This document shows, piece by piece, positions 1 to 64,000 of a stretch of DNA of 64,000 nucleotides (the first letter of the stretch is position 1; the number at the start of each line of letters is the position of its first letter). The stretch comes from Dentipellis sp. KUC8613. Its lineage: Eukaryota; Basidiomycota; Agaricomycetes; Russulales; Hericiaceae. Both the position numbers and the translations under genes were made by a program. Location: the NCBI GenBank assembly GCA_002286715.1, contig NSJX01000001.1:63835-127834 (forward strand), given 5' to 3'. A model generated the notes under the pieces. It made no database searches, was not told the DNA's origin, and was given only the letters and a program-made list of their open reading frames with translations.

Positions 1-1598
1 AGAAATGGGACGGCGCGCGCACGAACTTCGACGACGTCGTTACGCTCTTCCGTGCAGACGAAGCGCGATCAATCGACGACCTCCCGCTCGACCTCAAGAA
101 CCACCTTTCTAAAGCCCCGCAGGTCTACGTCGACCTTCCCTCGTCGCGTCGTGAGCGCGTGGGCCGGCCGTCGGCAAAATCATTATTGAAGTACCTCGTA
201 GGATCCGGCGCGGCGAAGGGCCCTCATGAGAGCATCTTAGAGGGCTTGTCGGCTAATAAGCGCAAGCCCCTTGCGCCGTTGGTTGGCAAGCTGAGAAGCG
301 TGAAGAGTAAGGCCGAGCAGGCGGTGATGAAGTCTGCGGCGGACATCAGTGGGACAGCGCATGCTAAGGTGGGCGTTCTCTTCCTATACTCGATATTCAA
401 TAGACATCGGTAAATGATGCTTGGTGTAGACCATGCGTTATTCCCAGCCCGGTATGTCCGAGTCTGAGGCCGCTGCACATTTCGAATATATCTGCGCCCG
501 TGCTGGCTCACAACGACCGGCATACGTGCCTGTCGTTGCTTCTGGGTAAGCCACCCCTACTATCTCATTCTACAACACCCGAACAATGGCCCCATTACAG
601 CGAGAACGGTCTCATCATCCATTACACCAAGAACGACAACTTGATGCAAGACGGCGAGCTCGTTCTAGTCGACGCTGGCTGCGAATACAAGTATGGTCTC
701 ATCCTGTCTTGCATCCTCATTCACTGACTTTTTTGACAGTGGGTATGCTTCCGACATCAGTAGGTTTCTTGCACTCTCTTCTCCTACAAACTCGCCTATC
801 TGTCTAACACTGCCATAGCCCGCACATTCCCCGCCAACGGGCACTTCACCGAGCCCCAACGCGAGCTCTACTCTGCCCTCCTCGCCGTCCAAAAAGCGTG
901 CATCACACTATGCGCAGCATCGAATGGACACTCGATGAACGACCTTCATTACCGCTCGGTTGAGCTGCTACGCCAGGAGCTGAAGCAGATCGGCTTTGAC
1001 CTGGGATGGCAGAGCGGTGTTCTCGAGCGGGTGTTGTATCCGCATTATTTGTCGCATTCTATCGGTGTTGGTGAGTGGCCTCGATGCACCAAGTTCGTGC
1101 TGATTTGACTGACTTTGCCCGCGCGTCGATAGATTTGCACGAGTCGGGGTCTTTTGACCGGGGTGCTCGGTGAGTCGAGTCGTGGCTCATTCGCGAATAG
1201 CCTACTTATGACTTGCTACTTGTGTAGTCTGGAAGAAGGGATGGTCATCACGATCGAGCCTGGTATGTGAAGCAGTCTTCCTACCCCATGCTTCATTGTC
1301 CTTATGCATTCGCGACAAAGGCGTCTACGTCCCTAAGGATCCAGCTTTCCCCAAGCACTTTCAAGGGCTAGGCATTCGTATTGAGGTAAGAATTCGGCCT
1401 CCCTTTGTATGGTCTGTCTTGACACAAGTTGCAGGATGAGGTTCTTATTGGGAAAGAGCACCCTGTCGTGCTCAGCTCTGCAGCTCCAAAAGAGGTGAGT
1501 ATCTTCGTCTGTGTTCTGACCATCAGACACTCACCATGCTGCAGATCGTGGATGTAGAGGGCGCATGTCAAGGCCTCCTTGGTCTCGAGCCGCTCTGA
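1..1598 (+). CDS. ICP55: Xaa-Pro aminopeptidase (aminopeptidase P), mitochondrial Icp55/XPNPEP3-like, 5' partial
   Basis: This gene is cut by the left window edge; the visible part opens in frame 3 with KWDGARTNFDDVV. M24-family metallopeptidases of this type remove an N-terminal residue from peptides; yeast Icp55 trims imported mitochondrial precursors after MPP. All five metal ligands are visible: two Asp in LVLVDAG and ASDISRTFP, His in YLSHSIGVDLHE, Glu in TIEPGVYVP and Glu in GIRIEDEVL. The coding part is split by several short introns, for example after AHAK near base 375, after VPVVAS near 546 and after GCEYK near 690. The stop TGA is at 1596-1598. The family is clear. The mitochondrial Icp55 assignment rests on overall similarity, because the targeting peptide lies outside the window. 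Confidence 0.9.
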
Positions 1599-2197
1599 TT
1601 CAGAATGTCGATTACCGAGCATAGTATAGCTAACTAATTGCCACTGCTTGCCAACAGACAATTACACCGCGCCCCAGCCTGATCATCACAGAGTAGTAGA
1701 TATGTTACCCTGGGTTGATCGCTGGTCCTGATAGGATTTCGATCCAGCTGAGCTGTCCTGAAGAAGCCTGGCACGCACACAAAAGCCCTTTCACGGCTAT
1801 CTCCTTATGCATACTTGTCCATGCTGTGAGAAGCCGACTGAAATTGATCTGAACATATCTACATGCTGGGGGTTAGGATTCTGACGACTGACCCACGTAC
1901 GAGACTGGGTTTCGAGTTACTCAAACTGACAAGTTCATCGTCAATACTTGGCGCGGTGATGCAGATCGAAGCTCATGCTATTACAGTAACATCTACCACG
2001 AGCTCCAGCTATGCACTCTAACAAAGCATAACAAATTTAAGTAACAAGCATCATACGAATAATCAGTAAGTTCGTGATCATGAGCATAACCACCACTAGC
2101 ACTGTTCTCTTCATTCACTTCAAGAAAAAAGGCAGACGGCAGACCAACGTGTATACGGTCCCCTTCACTTCCGCCTGCAACATTCAACCACACACGC
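1599..2197. other. convergent intergenic region
   Basis: This 599-bp stretch lies between the ends of the aminopeptidase and permease genes. I see no coding sequence or structured RNA; it should hold the two 3' UTRs. Confidence 0.6.
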
Positions 2198-4696
2198 CTA
2201 GTCGCGGTGGATATGCGCCTCCTGCTCCTGCATCTCCTCCTCGCGGATCTCCTCGCACACATCGACGCCCTCGGCGGTATGCAGCGCCTGCACGATCTGC
2301 TCCTGGCGGAGCCACTGGTTCGCGGGGAGGTACCACCAGGAGATGACCGCGAAGATCGTGACCGCGCCGAAGATGACGCAGGCGAAGTTGAACGAGTCTG
2401 CGTCGACGGGGAAGTAGAACGGCGAGATCATGACCTGACATTGCCCACATTTCCATCAGTTCCAAGCTCTCCATTCGCCACGCAAAGGTAAAAGGGCAAC
2501 GCACCGCAAATATGAGCCCATTAAACAGGAACGTCATGACATAGAACGGGCGCCTGAACCTGCCGAGGTAGAAGTGCGACGCCTTGAACGTGTCGGGCGT
2601 CATCGTGAAGCGCAACAGCCCAATGAGGCCGTAGGCGGCGATGGTGGGGATACCACCCGCGGACACGAGCGATGTGAACGCGACCTGGGACGGGAGGATA
2701 GTGCACAGGAGCGCGGCGGCGAAGACGAACATGACTGTGACGGCGTTGCGCGGCTGGCCCTGGCTGTCGACGCGGCTGATCCAGTTCGAGAGCGGCAGGA
2801 CGCCGTCGCGCGCGACGGCGAAGATCAGGCGCGAGGCTGCGACGATGGCGATACTCGTGTTCTGTGGCACCGAGCTCAGTTTATGTGGTGAAAAGGGAGA
2901 AGGGGGGCGGGGTACTGACCAGCATGAGACCGATGACTGCGATGATGGTCATGAAGATGCTCGGGCCTTTGCCGAGCGCGAGGGCGTAGAGCTGCACGAA
3001 GGGCTGGGGGGCATCGAGGGCGAAGAGCGTGTCGAGGTCGGGCGTGCAGAAGAGGAACAGGATGGTCGTGATAAATCCGAGGATACCAGTGGCGATGGCG
3101 CTGCTGAGTATACCGCGGCCTGCGACGACGCTGTTCGCGCAATGTAAGCAAGACTACTCGCGGCTGTATGAAGTAGAGTGAGGTCACGAACCTGGCATTT
3201 TTGGTTTCTTCGGCGATATGGCCAGATGCATCGAAGCCAGTCAAAGTACCAGCGGTGAAAAGGCTGGTTTCGGAGGTCAACGGGGGCTTTCACTGGAGAA
3301 GAAATTGGTACTTACAATGAGAGCAACCAGTTCCATCCCGCGGGCGCACCAGTGCCGTTATCTAACAGCAGTCAGACGGATGGTCCACAACAACTATGCA
3401 ATGAAGCAGCTCACAGGTCATCGTGAAGACCTCCTTTGCGGTCCTGAACCCGTACGAGTTGTGCACAGCGATGGGGAGCCAGATGAGGCAGAGGAAGAAA
3501 TCAAGCATGATTATTCCCAGTGCAAATCTGAAGACGCCGGAGTAGAACTTCGGGGGCAGGTAGTTGATCGCAATGGACAGCACGAGCAGGCCTTCGGAGA
3601 TGGCCCAGATCAGCGCACGCCATTTCACATTCTGGTTTCCAACGCCACCGGGGAAGTCGATCTCCCAAACCGCAAGCTGCGAGACGATGTAGTTCGCAGT
3701 AGACTGTGAGATATTGGAGATGAGCCACATGGAATTTTTCTTTGTGGTTGATGGGAACCGACCTGACAGTTCCCGGCCGCGAAGGTCATCCACGCGGTGG
3801 TCGACCACCAAGCGACGAGGAAGCCGAAAAACCTGGCGTACTTGGGGCCCGCGCTCTCAGCGGCCCAAATGTAGATGGATCCACTCAAGGGAAGAGCGGA
3901 GCAAATCTCGGCCAACACGGCGGCCGTGACGAACATGAACACCATCGTGATGATGTAGGACGACCTATAGGGAGTTAGCATCCATCAGCGATAAGAAAGT
4001 AAATCGAATTACCATACGGCGGCCGGACCACCAGCCTGTAGACCCAGGAACAGAGCGCCTCTGTGAAGGTAGATGAGCATATGATGTTTTGGGTAGAGAG
4101 AGATAAGAACTGACCTGACACCGCCGATGAAGTTCAAGGCGCAGAAACTTGCCGCAAAGCTCTCGAGGAGGTGCCAGTTCCGGTGCAATTGCTGTAGACG
4201 ACAGAAGAGAAAAATTAGCAAACAGAACTCCAGCTCGGGTCGTGTTAGTATCAAACCTGCTTGTAGCCGAGATGTTCCTTTACACATGGAAAGAAAATGT
4301 CAGTACTTCCGATACAGCTCCCGTAGGAGGGTGATGAGTGGGTGTGACACTGGGGGCTTCCCTACGCAGGTCTGAGCGCTGATCAGGTTCAAGCGGTATA
4401 ATCTCAATCCCTGCCATCCCTGAGACGCATCCCCCCATGAGACGAGGTTGAAAGCCCGTGCTCACGAAAAGAAACGTCGCAGACATGGACAAGGATACCC
4501 GCAGCCTTTCCAGTACACCACTAGAAACCGACGTTACCGATTGAACGATATGAACGTTGGCAGCATTCTCATATCCTGCTTAGTTGTTCCCCGACAGCTG
4601 CCGGCACCTCTGAGTGTAGATTACCAGCTGGACTTCGTCCTGGTCCAAGGACGAGGCGACTTCGGTGTCTCCTTTTTTGATGGAGGGGGCAGACAT
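2198..4696 (-). CDS. APC-superfamily plasma-membrane permease, probable TPP-riboswitch-controlled thiamine transporter (Thi9/GABA-permease type)
   Basis: This is a multi-spanning permease of the fungal amino acid/GABA/choline branch of the APC superfamily. The start ATG is at 4694-4696 and exon 1 (4625-4696) encodes 24 residues ending DEVQL. A 21-nt micro-exon (4257-4277, EHLGYKQ) supplies the LGYKQ motif typical of this family. Later exons carry hydrophobic spans such as SYIITMVFMFVTAAVLAEI, a family signature GFDASGHIAEETKNA, and the tail EEIREEEMQEQEAHIHRD ending at 2198. The first intron is 347 nt against the usual 50-60 and holds a TPP-aptamer-like sequence (4352-4436). Known: S. pombe Thi9 is an APC-family thiamine transporter resembling GABA permeases, and fungal TPP riboswitches occur only in thiamine genes. 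I infer thiamine uptake from that combination. Without the riboswitch I would have called it only a GABA/choline-type permease. Confidence 0.85.
4318..4329 (-). other. short hairpin with UACG tetraloop downstream of the aptamer
   Basis: On the minus strand CTCC-TACG-GGAG forms a 4-bp stem capped by a UNCG-class loop closed by C-G. It lies between the riboswitch aptamer and the branch site, so it could help fold or space the 3' part of the intron. It is seen in sequence only; any role is inferred. Confidence 0.4.
4352..4436 (-). promoter_or_regulatory. TPP (thi-box) riboswitch aptamer, intronic
   Basis: Read on the minus strand, the conserved TPP core elements appear in order. There is an opening G6 run (4431-4436), the TGAGA pyrimidine-sensing box (4402-4406), ATACC, then TTGAACCTGATC (GAACCTGATC at 4381-4390), then GCGTAGGGAAGC (4356-4367), closed by C5 (4352-4356) able to pair with the opening G run. 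This matches the classical consensus CTGAGA / ACCTGATC / GCGNAGGGA, with T for the first C of the CTGAGA box and an atypical P5 loop. The length of about 85 nt is right. In fungi such aptamers lie in introns and control splice-site choice when TPP binds, and this one sits between donor and branch point. The exact P2 and P5 pairings were not settled by hand. Confidence 0.88.
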
Positions 4697-5423
4697 GGCG
4701 ACGACGGGGGATGAGGACGAGGAGGAAGAGAGTCAAGTCTCAAAGTCGAAAAAAAGTTGACGCTTTTAAGGAGAGCATACGGCCAGGCACCGAGGCCGGA
4801 CGAGTCAGCGGCCCGCCCTGATCACGCCCGGCGGTTTCTCCTCCTCCAGGCTCCCACCTCTCCGTCTACCTCCTCGTCTTGTTTACTTTTTTCAGGCCCA
4901 GGTGTTCTCTCAGACTCTGCATCTTCACGATGCTTTGGGTACTCAATTGCAAACTAGGAACATGCCAGAAGCGCAGGTTCTTCTTTCTGTTTTTGGTACC
5001 TCATGACGCTACCATTTGCGTTTCTTATCTGATCTTCGCCCTGAACTGCATCTCCGCTGTATTTACTCCTGCGCACATCGCGCTTTCGCCGGCGGCAGGA
5101 CACGTTTCTTCAGGTCGCTACAGGCTCTTCGAAACAGCCCTCTGTGCTTTACGTAGACTGCGGGCTCCTGGAACGGCAGCAGACTCCGCGACATACTACG
5201 GCGATTGCTTCGACTAATTTCAGACAAAAGCAAGGGCAATTTGTCCTTCTGAGCCTTTTTGTGCACTGTGGCCCAGGCGACGTGCTTAACCTTCCGTCGC
5301 GAAACCACCAGTGTTATAAAGAGGCAGCTTTCCACCCCCTGATTCATCAGCAAACCCTGCTTCCAAAAGCTCCCTCTCCTGCCTGACTGAACACCCTCGT
5401 TCTCGTCGATATTTATCTTCAGT
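4697..5423. other. divergent promoter region
   Basis: This 727-bp stretch lies between the divergent starts of the permease (-) and the MGQRHQ-type gene (+). It holds pyrimidine-rich tracts on the plus strand but no convincing gene. Confidence 0.5.
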
Positions 5424-7494
5424 ATGGGTCAACGCCACCAGGTATACCTCATTGCTCGAATCCGTGGCAAGGGCGCCGATCCTTCCTCTCGTGGACGCTA
5501 TCGCTGTGTCTTCGGGTGGCACCATCAGTGGTGCTATGCTCGCCTCCCTCTGCTGGGGACACATCGCTTCTTTACCCTCCTGAAGAACCCTGATAACGCA
5601 GAGATCGTCCGCTGGGAGCTCGATCGCATTCAAGGCCTGTGGGCGGATGACGAGGAACTTACAGCCATACTTCCGTGCCCTTATACGTCGTTCCTTCTGG
5701 GGACCTCTTGGAATGTGGATCTTGAAGGGAACGTCATTGACGACGCGTATACGTCGGGCACGGAATTCGAAAATGACATGATGGACCCCAACGGAGGGAG
5801 CTCAGATGGAGGTTAGTCTCTCCTTCCACCCTTGACATTCATAGTACTGATCGCTGTTCTACAGACAACAATGACGGAATTACCGTTCTCGACATCACAG
5901 ATCTCTCCGCTCCTGCGTATTGCTTCGTTTCCATCCACGGCTTAGAGGCCAAAGACTATCACGGTAGAGACTTTGAGCCTATGACAGCTGAGGATTATTG
6001 CCGCGCCTACATGCCCGCCCCCGATGCTACAGAGCCTGACTATGAAAAATGGCAGCAAGCCGATGCAGAAGTCGAGCAGGTTATTGCGCTCTTCGACGAC
6101 ATCCCCTTGGTCAAGCTGTCTTCCCTTGCCGAGGCGTGGCCCGAAGAATATTTAGTTGAAGAATCAGGTGAGTTCAGATGACTATCACGTCGATGGTTTC
6201 CTGATGTGTATCTTTAGACGAAGATCAAGCCGAAGACGAGGACAGCGAAGACGAAGCCGACGACGAAGACAAGGCTGAAAATGATGGCAAAAACGAAGTC
6301 GAGGACAAAGCCAAAGAAGATGGTGAAGACGAAGAGTCATCAGCTGAGGAAGCCAAAACGGCACCAAAGGCCCGCGATGATGTCTTGGTCACCGCTGCCA
6401 TTGCCGCTCTGATCCAAGGTGGAGACTCCAGCAAGATCGACGGCGTTTTACTCCAGCGCGACCGCCGTAATGCCTTCCGAACCCAGCTCCTCAGATTCTG
6501 TCCTTTTCCAGATGAATTGGCACCCTTCTTGGCCAAGGTTCTCCGAGAGGACGAGGATCACAAATATGTCAATCTGGCTGGCTCCTCTTTGGACACAAAC
6601 CATATTTGCCAGATCCTGCCAGAGATCCTCGAGGTGGAAGTCCTTAACCTGTCAAACAATCCTTACATCAATATTGGGACACTTTCACAGATCCTGCCAC
6701 AGCTCCCGAACCTCCGCCGTCTTATCATTCTCGACTGCAGCGGGATACCTCGCCGCGATCTCAAAATCCTTGTTGCCGCGAAGCCTGAGCTGTTCGATCC
6801 CGTGGATGCCGTCATCCACGAGCTCTTCCTGTCTCGCGCCTCCGCGTGGCCCTACAACCCGCGCTTCGCCGTCCGGTGGGTGACCAGTAGAAACTACTAC
6901 TACGGCGAGGCAAGCCGACTGTTCACGACGCCTACGTTCAACCTCGCACGCATCGTCCAGACGCTGATTGACCTCCTGCGACCGCTCACAAACGATGACA
7001 TCGCGTTCAATTTCTTCGGCCAAAACGCGATGTCCATCGAGAGCGCGCTCACCGGTGGCCTGCGCCGCCCCGGGCAGCCGTGGTCTGCGCGCACCGTCAC
7101 GTACGTGGCCCGCCCGGTGGCACAGCGCGATCTCTTGGACAGCTACTGGGAGTTCTCGATCGAGAACATGATGGTGCGCGGGTGGGCATTTCTTCACAAG
7201 CGCCGTGTGCCCAAAGTTACCGACACACAAGCCGAGCCTCCTGCAGAAGGTGCAAAGAGCCCTGCGGGTGAAGGAAAATATACTTGGGAAAGCAAGATGT
7301 ATGATTTCAAGGGCTTCTTGGACGAAGTCCGTGGAGTTGGGGACAGCCGTAGTGCTCCTTCTGATGAGGCAGTGGAAGAGCTGCAGTCTGTTCTGGACCA
7401 GCTGGTCAATGTTGATGTCAGGACCCCAGGGATTACAGTTCGCGGGTACCCTTATCTTGGTTCTGTTGAACAGCCTCAGGCCAAACCAGCCTAA
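5424..7494 (+). CDS. uncharacterised MGQRHQ-type basidiomycete protein with LRR-like segment
   Basis: Three exons (5424-5811, 5865-6167, 6218-7494) give 655 residues with clean phase-1 junctions. The N-terminus MGQRHQVYLIARIRGK is a signature I associate with a family of unnamed basidiomycete proteins. A highly acidic Glu/Asp/Lys-rich linker follows at about residues 230-275, encoded at the start of exon 3. A leucine-rich stretch at about 340-400 includes YVNLAGSSLDTNHI, VEVLNLSNN and LPNLRRLIILDC and resembles two or three leucine-rich repeats. The C-terminal part has no motif I recognise. There is no signal peptide or membrane span. The gene model is firm; the function is unknown and I do not propose one. 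Confidence 0.85.
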
Positions 7495-8123
7495 GTCCCT
7501 CAGCAGTGACTGCATTGTTTGGCTTGTGTTGTCTGGCACTTGAGACATAAAACTTGATGTTTCAAATATGACTGAAATGTAGTATCAGTTCTTTTCTTGA
7601 TAATCCAATGTATACTGTGGTGCTATCAGTGTTGGTTTTCTTCAAGGTTTCTGTACAATACCCACATTTTGATGGCTTTCTTCAGAATATCTAACAAAAC
7701 TCTCATAAACTTTTGACAGAATTCTCCAAAATTCCCTGTTGTTGACCTTGTTTGTACTTGTTTACACATGTATACACATAAATGCACCTGTTTGTGTTTA
7801 ACAAATAGAGACAAATAATGCTGGTAATCAGCACCCATGTCCTCACCTTCCTTCTCTCCCTCATGCCCTCACAGTTGTGCTTGGTTAACATAAGATAGCT
7901 GCAGGTTTGCTGTCTGTGACAACCTTCCACATAATTCTGCAGTTGCAAGCTATCTGGATTGCTCAAAAATCCCACAAACCATTGGCTTGATTCAGCCTGC
8001 AGCTCAGGCAGAGTAGATCATCTGGTGCATCTCCTTCCTTGTCTCATCTATCCATGCACCCTCATTTCCTCTCTTGCACATCAATTACAATCATCACCAG
8101 CCAACATACACTGGGCAAACCTC
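7495..8123. other. intergenic, AT-richer block
   Basis: This 629-bp stretch is clearly richer in A+T than its surroundings, mainly at 7540-7970. It holds the 3' UTR of the upstream gene and the presumed promoter of the next. No gene is supported. Confidence 0.5.
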
Positions 8124-11100
8124 ATGAATCCAATACAAGTCATGTCACCAAGTGAACCACTTCCTCGGGCACCATCCACCACCATCCTGCCACTACAAGC
8201 CGGATCGCCGTCAAACAGTCCGCAAACCAAAAGTACGTTCTCTCTGCTCCTGACCACCCACACGAACGTCCTCACATCCCACAGACCCCACAAGCACAAC
8301 GCCCGCCGCGCCCCGCCGCCCCGACGTGGCCTTTCCCTCCGACGCGCCCTCCCCGATCGCGGCTCTACCCAGCTCCTCCACCGACCGCCCGCGCCCGCGC
8401 ACGCCCTCCAACGAACCCGAACTGCCGACGTGGACGCCCCTTGCGCCAGCCGCGCGGCACGCATCAGAGGACTCCGACGAGGACGCGCTCCCCCGTGCCC
8501 GCGGTCGCGCACGGCGGAAAAGCGACGCGGCAGCGGCCGCACTCAGACACAAGATGCAGCGCGTCGCGTCGGCGTCGCTGACGCATGTGAACTCTTCGAC
8601 TCCCGATAGACACGACGAGGGCAAGGGAAAGGAGAAGGAGAGGGATGGGGATGGGGAGATGGGCGGCAAGAAGGGCGACAAGCGCAACGACTCGGACTCG
8701 GACGCGTCGATGTCGGGGCAGGAGGACGAGCTGGACCTGCTGGGCGCAGACGACGGACAGCCCTCGTCCGACCCGTTCAAGACGCCATCGCGGCCTGCGA
8801 ACCGGGTCACCTACGCGTCGCGCAAGTCGTCGTCGCGAGACGACCTCCGCGCGCCCGCGGCTGCCCCACCGACGTCCACCATCACCGACTCGCTTGTATC
8901 TCTAATCAACAGCAAGGCGTCGAACACGCCGGCAGTCAAGCCCCGCCCTGCGACCAACGGCAGCTTTAGCAGTGGGCCTCCTCATCGCATACCGATACCT
9001 GGGGAAAGGTCCAAGTATCTACCTCCCGTGCGTCGCGGTGGTGCATCTAGGTTCTATCACAAAATAGCAGCAGCAGCATTCCCCTCCGCCTCTGCTCGAG
9101 CTGTACACGCCCCCACCTCTGCCCCAGCTGTGCCCGCCCCACCCCCTGCCCCAGCCGCACCCGCACCCGCTCCCGCCCCCAAAAAGCGCCAACTAGCCAA
9201 AGCCAGCACCAAGCCGAAATACGTATTCGACGGCGTCGTCGTGCCCACCCTCGCATCGCTCTATGCCCGCAAACGGCCCCGCACTACCACCACCACTTCC
9301 TCCTCCTCCTCCTTACCCACCACCACCCGAACCCGCAAGCGCCCCCGCTCACCCAGCACCTCCTCATCCTCCTCCCCGTCCGCATCCTCGTCCCCACCTC
9401 CACCACCCAAACGCCGCGCGCCGTCGGCGGACCCCGCGAACGAGGCGGCGTCGGACCTCGCGCGCAAGCTCGCGGCGGTGTTCGAGCAGAACCGGCATGT
9501 GGTGTCGCCGGCGTCGAGTCCGCGCGCTGTGCGCGTGCTGAGCGGCCGTCCGCCGAAGAGGCCGCGGCAGGAGGAGCCTGTGCGTGTTGGGCGTCCGCGG
9601 GAGAAGCAGGCGCGGACGCACACGCAGACGAAGTTGAGCTTTGAGAAGGTTGGCACGGTGGGGAGAAGAGAGAAGGCGGGAGAGGCGGGGAGCTTGAAGA
9701 AGAAGGTGGAGGCTATCGTTATTTCGAGCGATGACGAGACGGGGGAGGAAGGTGGTAAAGGTGATAACGATGAGGAAGAGGATGGAAGTGAGGAGGAGGT
9801 AGAAGGTAAAGAACAAGATGGTGAGGGTGGTGAAAGAGAGGACATGGAGGAAGTGGAGGAAGTGGAAGTACAGGTGGGTCCCCCAAGGCGGAAGGCAGGG
9901 TCAAGCTCAAAGCACATCAAGCGTGCCGCATCTCCTGAGGCCGAGGACGATTCCATTATTGAAGTCTCGCCGGAGCCGGAGCCGCCTACTACGGATGGCC
10001 ACTCACGACACACCCCGGGCTCACAGCGAGCAACCACCGACGACGATGACGACCGCCCGCTCGTCGAAATCTACGACGTCGAGGACGACGTCGCCGAGGA
10101 CGTACACATGGCCGAAGAGGACACACTCACAGTCGAAGAACCCCTCCTCGCCCCCGTCCCCTCCGAAGCGGCCTCACCAGCAGCCCCCCACCCCAAAGAG
10201 CCGGTTCACACCGCCAAGCAGCCTCACTCAACCACCCACAAAACCGGACCCCCACAGTCCTCCTCGCTCCTCGCCGCCCTCGCGTCCACATTCTCCCAAA
10301 ACAAACCCGCGACGCCCAAATCGTACCCGGCCACCCACGCGCGCCCCAAACCCATCGTGCTCATCACAACCCCCGCGACGCACCGCGCGCCCCGCACACA
10401 GCCCTCAGGCTCCAAACCCTCCGGCTCCTCCAGCGCACCCGGACCCTCAAACACCCACTCCACAACCACAACCACAACCACAACCACCCACAAAACTACC
10501 CTCACAACCGCGCCCGCGCCCGCGCCCGCACCCAAGCGCACACGCGAAGTGCCCATCTCGCGCCGGCAGCTCGACGCGCTGCTCGGCGCGTCGCACACCG
10601 GGCTCGAGCTGCGCCTCCCGCAGGGCACGCTCACGAACTGGACGACGGGCGAGGCGGAGCGCGTGTCGTGGTGGGCGGGCGAGGAGGTCGAGGAGCGCGT
10701 GCGCGCGGATCTGCGCGTGCTGCTGCGTGCGCCCGTGCCTGCGCTGAAGAACGGTGCTCCCAAAGGCGCGGCAGGGGCGGAAGTGGATGTGGATGTTCGT
10801 GTGGATGGAGATGGAGTGGAGCAGGAGCAGGAGCGGGGAAAAGATTTAGAGAAAGAGAAGGAAAGAGAGAGGGGGCGGGCAAGGGAGGTGACGGTCGCGG
10901 AGGAGCCGAGCATGGTGCTGATGTGGGCCGAGCACCTGCAGGCGCTGTTCGGGCCCGGCGCGCTCGACCGGGGCACGGGGAAGAAGCCGCGGCGCGTAAG
11001 TCTCCCCCTCCTCCTGGCCATGCTATTTGATACTGATACGGACATGGTGCTATTTGCAGCCGCGTGCGCGTGTTACGCGCGCGCCGCTGCGCACGGTTCT

Positions 11101-11739
11101 GTCGACCGAGTCGAGCGCGGAGCCGTCGCGCGAGGGCAGTCTGGATGAGCGCGTGCCGGCCCCGGACAGGTTGATCCTGCCTAGAGTCAAGGAAGCCAAG
11201 GCTCCTGATGATGTGATAGACGTGGACATGGATGAGGACAAGGAGCTTCTGCCTGAAAAGCAGCAGGTTACGGAAGACTCGGTGGATGGCACGACTGCGG
11301 TCGGAGGTGAGGAGCCGGACGAGGAGATGTTGGAGCGGTGGACGGCGGCACTTCAGAAACTGGTGAAGGGGAAGCAGATGCTTGATCAGACGGTAGGCTG
11401 TTCTCTTCATGTGTTTTTCTGCAGGCATGACCATGACTCAACTTGCATATCACAGGACATGCAGGAGCTTGATTCTGTGCTGCGGGATATCAGCCTGGTG
11501 AGGGACACTGTCACCCTTCACACCCTGCAGGTAAGCCTTCTGTCTTCAGCTTCAGCACCCAAGTCTGAGGCTCACATTTCCATTTCTGGCATGTACAGAG
11601 CAGCCATCTCGGGCAGCATATGAAGCAGCTGAGTGAGCTTGATGGTGTGCCCTTTGCTGACGAGCACAGGCTCAAGGGCAGGGCTTGGGAGGTGGTGCAG
11701 TTCTGGCTGCTGAAACATGGGGATAGCTTTGATGCATAG
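8124..11739 (+). CDS. large disordered nuclear-type protein with C-terminal helical domain resembling LEDGF-IBD/TFIIS-N
   Basis: Five exons (8124-8232, 8285-10995, 11060-11392, 11456-11530, 11599-11739) keep frame and give 1122 residues. Most of the protein is low-complexity Ser/Pro/Ala/Lys/Glu sequence with nuclear-localisation-like clusters (KKRQLAK, RKRPR, PPKRPR) and acidic blocks. The best conserved-looking parts are a block near residue 800 (PISRRQLDALLGASHTGLEL), an AT-hook-like basic run spanning a splice junction (GKKPRRPRARV), and a C-terminal helical segment with VLRDISLVRDTVTLHTLQ followed by HMKQLSEL and RAWEVVQFW. The spacing of that segment recalls the LEDGF integrase-binding-domain or TFIIS N-terminal helical bundle. 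That is an inference by eye, so a chromatin role is only suggested. I chose the ATG at 8124 because it opens the frame before intron 1; the ATG at 8142 is an alternative. Confidence 0.75.
10464..10494 (+). repeat. ACAACC/ACC microsatellite in coding sequence
   Basis: A run of ACAACC-type units encodes a Thr tract within the large disordered protein. It is a likely site of length variation between strains. Confidence 0.6.
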
Positions 11740-12618
11740 CTGTGTTATATATGTTTGTGTGTCTACTATTATTGTAGTGCTTTGTGGGACATATTTTCGA
11801 AAAAATTGTTACTATGCTCCACCCTGTCCTGCTGATACTGGTATCATGGGGGGACCACGAGTGACCATTTGTTCATGTGTTTGAGCACTCTGGGTTGCAA
11901 TGGAAAGTGGCAGGCAAAGCACATTTCGTAGCCCAAACTGCTTTTGTAGAAGCATAGCAATCACATGTTCATCAACTGTTGTAGAAGTGACAGACCCGGA
12001 GTAACAGAAGCATTGCAAAGTAATGCAATGGCCACCAGCATGAGTGTGACCTGGGTTTGCACTGCATCTACCAGGTCATTTGTCTGCGTAGACATCATGC
12101 AGTTGCGCGCAGGCCCTAACTCGGAACACCCAAGAATAGCAAGCAGAGAAGAATCGCCCGATTGCCGAATAACGTACGAGACCGTTGTGCAAGGCCACTG
12201 ACTGGCTGCTGGACGTACTGCGCCGCGGCCACACGTGCGAATGACAACGTAGCGAGCACACGTTTGCGGCGAAGAATCGCCACAGCCGGACGGGAGCATT
12301 TCGGATATGCGACGGAGAGTGGAACGCTGGGGCGATAGAGTTCAATTGGGTCGCCGGGGGCGTACCTGTGTCGTCAGTGCGACACTCGTGCCATGTCGCT
12401 TATCGGGGAGAAGAGCGTCGAAAGCCGATTCGACGAGGTCGAGGGCGGTGAGAGAGCGATGCAAGGAGCGAGCTGAAGGCAATGGCGGTCTTGGAGGCAC
12501 GTGTAAGTGTGACTTGTGAGGTGACAGTGTGACCTGCGGTGACCTCCGCGTTTTTTGCTGGCGCGGCGGGATCGCAACGACTACGAAGGAGAACGCTGCT
12601 TACCGTCACAAGGCCGCA
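11740..12618. other. intergenic region
   Basis: This 879-bp stretch lies between the disordered nuclear protein and the cyclin gene, both on the plus strand. Short open frames occur on both strands but none shows protein-like composition or splice logic. Confidence 0.5.
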
Positions 12619-14054
12619 ATGCTTGCTTTGGCCCCGCCCGTTCAGCACGACTACCCCCAGCCAAGACAGCCCCAGCCCCGCTCTGCCCGCCCCGCTTCCT
12701 CTTCTCGTCCGCCCACCGTGGCGTCCTCATCTTCCTCCGCTTCCTCCTCCTCTTCCCGCCCTCTGTCTTCCTCTTCGTCCTCCTCGTCCTCTAACGCTCT
12801 TCCTACAGCCCTCCCAGACCCCCATTTATCGCGGCCACACCCCCCATCGGCCCCGCCACCACAGTCGCACCCAGTTGACATCCATCGCTACCCCTCCCAA
12901 GACCTCCTCCGCCTCCTTGCTTCCCTCCTCACTCAGATTGCTGCCGCCAATGACCACCTCCCCCATTCAGATCCTTCGTCCCAACAACCTCTCTCTCCCA
13001 CTGAGATGCATGCACGTCCCATCTGGTCGACGTTGACGACCGCATCTCGAGTAGCCTTTTCCACACCTTCCTCCCAGCTGTCCTTCCATGCCCGCAACAT
13101 CCCCTCTATCTCCCTCGAAGCATACCTCCTCCGCATCCTCAAGTACTGTCCTACCACCAACGATGTCTTCCTCAGCCTCCTTGTCTACTTCGACCGCATG
13201 GCCCGTCTCTCCGCTGACTCAACTGGAAAGACGTTTGTCATCGACTCGTATAACATTCACCGTCTTGTCATCGCAGGCGTCACCGTCGCGAGCAAGTTCT
13301 TCAGCGACGTGTTCTACACGAACTCGCGCTACGCCAAGGTGTGTGCTCCTCCCCTGACCTGCGACACGTGCGTCTGCGATATTGTGTGCGCGGCTCCAGT
13401 TCTGCCGCCGCCTTTCAGCCTTGTTTCATGCCTTTCGAGTCTCCATATCCCGGCGACTGCAGCGAGACCTGCTCACGCTCTCCATTTACATTTGCATGCT
13501 GGCCCGGCCCAGCAAACACGCCTTTCCCCATTCGTCGAACACAATTAGCCGCCGCCGATTACTGTCCTATACTCACAACCCACCCACAGGTCGGCGGCCT
13601 CCCGCAAGCCGAGCTCAACCGGCTCGAGCTGCAGTTCCTCCTGCTGAACGACTTCCGCCTCACCATCTCGGAGCAGCAGATGCAGCACTACGCCGAGCAG
13701 CTCATCCTCTTCTCGCAGACGCACGCACTGCCCCCGCCCGCGCCGTCGCCGCACACCACGCCGTCGCAGTTCTTCGTTGAGCCGCACTCGCCGCCGCATC
13801 CGCACCCGCACCGCACGCCCTCGCTGCACGCCTCGCGCTCGACCGCGTCCTTCGCGTCCGACACCGAGACGGAAACGGAAACGGAGACCGAGGCGGAGAC
13901 CGAGTTCGACGGCTCGACGGACGACGAGCCGACGATACGCCCGCACGCGCACAGCGACGCCGGCAGCGTGTACAGCGCCGCGAGCGAGGACGCGCCTGCG
14001 CCTGCGCCCCCGCCGGACACGCCGTACCGCGATCACCACATGGGCAGCCCGTAG
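12619..14054 (+). CDS. Pho80-like cyclin
   Basis: Two exons (12619-13338 and 13590-14054) encode 394 residues. The cyclin box spans about residues 170-290. Visible motifs are LEAYLLRILKYCP, FLSLLVYFDRM, FVIDSYNIHRLVIAGVTVA, SKFFSDVFYTNSRYAKVGGL and LNRLELQFLLLNDFRL, which are diagnostic of the fungal Pho80/Pcl branch. Members bind a Pho85-type CDK and act in phosphate sensing, glycogen control or cell-cycle entry. The long N-terminal Ser/Pro-rich tail and the C-terminal acidic tail, which contains a Thr-Glu repeat, look disordered. The intron is unusually long for this region (251 nt) and falls inside the cyclin box at AK|VGG. The start ATG at 12619 follows a pyrimidine-poor leader; an upstream in-frame ATG at 12529 would add 30 poorly conserved-looking residues. 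Confidence 0.9.
13862..13904 (+). repeat. Thr-Glu coding microsatellite (GAGACG/GAAACG units)
   Basis: Short imperfect hexamer units encode alternating Thr and Glu in the tail of the Pho80-like cyclin. Confidence 0.6.
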
Positions 14055-14757
14055 TCCTGGCCCCCCGTTCCCGTCCCCGCTGCTGCTTGCCTGCCTGTAG
14101 ACGCCTGCCTCGCCCGGCGAATGGCACGGCAAGGCGAAAGTACGTTAGTGATATCCCCGCGCCGCGTGCCAGTGGGCCGTGGCGCGCTCGGTAATATACA
14201 GCACCGTATAGTACATACACTTTACACCCCCACATACAACATGTCCATCCATCCTCCTTCATCCTTCATCCTCACTGCCACCGCCGCATGCCATAAGCCC
14301 ACGCCATACTGACTCTCCCGCCTACACTATAATCCACTTTTCATCCGTCCGTTCACGGTCTTCTCGGTCCATGTCACTCCATCTTCAAGCTTCATTCACT
14401 ACATTGATACGTATACATCTCGCCATTGTCTAGTCTCCTGTCTCCCGTCTCCTGTCTCCTGTTCGTTCGCCTGCACTGGCCTTGTCCTGTTAGCGGTTCG
14501 GTCTTGGTCTTTGTCCATTGTCCATTGTCCATCGGTATATAAGTTACATAGTGTACATATCATTATCACAACGCACGAACGCACGACGCACGACGCACGG
14601 TATCGATGCAGTTTCGAAAGTGTCACTGTGTCGGTGGCTTAGAAGTGTCGTTGCCTGCTTTCGAGAACTCTCCAGGGCGAATCTACAGAATACTTTGGCC
14701 ACGTACATTGTCTGCTGGGGAAGCAATTGAAGGGTGCCTCGGGTCCGTTCACAGTGA
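14055..14757. other. intergenic region
   Basis: This 703-bp stretch runs from the end of the cyclin gene to tRNA-Cys. It includes short tandem-like runs such as repeated GTCTCCT near 14440-14460 and GTCCATT near 14510-14530. No gene is seen. Confidence 0.5.
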
Positions 14758-14849
14758 GACACCGTAGCTCAGTGGTTAGAGCATGCGATTGCAGTTTGCA
14801 ATGCTTAATCATTATCGCAGGGTCCCGTGTTCGACTCACGGTGGTGTCT
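14758..14849 (+). tRNA. tRNA-Cys (GCA) with 19-nt intron
   Basis: The cloverleaf is complete. The acceptor GACACCG (14758-14764) pairs with TGGTGTC (14842-14848), and discriminator U73 is at 14849. The D arm is GCTC..GAGC, the anticodon stem TGCGA (14784-14788) pairs with TCGCA (14115-position equivalent 14815-14819), and the T arm is CCGTG-TTCGACT-CACGG. The anticodon GCA is at 14791-14793. A 19-nt intron (14795-14813) sits at the canonical 37/38 position and contains TTGCAATGC, complementary to the anticodon region, as expected for tRNA-splicing-endonuclease substrates. The U73 discriminator fits Cys. Confidence 0.95.
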
Positions 14850-16668
14850 AATCAGAAGTCTCATCGATGTTTTTTCCCGATTTGCGTTGTTCTCTCATGT
14901 GTGGCAACACCTGCTTGGGCCGAGCAGAGGCGTGTGTTTGGTGTCGTTCCTTACGACCGTACCGTGCGCATATGCAATTCGGTGGGTTCCCACGATTCGG
15001 CATCGTCCGGTGGACAACGTCAACTACTCAGTGCAGCACTCGACACTCCCGGTGACTAGTTGACTGCCCACTCCTCCGCATTCGAATTACTGCCGTGCTA
15101 CGGAAAAGTTGTGGGATACCTCTTCGTAAGCGTCTTCTATGTGCCGCTTTTTATGGTCTAGGTTTGCGTCTTTCTGCCTTTTGCAAGTCCCTAGCGCTGA
15201 ACCCTTCTTGATGATCTACCCTTCCAGACATAGACGTGCCATATAAATGTCTCCCGGGGCGCTGCGGCATGCGCATAGACATTGGAACCTGGCTGTTACC
15301 TGAGGCCGACCTGCCGAGGGCCGTTGAGACTCTTATCAAGCAGGGCCTGGCGTCGAAGCCGCAGGCTTACTGATTCTGCAAGGATCTGACAGAGCGTATG
15401 ATACTGTCACTTAGCCGTCTACGTCAGGAGCCACATCCCCGTGGGCCTAGTATGTATATACTGACGACACCGACATGCTGCGGCCTGTCGCTCGTGGATG
15501 TTCCATGTGCCGCAGGTACTGCCGCTGAATTGTAACCACCCAGGAAACATCCAAGTCACTCGCTGCACAGCGTCGGACCGCGGTACGTACGTTACGCGCA
15601 CCCCGCTCCGCAATCATAATCACAGCGCATAGCGACTTTGTGCACTTCTATTAGTATAGATGTCTTGCCTATCAACAGTTATCAAAGTCTCGTTCCATCA
15701 GACCGCAATGTCGCGCTGCATATGTCGCGCGTAGCCTTCAATCTGCACAAACCGCAGTCAGACGACCGCGCCCGATATTTCTTCGAGGTACCGCACACGC
15801 CTGCCGGGCTCCCGAGTGCCCAGGTCGCCCCGCATCAGCGATAACCTCACGGACTTTCGCTCTGCTTCGTCCTTGATCAGCGCGATATGAACAGCGGGAG
15901 GGGGCATCTTGGCCGCCGGGTCGCGAGGCGCGCGCAGCGTCAGAAGCTTCCGGCTTCCATCTGCTGCCTCTAACCCCAGCGTCGCGCACCTCGGGCGCCT
16001 GCGCACCTTTCCTTCACACCCGGATTTTGCGCCTGCCCCCTGTCCGCCGCCTGCCGTCCCGCATTCTCTGCGTTCTGTGCGCCATTGACCCACACCCACA
16101 CCGAGGCATGCATGATTCAGATGCCGCTGCGCTTCGAGAGTGATGCCAATACAGCCCCCCGCGATCCATACTTCACTGCCCTCCATTCCTCGTTGGGCCG
16201 CATCGGGCCCTGGGCCCGTGGCCGTGGCCGCCCTCCCCGGCGTACCCACGAGCACACACACACACAGCACGCACGACGCCGGTCGTGAAGCGCAGGCATA
16301 ATGCATAAAGCGTTCTCGCGGGCTGGGAATGGGAACTGGGAAATAGGAATGGGAACAGGAACCGCGATACACATACAGACGGTACGCGCCGCCCCAGGAC
16401 GAGTGGCATCTATCGTCTGCATACGCCCGCGGGGCGTGTCGTAAAGCCCCCGCCGCGAAACACGGCAGCGCGTACCCACGGGGGGCTGCAGAAGCGTGTC
16501 AGCGCTCCCATTGATTCGATGATTGTGGATCTGATGCTCGCCGGGACGTGTATATGAAGGAGGCCTCGGGCGTGCTGTCCCAGACATACACATCCGCCCC
16601 TGCCCCCGCGTCTATTGTCTCTCGCGCGTTCGCGTCTGCATTCTACATTCACACCCTCGACCACCGTC
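14850..16668. other. long intergenic region, no supported gene
   Basis: This 1.8-kb stretch lies between tRNA-Cys and the O-methyltransferase gene. A 204-codon minus-strand open frame (15758-16372) is present, but its N-terminal half is low-quality sequence and no domain is recognisable. The right end should contain the O-methyltransferase promoter. Confidence 0.45.
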
Positions 16669-18529
16669 ATGCCCTCCTCGACCGTGACCGCCAAGGAGCG
16701 CAAGATCGCCGACCTGCGCGCCCTCGTGTCGCTCATCAGCTCCGCGACCGAGTCGGCCATTGCCTCGTACGAGGCGTACCAGGGCGAAGTCCCAGCGCTG
16801 GACGAGCTCGGGAACGACGGGCTCGGGCCGACCGATCTGCACAAGCACCTGCGCGTCCTCGAGAGCGCGACCACGCAGCTGTGCACGACGCTCACGCCGC
16901 CGACGTTGACCATCTTCAGTGTGCGTCCGTTCTCCACACTTTTGTAGTGCCAGATATTTGGTCCTGACCGTGACCGCGACCACAGAAAGCCCTGGCCGGC
17001 TTCGAGGTCGCCTGCATGCGCGTCGCGATCCGCGCGAAGATCCCCGACATCCTGCTCGCGCACCCGGAGGGCCTGCACGTCGACGCGATCGCGGAGAAGG
17101 CCGGGCTCGAGCCGAAGAAGCTCGCGCGCATCCTGCGCTGCCTGGCTGCGCGGCACACGTTCCTCGAGGTCTCGCACGACGTGTTCACGAACAGCCGCAC
17201 GTCGTACACGCTGCGCTCCGAGTGCCCCATCGCGGACTACGCGGGCATGATGGCGGAGGAGTTCCAGCGCAACGCGACCGCGAACCTGTACGACGCGCTC
17301 ACCGACCCCGTGTACGGCCCGTCGTACGATGCGAACCGGTCTGCCTTCTCCTATGGCGTGAAGGATGAGCTGAAGGACGTCGCACTGTTCACCTGGTACG
17401 AGCACCACGTACGTCGTCTCCTTTTGTAAACTCGAGGCCTCCCTTCTCTGACGCCCTCGAAGCCGGAATTGAGACAGGTATTGCAATCTTCTAAACGGAC
17501 AGTAGCCAGTTACTTATCAGTGCCCAGCGTTTCAGCCGAGCAATGACGAGCGACCGCTACGGCCGTATCTTCGACTGTCAGTTACCTTCGCCCATACTGC
17601 CCCTGCCGGACTAACACGGGCGACAGTCTACCCCGTGGAATCGCTGCCTGCGGGCACGACGTGGTGCGATGTCGGCGGTGGTTACGGCCACATCTGGCTG
17701 GAGATGTCCCGGCGGCACCCCCAGTTCCACTATGTCCTGCAAGACATGCCCAAGGTTATCACGCTCGCAAAGCCGGTGTGTGAATTTCTTTCCTCGAATC
17801 CGAAAACCATCGATGTTAATGTCAATAATGCCTGCTGATCACGCGCAGTTCTGGGAAGAGATGAATGGCGAGGCCGTGCAGCAGAAGCGCATAGACTTCG
17901 TACCTATCAACTTCTTGACCGAGTCGCCCGTCAGCGGCGCGGACTTCTACTACGTGCGCCCCATGCAATACGCCGCGTCCCCGTCATATCCTGATCAGCC
18001 CACGTTTCCAGATGAGGCACATCATCCACGACTGGCCCAACCACGACTCCATCACGATCCTGCAGAACGTCCGCAAGGCGATGAAGCCAACCAGCCGTCT
18101 CCTCATCCGTGAGTGCACAGTGCATCCGTCGCCAAGCTGCACATATGGAATATGAGTAGCTCATTTCCGCTTCGCATGCTGCAGATGAGTTTATCCTGCC
18201 CAGTCTCGAGGGTGGAGGACTGGCCGACGCGCCGAAGCCGCTGATGCCCATGTACGGTGCTGGGAACGCACGGCCGTTCCTGCAGGACATCAACATGATG
18301 TCCTCGCTGAACTCGCAGGAGCGCCCCCTGACGCAGTTCATCGAACTCGGGTCAGCATTTCAACCATATGCCATAGCAATATAACTCACCGTGTCCAATA
18401 TATGATATCTCTAGGAACAAAGCTGGCCTCGAATTCGTGAAGCTCTGGGAGGGCATCGAGAACTCCGCGGTCGAGTTCAAAGTTGCACAACAGATGCAAC
18501 GGGCTGCAGGCGAAACGCGACATGCGTAG
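16669..18529 (+). CDS. SAM-dependent O-methyltransferase (plant COMT-like fungal family)
   Basis: This gene has about eight exons. An N-terminal helical/dimerisation part holds a winged-helix block (VDAIAEKAGLEPKKLARILR). SAM-binding motif I is DVGGGYGHIWLEM, followed by FHYVLQDMPKVI. The catalytic His sits in MRHIIHDWPNHDSI, in the place of the HDW(S/G)D motif of caffeate-type O-methyltransferases. Such enzymes transfer methyl from S-adenosylmethionine to hydroxyl groups of small aromatic or polyketide substrates; the substrate here cannot be told. The exon following the first long exon begins ALAGFEVACMRVAIR. The stop TAG at 18527-18529 closes RAAGETRHA. No biosynthetic-cluster partners lie next to it. 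The family is firm; two small middle exons near 17530-17580 are the least certain part. Confidence 0.88.
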
Positions 18530-18947
18530 TCGCTGCTGTTGCGGGGGTGATGGAGAGAGAGACAGGCCTTACTCAACGATGAGGCCTTCTCTTCAGGTCC
18601 TCGAACGAAACCTGACTCAACGATCAGGGTCGTCTGCTGAGGTGCCAGCGTTTGTGTACGATGACGGAAAGGATGGATGTAGCATAGAATAACAACGAAT
18701 GTCCTATTTGATGACCTTTTTGGAAGACCTTTGAGAGGACACGATGGTGAGTGCAGAGAAAGATTGATGGTGGGGGGTCCTCTGCTTTATACTGTCGTGG
18801 GAAAGCAGACAGATGCGCTTAGTCAGGCAAATGCTTGGTTAGAACAGCGGCGTATTCAAGTCACAAACAACCTATTGCTTGAGCTCTACCTCAACCAAGC
18901 TGCCCACCCTTCAAACCCATCCAGCGTAATATTTGACACACGTAAAA
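18530..18947. other. intergenic region upstream of SPT4
   Basis: This 418-bp stretch has no recognisable gene and likely contains the SPT4 promoter. Confidence 0.5.
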
Positions 18948-19419
18948 ATGGCTGCAGCTATTCCCACCCAAGCACGCGGCAAGACGCTCCGCGCATGCCT
19001 GCTCTGCTCAATCATCCAGTCTCCAGCCGACTTCAGACGGAATGGCTGCCCGAATTGCGAAGAGCTCATGCAGGTGCGTCTTCTCTTCAGGACTATTCCC
19101 AGTAAGGTTTCTGAAATGTGAAATCGGTTGTTTATAGATGAAAAGCTCGCCTGACCGCATCCAAGTGTGCACGACCACGTACTTCGATGGTGTTATTGCC
19201 GTGATCGACCCCGAGTCGAGTTGGGTGGCTCGATGGCAGCGCACATGTGCGTCCTTCTCTTCTTTCAAACACATACGCTTTAATAACATTTCAACAGCAA
19301 AATATGTCCGAGGCATGTACGCCGTACGTGTGAAGGGCCGGATACCGGACGACGTAGAGGCCGAGCTCGAGAGCAGAGGCATCAAGTACCGCCCCCGCGA
19401 CCAGACGGACCAAGACTAG
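18948..19419 (+). CDS. SPT4: transcription elongation factor SPT4
   Basis: Three exons (intron 1 at 19074-19137, intron 2 near 19247-19301) encode about 118 residues, the usual size for the family. The four-cysteine zinc finger is seen in RACLLCSIIQ and NGCPNCEEL. It is followed by the conserved block TTYFDGVIAVIDPESSWVARW and the C-terminal YVRGMYAVRVKGRIP. Spt4 pairs with the NGN domain of Spt5 to form DSIF, which binds RNA polymerase II (and I) and supports processive elongation through chromatin. An in-frame ATG five codons upstream (18933) is possible, but the ATG at 18948 has the better context (AAAAATGGC). Confidence 0.96.
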
Positions 19420-19756
19420 ACACCTACGTACACCACACCCTCATGACAGTTTCCTCGCTTCATTCTCCTTACCATCCAACATTGCTTTCTGTATTTCTAC
19501 GTCCACCTCCCAGTCACTACACTGAAATATGGTATAATATATATCATGGGTTACATCGTCTACGGAGTAAGGTATACATGCATGCTGTGCGTATATTACA
19601 GCTGGGGGGTGAAGGTAACGTTGTCGTTGCATTACACAATACAGAAGAATCCAGAAATCCACAAGAATCCAACCTTGGAGGGTCCAAGATATCCAAATGT
19701 CACAAGTGTCCGCAGTTATCACAAAGAGTCAGGACGGTGGGTGCATGCATGCGATT
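19420..19756. other. convergent 3' region
   Basis: This 337-bp stretch lies between the SPT4 and lipase stops. Only 3' UTR sequence is expected and no gene is seen. Confidence 0.5.
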
Positions 19757-22392
19757 TTACTGGAGCTCTTCCAGAACCCGGTCGTACTGGTGCGGCATGT
19801 GTGAACTTCAAAACAAAGTAGTCAATAACAAGTTCACAAGTTAAGACGGTCGATTTATGACGCACCTCAGCATATCTCTCGCAAAGACAATCTGCGAGAA
19901 CACCTTCTCTACGTCCAGCACCTCGAACAGCCGGAGCTGCGTGCGGTCCTTATCTTTAGTCTGCGCGGCATTGTACGAGTACTTCGCGTCACCCTGAAGC
20001 GGGGGCATGTCTTCCAAATCGCCTTCATGGACTGCCCACAGGACACGTCCAGGCGGGAACAGATTGGACATTGTCATGTTCGCTTCGAGAGTCTTGCGGA
20101 TTGACAGAAACTGCGGAGGGGTGCCTGAAGTCAGACACGTTCCTCCTGGAACTGGAATCATAAGAGAGAGCCTACCCAGACAGGATCTTCCGAGGTTCCG
20201 AAGCCTGTTTTCCATTTCAGAGCCCGTTTGGTAATGGCACTGTATCCTTCTGCACCGCCATTGGCATTTGCCTTGCAAAGCCAGGCAGAGGCACGATTCA
20301 TGTCTCGGATCGAACCGAGGGATAAACGAGAGACAACATCATGGGAATAAACGAAGGAAGTGATCATGTTCGAGGTGAGGGCACTGAGGCGTGGGCAAGC
20401 AATGCAGCTGATGAGGTATGGCGCATTGAGCATAATGGACGGGCGAATGATGTTTGGATGACTCACGGAGGTGCGATACAGTATACAGAGACCCGACGGC
20501 CCACTGGGAGACCGCTGGACCGGACAGTTGCACATGATGCTGGATCAGCCCACATCTACAGGCATCATTAGCAATTTATTCCATACGTCTGCTAAACAAG
20601 ACTCACCATGGCCAGGAGGGCTGCGACTCCGGCACCAAGACTGTGGCCGCACATGACCAGCTCTGTGCAGCATGAGCTCATTGCAAGACAGGACGTCATG
20701 ATAAAAGCTCACCATATCCTTTGTTCTTCTTCAATGCCTCCTTCACAGCAACATGGACAGGCCTTCCAGGAGAGCCCATCGCCCGCGCCATCCTCAGCAT
20801 CCCCCCATGCACCTGATACGTCTGCACAGACGCAAACGAAGCAACCGACATGAACGAGGCCGAGCGCATCCTCGGCGCCGGCGGCCGCAGCGAGTTCGTC
20901 GAAGCCTTGTGAGGAAACGGCAACATCCCCGGCATCCCTTCCGTGCCCGTCTTCTCGTCTTCCTCCACATCCGCCTTCGACTCTGCACGCGGTTCTGGAG
21001 CTTGTGCGCTCGCGGGCTCAAACTCCTCCGGGTCGCACGTCAGGTCGACAGCAATCTCATTCAGCGACATGGTCCCGCGGAAGACGAGCACAATTTGTCG
21101 GCGCGCGTGGTCAGTGAGCACCCAGAAGCGTGGCATGCGCTCTTGGTCGCTCAGGACGGCCGATATGGGCTTTTCGCCGTGCGCGCCGGTGCCAGCGTAC
21201 TGCATGAAGATCTCGCGGTCATGTCTGCCAAGCAACACGTCCCACCAAGAATAGGCAGGCGGTGTGTTTATGTGGCCTGGTTCAATATGAGGAGGAGCTG
21301 AGCCAGATGCAGAGGGCGGGGGACGAGTTTTGGCCGCGGTTTCTTCAGATGCGTCGAGCGCTTGCGCGAGCATTTCTTTTTCTTCCTGCACGGCCGCATT
21401 GGGGTCTTGACGCAACGAGGAAGACGGTTTCGAGTCCGGAGTGGGAGAAACTCCGAAGAAAAGGAGTGACGCGCCGCCATAGCCAGCCAAGACCATCTTG
21501 GAGAGGCGGCGAAGGGTATGTTTTAGCTCGGAGTTTGGCATACGGAGTGGTTTCCCGCTCGGCGGTTTCGTGCGTCCCGAGCGTCCGTTGACTTGGAGCA
21601 AACGCGCATCAGGGTCGTCGCCTACTTCCTCGATATCTGCTGTGATAAGTTGGCCTTTGTTGCCGGAGAAGATGGTGTCCGAGGTGACGCTGATCCGCGA
21701 CTCTGTCCGCTTGTGGCGCCAGACGCCGTCCGACTCGTCATGGAAGGGTATTTCGTGCATGTACTTCATCCATTTCTTGACCTGCCAGTCATGAGTGACA
21801 CCCTGAAGTGCGCCCCAGCCGACGAGGGCCCGCGCGACTTCTGTGACTCCGTACTTCTCTTCGGGAAGGTGTTCATGCAAAGCGGGTTCGTTCCATTCAC
21901 GCTGTACGAGAGTAATGAAGGACGCGAGTGAGAATGAGGCCTCGTCGCTGCCAGGGAAGATGGCGGTCAAGGCGTTGATAGAGCTATAGGCGGCGACTAT
22001 CGAGGCAGACGTCAGGCTTTCGCCGAGGAGGATGGGGAGAAGCGCAAGCTGCTCCACTGCGGTAATGGCAGATGCAACTGCACTCCCAAAGGCATCGCCA
22101 GTACCCAGTTTGCCTCCGAAGAATGCATAGTCCAAGGCTGATCCTGTTAAACCCGCCGCAGAGGAAGCAATCCCTCGGGTGATACCAAACTGAAAACATA
22201 CGCCAACAATGTCAGGATATTGAGCGCAATAACACGTGAATTCAACAGACTCACCCCGAGCCTGGTGCCCGCCTTCGCTGCCGCGAAGCCCACCGACGAT
22301 GCCGCGGATGCATAGTCGATTCCAAGGCGACCATACTTGTCTAAGAACGTGTTCATCTCTGAGATGGCGTTCATGGTGAAGGTAAGAGACAA
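19757..22392 (-). CDS. class-3 lipase, sn-1 diacylglycerol-lipase-like
   Basis: This is a large multi-exon alpha/beta-hydrolase. The start chosen is the ATG at 22390-22392 (MSLTFTMNAISEM); a second Met lies at 22374. Exon 1 ends GTRLG and joins FGITRGIASSAAGL after a GTGAGT intron. The lipase core starts with the substrate-entry strand QIVLVFRGTMSLNEIAVDL. The nucleophile elbow GHSLGAG lies just after an intron (KNKGY|ELVMC). The likely catalytic Asp is in YSHDVVSRLS and the likely His in the C-terminal HMPHQYDRVLEELQ, encoded by the last exon ending at 19757. This is the arrangement of DAGL-type fungal lipases, which cleave diacylglycerol or related lipids. A long linker before the nucleophile (Ser/Pro/Glu-rich) looks disordered. 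The gene is divergent from PIG-A with only 286 bp between coding starts. Confidence 0.88.
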
Positions 22393-22678
22393 GTTCGCAC
22401 CATTGAAGCACTGAAGGAATCACAGGGTAATGGCGTCCACAGTGGAGATGGCAACTGCGCTTTTCCTACAATTTGGCGCGATGTTTAATTACGTAACCAG
22501 CAGTAACCACTTATCCGCCTCTATTCCGACAGTATTGCGACGCGTGAGTCTCAGGCTCTTGACACTTACGCTTCCAGCTCAAGCTTCAAGACCCTCGTCC
22601 ACGACGTGCTGGATGCTCCATTCAAAGCTGTCGGTCTGGGACTGCGGCGGGTAGACATTCTGCACGCTGTCTAGGATC
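22393..22678. promoter_or_regulatory. short bidirectional promoter (lipase/PIG-A)
   Basis: Only 286 bp separate the divergent lipase and PIG-A start codons, so the two genes must share promoter space. I can point to no specific factor site with confidence. Confidence 0.5.
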
Positions 22679-24483
22679 ATGGATGCCGGGGATGCGCTAT
22701 CCATCGCGTATGCTGCCACCGTGTCACCTATTCTCACCAGCTCTAACCCCCCTACAGGATGGTATCCGACTTCTTTCATCCTAGTGTCGGAGGTGTGGAG
22801 ACCCACATATACATGCTGAGCGCGAATCTGATCAAAAGGGGGCACAAGGTGCGTAATGTCTTGTCACCCTGACTTCACTCTAACGGAGAATAGGTGATTG
22901 TCATTACACATAGTCACCCTCCAGATCGCGTCGGAGTACGCTGGCTTTTACCCTCCCTGAAAGTCTACTATATTCCCTTCCCGACTCTGGTATCGTCCGC
23001 CACGCTACCCAATTTCTTCACATTCCTACCATACCTGCGTAGCATTGTCCTGCGCGAACGTATCACCCTGATACACTCACACGCGAGCCTCTCGTCCCTG
23101 GGACACGAGGGAATCTTACACGCGCACCTGCTGGGTGCGCACACAGTCTTTACAGACCACAGCTTGTTCGGTTTCGCAGATGCGGCGAGTATCCTTACCA
23201 ACAAGCTGCTGGAAGCAACATTGAGGAATGTGGACGCAGCTATCTGCGTGTCCCATACAGGGTATAGTACCCGTCACTTGAAGCTGAAGCTGTCTAATAT
23301 TGTGTTGACAGACGAGAAAATACTGTCTTGAGGGCAAAACTGCCACCTGATCATGTCTATGTGATACCCAATGCTATCGTTGCGGATCAATTTCAACCTG
23401 CCGAGGTGCCACCCCCAGTGGACACTAGTAATATACTTTCTCCCCATTCAAATGCAGCAATCACTGAATTTTGTGGTAGTAACAATCGTTGTAGTGTCTC
23501 GCCTTGCCTACCGCAAGGGTATAGATTTACTCGTAGCAACCGCCCCTCGAATCTGCGCAGCATTCCCAAACGTCCAATTTGTAGTTGGTAAGGCAACATG
23601 TTATCTGACATCGTCCATGAATTCACCTTGTCCTCCAGGCGGTGATGGCCCAAAATTAATCGACCTCCTTCAGATGAGGGAGAAACACTTTTTACAGGAC
23701 CGTATCGAAATTCTGGGTCCTATCCGGCATCGCGACGTTCGCAATGTAAGCCCTGAAATTCCAACAACTTGCTATTCCGCTCATGCTCGCCTCAATCACA
23801 GGTCCTGATACAAGGATCAATATTCCTTAATACGTCTTTGACTGAGGCCTTCGGCATTGCTATCTTAGAAGCGGCGTGCGCTGGTCTGTACGTTGTGTCC
23901 ACACGGGTGGGCGGTGTTCCGGAGATCCTCCCAGAGGACATGATTTCCTTCGCAAATCCCACAGAAGAAGGTGAACTTATGGACTCTGAGCTCTTGGACC
24001 CTGACACTTACCGTATGTAAAGATGTATTCAGGGCCTTATCTGAGGCTATCGAGATTGTACGTCAAGGCAAACATGATCCGCACCGGGCACATGAACGCA
24101 TAAAGGGGTTTTACGATTGGGCCCAAGTTGCTGAGCGTACTGAAGTCGTATATCGGAACGTGATGGCGAGGCAGCAGCAGGATCTCTGGACCAGAATAGA
24201 AAGGTTTGGACTGTCGTTATGTGGAAGCTTTGGACATGCATGCTGACATTCAATCTTACTGTTTAGGACGATGGGTTTGGGCCCCTTCTCTGGACCCATA
24301 TTCACCATTATCCTCATTGTAGATTGCCTTTTCTTCATGTTTCTAGAGTGGTGGATGCCCAGGGAAAATATCCATTATGCGGATACGCACTGGGATGAAC
24401 GTCGGTTCCGTGAGGTATCTCCAGCACTCGCTACTCAGATGTCACTCTTCTGGTACTGATGTTTGTTTCAGGTCACTCAATAG
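22679..24483 (+). CDS. GPI3: GPI3/PIG-A, phosphatidylinositol N-acetylglucosaminyltransferase catalytic subunit
   Basis: This is a GT4-family glycosyltransferase that moves GlcNAc from UDP-GlcNAc to phosphatidylinositol, the first step of GPI-anchor synthesis on the cytosolic ER face. A short first exon (22679-22707) joins by a 50-nt intron to give [17 protein letters not shown], the canonical start of the family. Further conserved blocks are [63 protein letters not shown] and the nucleotide-sugar motif [14 protein letters not shown]. The C-terminus holds the membrane span [20 protein letters not shown] followed by a short lumenal tail ending REVTQ. The last intron is only a few codons before the stop (24481-24483). 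Several introns interrupt it; junction frames fit at each. Confidence 0.95.
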
Positions 24484-25169
24484 TTCCGGGATTGTGTAGA
24501 CCAGGATATACCGGCCATACCGGCGAAGTCCAGTATGAACGAGCCCGGGGATCTGTGTGGTAACGGAACCGGTCACATCCGTGTAAATCGGTTCCACAAG
24601 TCAACATTCCAGACTTCCAAATGCCCTCGGTGAGTCTCCCGTCGATTTCCCCCTTGCGTTTCACTCAGTCGGCTGATCTTCCCTTCCTCGACAGGCAAAT
24701 GTCGACGCCGTATCGCCGCAAGCCGGATGCGTGCCTTCTCAGCGATCCCGGCGCTACCGCATGTCCGGGGACTGCGAAGCTCGTACATACCATACCCTCA
24801 GCCAAAGGGGGTATGCCTGCAGCACGTACATGCTTTGGCTAGTGCTGCTACCATGTGAGTATGCAGAATCTGGCACAATCCCATAGAACCTTTCAGGTTC
24901 TTCCCTGCAAGCGCTTCACCTTGTACTTAGGTAGGGCATCCTCATGCCAACTGCCGGTATCCAGCGATGCCCTTCAATCCATGTGAAGGACATATAGATC
25001 TGTTTACACCGGAACATTGAACTGTCGCCGTTGTCCTGACCAGGATTTAAGGTTGCTGTCCCTGCAGATCTAGTGGGTCTTATTGACATGTCAGATCTTG
25101 CACCGGGCCCCTTAAAGACCCATCGCGTGCACATTCTGCGCAACACGTGTATCCATATGCTGGCATCAA
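24484..25169. other. intergenic region between PIG-A and membrane family member 1
   Basis: This 686-bp stretch has only one coding candidate, the small three-exon reading frame at 24621-24934, listed separately at low confidence. Confidence 0.5.
24621..24934 (+). CDS. possible small three-exon gene, unknown
   Basis: ATG CCC TCG is followed at once by a good donor (GTGAGT), a 65-nt intron with a CTGAT-type branch site and a GACAG acceptor. A second exon (from 24695) reads ANVDAVSPQAGCVPSQRS and ends YMLWLVLLP, and a 42-nt intron (GTGAGT..TTTCAG) leads to a last exon ending HLVLR-stop. The product would be about 68 residues. The two clean introns are the only support; no domain or homologue is known to me, and chance is quite possible. 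Confidence 0.22.
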
Positions 25170-26273
25170 ATGACTGTCGCCGAGCCTACGCCCTCCCCCA
25201 CGAATAGCACGTCTCTCCTCCAGCAGCTTCGACCACTCTTACCCTACATCGGCATCGGCATTGTATCCATATTCATCCTCATCGCCGGCTCGACTGCCTA
25301 TATCATATACCGCATTACTCGGCGTCACCGCCGGAAGAACGGGACATCACAAGGCCACGATCCTTCTCTACCCACAATCCTTCTGAATGCACCATTAGAC
25401 CCGCAGGGTAGTATACCTTCCGTGCAGGACCAGGCAAGCATGCCTCCCCTACTATCTGGTATCAAGAATTCCAGTGGATTTCGGCGGTCGATGGACTTCG
25501 TGTGCCAAGGGATCCACCGCACACTCTCATGGCGCACATCAGGGCGGACTCTCCAGCCGACTTTCGACAACGAGAAATATGGCTGGCATCCATACAATAT
25601 CTCACGTGCAGGGTCGCTAGGAGCTCGAGTGGGGGGCAGGTCCTCCCGGTACAAGACAGGCCTGTCGGACACATACGACGTCTTTTCCGACCGCGTGTTC
25701 AGCGTCGCCGTCACTTCAGAAGTGTCGACAAACGACCTGCATGCCATTCTCGAGGACGTCACGGAAATGGACTCGCACGCCAAGGTGCCCGAGGAGATCC
25801 TGTCGTCGGAGTTGCTGCTACCTCCACCCCCGCGATGCATCATGTTTCCCTCCCCTCCGAGCAGCCACGATATCCCGACTGGGTATACACCCGACCTGCT
25901 CCCACTTGATCCCAATCTCCTAGCGCCTCCCACTGCTGTACATCGCCGATCACAGTCCTCCGACCATCGTCGTGCGCACTCGGCACCCATGCTCAGCGTA
26001 TCGCCATCTTCGAAGTCGGGCAGATTGGCGACGAGACATGCATCGGAAGGGGATGTTTGGGAGGAGTCGGTCGTCTCGGAGCAATACTTCGGGAGCGCTG
26101 AGCCGTCGGAGTCGTCGCACATGTCGCACAGGGCATCAACCAGTGCGCCAGATGTCGGGAAGGATCCAGAGCGCATGGCAGGCCAGGGACGCAAACGAGG
26201 GGGACGAGGCACCGCGGAGTACCGTTCCTCTATGGCATCGTGGATTGCTGGTTACAGGACAGGCTGGTCCTGA
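25170..26273 (+). CDS. single-pass membrane protein, local family member 1
   Basis: This intronless 367-residue protein has a short extracytoplasmic-type N-terminus and one membrane span at about residues 26-47 (YIGIGIVSIFILIAGSTAYII). A basic stop-transfer run follows (RITRRHRRK), then a long Ser/Pro-rich presumably cytosolic tail. It shares with the protein at 51472-52971 the order N-terminal span, basic cluster, then a motif of the form RRSMDFVCQGIHRTLSW (there LRDSMDFACQGLARSASW). A PPRCIMFPSPPSSHDI block resembles the other member's LPAIMVTFPSNDDI. No enzymatic motif or known domain is seen, and function is unknown. It is the most diverged of the three members. Confidence 0.75.
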   Translation: MTVAEPTPSPTNSTSLLQQLRPLLPYIGIGIVSIFILIAGSTAYIIYRITRRHRRKNGTSQGHDPSLPTILLNAPLDPQGSIPSVQDQASMPPLLSGIKNSSGFRRSMDFVCQGIHRTLSWRTSGRTLQPTFDNEKYGWHPYNISRAGSLGARVGGRSSRYKTGLSDTYDVFSDRVFSVAVTSEVSTNDLHAILEDVTEMDSHAKVPEEILSSELLLPPPPRCIMFPSPPSSHDIPTGYTPDLLPLDPNLLAPPTAVHRRSQSSDHRRAHSAPMLSVSPSSKSGRLATRHASEGDVWEESVVSEQYFGSAEPSESSHMSHRASTSAPDVGKDPERMAGQGRKRGGRGTAEYRSSMASWIAGYRTGWS

Positions 26274-27051
26274 GGGTGATTGGACAGAAGCAGTGAGGAT
26301 CCGTGGCAGTTGTACGTATCTTAGGTGCGGTATCGTTGAATTGAATTTGTATGATTTAGAACATTCTTGGATATTCGTTGACAGAACGTTTTACTACGCA
26401 GGTTGTCTTATTTTTACTGGTGTATTCTCTGCTGTTTTCGGGTATTGGTCTTGACAATCGTTCTCGTTGACACCACCTACATCGCATTCGCTCTTTTGCC
26501 TGGGCTGACTGCTCGCTGGACATCCAACTGGGGGGTTGTAGTGGCCTCCACGTTCAACAGCTTGGTGTGCGTATTTCCTCTCCTTGCAGGTGCCTTCCCT
26601 CTTCCCTGAGCGCAGAGGCCTATTTGGTCACGCATGAATATCAATGGGTACACATGACTCGAACGCATCGCCTTCGCTTGTATCTGTCTTGGAGTCACTT
26701 CCACTTCGTGCGTTTCCTAAACTGTTTCGTTCGTTGCAACAAAGTCATCACCTACAGCCAAATATTCTATACCTCATAATTGATTCCGTGTGCGTTGCGT
26801 GTAACATTTCCAAACGCTCTCCTGTTCGATGTCTAAATTCCACGTCTCCGCCAGATATGCACGTGGTCAGCAAGTTGGAATCTATCTGCGCGGCGGTATG
26901 CTGGTGAAGGTCGACTCATATCCTCAACCACCGATAGTTTCCCCTCGCCCACCTCCCTGATTTTGAACCTTCCCTCTGTTGTCACTGGATACCAGATACC
27001 GACACCACTCTGACCTATAACAACTAGCCGGACACCGTACATCAATCTTCA
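26274..27051. other. intergenic region
   Basis: This 778-bp stretch includes a short hydrophobic open frame at 26403-26609, judged a chance reading of 3' sequence. The promoter of the next gene lies at its right end. No supported gene. Confidence 0.5.
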
Positions 27052-29187
27052 ATGTCCTTACGAAGGGACGAGGACCATGACTACATATCTACGTTCGTTA
27101 TGTTCGTTTCTCTATCACACTTGGTACTGACCCTCACCGGCCACAGATTCTCCCAGATATATCAAAATTTACCATCTAATGCAAAGCAAGATCTTCTAGA
27201 ACAATATCTATTCCCGCTTCTGAACGCAGCCCCAGAACATATCAGCCAGGACATCATTAACACCGCGTCGCAATTTCGCAAGAACCTCATGGCGATGCCC
27301 GACCTCAACTATGACGGCATGTTGAAGGAGATAAATGGTCTCTGGGCCGCGTACTCCGCTGAAGAGATACGCGCCATCACGAAGGATACCACGCGGTGCG
27401 ACGCCTTTTTGCGCGAGATTCTTGCCAGCGTTGCAGCCTGGATCAGCGACATATGGTCGGTTGCATGTGAGTTTATGGAGAATTTCGAACTGGCACATAG
27501 GTGTCTCAGGCTTGCCGCGGAGACGGTGGCCGCTGTGGAAAGGAAGGCACCGAAGTGAGTGCCTCTTCATACGCATGAACACTTCTCATCCGAGGTTGTA
27601 TCAGGTTCAGCAAGTTCGTGGACTGCACTGTGTTCCTCAGGCGGGTGAGAACGTCGGAGGAAGTCTGCACGATCGAATTAAGCGGTACAAGCACGCTCTC
27701 AACAGCGTTGGTTTGGGTCTGGAGGGACGCGATCTTGACCATGCTTGCGCATGGTACGGACCGTCACAAGAAGGGCATACCAGGAATGCTAAGGGATATC
27801 AGTGATATTTATGGCTGGGTGGTCTTAGAAAGCTTACGCGACTGCTATACCCCAGGTGAGTGTCCCTGTCTTCACCTCCCACGCATTGGAATAAAGATTA
27901 TACACAGTCGCAGGCAACGAATCATTTGCATTTGACCCATCTGATGATTGGCGTCGGATACACACGTCGACCATGACTTTCTCCTCCATGCTCGCAGCAT
28001 ATGTCACAGAAACAGACTCGGCCTACTATATGAACTACTGGACCCCCGCTATGAGGTCCAACGTGCCGACACTCTTCGAGCTTGCCGAGAATCGGGCGCT
28101 CGAGTTGTTCAAAGAGCATCCCGATTCAAAGCTGTACGGGATGATCCTGCGGATGACAACGCGACCAGTCGATGTCGTTAAAGCAGAGCTGCTGCAAGTC
28201 GTCAAAGACTACGCCTATGTCAGCTCTGATTGCTTCTCCGTGGCGCTCAGCATTTTCCGCGCCGGAGCGCAACATCAGCAAGTCCTGGTGCTTCTTAGCT
28301 GCGGCGCACATCTCCTCCGCCCGCGTGACGCGCCGATGTATCAAACCGTAATTCTCCAGCTCAGTCGCTATCCAGAACTTCGACACCACGCTCTATCGCT
28401 AGTCGAGAAAGAACTGCACAACATCATTTGCAGCATTCGTGCGGAGCTCTTGACTGTCTTCTCTGGCCTCGAAACACCCACCAATGCTAGCGAGGTTCAG
28501 GAAATTCTCAAACTGCCCATGGATGGCCATATGCGGAAGCATCGCCTAGAACGATGGCTCGACGCAATCAAAACGCCCAGGCCGTTGGATCCTATGGTTA
28601 GCGCAGCGACGATCATAGGCCTCCCAACTCCACCACCCTTGCATTGGATAGTCCCTCTACAGGAGGTGCTCGAGGTAGAGGATATAATGGACGAGCTGGA
28701 GCCATGGTACAGTGCTAGCGAAACCTATGAGGACGAGGCGGACGAGTCAGAAGTATACGAGGCCGATCCATTCGGCATCTTCCACAAGAAGGAGCTGCCC
28801 GGAGACCTTGAAGACATCAGGGATCAACTAAAATCCCAGATGGGCGAGCAGCTCCAGGGGTGGGTCAGGTCCTCTGGCGCCATTCCAGGATCGACGAAGA
28901 TGCTTCTGCAAGTCATTCGGAAGACGGTCGAAATGATGCCCTTCGTGCAAGGAAACGACATCGTGGACGAAATGGTGATTCGGTGCGTGGTGAACTATTT
29001 CATCAGTCCAGGCGCAAACCCCATTTACATGGCGCATGCTTTTTCCAGGCTCTGGAATGGAATTGAAACAGAATACATCGCGGTTGCGATCAAATCACTC
29101 GGCGAGTTCGTGAACGCCTATCTATCAGAATATCTTCTTCTCTGCAAAGCAGAGGCCTGGACAGAAATGAGCACGGGGCAGAAATAA
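27052..29187 (+). CDS. uncharacterised all-helical protein
   Basis: The first exon is short (MSLRRDEDHDYIST), followed by an intron of about 55 nt, and then FSQIYQNLPSNAKQDLL. Two further introns lie near 27558-27604 and 27855-27910. The last exon, about 1.25 kb, ends at the TAA at 29185-29187. The total is roughly 640 residues, rich in amphipathic helices, with an acidic loop (YEDEADESEVYEADPF) about 150 residues from the end. There are no membrane spans, no signal peptide and no motif I recognise; helical repeat (ARM/HEAT-like) architecture is possible but not shown. The long last exon with even codon use makes this a firm gene of unknown function. Confidence 0.75.
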
Positions 29188-30624
29188 TGGGATCTTTAAA
29201 GCGAAGCCTATCTTGCGTCGATATTTGATACCTCCTGTCGATTGTTGCATGTGGAATGGGGTATTTTTCGTATTCGGGTTAATAGTACTTCCATATGCAT
29301 GTACTCTACACACTATGTAGCTCTGCCACTTAGGCTTTTTGGCCGGTCTCAGATGTTATGAGCGAGACTTCCAGTATTCTTATATGACGTGTATCGATTA
29401 GCTGCGCTGGAAATCTCTCACTACGGTCTTCGATGCAAGCAACTCCGAGCGTCTATGCAGGAAGCGCCCACGAAGACTTTACGATTGGAACAAATAGGAG
29501 ACAACAAGCAGCAAGCGCCGACGCGGCGACTTTCATCAACTTGAATATTCGTGGCCCTCATACCTACTGATGCCCTGAAAGAGATCAGCCATTACACAAA
29601 TTGCGGCGCGGACCGTAAGTCCAGGAGTATCGGTATACATCATCGCTGCCAGATATGTAAGATTCGCCCATAAGTCCTAATAGCCACCCAGAAGCCTAGT
29701 CTCCGTTGCTGACCTCGACCAAGGAAGATAGTCGTAGGTCGCAGGCTTTGACTCATGCTTTGGGTGGTTTTGTCTCTTTGAATGCTTTGGTCGCGTTGGC
29801 TGCTTTGGATGCTTTGGATGCTTTGAAGGCCAGCTGTTTATGGCTTGAGGGATGGGGCGGCCGTGGGCGGGGTTTCTATGGTATGTCCCATTGCTTTCCA
29901 GCCATTCACAAGCATGTTTACTAATCGCGTACTATGGACACTTTCAACTCGGAGGCGATTGTGGACTTGGACTGCTCCCGACGTCCCTCTCGCTGAATTC
30001 CGCTTTGTCGAACTCGGCGATGGTCCTCTCACGCGTCTTGGTGCAGCTGCAATCGCTGTACCACCACATTCATCAATCCTGTGATCGCGAATCGATGAAT
30101 GCTCTGTGATGTTTCTGTCCTGAAGCTGGTATTAATAGAAAGATTGTCGTGCTGGATCCAAGGGTAGCAGCATTAGATGACGGAGCCGGAGAGTAGCGGG
30201 CTCGCTGGCATGCGGCAAAGGTAAGCTGCTTAGTAGCTGACCTCATTTTGCAGGACAGCGGTTTCTCCATGTCTTCTCATCTGCCAACGTTCTCTCAGCC
30301 CCCAAGCCCAGGTGAGACCTGTAGCCGTAATCCCCCATGGGACGATCTTGCATTTCGGCAGCGTCGCCGTCAGCCGATGCACCAAAGCCCCTCTTCTAGG
30401 TGCGCGGGGGGGCCAGGTTTCTTGATTGAATCAGGCCGGGAGTTTCCCTTCAGAATCCGTACATAACGGTTTCCTTTACGCTGACCATGTGCTACTACCC
30501 CCACCGCTTCTCAATTTCCTGTACCTTTCTCTGAGGTGGGCTCGACATACCGGGCTCATTCCTGTACTAAAGCAGATGTCGCCTCTGTGCGTCCAGCTCC
30601 AGCCGGAGCACATTGTTGCCGACC
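29188..30624. other. intergenic region
   Basis: This 1.4-kb stretch has no supported gene. It contains a short imperfect repeat of GCTTTGGAT units (about 29755-29830). The right end holds the sedolisin promoter. Confidence 0.5.
29755..29830 (+). repeat. imperfect GCTTTGGAT-type short repeat
   Basis: Units such as GCTTTGG(AT/TC) recur about six times with small changes. Its role is unknown. Confidence 0.45.
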
Positions 30625-32876
30625 ATGGCGAAGTTCAACTTCCTCGCTCTTCTCGCTGTGCTAGCCGGCGTGGCTAACGCGTCTCCACACTTGGCTCGCT
30701 CTATGCACGTCCTGCATCGCCGCGACAGTCCACCTGGGACGTTTGTGAAAACAGGCCCTGCTCCTGAGGACCAGGTCTTCGACCTCCGCTTCGCACTTGT
30801 GCAGAATGACTTCGCTACGCTGGAGCAGAAGTTGTATGCCGTTAGCACGCCCGGGAATGCTGAGTACGGGCATCATCCCACCAAGGAAGAGGTCTGTCCA
30901 TCGTTCTAGGTTACTCATCTTCCACAGGAGCCGGACACTCACGCAGAAATTTATAGGTCGAAGAGCTAGTCCGACCGTCTCCCGACAGTGTATCGGCTCT
31001 GGACACTTGGCTATCATCGCACAACTTGTCCTCGCAAGCCTATTCGCTCGCTGGTGATGTCCGCAGCGTCAGCGTAACGGTCAAGCAGGCCAACGCGTTG
31101 CTCGGGGCCGAGTACTCTACGTTCGTCGATCAGAAGTCCGGGGTGCGAGCCATGCGCACGCTCTCGTACTCTATTCCCAACGAGCTCAAGGGACACGCCA
31201 ATGTTGTGTATCCGACGACGAGGTGCGCCATAGCCGTGATGTCTGCTAGTCTGGTTGCACAAGGATGGCTGATCTTCACAATTGTGCAGCTTCCCGGCTC
31301 CGCTTGCAGGCCCTGCGAAAGGGCCCGCATTGAGCAAATCGGCAGCTACAGACTTCGATGCCTCAAATGTGGCCACAGCTCCTGAATCCTGCGCGACGTC
31401 ATTCAACCCCTCATGCGCGCAGCAGATGTACGGGATACCTACTCGTCCCGCAACTCAACTATCGAACCGCCTGGGCGTCATCGGGTTGACCAGCCAGTGG
31501 ATCAACGACGCTGATTTGCAGGTGAGCGGAAGCTTCGTTCCCTGAGTCAAAGGCTTGCTGATTTACCGTTTTCATTAGATGTTCTTGACGAAATATCGCC
31601 CGGATTTACCAGCGTCAACGAGCTATCAGGTTGTCTCTATCAGTGGCGGTGTAAACAACCAGAGCGTTCCCGGAGACGAAGCTGTAAGTCATCCTCCACT
31701 GAGCCGCATCGTTTTCATCTCATTTTTGCGAATACACAACAGGATTTAGACGCTCAATACACGATCGGACTCGCATCCGGTGTCCCGGTCGAATTCCTCA
31801 CGGTTGGAAAAGCCACTGGAGATTCCTATGATGAGCCGTTCACAAAAATGATTGACGGGCTGCTCAATATCACAGACTTGCCTTCCGTTTTGAGCATCAG
31901 CTATACCCTGCCGGAGGTGTTCACTGACTTTGCCACTGCTAAGTAATTGCCATCGTCGTTTTCAGATCCAGCGCTAGCACTCATTTCTGATTACTGCTGC
32001 CAGCCACGTCTGCAACGGCTTCGCCCAGCTCGGGGCCCGTGGAATCTCCGTCTTCGTTGGCTCCGGCGACTGGGGCATCACTGGCAGAGAGGACCCCAAC
32101 ATGTGCCGCACTTTCACCGCCATGGCGCCTAGCTCTTGCCCATAGTGCGCACACTCCCACATTATTTCTTCCCACTGACGTTCGAGCACTCACCCTACAA
32201 TTTTATTCTCATCTGATCTTTCAGCATCACATCCGTCGGCGGCACTCAAGACGTCAACCCCGAAGTCGCATGGAACGAAGCAGAGCTGGACGAGGCATCC
32301 GGAAGCGGCTTCTCGAGCTTCTTCCCAATCCCCGCGTACCAGCAGGCCGACGTCGCCGCGTACCAGAAGACGCTCCCGGCGTCGTACGACGGGCTCTACA
32401 ATAAGACCGGGCGCGCGTACCCCGACGTGTCCGCACGCGCGACACTGGTCGACTTCGTGTGGCAGGCGCAGTACACGCAGATCAACGGGACGAGCACGGC
32501 GACCCCTGTGCTGGCGAGTATTGCGGCGCTGCTGAATGACGAGCTCGTTGCGGCGGGGAAGAGCCCAATTGGGTTTATGAATCCGTTTATTTATGCGAAT
32601 AAGGATGCGTTCAATGATATCACTAGTGGTGAGTCGCGTGCATCTTCCATTTGGGCACCTTCAAATATGCTTATCCGGGGTGTTCTTCTCATAGGCAGCA
32701 ATCCGGGATGCAATACGAACGGATTTCCGGCCATCCAAGGGTGGGACGCGGTGCGTAGTGTTTGGCTGTGCTCCTCGCTGGCGCTTACGCTGATTTGGAT
32801 GCGCTTGCAATTGTTGAAGATCACCGGCGTGGGGACACCTGCATATTCGAAGCTCAAGAGTGCACTCGGACTATGA
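30625..32876 (+). CDS. sedolisin, secreted tripeptidyl-peptidase-like serine-carboxyl protease (MEROPS S53)
   Basis: The signal peptide MAKFNFLALLAVLAGVANA begins at the ATG at 30625. A pro-domain follows with FDLRFALVQNDFATLEQKL and the conserved HPTKEEVEELVRPSP block, split by an intron. In the catalytic domain the E-x3-D pair is in GDEADLDAQYTIG, the oxyanion Asp is in VGSGDWGITG and the nucleophile Ser is in INGTSTATP. The Ca-binding end is GWDAITGVGTP. This is the full S53 set; the only oddity is Asn in place of Ser before GTS in the usual SGTS. Such enzymes act at acid pH in secretions of wood- and litter-decay fungi. About nine exons; the stop TGA is at 32874-32876. Confidence 0.93.
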
Positions 32877-33382
32877 ACTTGAATTTTTGTACACATAACC
32901 TGCCTGTCTTTGTCGTATCCTGAATCCATCTGTTGTCAAATACGGGGTATAAACGTAGTCCACCGCACCGTTCGAAACACGCCCGCAGGCAATGAACATC
33001 ACCAAATTTATCAGCCGCTCCGCAACGTGGGCAAACAGGAGCAGCATGAGCTACGCGGTCATGTTCCTGTTATAGTACCAGATGGGCACGAGGGATACGG
33101 TGCTGGCGGTGACACAGACGAGTGAGTCGATGCGCCAGAGCCACATCTCGGCGCGCTCGGGGGAGGCAAAAGAAAGTAGCCATGAGAACATGAATAGATT
33201 GTGTCTGTACTTGGGCGAGCTATCAGTTACTCACCATAAATAAAGAGTACTCAGAAAGCGGCGAACTTGCCGAGGAGAGCAACTTGAAGTGCTGCGCGCG
33301 GAGTTCGAACTGGTATTGCCATCGCGAGCGCCCGACGCAGCGCCTCCGCCACCGCTCCTCATCGTCCTCAACGTCGCCGACG
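32877..33382. other. intergenic region upstream of BIG1
   Basis: This 506-bp stretch includes, on the minus strand at about 33070-33160, a short hydrophobic reading (MWLWRIDSLVCVTAS..) that soon meets a stop and has no clean splice. It is not supported as a gene. The BIG1 promoter lies to the right. Confidence 0.45.
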
Positions 33383-34420
33383 ATGCTCGGCCACTCTCTT
33401 GCCCTCGCCGCGCTCGTTCACCTCGCATGTGCATTCACCGACACCCTCCCTATTGTAGCATGGTCCTCTCACAAGTATGCTTACTAGCATCAACATCTAC
33501 TGCGCATGCTCATACGGCTTTAGGTCCAACGCACTTGACGCGTTGCCGTCCGCACACCACACGTCCCCGCACTCTGCTGCAGTATTCGAGAGCATCCTCT
33601 CAAACGGTGATATCTGCGAGCACGATGCCATCGTTCTGATTGACCAACCCGGGGTGCGTGCAGGTTGCTTCCGACACTGGCCTTGAACTGACGCTTACGC
33701 ACCTCCAGCTGCACGCCTCAGACCTCCGCACGCTCTCCCCCTCATCACCCCTCGTCAACATCCTCCAGACCTCTCCGTCATCTATTCAGCTTCCCTATGT
33801 CCGTCGCGCAGAAGGCGGCGACCTCTCCGTGCACGATGCCGCGAACCTCGTCACCTCGCGCTGCGGCGCGCGCCAGCTAAACATTGTCGCCGGCCAGACA
33901 GGCGCCGCGTACGAGCAGGGAAACAAGCACGTCGTCTGCATGTCCATGCCCCACCTCTCCGGCGACGCAAGCCACCGCAAGGGCGCCATGGCTGACCACG
34001 GTGCGTCCCTCCCCCCCCTCCAGTAACCCACCCACCAGCTAATTAGCCGCCCGTCTCGTCTCCCCAGAATCGAGCCTCGCACGCGAGCTCGAAGGCATCA
34101 CCGCGCTCTTCCCGAAGCACCTTGTCATCCTCTCCGGCTCCGCCCCCTCCCTCGCGCGCCGGCAGTCGCAGTTCGACTCGCCCGATCCCAGCGCGCCGCT
34201 GCTCGACTTGCAGCAGCCGGGGAACAGCACGTTGCCCGACGGCGGGATCCTGAAGCGCTACCAGCTGCTGACGCCCGCGCTGATCACCTCGCTCCTGATC
34301 GCGTTCTTCCTCATCCTGCCCGTCGTCTTCCTCGGCGTGAGCGCGCTCGCGAGCATCCAGTCGCCGCTCAAGCTCGAGGCGCCCAAGGGCTTCAACGCGC
34401 AGGAGAAGAAGACGCAGTGA
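33383..34420 (+). CDS. BIG1: BIG1 family ER membrane protein (Ac45/VOA1-related)
   Basis: Four exons encode a type-I membrane protein. The N-terminal signal peptide is MLGHSLALAALVHLACAFTD, followed by a lumenal domain. The C-terminal membrane span has the family signature RYQLLTPALITSLLIAFFL and VSALASIQSP. It ends QEKKTQ, which places two lysines at -3 and -4, a dilysine ER-retrieval signal. Introns fall after SSHK (about 33474-33523), after DQPG (33652-33707) and after MADH (about 34000-34066), with matching phases. In yeast BIG1 is an ER protein needed for beta-1,6-glucan in the cell wall, and the membrane part is related to V-ATPase accessory Ac45/VOA1. The call rests mainly on the C-terminal signature and size. 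Confidence 0.85.
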
Positions 34421-34851
34421 TGCGCCTGCCAGTCGCCAGTCGCTGCTCGTCAGTCGTGCCTTCCGGAGGGTACGGATAATCCAGCATGTACATTGCATAA
34501 TATTATAGTGGTTAGTTGCAAGAAGAATGGTATGGATACATGGCGACTAAAATGCATCTACGTAAGCCCAACTATATGCGAATGCGTAGAGACGAGACGA
34601 GACGAGTGCGTGGATCCTACTAATGCACATATGAGCGGAGTCTGAGACAACAAGAACGAGACGAGACGGTAGATAGAGTACGCATGCGACAGGATGAAAC
34701 GGAGCGGAGCCGGTGAGTGAAGCGCGAAATGAAGATAGAAAAGTAAATAGTGGAGCGTGAATCGTAGAGAGGAGAGGAGAGAAAAAAACCAATGAGTGGA
34801 TGCAGCGGCCCATGAAGATAGATGATAAAGTAGCGTGGGGGGCGATGTCGG
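34421..34851. other. convergent 3' region (BIG1/MED13)
   Basis: This 431-bp stretch has runs of GAGAC/GAGAGG-type simple sequence near 34585-34600 and 34765-34785. No gene is seen. Confidence 0.5.
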
Positions 34852-37800
34852 TTAGGCTTCCACCGCGAAGCTGCCACTGAGCGCCATGTCCATGATATCC
34901 AGGGCGCCGAGGTGGAACGGCAGAATCGGGTTCGCCTTGAGGTGGCGGAGCTGCGCGAGCACTGAGAGCTCGTAGTAGTTGCGCGTGATGTCCTGGTGCG
35001 TCTGCTCGTCCGGTGCGGCGAGTGACGAGTATCGGGACTTGAAGGTGTGGAGAAGGTGTATATGCAGCATCGAGATGGAGGTATAGTCGGTGGAGGAGGG
35101 CACGCGGATGAGGGTCGTGGAGTTTAGAGGACGGAGGGGTAGGGAGGACGAGAAACTTGCCGCAGTATCAGCGGCATCTGGGATGTGCGATAGTGCTGTG
35201 CCGAGATCATCGTTGCCTTGGACGAGTGTCATGTGCAGAGGGTAGAAGAGACAATATGTCGACGAAGACACATCGACGAAGAATGACCCAGCCGGGTTTT
35301 TGCTCGAGCGGTTCGGGGACGTCGGACGCTTCGCATTCGCAGGGGGCGCAATGAACGTCCACGAGGCGTCCGGGTCAGCAGAAAGCAAGCTGACATGGAC
35401 CGCCGGGAGATCTGGACAGTCCGGGACAACAGACGATAGATGATTGATCCAAGCTGAAACAACCCTCATCAGCAAGAGTAACAAGAACGCAGAAAGCAAG
35501 ACGCACCATCCAGTTCCGTCGGGCCCATAGATCCCAGCTTGGCAAAAGCAATGCGCCACTCGACACTCGCCTTCTTCGCAAAGTTCACGGCAAACGTCCA
35601 GAGCTGCTGCACGAGATGCGTCTCGGGCGATTCGCTCGAGGACAGCCAGACGCCCAAGTCGTGCGCCTCGCCACGCTGGTCGATGCACGCCGCGAAGATC
35701 CACCTCCCACACGATGATATCCTGTACCCGACATGCAGCAGCATGTACCGATCGACGACATCGAGCGTCCTCGCGGGGGCCTCGTTGATCATATGCACCT
35801 TGGTGTGCGCCGGCCTCGCGATCGTGAACGCAGGCTCCTGGAAGAAGGCCCGTATACGCTCGCCGTGCTCGAAGAACCGGCGCGACATGACTCGATCCAC
35901 GGGCCGCAAGATGCGGTCGTACACGCAGCTCAGGTACAGCAGTTGGCAGCCGTTGACGGGAGGGTATTGTGTAGAGTAGACAAGGTGGGCAGGCAAGAAC
36001 TGGAAGAGGATCTGTGCTGCGGCATAGGTCTTCTGGGCACGTTTGACAGCTGAGAAGACCTGGCGCAGACTCGTGGACGTCAGGGAGATGAGGGCTGCCG
36101 GGGTTGCGATGTAGAACACATAGTGTGCCTTGACAGCGGGGAGACTATTGACGAAAGGAGCTGCAAGCGAACGTTAGCTAGATTCGAAGGAGTCGAAAAT
36201 GATACAGGACGTACCGAGGGTCTTGCGAAAGGAGTCGAACTTGAGTGGGACAAGACCGTCTCGCGTGCAGCTGCTCGAGCGTCCAGGCGTGTGCGATCCC
36301 AGATTATTCGCCTAAACAGCCTTCAGCCTCCAACCCCTTCGAAACACAGCAGGAAAACGCACCGTATACACAGTAGACACAAACTTGAGCCACCTCTCCA
36401 CCAAAATCTGCCTCGCCTCATCCAGATCCTCAAACAGCACAAACGCAATGACGTCCTTCTTCCCCGCCCTCGGTACCAAGCCCAGCTTCTCCCAGAACCG
36501 AATCGCAGTCGGCAGCACCTGCACAATCGAATCCGACTTGCCCACCGAGATCATCGGCGACTCCAGCGGCTCCAACCGCGGCTCCCCTTCCTCCCCCTCC
36601 TGCGCAAACACCTGCCCGAGCTCAAACGGACCCTGGAGGGACCGCACGCCGGCAATCGTGCGCGCGACCTGCTTCGCGTCCGCAGGCCACACGTCCGTGC
36701 TCATGCGGCACTCGGATACATAGTCCGGCGCGTTCGCGCGCCACGCGTCGCCCCACACGCAGCTCTCGACGACCTCCTTCGCGAGGATGTGCGCCGCCGC
36801 CTCGAGCGACTTGCTCTTCTCCGTCGTCGCGCCGAGCACCGCCGCGGGCGACACGGGCGTCGGCACCGACACGGGCGCGGGCGCCGTCGTTATGTTCGGC
36901 GGGGACAGCGCGACCTCGGGCGGCCTGAGCGCGGTGCTCAGCGGCAGCAGCTGCGCGTGCTGGAAATGCGTGTGCAGCAGCGTCGGGCCGAGGGGGAGGT
37001 ACGCCGGCGCGGGCGTCGACGGGCGCGTGCCGGGCGGCGGCGTGGGCTCCTCCTCCTCGATCCAGGGATCGTCGTCGTCGTCGGACTCGGCGTCGGAGCG
37101 GCCGTCGTCGTCCGCCTCGCCCTCGTCCGTGTCGTGTATGACGTCCGCGGTCCACTCGCGCACGCCGCGCGCCCACTCGGGCGAGGGCGTCGTGTGCGCG
37201 TCGCGCGCGCCCTGGTCGAAGCTCTTGCGCTTGACGCCGATCAGCTTGCGCACGACGCCGACGCGCGGGTCCGTCACCGCGTCGTAGCGCATGCGCCAAT
37301 TATCCTTGTCCTTGTCCTTGTCCTTGTCTTTATCTCTGTCGATGGAATTGGCGTTGGCGTTGTTGCTGAACAGCGGAATCGGCCGCGTGCGGTCCTCCTC
37401 GTCCGGGGGGCTCGGCAGCGCGAACTTGCCCGCCGTATACTTCCCGTCCGCGATGCGGTGCACCGACGAGAACGGCAGGGGGTCAAACACGCTCGACCCC
37501 AGCGGCGCGTCCAGCTTGGCCACGCAATCCACACTCGCAATCGATGCTGTCTTCTGCAGCGCCGGCTTCGAGGCCGCCGACACAGACATCGCAGCCGACG
37601 GGAGTAGCGGCTCCGCGTGCGATTCTGGCGTTTTGATGGGCGAAGGCGGGAACAGGCCAGGCGAAGGCGGCGCCGCGAAGCTGTCCATCCCCAGCCCGCC
37701 AACAATACTAGGCGGAAAGCCCTCGGTGGCGATGGCAGGCACCCACGGCGCAGGCTGCGGCGGCGCGGCGGGCGGACCAGGCCCCGACAGCTGCATCGCG

Positions 37801-40800
37801 CCGGCAAACAGCGGCTGCGCCTGCACCATCGCCGCCGCCGCCATCGGTGCCGCACCCGCCGCCGCACTCGAGCCCGCCCCCGCCCCCGCCCCCGCCGGCT
37901 TCGCATCCCAAAAATCAAAATCCGCATCCGTAAAAATCTCATCCATCCCCGCATCCACGTCCATCTTGTCCACATCGCCTCCTGCGCCCGCGCCCCACGC
38001 GCCCGCGCCGCTGCTCGTGATCGCGTCCATGCCCATGTCCATGTCCATACCCACGCCGACGCCGACACCCATGTCCGCGTCGCCGTCCGCGCCGGGCATG
38101 TTCATGAACCCGCCCGACGAGGACGCGAGCCAGCCGTGCGGGTCGTGCGCCCAGGCGTCGAAGTCGCCGAACGCGTCTGGTCCGGACAGAGGTGCGCCCT
38201 GCGGGAGTGGGAGCGGGGCGGTGAAGGCGTCGAGGGCGGGCGCCGTGGCGGCGTCGGTGGTGGAGGGGACCTCCATGGGCGCGGGCGCGGGCGTGGCGCT
38301 GCCTGTGCTCAGCATCGGAGGCGGCGCGGGGGGAGGGGCGAGCGGTATTGCCGTTGCGGGTGGCATGCTGCCCGCACTGGGGGAGGGCGAGGGATAAAAC
38401 GGTTCGGGTTCGGGAGCGGGCGGGGGCTGTTGCACCTGTGCTTGTGCTTGCACTTGCGGGGGGATCTGCGCGGCGGGGGGCGTCTCCGTCTGGCTAGGGC
38501 CCGCGCCCGACGCGGCCTCCCGCTCACGCCGGAGCCGCTCGCGCTCCTTCTCGCGCTCCTTCGCGACGGCGTCGACGTACGCCTCCGCCTCCTTCGCGAC
38601 GACGCCGACGTCGGGCGCGCACGGCCTGTCGATGCCGCCGACGCCGCCCATCGTGAGTGTGCGCAGGACGCGGCGCGCGGCGGATGACGTGGACAGGCAG
38701 GGCCGGCGGGTCAGTGCCGGGAGGAGGGGCGGGGGGCGGAGCACTTCGGGCGCGGGGGTGCCTGCGGCGGAAGCTGCGACAGATGCATTTGCAGATGGCA
38801 TTGGGGGCGATGGCATCAATTGTACAGGAAGCACCGGTAAGGTTGCTAATCGAGTACGCGCATGCGGGACCGGTGCGCTGGACACGAAGCGTAATGCGAG
38901 ACCAGTCGGCCAGATAACTGTGAGCCCCTTCTGCTCGCCCTGCCGATTTTGCACGGGTACCCAAGCGAGCATATATGCGCCGCTGGAGGTAGAGGTTGGG
39001 TCGTCGGTCGAAGATGAAGATGTGTGTTGAGATGATGTCGAAGGGGGAAGAAGGGCGGCACAGCCGAGCCCGGTGAGGCTTGCGCGAAAGAGGTGGGTCA
39101 GCGCGGCGGTGGGCCCGGTATAGGCTGTCAGGTAATATGCGGGGGTGCCATAGGGCAGAAGTGTGATGGGCGTGCATGCCTCGAGAGGGCACGCACGACA
39201 GGAAAGCTGAGAAGAATTGGGTGAGGGACAAAGGGGGAGAAAATGGGTTGCTCGGAGATGTGGGTGAAGGAGAATGCGGGTCGATGTGAGGTATAGATGC
39301 AGTGTGCAGTGGACCAATGGTCTGCAAAAAAACATTCGTCAGCATACATTGGAAAGACGTCGAGAGAAATGTCACCTGTTTGATGCGTTGTGTTCCCAGC
39401 CCATGCCCCAGTCCACTGCTTCGGATATTCGCGCGCCCGCGCTCGGGGGAAATAGCACAAAGCCATCCTTCAAACGACACATGCGCCTTTGTCGTTCTTT
39501 TCCCTTTCCCGTATCTCCCTCTTGCATACACAGATCGTCAATTAGCCGTTCACGCACAGCGCGGAGAAACGAGGCGAGCACCGGACGCAGCGGTATTCGA
39601 GGGAGATACCGGGAAGACGGCGACGTAGGCGAACTTGACGAGGTATCTGGCGTCGACGGTACTGGGCCAGAATCAGGTATACGGCACGTCGGACAGGGCT
39701 TGCGCTGCATTGCACATGCCGGTGAGCAGGGGTAGACGTCTCCCGGTGTGAAGGTAGCCGTTTCGATAACTATGAGAAGCAGTCAGCATCGCAGAAACAG
39801 GGCACAGATAGCAGCAAGCGAGCAGATATAAAAACGAGGGTGGTGATGCGCGCAGGGGTGTGAAGACTGCAATCAGGGCATGCGAAACCAAGTGCAGCAA
39901 GTGGGAGGAAAACTCCGGCCCACGCGGCCGCCAAGCCCACCGTGCCGCCCGAGGCGACGACAGCGTCCAGAGTCCCACAAATAATCCACCGCACTGCAGA
40001 CGGGCACCAGCACTGACCACCTCGTATACGCTCGGGCAAAGCTGATACTCGACGGGAAGCAGAGCGTCTGGCGCCCTACGTCATCCGGAGATACAGCACG
40101 GGCGCCTACGAGACATTTGGGTGTCCCGAACAAGGCACAGCGCAAATCAAGGGCAGAACGTGAAAGAAAGCGGCAGAAAGGCATCACAAGGCCTCGCGAA
40201 ATACAATTTCGCGCTAGCAGGAGCCACCCGTGGCAGACCAGACATTATGTAGGCCTGGCTGGGCATCTGGGCACTGGGGCGGATGCACCGGTTTTGCGAT
40301 TTGCACGGACACGCAGGACAGCAGGACTCGCAACCTTTCATGCCCCAGTCCAATAAAAGCACAGTGCAGTGCACCACGCTGCGCTCGGGCGTGTCTGAGA
40401 ATAGACAGAAACGAATGTGCACCCCCGGGGTGCCGACGGAAATGCACGCGCCACACAAGCCTGAATGGATGAATGAACGAGTGAAAGGGACTCACGAGAC
40501 AGGCCCTCGAGACACAGTGCGCCCAGCGCCGCGCGCGCACCGGTGGAGTCCTTCTCGGCGAGCGAGTCGACCGCAAAGACATACAGGCGCAGCGCGTCCT
40601 TGTCGACGCAGACGGTCGGCAGCAGCGATGCCACGAGCGCGGGCTGCGCGCGCCTCAGTACCGCTCTGCGCGCGAGCTCGAGGGTGTCGAGCGGGTCCGG
40701 TGCTGCGGGCGCGGGTGCGAAGACGGCATACGAGACGAAGGGGCTGGGCGGGAGCGGGAGCGCCGAGGCGAGGATCGGCGAGGAGAGCGAGATTGGCGGG

Positions 40801-40865
40801 GGGTAGTGGGTGAGAGCGTTGGCCGCGGCGGACTCTGGGGAGATGGGGTGCGATTTGGCGGCCAT
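34852..40865 (-). CDS. MED13: Mediator complex subunit 13 (MED13/SRB9/SSN2)
   Basis: This is a very large multi-exon gene on the minus strand. It starts at MAAKSHPISPESAAANALTH (ATG 40863-40865) and ends GALDIMDMALSGSFAVEA-stop at 34852. The C-terminal Med13_C domain is the clearest: LVYSTQYPP, SCVYDRILRPVDRVMSRRFF, MLLHVGYRISSCGRWIFAA, CIDQRGEAHDLGVWLS and FFVDVSSSTYCLFYPL. The N-terminal half includes LHLYLTSTRILLHP and LATLPVLPVQLMPSPP, followed by a long disordered Pro/Ala/Gly/Asp-rich middle. MED13 links the CDK8-cyclin C kinase module to core Mediator and mostly represses. Exons between about 39370 and 40500 are only partly resolved: one clear exon reads TPGDVYPCSPACAMQRKPC to FVLFPPSAGARISE, while the stretch 39770-40490 has several possible short exons. 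Confidence 0.9.
37303..37340 (-). repeat. Asp-Lys coding microsatellite in MED13
   Basis: TCCTTG hexamer units on the plus strand encode alternating Asp-Lys on the minus strand, within the disordered middle of MED13. Confidence 0.7.
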
Positions 40866-41407
40866 GGGAGGGCGCGGGGCAGCGGGTGCATGCACGACGG
40901 GGGTGGTGGTAGTTAGAGACAATGAAGAGGAGGGCGGGAGAAGGGGCGGGGCATCGCAGACACGGGGGCGGGAAACAACGCCAGGCTGAATAACGCCACG
41001 GACGTCGTAGACCGATAAGATAACTCGTCCTCGCCTGCGCATCCTCCGACTTGTCATCTCGCGCAATTCCCGTGCCTCGGCTTTCAATTTTCTTACATAC
41101 CGGGTCCCCCACCACGGCCACCGTGAACCGTCGTCATCCAAAATTATATAAGGGGGAGCCTTACAGAAATCAAGATGTAAGCGTACTAAGTCACAAACCC
41201 GAGGCCACGACTGCAGAAATTAATAGATGCAAATGCGAGTGCGAGTGAGAAGGAATGCAGAATGCAGAAAGAACAAACAACAACAAGGCAGGTCAGGCCG
41301 TGCGACCCGCCCATACAGTCGTGAAATAAAAAGAAGCCAAGCCCTCCTCGTAATCGCGTACGTTCCGCAGAACGTTCATCGTCCAGCTCGTTCACCCCAT
41401 CCCGTCA
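40866..41407. other. intergenic region, MED13 promoter
   Basis: This 542-bp stretch lies between the phosphoesterase-RRM stop and the MED13 start, both on the minus strand. No gene is seen. Confidence 0.5.
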
Positions 41408-43907
41408 TCAGGAATCGCCGTTCGTGCGCTTTTCACCCGGGCCCCCTCCGCGCGTCAGACCGGCGGCAGCGAACCCTCGCGCCGCAAACCCTCCTCTGCC
41501 GCCCCGTCCCCGTCCGCCCCGGAACGGACCATTGAACTCCCGAGGCTCGCGATCCGCCACCTTCACCTCGGGCGTGCCATCGTTCAGTTTCTACACGTAA
41601 GGCGCAGTCAGCCTCTGTCAGACACGCACAAACGGAGAAGGACATACTTCGGCGTGTTTCTCCAGCCCGGCCTTCATCGCCTCCTCGTCTCCAAACTCGA
41701 CATACGCAATCTTCTGCTGCCGCCCCTGGAACGAGTTCGGATAGTTGACACGCGTAATCTGTAGATAACGATAGCCGGTCAGCACCGTCTCGAAGAACCG
41801 ATCACACAGACAACACAGAAAAAAAATGACGCACCCCGCTCTTCGACTCTCCAAAGAACTCCCTCAGCTCTCCCTCGTTCGCCGGCACCGGCAGCTTCAC
41901 GAACAGCGTCCACGGGTTGCGCGGCGGCCGCTTGCTCGTCGGCGTGCGCGCGCCCGTGCTGTCCGTCCGCGGGCTCATCAGGCCCGACGCATCCGTGTGC
42001 GGCGACTGCATCGACGCCCCGTTCGCCGGCGACGCAGACTTGGTGCCCTTCGGCAGGTCCCAGCCCGAGTCGTCCGTGTTCTTCGCCTCCCAGGCGTTCT
42101 CTCCGCCGTCCTTCGCCTCCCAGCCCGCGTTGTTGTCGTCGTTCGACTTGCCCCACGCGTCGTCGTCCACCGGGACCATCCACGACGTGGTGGGGTCCTG
42201 GCCGATCTGCGCAGCAATGTCGCCCTGCCCTTGCCCCTGCTGCTGGCTCTCCTTCTCCTTGGCCTCGCGCTCCTGCCGCTCCTTCTCCTTGCGCTCCTTC
42301 TTCTCCTTGCGCTTCTGCTTCTCGCGCTCTGCCTTCTCCTTTTCCTTCTCCGTCTTCTCCTTCTCGCCCGGCGCCGGCGACGCGCTGGTTCCATTACCGT
42401 TCACATTCACCTTCGCGGCGGACGAAGGGGACTGCGCCTGTGTCTGTGGCTTGGTAGACGGAGTCGACGTGGATCCAGGGCGGTCGCCGGGGATGGGCGT
42501 AGACGCCTTTGTTCCAGGACCAGTAGCATTAGCCGTAGTAGTCGTCTGCGGCGCGACCTCCGTCGTCGCCGAATCGGTAGCAGTGGTAGCAGACGGCGTC
42601 GCAGTGCGGCGGTATGCATAATTGAAGCCTACAACACGACACTCAGCCGCTGCGCCACAAAAATTCAAACAATCACGCACCTTGCGACTTGAGCTCCGCG
42701 CTGACACGGCCCTCCTTGATGTCGAGCACGAGTGAGCCGTACGCCGCGTCACACAGGTTCCAGTTCCAGCAGTTCTTCCACGCTGGCTCCTCGCCCGCCA
42801 CCGCGCCCCCGGGGCCGACCTGGCCGAGCGGCGGGGGGATGCGCTCGATAACCGCAAGCGCCTTGTCGAGGAGCACGCGCTGGTGCTCGTCGATGACGGC
42901 GTCCACCTGCGTCTTGACGCTCTCCCAGACCTTGTCGAACGCCTCCTTGCCCACGACGAGCTTGTGGCGGAAGCCCTCAAAGTCGCCCTGCACGCTGAAC
43001 TCGTTCCACGACGTGGCGTAGCGGAAGTGCAGCCCCGCGCTGATCGTGAGGTCCGCCTTGAGCACGAGCGCGAGCGACGCGAGGATGCCCTCGCGGCCGG
43101 GGCTCGCGTGCGTGACGAGGAGGCGCGTCTCGGACGGGTCGAAGACGCGCTGCGCGGTGTCGACGAGCTCGCCGATCTGCAGCATCGTCGTCCAGATCGT
43201 GCCGCCGCCGCCGGCGATCGTCGCGTTGCCGTCGCCGTTGTCGAACATCTTGTGCGGCACGAACGCGCCGCCGAGCCCGAGCAGGCGCAGCTTGACGCCG
43301 CCGACGTCGAGCAGGCGCGTCGTGGCCTCGTCGAGGATGTGCAGGTTCTCGATCACGTGGCGCCCCGAGCGGATGCCCTCGAGCAGCAGCACGTCCTCGC
43401 AGGCGCCGACGACGGTGAACACGGGCACCTGCAGCTTGATCTGCCCGGACAGCAGCAGCGGGAATTCGGAGAGCATGGAGATGGTGAGCGTCTGGCGGAT
43501 GCTGGCGGGCGTGTTTTCGGGCGAGAGGAGGTGGTTGCGCTGCGCGCTCGGGATGAGCGGCGAGTACATCGTCAGGTGGCGGAGCGTGCGGTCGTGGATG
43601 CGCTCGATGCTCGATGCATCTGTCCAGGGTGCCGCAGCAGCGCGTTAGCGGGCGATCCAGGTGGCAAAGAGGGCAGAGACGCACCGAAGATACCAAAATC
43701 GCCGGTGTGGATGATGGCTTTTGCGTTGGCTTCGCGCGCGAGGTCATTCAGCGCGGAGAGGCGGCCACGAATGTCAGCAATACAGAGGATCCTGCCATGG
43801 ACGGTATCGATGAGTTTTGTCTGGGTATTGACCTGGTACTGGGGGCGGGGGTTGGGGGAGTGCGTGGGGCGGGTCGATGTGGAGGCGGGGCGGGAGGAGG
43901 GCTGCAT
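41408..43907 (-). CDS. calcineurin-like phosphoesterase-fold (DUF2433-type) protein fused to an RRM and RGG tail
   Basis: It starts at MQPSSRPASTSTRP (ATG 43905-43907) and ends GEKRTNGDS-stop at 41408. The N-terminal half has the metallophosphoesterase layout: ILCIADIRGRLSALN (usual D-x-H-G), IIHTGDFGIFG (GD motif), VFTVVGACEDV (in the place of GNHD), LLVTHASPGREG, and ISAGLHFRY (in the place of GHxH). A Lys/Glu-rich coiled-coil-like region follows (KEKEKAEREKQKRKEKKE), then repeated Trp-containing acidic units (DDDAWGKS, NNAGWEAK, GENAWEAK, DSGWDLP). An RRM follows (PWTLFVKLPVP; GRQQKIAYVEFGDEE), and last an RGG-type tail (GGRGRGGRGGFAARG). The parts suggest RNA binding; phosphatase activity is doubtful because at least two metal ligands are replaced. 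Exon frames join well (KHAE|KLND). Confidence 0.85.
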
Positions 43908-44779
43908 TTTGGGCGGGGACGAGGAGGAGCGGGAGGAGGAAGACTCGAACGCTCAAGACCGCCGCCTGAAGCCATGCGGACCCGTGGGAACTCCATTTCT
44001 CCCCCCGACGCTAGACTCCCTTCAATTGTTCTTCTTGCACAGGCACACTGCTCTCTTTATTGTCGCCACAAACATTCAGACCAAGCTCTGACGCAGTCTG
44101 TACACCTTTTTGTCTAGTGTCTAGCAGAAGTTGTCGTAGGCAGCTGTGCTTCTCGGCAGATCCTCTGAGAATAGCAGGACACATGGCTGAGAACACATTG
44201 GGAAGTTGCTCAACACTCCTTGGAATCTGTACCAGGGAATTGAAGGCCTCTCGGTGAGCACCTTCACTTCCGAGAATATACCAGTAGGATGCAGCAACTG
44301 GTGGCTGCTTCCCATCGCTATAAGAATCGAAGTTGGCTCAGGCTTGCACCGGCGGAACACCATCATCTTACGCGCAGCCAAACTGAAACCACATCCAAAC
44401 CACAATCTTATTGCACACAAACTGGGAGACACGGAACACGATCCGGGTCGTACGGTAACAATGCGATGATATCACGGAACATATACTGAATGCGGGGGAG
44501 ACGGGGTGATGCAGATAGAAGCAATGCTGGGGGTTACGAGTCGAGACGGGACGGGACAATGCAGATAACAGACGAGTCAATGATGCATAGCAGTCAGGAC
44601 GAGACGAGCGAACCAGAACCCAAAGAGAAAGGAGTCAAAACACAGAATAACCCAAGGAACCCGAGGCGAAAAGAGACAACAACGATGCGTGGGGGTGGTT
44701 GGAGGAGTGCGTGGAGCGAGGTCTTGGAAATTGAATCTGATTCATCTTGCAATCGCGTGGGGATATCAGTGGTGTCTGT
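43908..44779. other. intergenic region
   Basis: This 872-bp stretch has short open frames on both strands (for example 44121-44432 minus and 44206-44469 plus), but they overlap each other and show no domain. It holds the 3' UTR of membrane family member 2 and the promoter of the phosphoesterase-RRM gene. Confidence 0.5.
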
Positions 44780-45895
44780 TCAGACCGGAGGAACGGGCCA
44801 TCCAAGCTCGGCGATATCGTTCTCGTCGGTGAACGGAGCAGTAGGCATAGTGACCGACGCTGGGAGATAGCTATAGCGACGGCTGTCGGTGAAGGTGGTC
44901 GTAGTGGTGGTCGTGGTCACAAAGTTCTCGTTTATCAGCGCCTTGCGGATGCTTCGGCTGTAGCTGCGGCGAGCGGAGCCCAAGACAACAGACTGCGTCT
45001 GAGTGTGCTTGCGCACATACTGAGTCGGAGGCAAGTTGGCGTTGAGGTTCACCGGGTGGAGGGGGGCGGCCGAAGGGTGCTCGAAGGGCGGAACAAGGCT
45101 AGCGTAGGTGCGAGGCACGAAGGGGATGAAGAGCGCAGGTGGCTGTGCGGACGGGGCCTTGGGCCTCATCTCAGCCGCAGGTGTCTCCTTCCACATCTTC
45201 GGAACCTCGCGGGAAACGGAGATGGGAGCAGAAAGCTCAGCAGCAGGCTTCATCTGTGCCATCCAAATCTTCGGGACTCCACAAGAAGGCGCAGGCTGGA
45301 ACATCGGAGGGCTAAAGGGCTTCGGGTCGCTCACGTCCTCGAAGGCATCCGTCAGCCGCATAGCGTACTGATAAAGGCCAACACGGTCAGAGGGAGGGTT
45401 CTCGGGAATACCAGCCTCCAGGTCGAAGTCGCGCCGGCCATGAAGGGCAAGGAGCTTTGCGACGACGGAGTCGGAGGTTAGATGGTGGTGGTTCGAGATA
45501 GCCGCGGACGGGACACCGAAGAGAGAAAACGATGCTTTGGTCCAGGTGACGGAGTGCTTGAGTCCTTGGCGTGCGGTGTCCCAAGAGTGACGGAGAACCT
45601 TCTTGCCGCCAAATTCGTCGGACATGAGTCGAACGCGAGCGGGGGCCGTGGCGAGCAGCGTAGATTGAACGAGGAGAGCCGAGCAGGTAGAAAAGAACGT
45701 TGGAGGAGCCTGTTGCGCGAGCATCTGAGGAAGGAGCAGCTGGCGAGGAAGGGTCGAGGTGCGGCGGCGGCGGATAGTACGGATGATGTCCCGAGTTGCG
45801 AAGAAGAGGATGACGAGAAAGAGAAAGGCCAAGACGAGAGCGATGAGGACAAAGAGGTCGTTGTTGACTTGCGTTGGGGCTTGAATAGGCGACAT
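44780..45895 (-). CDS. single-pass membrane protein, local family member 2
   Basis: This intronless 371-residue protein starts at MSPIQAPTQVNNDLF (ATG 45893-45895). A membrane span covers about residues 13-37 (LFVLIALVLAFLFLVILFF), followed by a basic stop-transfer run IIRTIRRRRTS. The rest follows the family-member-3 plan block by block: APPTFFSTCSALLVQSTLLA, TAPARVRLMSDEFGGKKVL, DTARQGLKHSVTW, VVAKLLALHGRRDFDLEAG, RVGLYQYAMRLTDAFEDVSD, VVLGSARRSYSRSIRKAL, and NENF followed by a Thr tract. The C-terminus (NDIAELGWPVPPV) differs. No catalytic motif or named domain is seen. The basic cluster on the C-terminal side of the span suggests a cytosolic tail. Strongly related to the gene at 51472 and more distantly to that at 25170. 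Confidence 0.85.
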   Translation of the reverse strand: MSPIQAPTQVNNDLFVLIALVLAFLFLVILFFATRDIIRTIRRRRTSTLPRQLLLPQMLAQQAPPTFFSTCSALLVQSTLLATAPARVRLMSDEFGGKKVLRHSWDTARQGLKHSVTWTKASFSLFGVPSAAISNHHHLTSDSVVAKLLALHGRRDFDLEAGIPENPPSDRVGLYQYAMRLTDAFEDVSDPKPFSPPMFQPAPSCGVPKIWMAQMKPAAELSAPISVSREVPKMWKETPAAEMRPKAPSAQPPALFIPFVPRTYASLVPPFEHPSAAPLHPVNLNANLPPTQYVRKHTQTQSVVLGSARRSYSRSIRKALINENFVTTTTTTTTFTDSRRYSYLPASVTMPTAPFTDENDIAELGWPVPPV

Positions 45896-46523
45896 GGTGG
45901 TTGACTTGAGCAAGCAGGGATGTTGGCAGCACCGTTATAACCACCGTAGTTCAATACGGGCTGCGTTATTTTCCGGACCATCAGTCTCGAACGAACGACA
46001 TGCCGCTTGCATCTCCTCTTCCGCGTTGGCAATGAACATGTGGAAGACCGCAAGGGGTGCAGTGAGGACGACGTTTGGAAAACGTCCACCCTGATAGATC
46101 GCCAGATGCACGCGCAGTCGCATAGAAACACGCTCCTACTATAATGTGAGCATCTTGGAAGATAGTCAAAGCGTACCTCGCGTATACCCTGAAGCTCATA
46201 ACGATGCAGACTGACCGACTTGAACAGTATACGTGGGCCCGGCCTGGGCTGGATAGTAAAGTCATAGGAATTCGACAGAGATAGCTGAAACGAAGCTTTT
46301 TCTGCTGAAGATATGGGCTTTGCGAACGAGCTTTCGTAGAACGAGGATGCTGGCAGAGGACATGGAGGAGAGCAACTCGGTGGACCGAAGTCGCGTCAAC
46401 CCAAAAAGGCAATTAGGCGCCCAACAAGCGCCCGCGGCGGCACGATCTTCCTCCTGCCTCCGCTCGTAAAATCGTTCTGCCTCCTCTCCTCCCACAATTT
46501 TAGACAGCAAGATGGCAGAAAAA
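45896..46523. other. intergenic region upstream of membrane family member 2
   Basis: This 628-bp stretch lies between the start of membrane family member 2 and tRNA-Arg. It should carry the former's promoter. No gene is seen. Confidence 0.5.
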
Positions 46524-46608
46524 TGACCACCGCAGGGGTCGAACCTGCAATCTCCTGATGTGCGACTTTGAATCGTAGTCAGACGCGATGCCATTTCGCC
46601 AGGCGGCC
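46524..46608 (-). tRNA. tRNA-Arg (ACG) with 13-nt intron
   Basis: On the minus strand the acceptor GGCCGCC (46602-46608) pairs with GGTGGTC (46525-46531), and the discriminator is A at 46524. The D stem is GCG/CGC, the anticodon stem TCTGA/TCAGG, and the T arm is GCAGG-TTCGACC-CCTGC. Anticodon ACG is at 46574-46576, read as ICG after deamination. A 13-nt intron (46560-46572) lies at the canonical 37/38 position. Total 85 nt, 72 nt mature. Confidence 0.93.
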
Positions 46609-46769
46609 ATGAATGATTATTGACTTGTGGGTATGATATCTGGCTACAAAAATTATCATGTCAAAAAATCTTGCATGCCAGAGATGAAAGACGGTTCGAA
46701 TAATGGAATGCTAGAGCAATGAGATGTGGGACCAGAGGATTGAGATTCCTCATGTATCGAGGTAAAAGT

Positions 46770-46854
46770 TGATTCGGCCCGGGTTCGAACCAGGGACCTT
46801 CTGTGCACCAAATTAATGTTAGACAGATGCGATAACCAACTACGCCACCGAACC
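46770..46854 (-). tRNA. tRNA-Val (AAC) with 11-nt intron
   Basis: On the minus strand the acceptor GGTTCGG (46848-46854) pairs with CCGAATC (46771-46777), and the discriminator is A at 46770. The anticodon stem is TCTGT/ACAGA and the T arm is CCTGG-TTCGAAC-CCGGG. Anticodon AAC is at 46818-46820. An 11-nt intron (46806-46816) sits at 37/38. The body closely resembles yeast tRNA-Val(AAC). Confidence 0.94.
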
Positions 46855-47010
46855 CTTATGAGATATTGTCTTGCAAGCTACATACCGCGCGTGAAATGGC
46901 TGCCATAATTACATAATAATCCGTCGGAGTTTCTGCTTTGAAGTCCGTTCTGGGTAGGAGAGAACGCAGGCCAACGCTCCCTACCGACATCAACGACAAG
47001 GCTGTAAAAG

Positions 47011-47567
47011 ATGGTGAGTGTCCGTTATCCTGCCAGCATTCGTGCCCGGGGATGGCCTGCGTTCACTTCTGCCTTGCACTGCGGTTTCTGTCGTTTTTGA
47101 AGCAGTCCGGACGGGTGGATGGGAACTTTACCGTCCGGATGACATGGTGTACACCCGCGACTTGAAGCACCGTACTGACTCCCAGCCTTCGTTCTCCAGG
47201 CCAAAGCTAAGGCAGCTCCCCCGTCGTCGAGCAGCGGCGGCAAGTCCGCAAAGAAGAAGAAGTGGTCCAAGGGAAAGGTCAAGGACAAGGCGCAGCACGC
47301 CGTCACCCTTGACAAGCCCACCTACGACCGCATCCTGAAGGAAGTGCCGACGTTCCGCTTCATCAGCCAGAGCATCCTCATCGAGCGGCTGAAGGTCAAC
47401 GGCAGCCTTGCGCGTGTTGCCATCAGGCATTTGGAGAAGGAGGGCCAGATCAAGCGCATCGTGCACCACCACGGGCAGCTCATCTACAGTGCGTACCTGC
47501 ATCTTTACGAGGTTTCGAGCAGCTGCTGACTCTATTTCCAGCTCGTTCGACCGCGAGCACGGATTAA
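47011..47567 (+). CDS. RPS25: 40S ribosomal protein S25 (eS25)
   Basis: The 105-residue product matches eS25: a Lys-rich N-terminus ([18 protein letters not shown]), [39 protein letters not shown] and [19 protein letters not shown]. The start codon alone forms the coding part of exon 1: ATG at 47011-47013 is followed directly by GTGAGT, with an intron at 47014-47199, and exon 2 opens with GCC AAA GCT AAG (MAKAKAAPP). A second intron (47489-47541) splits the Thr codon of IYT, and exon 3 ends ASTD-stop. eS25 lies in the small-subunit head and helps IRES and hairpin-start translation. The long first intron is usual for ribosomal protein genes. Confidence 0.95.
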
Positions 47568-48019
47568 ACGCATTACCACTTGTCTCATATCATTTATGCT
47601 CGTCGTTTAAGCCCATGTACCCCATACGCACTCCAAAATCTATGCTTTGAAAAGGCATCGCAACGCATCATTCTCTGCGTCAGAGACGCCTGTGTGAGAT
47701 TGCGAAATTTGTGAACACCGTCGTGAATATTGCTGGGCGCGTTCGCGCACTTCGGACCGTTGTTGTCAATTTTGCGTGCGGTCTAGACTGGAAAATCTAT
47801 GATGATGCCCGGGGCGTGGGCGCCTTTGAGATTGAGAGAGGCGAGCTCACGGCAATCGCGTCTGCATCTGCATCGATAAATCGACGGTGAGAGGCGTTCG
47901 GAGTGGGGCGACTGCATTACATACAGTTCCGGCTGTCTGCAAGGCTTATAGGACAAGCGTAGCGCCGCTCGCCCAAATCGATACCTCACCGTGAGTCCAT
48001 CTTTCTTGTTTCTCACCAC
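47568..48019. other. intergenic region
   Basis: This 452-bp stretch lies between RPS25 and the FGGY kinase gene, both on the plus strand. No gene is seen. Confidence 0.5.
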
Positions 48020-50102
48020 CATGGCAGGCGAAAGTTACTACATCGGCATCGACGTTGGCACTGGCTCCGTCCGCGCGGGCCTCGTCAAGAACGACGGCAC
48101 GCTCGTCGCCTCGTCCACCAAGGACACCACCACCTGGCGCGACTCGCACGACCACCGCATTTTCGAGCAGTCCACCACCGAAATTTGGGCCGGCATCTGT
48201 GCCTGTGTCCGCGACGTTCTCGCAGAGTCGAAGGTGTCCCCCGCCGACGTCAAGGGAATCGGCTTCGATGCGACCTGCTCGCTCACCGTTTCTGATCTGA
48301 ACGGCGAACCCGTCTCCGTGACCAAGGGCGCCGACGTCGGCAAAAACGGCGAGCGCAACATCTGCCTCTGGGCGGACCACCGCGCAGAGGAGGAGGCGGA
48401 GCTGATCAACAGCAAAAAGTCGATCGTGCTCAACTACGTCGGCGGCACGATGAGTGTGCGTCTGTCCGCCATCCGAAAGCCGCATCCCGCTGATCCGCCC
48501 GTAGCTCGAGATGGAGGTCCCCAAGATCCTCTGGCTCAAGAAGCGCATGGACCCCAAGCTCTTCGCGCGCTGCCAGTTCTTTGATCTCCCCGACTTCCTC
48601 ACGTATCATGCCACGGGCTTCAACACGCGCTCGGTCTGCTCCATCACCTGCAAGGAATCTTACGTCCCCGATAAGGGCTGGCAGGCCGACTTCTTCGAGT
48701 CCATCGGGCTTCCCGAAATCCCCGCAAACGGGTTCAAGCAGATGGGCGCCGTCGATGGCGATGTCCTCACTGCTGGCTCACCTGTTGGCAAGGGTCTGTC
48801 GAAGCGCGCCGCCGAGGAGCTTGGTCTCCTCGAGGGCACGCCTGTCGGCAGTGGTGTCATTGACGCGTACGTACCACACATATGCGCTCCACTTTATCCC
48901 CACCTGACGCCGAGAAGGTATGCAGGGTGGCTTGGCACCATCGCAGCACGCCACGAGGAGGGGGGCAAGTTGTCTGAGCGCGTAGCCTTCGAGGAGTCCG
49001 GACACCGTCTCGCAGCTGTCGCTGGTACGAGCACATGTCACATTGTCCAGGTACGTTCCTTGTGTCTTGAAATTTGATGTCAGGCTCACGTCTCCATAGA
49101 GCAAGGAAGGCGTATTCGTCGATGGTGTTTGGGGCCCGTATAAGGTACGCTCCGTCGGAATCTTTGAGGGCTGATTCTTATTCGGCTCTGTAGGATGCGG
49201 TCTTCCCCGGTTGGTGGATGAACGAGGGTGGCCAATCCTCCACTGGTCAAGTGCGTACTTTACGACTGCGACTGAGCTAACAACTGACGTTTGCCTCTCA
49301 CAGCTGATTGACTTCATGATTACCACTCACCCTGCCTACGCTGAGCTCAAGCAGGTTGCGGCGGACCGCAAGACTAACATCCATCAAGGTCAGACAAGGC
49401 CAACCCTACCTTTCTGCCCTTCTAACGCCCCTTCTAGTACTCGCTGATACTCTTGAGGAGATCCGCAAGCGTGAGGGCGCCGAAACATGGACGGAAGTTC
49501 TCAAGTTCATGCACTTCTACCCCGATCTGCACGGTATGCCCTCCCACCTTCATCCTCCCCAACGACGTGCCTAACACATCCCAGGCAACCGCTCCCCCAT
49601 CGCCGACCCCCGCATGCGCGGCTCCCTCATGGGGCTCACGCTCGACTCCTCCCTGCACGACCTCGCGCGCAAGTACGCGCTCACGCTCGAGGCGATCGCG
49701 CTGCAGACGCGGCACATCGTCGACGCGCTCAACACCGCGGGGCACACGATCAACACGATCTACATGTCGGGCTCGCAGGCGCAGAACCGCGCGATGATGC
49801 GCCTCTTCGCCAACGCGTGCCACATGCCCGTCGTCCTCCCGCACTCGTACTCTGCCGCGGTCGTCCTCGGCGCGGCCATGCTTGGACGCTTCGCGGCGGA
49901 GTGGAAGCCCGGCATGTCGCGCGACGAGCACAACAAGAAGCTCTGGGCGATCATGGTCGAGATGACCCCGCCCGCGACGATTGTGCAGCCCTCGGCGACG
50001 CCGAAGGAGGACAAAATGCTTGAGGCGAAGTATAGGATCTTCAGGGAGAGCATTGACCTGCAGAAAAGGTGGAGAGAGGATATGGAGGAGGCGAGCAGGT
50101 GA
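48020..50102 (+). CDS. FGGY-family carbohydrate kinase (D-ribulokinase-like, YDR109C/FGGY orthologue type)
   Basis: About eight exons run from the ATG at 48020 (MAGESYYIGIDVGTGSVRAG) to the TGA at 50100-50102 (WREDMEEASR). The N-terminal phosphate loop DVGTGSVRAGLV, the sugar-binding motif ICLWADHRAEEEA, the GFNTRSVCSITCKE block and the C-terminal ATPase segment SGSQAQNRAMMRLFANACH are all visible. The final exons carry SPIADPRMRGSLMGLTLDSS, typical of the eukaryotic FGGY branch. Members phosphorylate ketoses, with D-ribulose the known substrate of the human and yeast-like branch, in the cytosol. Small central exons include KEGVFVDGVWGPYK and DAVFPGWWMNEGGQSSTGQ, a family hallmark. Substrate choice is inferred from the branch, not shown by the sequence. 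Confidence 0.92.
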
Positions 50103-51471
50103 TTGTAGACCGACGGATGGAATATCCAGTGGTATAGACAAAGACGGACTATAGATTGTACCGATAATTTTGACTTCCCCGGGCTCCTAGAAATGGGTTT
50201 CGTTATAGAGAGGAAGCCCCGCCCAGTCCACCGTGTGCCGTTCATATCTCCCCCCCTTGTATATGACCGGTTTCCCTTGAGACAAGCCGGCGGCCGTGGC
50301 AGTAACAGAATCGACGGCCCACTAATGTTCGCTCCATCGGACCTGAAATCATCCACCACACCTATCCCTTGTGGAAGTACAGATAATTCTGTGAGGACAG
50401 AACCCACATATATACAGGCACACAAAAGCGACAAGGCAGTTATCACCGATTGAAAACGCTAGCTCAGAATCCTTGTTCGTATACGAACAAACATTGACAA
50501 ATAAGCCTCGCGCAGCCACTGGTTTGGGGCCTTTCGAGTTGTACTCACACAGTCCCTCAACCTCGCAATGCCTTCTGCAGTTCCATCGTTCCTACGTCGT
50601 TCATGCCTGCTCCTTGATCTTTTAAACTACATCAAGCCGCCGCGCTGCACAAGTTCAGCATAGCGGCTGACGTGCTCCGGTTGATCGAGTAACGTGGCTA
50701 GCCCCAATAGTGACCAACTCAAGCCGGCCATGGACGAAAATCGCCGGTTGATCTGGGGGCATTCGAGATACGTACGATGTTTGTGGGCTCAGTGAGCCGT
50801 TATCTGCCGGCTTCTCTTCATCCTAGCCGGACCGGGCCATTGACGACCTAGATACACACTCCCAATCCCGCCCCACCCGTTGTCATCCGACGACTTCGTG
50901 TTCGTTCGTCGGATGGCCTACGCTTAAAGGACCCTCTCATCTGCAGTATGGACTGACTTGTACAAGACACTCAGATTGCGACGCACATCACATGGGCCTG
51001 GTATTTCAGTTCCACCCAAAGACAGGCAGGCTAGCACTTGCGATTTGTCCGGATACTCCAACTAGAATATGGGTGACAACTCTTCGCATAAGTGTTTGCG
51101 AGCAAATGCGCTATACACCATCAATAATCGCCAGGGGTGTCATGGTCCCTTGCATCTCATCGCTCTGCGAAGGTACAACATGGTATTGTTTCAACGGGTC
51201 ATCCTCAAGTTGTGGTATAAATTATTGTCGTACATTTATTCTTGAATTCACTACTGCCTAACGATCATCTGGACCAGACGTGGCGATTTGGTCCCCACAT
51301 CGTTGTGACCAGCCTTCTAGGCGTTTCAATTTGGTCCAACCGCCCACCGAAGCCATTCCATGCTAACCTCGCGCACCCAGTCGAAACATACCAGGCCATT
51401 CTGCAATTCTCATTCACAAACCATGCCGCAAGCCTCCCTGCCCCCCCCCAGCAAGTTCACTTTCGCCCACC
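50103..51471. other. long intergenic region upstream of membrane family member 3
   Basis: This 1.37-kb stretch has no supported gene. It contains several GCCGG-containing palindromic words (about 50670-50830) and a TATAAAT-like stretch near 51217, some 250 bp before the next ATG. Confidence 0.5.
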
Positions 51472-52971
51472 ATGGCCCCCGCTCAAGCAATCGCATCCAA
51501 GCCTACACCCAACCCAACCAGCCCTATCCTTACCTACCTCGGCATCATCCTCGTCCTCCTCTTTCTCATCGTCCTCACTCTCTCTTCTTGGTTCCTCATC
51601 CGCACCGTCCGCCGCCGTCGCACCTCCCGCGCCACGCCCCCGCGCGAGCTCGTGCTCTGCACGCTGCTCGCAAAGGACGCGCCGCCGACGTTCCGCGCGA
51701 CGTGTGCCGCCCTCATCGCCCAGTCCACCGCCCTCGCGACCGCGCCCGCGCGCCTCGGAGTCATGCCCTCGCAACTCGGCGGGCAGAAGCTCAAGCTCCT
51801 CCGCGACTCGATGGACTTCGCCTGCCAAGGCCTCGCGCGCTCCGCGTCATGGGGCACCGCCGCCTTCGGCCTCTTCGGCAACCCCCTCCCCGGCACCCCT
51901 CCGCCCACACCCACCTCCGCCTTCGCCCCCGCCGCACCAGTCAGCCACCGCCTTAGCGCGGACAATATTGTCGAGAAGCTGCTCGCGCTCCAAGGCACGC
52001 GCGACTTCGACATCGAGGCTGACGCGGAGGCTGGCAGCCCGCCCCGAGACAGGGCCGGGCTGTTCCAGTACACCATGCAGCTGACGGACGCGTTCGAAGA
52101 CGCAAGCGACCCGGCACCAACCACCGTCACCCCTGCGCCGACTCTCGAGGCTGCCCTCAAGCCCGCGACGGAGTCCGCGCCGGAGGTGCCCGCCAACGCC
52201 ACCGTCGCTACCGCTTCTACTACCACTACTGCCACCGTCACCACCACCGCCATCACCGCTGCGACTCCCGAGGCTGCCCTTGAGCCCGCGACGGAGTCGT
52301 CCACCACCGCCACCGCTACTTGCGCATCAAAGGAGGATGCGAAGGATGCACCGGCGGACGCGAAGCTGGATGGTCAGGTTTCGGTCCCGGTGCACGTGCG
52401 CGCGCCCAAGTCTGCGCTGAAGAAGACTTCAGCCGCTAGCACGGATGCGCAGAAGAAGCTCCTCGCGGTCGCATTCTGCGACCCCGTCTTTTCGATCCGC
52501 GAGTTCGACAGGTACACCGCGCCTGCGCTGCCCGCGATCATGGTCACCTTCCCCTCGAACGACGACATCATCAGCGGGCTCGAGGCGAAGGCGGAGAAGG
52601 AGAAGGAGAAGGGGGACAGCATTGGCCTGGGGATAGGGATGTGGGCGGGCAAGCTGGGGCTGATGGATACCCTGCGCCCGGAGGCCAGAGAGATCAAGGA
52701 GAAGGAGAAGGAGAAGCCGATTATCCTCGGCTCGGCACCCCGCCGCCCCCGCCGCCCCAGCGTCAACATCGCGGACGAGAACTTCGCTGGCGTCACCACA
52801 AGCACGGCCACCACTAGGACCACCACCATCGCGCCTTGCGACCTGCGCCACGTCCACACCTACCGGCGCCCGGGGCTCGAGCTGCGCACGATCAAGCCGC
52901 GCCCCGTGCGCGCGGTGCTTTCCTCCCTTGCGCAGAATGGCGCGAGGGCGCAGAGGCCCATTCCTTTCTGA
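51472..52971 (+). CDS. single-pass membrane protein, local family member 3
   Basis: This intronless 499-residue protein starts MAPAQAIASKPTPNPTS. A membrane span covers about residues 20-42 (ILTYLGIILVLLFLIVLTL), followed by the basic run LIRTVRRRRTS. Blocks shared with member 2 are APPTFRATCAALIAQSTALA, TAPARLGVMPSQLGGQKL, SMDFACQGLARSASW, IVEKLLALQGTRDFDIEAD, RAGLFQYTMQLTDAFEDASD and IILGSAPRRPRRPSVNIADE followed by NF and a Thr-rich run. Between these lie a Thr/Ala-rich tandem with two near copies of a PEAAL(K/E)PATES unit, and a block LLAVAFCDPVFSIREFDRYT. No known domain. Tail composition suggests a regulatory or scaffolding cytosolic region; no function is proposed. Confidence 0.85.
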   Translation: MAPAQAIASKPTPNPTSPILTYLGIILVLLFLIVLTLSSWFLIRTVRRRRTSRATPPRELVLCTLLAKDAPPTFRATCAALIAQSTALATAPARLGVMPSQLGGQKLKLLRDSMDFACQGLARSASWGTAAFGLFGNPLPGTPPPTPTSAFAPAAPVSHRLSADNIVEKLLALQGTRDFDIEADAEAGSPPRDRAGLFQYTMQLTDAFEDASDPAPTTVTPAPTLEAALKPATESAPEVPANATVATASTTTTATVTTTAITAATPEAALEPATESSTTATATCASKEDAKDAPADAKLDGQVSVPVHVRAPKSALKKTSAASTDAQKKLLAVAFCDPVFSIREFDRYTAPALPAIMVTFPSNDDIISGLEAKAEKEKEKGDSIGLGIGMWAGKLGLMDTLRPEAREIKEKEKEKPIILGSAPRRPRRPSVNIADENFAGVTTSTATTRTTTIAPCDLRHVHTYRRPGLELRTIKPRPVRAVLSSLAQNGARAQRPIPF

Positions 52972-53846
52972 AGTGAAGACTCTGGTCTTCGACGTGTTGG
53001 AGTTGGAGTTGGATTTGGAGATCGGTCAGTTGCAGTTGCAGTGTCGAGTTCCTTTCCACATCCCCCATCACACCCATAGTTTCTCGGTTTTGGTATTGTA
53101 TTCGTATTCTGCGCATCTAGTCTCGGACACCATAGCATTGCATTGTATCGTTATTAATATCGTCTCGGCCGCATTGTACCCCGCATTGGAACCATCGCAT
53201 TCGTACCAGTACTGTACTCGCATTGTCGCATTAATATCGCATTCGTTCCGGAATTTATTGATCGTCGCTTCGTTCAAATTTGGAATGACTTCAACGGTCC
53301 AGTTCAAAGCAACAACAGAACTCATCACCCAAAGACTCGGGAGAAATACCAGGTATCCTTCATTCCAGATACTATAAATCTGTAATACTGTATACATCGC
53401 ACCAACCAGCCAGCCACTAGTCACTAGTCACTAAACAGTAAATAAAAAAATACACACAGACCGCGCATAGCAACGACATCTGGGAAACAACACAAAGGTA
53501 GTATATACAATACTAATAGCCATCAAACACGAAGCACAGCGGCGGACGAGGACGAGGACGTTAACGTTAAGATGGGCATGGGCGTGGGTGTGGGCAGTCC
53601 GGGGTCCAGGCGCGGGGAATGGGATGTAAAGCAAGAAGGCGTGATAAGTAGCAGCAGAACGGAGAGCGCGGGTAGCATGCATGGACGTCGACACGATGGG
53701 GATGAGGGTGAGGGTGAAGATGAGGGGGCGAATAAGTACTGAGCAGTGAGCAAGGAGCAATGTGACAACAACACGATCATGGCATCCCGACTATACCACA
53801 TTCCACAAGCACAAGCAGACCGAGAAGCCAAAAGCGCAAGCAGAGG
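52972..53846. other. convergent 3' region
   Basis: This 875-bp stretch lies between membrane family member 3 and the SS18-like gene. It has runs of GCATTG/ATCGCATT-type words at about 53120-53260 that read as a loose simple repeat. No gene is seen. Confidence 0.5.
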
Positions 53847-56800
53847 CTACGACCAGTTAAACAGGTCGTTCATCTCGAGCGGCACCCCCACGTCGAACCC
53901 CAGATCCTGTCCCTGCTGGTTGCCCTGCTGCTGCTGCTGTTGCTGCTGCTGGCCGCCATCCATCCCAAACTGGCCCGCCCCAGCGCCCCCAAACGCGAAC
54001 CCACCACCTCCGCCGCCGCCCCCAGCTCCGCCCTGCCAGCTCTGGCCTCCCGCCCCCGGCGACGGCGCCGCCTGCGCGAACGACGTGCGGCTATGCGCGC
54101 TGCCGGGCGGACTCGCGCCATACGACGCGCCGCCCATCTGCTGCATCTGCGCCGCATTCCACCCGGCCCCTCCACCCCCTCCACCCACCCCACCGCCCGT
54201 CATCTGCGGGTTCACAAACCCACCCCCGCCCCCGCCCGGCGACGGCGCGCCGAGCTGCGCCTGCGCCTGTGCCTGTGCCTGCGCCTGCATGATCATCGCG
54301 CGCTGGTAGTCCTGGTTCTGCGCGGGGCCGCCGAGGCGCGGCGTCATCGGCGACGGCGCGTTCTCGCTCGGCGAGCGCGTCGCGCGCGCGAGCCCGCGCA
54401 TGCCCGGGCCGAACGCGCCGGGCGGCGGCGAGCCCGCGTTCATCGCGTTCACGCCGAACGCGCCGCCCGCGCCCGAGCCCGGCCGCGGTGCACCGCGCAG
54501 GAGCTGCTGCTGTTGCTGCTGCTGCTGCATGAGGAACAGCTGGCGCTGCTGCGGGTTCATCGCGCTCAGCTGCGCCATCTGCTGCTGCGTGAGCGTCGGC
54601 GCGCCCGTGCGCGGGTCGATGCCGCCGCCGCCGTTGCTGCCGTTCCCGCCACCGCCGCTGCCACCACCGCCGGGGTTGGAGTTCGGGTTTGGCGTGCCGG
54701 CGTTGAAGGAGAAGGCGGATTGCGGGGAGCGCGTGGGCAGGTGCATGGATTGCGGCATGGGCGACTGGTGCGCCATGGGCATTGGGGAGTTGCTGGACCC
54801 GCCGGGGCCGGTCATGCCGGGGAACTGGCCGCTCTCGCGCTGCTGCTGCTGCTGCTGGAGGGCGGCTGCGCGTTGCTGCTGCTGCTGCTGTTCGCGTTGC
54901 TGCTGCTGCTGTTCCCTCTGCTGCTGCTGCCGGGTCTGCATCTGCACCTATATGCGCGTCAGCACACCGCATGTATGCGCCGAATAAATACAAGCATGAC
55001 TCACATGCACGGACTGCATCTTCTGCAGCTGCGCCTGCAGCGGCATCGACATGAACCCGGGGACGGTGCTCGCGAGGTACTTGACGAGGCCGTTGTTCGG
55101 GTCGTGCAGCATCTGGACGTACTGCATCCCCGACGGGCCGAACGCATTCAGCACCTGCTGGTACGCATTATGGTTGTCCTGGTTCCGCGCGCCGCCCATC
55201 CCGCCCTGGCCTCCTCCCCCTCCCCCACCGCCTCCGCCCATACCGCCCATACCTCCGCCCATGCCCTGCATATTCCCCATGCCGCCCATCATGTGCTCTC
55301 CTCCGAGCCCCTTTCCGGGCGGCGACATCTGCCGCGCGCCTTGCTGCTGGGCATGCTGGGCCTGTTGTTGCGCCTGTTGTTGAGCCTGCTGCTGAGCCTG
55401 CGCCTCCCGCTGGGCCTGCTGCTGCTGGGCCTGCTGTTGCGCCTGTTGCTGCGCCTGCTGTTGCTGCTGCTGGGCCTGCTGCTCGCGCTGTTGTTGTTGC
55501 TGCTGTTGCTGTTGCTGCTGCATCATCATCGCCTGGCGCATCTGCATCTGCCTCGCCCGCTCCCTCGCAGCCACGAGCTGCGCGTCCGTCGGCTGGACGT
55601 ACGGCGTCTGCTGGCCCTGGCCATGCGCGGCGCCGGGGCCCGCGCCCTGCGGCGGGAGCATCGCGGCGCCGAGGCTCTTGTGCTCGCCCGTGTCGCGGCG
55701 CTTGTGCGCCATGTCGCCGCCGTCGTCCGCGCGGTCGCGCTTGAGCGAGAGCCCGCCCTGCGCCTGCGCCTGCGCCTGTGCCTGCGCGTTCTGCCGCGCG
55801 CGCTCCTTCGTGAAGAGCGCGGGGAGCTCGGCGTAGAGCTGCTGGATGCGCTCGTTCGAGATGAAGTCGAGCGGCGGCGGGGCCACGAAGATGGGGAGGA
55901 GCATGTGCATGCGGTTCTGTGGGTGGAAAGCAGTCAGTGGGGGTGCGGGAAGTGCGTGCGAGGGGATGGGCGCACCGGTTGGCTGTGTGAGTCGGCGGCG
56001 GAGGCCATCCAGCCCAGGTTGGACTGTAGCCGTGTGGCATACCTGCACGAGCGTCGTTAGTCGTAGGAGTGCGCATATGGCCACGCGAGTACTCACTGTT
56101 GGTATCGAAGGTCGTTACTGGGTATTGAGCGCGCCTGGAAGCCCATGCAGGCCCTACATCGGTGCATCAGCGCACAGAGTCATGATGAAGCTACGACACA
56201 CTCACTTGAGCAGTTCGTGGTTGAGCTCGAGGACAGTGAGCACCTTCATGCTCGGCGCGCTGGTGGAAGGCGCGATGTGCGGCTGGAAGTTGTCAGGGAG
56301 GCGCGGCGTGCCGAACGACGAGGGGCCCGCGACGGGCGTCTGGGGCGGCTGCGACTCGCGCTGGGGCGGGCCCCGCATCTTTTGTGTGCCATTCGCGTGC
56401 GGGGGCTGCTGTGACGGCCGGCGCTGCTGTTGCTGCTGCTGCTGGGGCTGCTGCTGCGACGGGGGCTTCTGCGCAGGCTGCTTTTGCTCGGGCGACGCGG
56501 GCGCGGGCGTCGCCGGCTCGTCGGCGGGTGGCTCGTCGTCGTCGTCATCGTCGTCTGGGGCGGGCGAGAGCTCGCTGAGGGGCGTGAGGGGGCGTGAGGG
56601 GGGCTCGAGCGCGTCGGGCGCGAGGTCGGAGCGGGGCGCGTCGGTGATGGGGGTTGTCGTCGTGTCCTGTTTTAGTGGGGGTGCTGATGTGGGGGCGGGG
56701 GCGGCCTCGGCAGCGTCGGGGGCGGCGGTGGTGGTGGGTTCAGAGTCGGGTTCGGGCTCGGGGGGACGGTCGCGCGGAGAGGAGTCGGGAGCGGGGGTAA

Positions 56801-56915
56801 GGGACGAGTGGGAGTGGGCGGGGGAGGGCGGGGGTTTGACGCGGCCGTCGATGTCTTTGGCGGGGTCGTCGGTGGGGGCGGGAGGCCATTGGGGGCTGTG
56901 GTCGAGAGTGAGCAT
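53847..56915 (-). CDS. SS18/SSXT-domain protein with long polyglutamine and glycine-rich tail, probable SWI/SNF-type chromatin remodeller subunit
   Basis: It starts MLTLDHSPQWPPAP (ATG 56913-56915); an in-frame upstream extension to 57023 is possible. After a disordered Pro/Asp-rich stretch comes MKVLTVLELNHELLK, then after short introns GFQARSIPSNDLRYQQ, then YATRLQSNLGWMASAADS. Together these form the SSXT signature: two helices with LxxNxxLI, QYQxxLxxNLxxLAxxAD. A second block with RMHMLLPIFVAPPPLDFIS and RIQQLYAELPALFTKERA follows. The rest is long Gln, Ala-Gln and Gly tracts, interrupted by VLNAFGPSGMQYVQMLHD, ending GFDVGVPLEMNDLFNWS. Animal SS18 is a BAF (SWI/SNF) subunit whose Gln/Gly/Tyr-rich tail drives condensates. 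The SSXT call comes from motif similarity; membership in a fungal remodeller is inferred. Confidence 0.8.
55330..55525 (-). repeat. CTG/CAG-rich polyglutamine tract
   Basis: Tandem CTG, TTG and GCCTG words on the plus strand encode Gln and Ala-Gln runs on the minus strand in the SS18-like protein. Similar but shorter tracts lie at about 53925-53952, 54508-54530 and 54838-54935. These are prone to length change and to assembly error. Confidence 0.85.
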
Positions 56916-57480
56916 GGAGCGGGCGTTCGAGCCTGGGGATGGCCGAGGAACAGAGACGACGACGAGCGGGCGAAAAATGCGATCAGAGACGCTGCGAACC
57001 CTCGCCAGGCCGCCCCGCGTCAACGCCCCGTGCGACTTTCCCCCGCTCCGGCGCCGTCTCTCTCTACCAAGCCTCGCTCTCTCTCTACCTAACCTCCCGC
57101 TCTTATATACACATGCTCAAAGGTACCTCTAAATTACAGCATGATCGGTCCACACGCCTCCTCTCAGTCTCGGAGCCTTGTCTCTTTTCAGTCTGATCGC
57201 ACCCTCATCAAGCTTCTCCCACCGGCACAATGTCATTTAGCCCTGACCGCACCGTCGCCAAGTGCCATCTCCATTGCGTATACACTCTTGCGGGCCACCG
57301 ACGCAATCATTATGCAGTCACCACCCATCCCATCCTACCTCGATCAGTCATCACTGGCTTCAATCAGCCAGAGGCCGCGGTAGATGCATTCGCATGGCTG
57401 AAACAGCCAAGGAGACACTCACCGTATATGCAATGACTGTCTGCACCTGATTGCGATCACACTCACCGAAGCAAATCGAA

Positions 57481-57507
57481 TACGTTTGTCCGGAAAATCT
57501 ATGATAA
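57481..57507 (+). repeat. 27-bp direct repeat, copy 1
   Basis: TACGTTTGTCCGG followed by AAAATCTATGATAA recurs at 57673-57699 with one mismatch (A to G), 192 bp apart. Confidence 0.8.
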
Positions 57508-57672
57508 ACAACTAATGGCAGAAATTAAAAACATGAGCAATATGAACGTACAGTCGCCCTGGGACCCTGGCTACCAGCAGTACAAACACCCCAGGTCTCG
57601 CAGTCGAGAAGTAGGAAACACGTTTGCAGAAAGAACGCACCTACCGACTCGAGGCACCTCGAGTCCCTTATG

Positions 57673-57699
57673 TACGTTTGTCCGGAAAATCTGTGATAA
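57673..57699 (+). repeat. 27-bp direct repeat, copy 2
   Basis: This is the second copy, identical to 57481-57507 except for one A-to-G change (ATCTGTGATAA). Flanks differ, so the repeat ends are sharp. Confidence 0.8.
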
Positions 57700-58402
57700 C
57701 CAGCATGTGTCAGGAACAAAGGAAGTCGATATCCATACCTGCAGGTGTGGTCTTTTGAAAAAAGGCGCAAGCCGGTGATTTTTTTTTCGTTTGCTCCAAC
57801 GCATGCACAAGGGGCTGTCAGCGCGCGCTGTCATGGCCTCTCGAGCCTAGTGTCCCTTTATAAACACACACGGACCATGACGTCCGCGGCATTCCCATGC
57901 GAAGGACGCTGCTCCCATCGATGCGAGCGACGTCGACGTCATGCCGAGCAGCTGCTAGATGAAGCGTGTTGTCAGTTTGACTCACCGATGCTGGCCGAAC
58001 ATGCACTGGCGGGTTGACCGTCGGAAATTTGAGCGGTCCGAGTGGGCCAAAAATCGCACGCGGTGACCGCACACCTGCAGCTGCCTTTATACCCGCGCAC
58101 GGCGAAATCAGGTCCACGGGTGCGCGAATCACGCATCTGCTGCGCGCGTGAGCACGATTCAGGGACTCGGGGAAAGAAGGCACACACAGCGGGGCTCCCG
58201 CCGCGGCCTGGCGCGCCTCAGCAGCAGGCGCATCACGTTCAGGCGTCCCGCTGCCGCACGATCTAATCTTATCTAGCCGACGGCGCGACAAGTTATAACA
58301 CCCACGCGCCGACGTCCGACTCCCCCGCCGTGCCGTCCAGTCCCAACTTTTAATAACTTGCACCTCCACCACTACCATCCCGAATACACCCTACCGCGCC
58401 AG

Positions 58403-59567
58403 ATGGCATTTTCCAACCTCTCCCCGCAGGAGAAGAACGCCTTCTTCTCCCTCCTCGACGAGTACGAGCTGATCCTATCCGTACCTAGCTTGATCTGACG
58501 CTGCCGACGCAGGTACTTCACCGCCCGCCCGGAGCTCGTCGCCCAGCTCGGCGGCAAGAGCAATGTGAACGGGCACGATGCAGCGCCGAACCAGCATGCA
58601 CAAGCGGCCGCTGCGAGTGCCATCCACCGCGCGTTCTCTGGCAACAATAGCAATGCCAACAACAACGGCCCTTCCGTACGTTCTCCTCCTCATATGCAGT
58701 GGGCGCAAATTGCTGACGGGTGATTGGTTGGTTTTTGGTTTGTGTAGCCATCACCAGGCTTCGGCCGCGTTGCAGCAGCCTCAGCCGCCTTCGCAGCGAA
58801 CCGCGACCAAGACACCAGCACACATGCCCGCACGCCCTCCGGCTCGCTGCACAAGGTGACCCCAGCGCCCGCAGGGCTCGTCCAGACCCGCGTACGTCCC
58901 ACCCTCATCTCTCCCATCCACTTCCAACCTAACCGCCCACCCTTCCCGCCACATGACTCACACCTACCCACCCATACGACTCACACCTCCAAACTCACCG
59001 CACATCCACGCAACCCGCACCTCGCGCCACGCAGAAATTCGGCTCGGACGTCGACACCTCCTCGCCCGTCAACCTCCTCTCGTCCCTCCGGCACAGCACC
59101 GCCGCGAAACACACCCCGCCGCCCGCCGTCGCGCCCGCGCCCGCGCCGTCCTTCGCGCACAAGAAGTCCGCGTTCCCGCCCCCGCCCTCGCACGCGCCCG
59201 TGCCCGCCGCCACACCTGAACCCGAACCAGAGCCGGAACCAGAGCAGGGGAACAGCGGTGAATGGGCCGAGGCGCTGTATGACTATAAGAGCGGGGTGCG
59301 TGCTGGTGTCGCTGCTGATGCTTATGCCGGTTCGGACCCGGTGCGTGGTGGATGTGGAACTAACTCTCGTTCGCGTTCGCAGGAGGATGGCGATCTGGAG
59401 CTCTCGGCGAACCAGCGTGTGCTCGTCGTCGACAAGACGTCCGAAGACTGGTACGTTGTGCTTCTTCCTGTCTCCTACGATCGACCGAGCTGACTTTGCG
59501 TAGGTGGACAGGCGAGGCGGATGGCCGTCGTGGGCTGTTCCCCGGGTCGTATGTGCGGCTGCTATAG
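58403..59567 (+). CDS. SH3-domain protein (actin/endocytosis adaptor type)
   Basis: About six exons run from MAFSNLSPQEKNAFFSLLDE to RRGLFPGSYVRLL-stop at 59567. The last roughly 55 residues form one SH3 domain split by introns: WAEALYDYKSG (ALYDY motif), DGDLELSANQRVLVV, DWWTGEADGRRGLFPGSYV. Before it lies a disordered Ala/Pro/Ser-rich stretch with Pro-rich runs and an EPEPEPEPE tract. SH3 domains bind Pro-rich peptides; fungal proteins of this build work in actin patches, polarity or signalling. Which pathway this one serves cannot be told. The N-terminal SNLSPQEKNAFFSLLDEYF block is conserved-looking but unnamed to me. The domain call is firm; the exact borders of the middle exons (58520-59040) are approximate. 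Confidence 0.87.
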
Positions 59568-60531
59568 GCTACAGGCTGCAGCGCCGCTGTCTGCAGATTA
59601 TCTGGGTCCTTTCGTCTTATGATTTGGGCTGAGCACGACCGTGAGGAAGGGTTAAGCAGGTGTACAGTATTGTTTATTGTACAGGTACTGTGTTTATATA
59701 TTACGCTGTGCGCTGATCATATGCATGAGTTGCTGCTCGTTGCTTATTACTCGTGCGTGAGTGAGTTGTGAGCGGAGTGACTGGTAATTTACTACCAACA
59801 GTCTGAGCATTGACACGAGTCGATGGAGATAAATTGGTGGGGTATTGCTCTGAGTTACGTACGACTTCTGTGAGTGATTCTACCATTTTTTTTGAAAATG
59901 AAACAAGCGTGGACATGTCTCGGACAAACACTGCGTGAAGCACCATCGACTGTCCATGTCAGGTGTCGTAGAATTTCCTGTGGTAATTTAGATATTTGGT
60001 GTATCGGTCATGAAAATTGCCCCCAGCATCTGGATGTACTCAAAGTTTCCTCGTCATGGCGAATCCATTTTTACCAGCCCATTCAATGCTAGAAGTACTT
60101 GCTCCAGAGAACAACGTTCCCCGGTGCACCGTTGCGCCTGCTGGGTGCAAGATCGAGAAGCCGAGCCGCGGCCGCCAGCCACCGCACCCGGCATCTCCCG
60201 GAGATTACGGCGGCGCTCAGAGTGGCTGCGGTGCGTACGCGAAGTCTATCGCGCGAGGACGACAAGCTTCACGTCAAGACGCAAAAACGTGAGTATGCCC
60301 GTCCGCCGTGCTCCCCGTCGCCCGTACGCACGCCCTGCAGCCCTTCCGTGCGCCTCGGGAGCCAAAATCCTGCAAGAAACGGCCGATTTGGCGGTGGATG
60401 GCGTGCGGGGCGTGTGGGTGTACCCAAACTCCCTCGGGCTGGGGTTCCGCTCGCCCGCTTCACCTTGCCCTCCTCTGCCTCCCGTTCACAGAATAACTTG
60501 CTCACACATACTTTGCGTTGCAGACTAAAAG
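59568..60531. other. intergenic region, uL2 promoter and leader
   Basis: This 964-bp stretch contains the uL2 5' leader at its right end. A donor GTGAGT at 60288 and acceptor TTGCAG at 60521-60523 define a 236-nt leader intron that ends 8 nt before the uL2 ATG. No other gene. Confidence 0.6.
60288..60523 (+). other. 5'-UTR intron of the uL2 gene
   Basis: GTGAGTATGC at the left and CGTTGCAG at the right, ending 8 nt before the start codon, fit a leader intron, common in highly expressed ribosomal protein genes. I saw no clear snoRNA boxes in it. Confidence 0.6.
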
Positions 60532-61553
60532 ATGGGTCGGGTTATCAGGGCACAAAGGCGCTCGCACGCTATCGTACGTCGATTTGCAGACTCTGCATGC
60601 AGAATTGGTGTTAACGCAAGCTTTTTTGCGCCCTACAGTTCAAGGCGCACACCCATCTCAACAAGGCTCCCGCCCAGCTCCGTGCGCTCGACTATGCTGA
60701 GCGCAACGGCTACGTCCGCGGCATCGTGAAGGAGATCATCCACGACTCTGGCCGGTACGCCGCATCCACACGTGCCGCACACCCGCATCCTGACACACCC
60801 CACCACACAGTGGCGCTCCCCTCGCCCGCGTCGTCTTCCGCGACCCCTACCGCTACAAGCTGCGCAAGGAGACGTTCATCGCGACCGAGGGCCTGCACAC
60901 GGGCGCGTTCGTCTACTGCGGCAAGAAGGCGACGCTGAGCGTCGGCAACGTGCTCCCCGTGTCCGCCCTCCCCGAGGGCACCATCATCTGCAACGTCGAG
61001 GAGAAGGTCGGCGACCGCGGCGCGCTCGCGCGCACGTCGGGCAACTACGCGACCGTCATCGGGCACCAGCCCGAGGACAACAAGACGCGCATCCGCCTCC
61101 CGTCCGGCGCGAAGAAGACCGTCAGCGGCAGCGCGCGCGCGACCGTCGGCATCGTCGCCGGCGGCGGCCGTATCGACAAGCCGCTGCTCAAGGCCGGCCG
61201 CGCGTACTACAAGTTCAAGGCCAAGCGCTACAAGTGCGTATTTCCCTTGCGTGTCCTGCATTGCGAGTGGTGTGCTGACCCAGAGCCTTTTTTACCTGCA
61301 GCTGGCCCCGTACTCGTGGTGTGGCTATGAACCCCGTCGACCATCCCCACGGTGGTGGTAACCACCAACATATCGGTAAGGCGTCGACCATCGCGCGCGC
61401 TGCCGTCCCTGGTCAGAAAGTCGGTCTCATCGCCGCCCGCCGGGTACGTCCATCTCGCTCCTCTGCCCTGTCGCCCGTTTCTCATGTATCACTGTTGGTG
61501 TTGGTTTGCAGACTGGTCTCCTGCGTGGTTCCGTCAAGGTCAAGGACGCATAA
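60532..61553 (+). CDS. RPL2: 60S ribosomal protein uL2 (RPL2/L8)
   Basis: Five exons (60532-60573, 60639-60754, 60811-61233, 61302-61443, 61512-61553) sum to 765 nt and 254 residues, the normal size. The universal uL2 motifs are all present: [69 protein letters not shown]-like [52 protein letters not shown] and [13 protein letters not shown]. uL2 lies next to the peptidyl-transferase centre and is needed for subunit joining; the conserved His in [11 protein letters not shown] is the one hydroxylated in eukaryotes. All splice phases check out. Confidence 0.98.
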
Positions 61554-62098
61554 AGGAGTCGTGTATCATCGCCTACTTGTTTTTATGCCCGCCCCACGTC
61601 CTTACTTTTCCATCTCTGTCTTTGCACAAAATGTTGTATGCACCGAGACGCCCCTGCATATGCATCGCACCATGCCGCTTTCATGCCCCATGAACTATCT
61701 GCTTGTGAATTTGAGAGGTGTATGATTGATTGTATCACCGAGGTTGATGTGAGGTATGCTTTAGAGGACGGCTGTCGATGTTCCGCACACGAATCGGGGA
61801 ATAGACAGGATCACACGAGGGCCACTGCGTTCCTGAAAAGACTGAAGGAGTTGTTGTAGGTGTACGCTACAGGACAACAGATATCCACAGGCATGGAGAG
61901 ACTACAAAAAACAAACGAGACAAAGAGACAAATCACAATTGCCGCTCCGAGAACGGGGGCACATTCCACAATGCTGAGGAGTCATATATAATACAGTATC
62001 TGCACGCCCAGGAAACGAGCATTCAGCACAGGGTACAGATGATCCAAAGGACAGGTATACGCACATATTCAGCGCTCAAGGGAACCGAGGGTCCTGCT

Positions 62099-62694
62099 TT
62101 AGAGCACATGATGTTGTAAGCTTCCCGCCGCCCGTGTGTTGCTACCTGCCAAAAGAGGGTCTTTCATCCACCTGAACCACTTGCACTGAGGAGATTGTTT
62201 TGCCAGACACTGGTACATTGATTAAAGGTAAAGATGTATGCAGGAACATGAAGACAAACACAAAGAACATACAGTGAGGAACCACTTCCCCGGGTTCTTC
62301 TTGCTCAACGAAAGTTGTGGGTGGCAGGTCACCCCACAGTATAAACACGTCGTCGTGAAGAATACGACCACAGAGTACAGCGCCGAAGCTCGGGCTCTTT
62401 TTTCCGCGCGCGTTACCCCTGTACGCGAGGTGGAGTGTAAATGGTCGGTGTCGCAACGCGGTGTTGTGTAATCTGGGCGGGGAAGGCGTTGGAGGGGCGA
62501 CTCACGTATCTGCAGGCGTATCCCGCCGTTGCGGGAAGGTCGCGAACCCGGTTATCGGGTGATAGGGTGGTGCTGTTGAGAGCGGCGAGTGCGAGGCATC
62601 CGCCGTGCGGTAGGCTGTCCCCTACGGGCGGGGACAGTGCGTGTGGATATGGCATGTGGGAGAGGAAGGTAGGAGCGTCGGGCGGAGAAGTCAT
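62099..62694 (-). CDS. possible small GRF-type zinc-finger gene or remnant
   Basis: On the minus strand a TATATAA box (62733-62739) sits about 40 bp before ATG ACT TCT CCG (62692-62694). Exon 1 ends at a good donor (GTGAGT). A second block (62273-62418) reads TCLYCGVTCHPQLS then SKKNPGKWFLT, and a third (from 62185) CKWFRWMKDPLLAG. Together these resemble a GRF zinc finger (C-x-CG, NPGR-x-F, C-x-FF-x-W-x-D). The frame from exon 1 into the GRF frame does not join at the obvious splice sites, and one expected Cys is missing at the second junction, so this may be a decayed copy or a mis-drawn model. Confidence 0.27.
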
Positions 62695-62732
62695 GCTGGA
62701 TGAGGGGGCCAAAGTGAGCGGCGATGTAGACC

Positions 62733-62739
62733 TTATATA
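62733..62739 (-). promoter_or_regulatory. TATA box before the GRF-like candidate
   Basis: TATATAA on the minus strand, about 40 bp upstream of the candidate ATG at 62694, is well placed for a core promoter. Confidence 0.4.
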
Positions 62740-63634
62740 GAGGAGCGCAGCTAGCGGCGGGACGTTCAACATGTCAATGAATTCCAATCATAACGGGACA
62801 CGAGAATTGTATACCGAACGACTCGAATGTTCACTGACCGCGCGATGGGCGTGCGCTGCTATTCATCTTGTCGTCACGAGATGATATGCTCGTACAATGG
62901 TCAGCATGATGGTGAGCATACCTAGAGTCCAGCGCCGAGTCAGACACGGGCGTTGGACTCTGGCTGGATGAGTCGTTACGCGTTACGCCCTATGGCTAGT
63001 CCGGGTCGACCGTTTCATTTCGCGAGCCCGACAACAGTGAACATAGATAGGGCTTTGACTGGCTAGCATGGCTGGCAATCTTTCGTTAAGTGATGAATGG
63101 CTGGAGGAAAAAGAAGGCTTAGAGACGTAGAATTGGGGACGTAGTCTGGCGGTGCCACGACAAGCTAGTCAAATCCCGCACAATGGTGCGATTGTTGGCT
63201 CTTGTTTATTCACATACGAACTTGCGTCGCGGCGGACCCAGATACCGTGACGAAACCATTGCGGGCCCTGACTTGCTCAAATCGTCCGAGTAGCACAGAT
63301 ACCTCCAATTTGGAAAAGAAGAAACGCGAAATTTTTGATTTTGTCAGAAGCACTAAGAAATACAGTACAGGGGTGTTACTGTTACAGATCTGTATGGCTA
63401 CAAAGTTCGTATCGATGCCGATATATAAGTCCAATAAAGATAGCATATAGATGAGGTGAGTGAGATGGAATGCCTGAGAGAGTTATGAGATGAAATGCAC
63501 AATAGAGAAAGTAGAAATGAAACGCGTAAAGCAGGAAACCAAGACAGCGCACTGTTGTTGTTGTTGCCGTTGTCGCTGTCGCCCCCGGCACGCAGTCGGC
63601 GAGATAGTCAGGGCTGGGGAACATCCCTGTCAGG

Positions 63635-64000
63635 CTAAAATAGCAGGTCCAGGTAGTTTGTCCCATTCGCCATGCTAGGCTGAGCAGATACGAACGGCGC
63701 CGGCATCTGCAAGCTGTTCTGTCGAAAGTCGACGAACTCGTCGCCGAGGCCCTCCAGCGAGGACGATTGCCAGAGCGGAACCTCGGAGGCTGAGCCAAGA
63801 GTATCTGGCGAGAAGTTGAGGCTGTCGGCGTAGAGCAGAGAATCATCGACCACGTCCTGATATATACGTTGCTGCAGGTATGCCTGGGGCTGCAGCAGGT
63901 TCGCCATCCCGTAGCCGAAGTTAGCCGGCACTTCGTTCGTGGCGGACTGCACTGGTATATTGACGGGAGGATATACCGTCTCTTCGTACAATGTGCCCGA
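63635..64000 (-). CDS. C-terminal end of an unidentified protein, 5' partial
   Basis: The frame is open from the right window edge (SGTLYEETVYPPVNIP) to the stop at 63635-63637 (GTNYLDLLF). The 121 visible residues are acidic and rich in Asn, Gln, Leu and Ser, with blocks such as NLLQPQAYLQQRIYQDV, DSLLYADSLNFSPDTL and LEGLGDEFVDF, a composition like the activation-domain tail of fungal transcription factors. That is an impression only; no DNA-binding domain is within the window. Confidence 0.6.
   Translation of the reverse strand, partial: SGTLYEETVYPPVNIPVQSATNEVPANFGYGMANLLQPQAYLQQRIYQDVVDDSLLYADSLNFSPDTLGSASEVPLWQSSSLEGLGDEFVDFRQNSLQMPAPFVSAQPSMANGTNYLDLLF

Follow-up and report, generated by a model that had tools for sequence, protein, structure and literature searches.

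Why does a permease gene of the basidiomycete Dentipellis sp. KUC8613 begin with an intron of 347 nt when its other nine introns measure only 48-70 nt? We analysed this gene within a window of 64,000 nt, the whole stretch of DNA under study, in which a sequence-only reading had placed a TPP riboswitch inside the long intron. Our results point to a TPP riboswitch of the TPPsw-AA/Thi9-like class that the first intron of this APC-family permease gene carries and that is proposed to act as an OFF switch through splicing on a putative importer of thiamine or its pyrimidine, and we put the probability of this reading at roughly 85%. The riboswitch and its basidiomycete permease host, as the sequence-only reading had them, hold up on four grounds, namely the motif, its genome-wide E-value, the anatomy of the intron and conservation in relatives. 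Published studies are cited by PMC number for those portions of their text that were available.

The permease gene and the aptamer in its first intron

The gene lies on the minus strand, and splicing of its ten introns gives an open frame through all 543 codons, a model that agrees with the earlier description of one long intron among short ones (Table 1). Pfam assigns the product to PF13520 (149 bits) and PF00324 (92.7 bits), and no PDB match was obtained at an E-value of 0.001. The closest relative listed is annotated as an amino acid transporter, comes from Dentipellis sp. KUC8613 itself and is identical over 85% of our model. This annotated protein begins at residue 80 of the present permease, an example of how the riboswitch intron disturbs gene models. 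Elsewhere in the window, three tRNA genes match the Rfam tRNA model with 47-52 bits (14758-14849 on the plus strand, 46770-46854 and 46524-46608 on the minus strand), and the inserts at their anticodon arms look like introns.

Within intron 1, the minus strand carries the core motifs of a TPP aptamer in order, UGAGA at 4406, AUACC at 4399, GAACCUGAUC at 4390 and GCGUAGGGA at 4367, and complementary G and C runs close this core as helix P1, both as the sequence-only reading had described. Helices P1 to P5 can all be drawn, yet with an irregular P2 of 3 bp, and folding without constraint favours another structure. PMC5882874 names two motifs that contact the ligand, and both are preserved here, with GAGAU of the pyrimidine site at 4405-4401 and GCG of the pyrophosphate site, in J4/5, at 4367-4365. 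For the G-G pair of J4/5, the same source gives two G residues 18 bases apart; here 18 bases separate G4384 from G4365, whose positions differ by 19. The UAAU of L5, which is termed conserved among fungal aptamers (PMC5882874), is absent from 4440-4343, and L5 reads CUCAGA. UAAU serves a closing contact between the two halves and makes no contact with the ligand. Its absence leaves us less confident that this is a standard member of RF00059. Reading from codons, L5 of the relatives also seems to be without UAAU, and the missing UAAU and a score below the gathering level may be features of the AA class.

The Rfam covariance model RF00059 matches 4342-4432 on the minus strand with 30.7 bits, at E-values of 0.0014 in 2 kb and 0.00025 within the intron. 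Genome-wide scoring (34 Mb), which took in 49 of 1121 first-look candidates, returned this site as the best match found, with an E-value of 0.0057. In this covariance check, which the sequence-only reading had suggested, the score stays below the Rfam gathering score of 54.3 bits, a cut-off for detection and no defining trait. Because of this shortfall, the aptamer goes unlisted in a gathering-level scan of the window; an RF00059 search of the genome at an E-value of 0.001 listed no match. A second match, on contig C76 (18.3 bits, E = 6.6), was taken as chance, and no core motif was seen by eye in the part inspected. The pattern GAACCTGATC N5-35 GYGTAGGGAA occurs at a single site in 34,145,342 bases, compared to none for a reversed-pattern control, and a looser core pattern led genome-wide to the same single site.

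Table 1. Coordinates of the permease gene, its riboswitch intron and the aptamer (all on the minus strand)
Feature	Position	Details
Permease gene	2198..4696	543 codons, 11 exons; ATG 4696, stop 2200-2198
Exons 1-6	4696-4625, 4277-4257, 4191-4115, 4060-4013, 3964-3763, 3703-3415	
Exons 7-11	3361-3316, 3263-3192, 3130-2920, 2861-2505, 2434-2198	
Intron 1	4278..4624	347 nt, carries the aptamer; relatives have a similar exon behind exon 1
Distal donor S1	4624	CUG/GUAAUC
First in-frame stop	4580..4582	codon 39, reached if S1 is not used to splice out intron 1
Upstream intron block	4487..4549	includes GCUGCGGGUAUCC; translation matches P0033 in 16/21 residues
Segment complementary to aptamer 5' half (4428-4407)	4473..4497	-28.8 kcal/mol; candidate TPP-free partner
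Candidate proximal donor S2	4460..4468	UUC/GUGAGC, GU at 4465
TPP aptamer	4437-4351	within intron 1; pairs hand-assigned on the canonical architecture
P1, closing helix	4437-4432/4356-4351	UGGGGG/CCCCCA
P2	4428-4426/4395-4393	weak, irregular, 3 bp
P3	4425-4422/4411-4408	
P4	4387-4384/4364-4361	
P5	4381-4377/4370-4367	one bulged C
Branch-site-like motif	4305-4299	UACUGAC
Intron 1 acceptor	ends 4278	AAAG, non-consensus
Exon 2	4257..4277	in-frame, 21 nt, EHLGYKQ; between riboswitch intron and intron 2

Conservation in relatives and the genes labelled eIF5B

We looked for the intron in the protein models of the best 120 of 827 relatives past threshold. Exon 1 and the LGYKQ exon occur together in 46 of the 120 by script and in two more by eye (P0026 and P0073), and 48 of the 120 have a first residue that lies beyond residue 31 of the present permease. 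Exon 2 is absent from the models P0031, P0041, P0057, P0065 and P0069, by skipping or by an error of prediction. A motif scan found the translated aptamer core in the N-termini of five of the 120, mis-predicted models that read through the intron; the other protein models are unable to reveal the aptamer. The same scan found the upstream-block motif LRVSL or AAGIL in P0030, P0033, P0066 and P0095. Parts of that block were also visible by eye in P0030, P0066 and P0095, in differing frames.

Fourteen odd N-termini picked by eye, the five carriers included, were then compared with the window by tblastn. All five carriers match the aptamer in intron 1: P0030 from Lentinula raphanica (18/20 residues, E = 1e-10), P0095 from Mycena olivaceomarginata (21/23, E = 2e-10), P0033 from a metagenome (18/21, E = 1.8e-9), P0043 from Cyclocybe aegerita (15/18, E = 4e-5) and P0046 from Gymnopilus dilepis (13/15, E = 1.5e-4). 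As the carriers had been seen before testing, these E-values are a confirmation and no blind test. P0030, P0095 and P0033 are translated in one frame and P0043 and P0046 in another, which argues that the nucleotide sequence, and with it the RNA, is conserved, and no peptide. Conservation of the aptamer among relatives is borne out by these five translated cores. An LGYKQ-type exon lies downstream of the aptamer in three carriers (P0030, P0033 and P0043), and the models of P0046 and P0095 are without it. The named carriers are members of the Agaricales, and Dentipellis is one of the Russulales.

Among the remaining N-termini, P0021, P0068 and P0098 match exon 1, and P0068 has in addition a weak match to the 3' end of the aptamer (E = 6.5). 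The tblastn matches listed include none to intron 1 for P0066 (Lactarius) and none in the region for P0025, P0029, P0051, P0053 and P0060. Protein searches with the translated aptamer recovered the queries themselves only. Viral contigs were scanned with a pattern, which returned 23 stretches; CGTAGGG was seen by eye in 0 of the 23 in the up to 45 bases downstream.

The relatives also bear on an unusual exception in the literature, a TPP riboswitch reported for eIF5B in Gloeophyllum trabeum and, in two copies, in Postia placenta (PMC5882874). Three of our relatives, P0009 from Termitomyces, P0017 and P0083, bear the source name translation initiation factor 5B, and Pfam finds in them amino-acid-permease families only. 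Another, P0093 from Agrocybe, consists of a permease model and a foreign N-terminal part that resembles the end of a gene of the IF-2/eIF5B type and that, taken by itself, has no match in Pfam at an E-value of 0.001. This part matches Dentipellis C1:206551-207590 with 76-80% identity, at a locus that overlaps a match to the IF-2 domain PF11987 (54.8 bits; a second locus, on C96, reaches 68.8 bits). We infer that eIF5B, as opposed to some other gene of the IF-2 type, occupies the C1 locus. Judging from such models, permease and eIF5B seem to adjoin in some Agaricales. As a neighbour of the permease in Dentipellis, eIF5B was rejected, since its likely locus (C1:206.6k) is about 138 kb away and the adjacency fails there. 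The published eIF5B riboswitch genes may, on the strength of these protein models, be mislabelled or fused permeases of the present kind, and the apparent riboswitch control of eIF5B is a likely subject for correction; a literature search linking the two terms found nothing beyond PMC5882874.

Proposed splicing control and competing explanations

Most likely, alternative 5' splicing serves here as an OFF switch. At low TPP, the whole of intron 1 would be spliced from the distal donor S1, giving the full permease, a putative importer of thiamine or its pyrimidine precursor. With TPP high, the aptamer would close and either make a proximal donor accessible, of which 4465 is the best candidate, or cause splicing to fail; the stop would then be retained, and a 38-residue peptide or degradation of the mRNA would result. 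Donor 4465 ranks top of 26 GU sites in a crude consensus count and was chosen after all sites had been viewed. Its predicted mean unpaired probability rises from 0.11 in the free fold to 0.43 (506-nt fragment) or 0.52 (intron alone) when the aptamer is enforced, the latter rise being equalled by 5 of 200 shuffled upstream regions with the choice of site uncorrected.

A functional aptamer could instead govern retention or the efficiency of splicing, through access to the branch site or acceptor, with no choice between two donors. The AAAG acceptor is weak, and there is a precedent in DUR31 of Candida parapsilosis, in which thiamin raises the amount of unspliced RNA and a second-donor product appears with and without thiamin (PMC5997356); here, too, unspliced RNA meets the stop at codon 39. 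However, predicted accessibility barely shifts at the branch site (0.32 to 0.38) and the acceptor (0.38 to 0.31) when the aptamer is enforced, whereas it does at the internal donor. Control of this kind is somewhat unlikely in our estimate, with an appreciable chance of being right.

In the free fold, the 5' half of the aptamer is paired upstream, and one candidate arrangement has 4428-4407, the strands of P2 and P3, pairing with 4497-4473 and donor 4465 hidden until the ligand closes the aptamer and releases that donor. The energy of this duplex is equalled by 5 of 2000 shuffles and by 13 of 1388 real stretches of the window, 4428-4407 being the best among 20 overlapping segments tried. Segment 4497-4473 overlaps the conserved upstream block, which is perhaps the expression platform, and the P3-loop side of the pairing looks unconserved by eye in the translated relatives. 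A pairing between the 5' half of an aptamer and an upstream segment was not found described in the available portions of the literature. We consider this particular switch, envisaged for the amino-acid-transporter class of Agaricomycetes, doubtful and keep the pairing as a hypothesis only. Two other pairings were tried. The aptamer strand UUGAACCUG and the intron-2 donor CAG/GUUUGA (9 bp by eye) form a best duplex of -14.8 kcal/mol, which is unremarkable because shuffled upstream regions average -14.6 kcal/mol with the same strand, and this candidate was dropped. The pairing of 4402-4381 with 4534-4509 (-19.6 kcal/mol) is equalled in 34 cases when the upstream region is shuffled 1000 times, in 8 of 1000 shuffles of the strand and by 30 of 1388 stretches of the window; it is suggestive only and was left unused.

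Folding alone is no evidence for the aptamer, whose stability relative to shuffles is z = +0.37, compared to z = -1.82 for the region from exon 1 to exon 2 (equalled by 4 of 100 shuffles). Enforcing the aptamer costs the intron fold 36.6 kcal/mol relative to its free optimum, a gap that averages 16.5 kcal/mol with shuffled upstream regions and is as large in 0 of 200 of them. A gap of this size implies that the aptamer would not form unless ligand binding, tertiary contacts and co-transcriptional folding contributed, and it can be read as the mark of an evolved competing structure or of a poor aptamer.

The second of these readings would suit an aptamer that has decayed, keeping its core and having lost TPP binding in this species, so that the long intron is spliced constitutively. 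Beyond the unfavourable fold, such decay could account for the score below gathering, the L5 without UAAU, the irregular P2 and the non-consensus acceptor. Against decay, neither ligand-contact motif is damaged, the core closely resembles that of relatives from other genera, whose L5 also appears to be without UAAU, and fungal-specific models are reported to outperform generic ones (PMC11683625). We hold decay to be improbable. Chance resemblance within a GC-rich intron, to which a fold no better than shuffles and the low score might point, has a negligible probability given a motif unique in 34 Mb, its genome-wide E-value and the matches in relatives that already contradict it.

Thiamine supply and known riboswitch classes

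The genome contains THI4 and two salvage-kinase families, represented by a hydroxyethylthiazole-kinase-family gene and by a Phos_pyr_kin gene, and THI5/NMT1 was not found genome-wide with PF09084 or yeast THI5, in searches run with no fungal positive control. The fungus probably cannot make the pyrimidine precursor of thiamine; the gene set suggests auxotrophy for the pyrimidine or for thiamine, and it is plausible that the fungus depends on importing one or the other. Inability to make the pyrimidine would create a need for import of thiamine or HMP, which fits a carrier repressed by TPP, and the locus points to a carrier that may be the route by which either compound enters a fungus in which THI5 went undetected. 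Given the literature on the class and the lack of a detectable THI5, it is plausible that the permease is a thiamine transporter under splicing control. The 4.7 kb around THI4 had no Rfam match up to an E-value of 1. Another member of the Agaricomycetes, Serendipita indica, is without THI5, THI6 and THI20 and is a thiamine auxotroph, with a gene pattern that is not widespread among the fungi surveyed (PMC5955953).

The sequence-only reading had thought such an association little described, which is not the case: PMC5882874, PMC11683625 and PMC5997356 all report such riboswitches in basidiomycetes. Riboswitch-regulated amino-acid transporter genes were described in 2018 as widespread across Basidiomycota but missing from Ascomycota (PMC5882874), and in 2024 the TPPsw-AA group was given as the most prevalent in Basidiomycota, with one member in the ascomycete Hortaea and, in a few species, an annotation as amino-butyric-acid transporter (PMC11683625). 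Also in 2018, orthologs of Thi9 in basidiomycetes were said to carry riboswitches (PMC5997356, citing Moldovan et al.). No bench test of the TPPsw-AA class in a basidiomycete was found in the available portions of the literature.

The Type III design of PMC5882874, said there to be experimentally unobserved, has an internal intron of 200-400 nt with two donors and a stop between them, and is OFF at high TPP. Intron 1 falls inside this range of lengths, its stop at 4582-4580 is present, and its second donor is a candidate. With THI5/NMT1 of Neurospora crassa (PMC5997356, PMC5882874), the Dentipellis locus would have in common the logic of a proximal donor that is masked without TPP and exposed by it. 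The N. crassa gene, in contrast, uses an intron in its 5' UTR together with uORFs, whereas the intron here lies between coding exons and holds an in-frame stop, and the masking strand, P4-P5 in THI5/NMT1, is proposed here to be the 5' half of the aptamer. NCU01977 and Candida DUR31 (PMC5882874, PMC5997356) are alike in having an intron within the coding sequence of a transporter gene and a premature stop unless the first donor is used. They belong to another family of carriers, and the NCU01977 type has an intron of 650-900 nt and long-distance pairing through P1'. A switch between 4428-4407 and 4497-4473 would therefore differ both from that pairing and from the P4-P5 masking of NMT1.

The closest likeness is to the basidiomycete systems themselves. 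Thi9 orthologs (PMC5997356) and the present gene are both TPP-riboswitch carriers related to amino-acid transporters, basidiomycetes included. TPPsw-AA has in common with the Dentipellis riboswitch the phylum, the transporter family and the proposed control of splicing from within an intron, and the host gene here is of the amino-acid-transporter family of a basidiomycete, with the translated aptamer core recurring in five of the 120 protein models of its relatives. Our finding adds a Dentipellis case to a class already known from comparative work.
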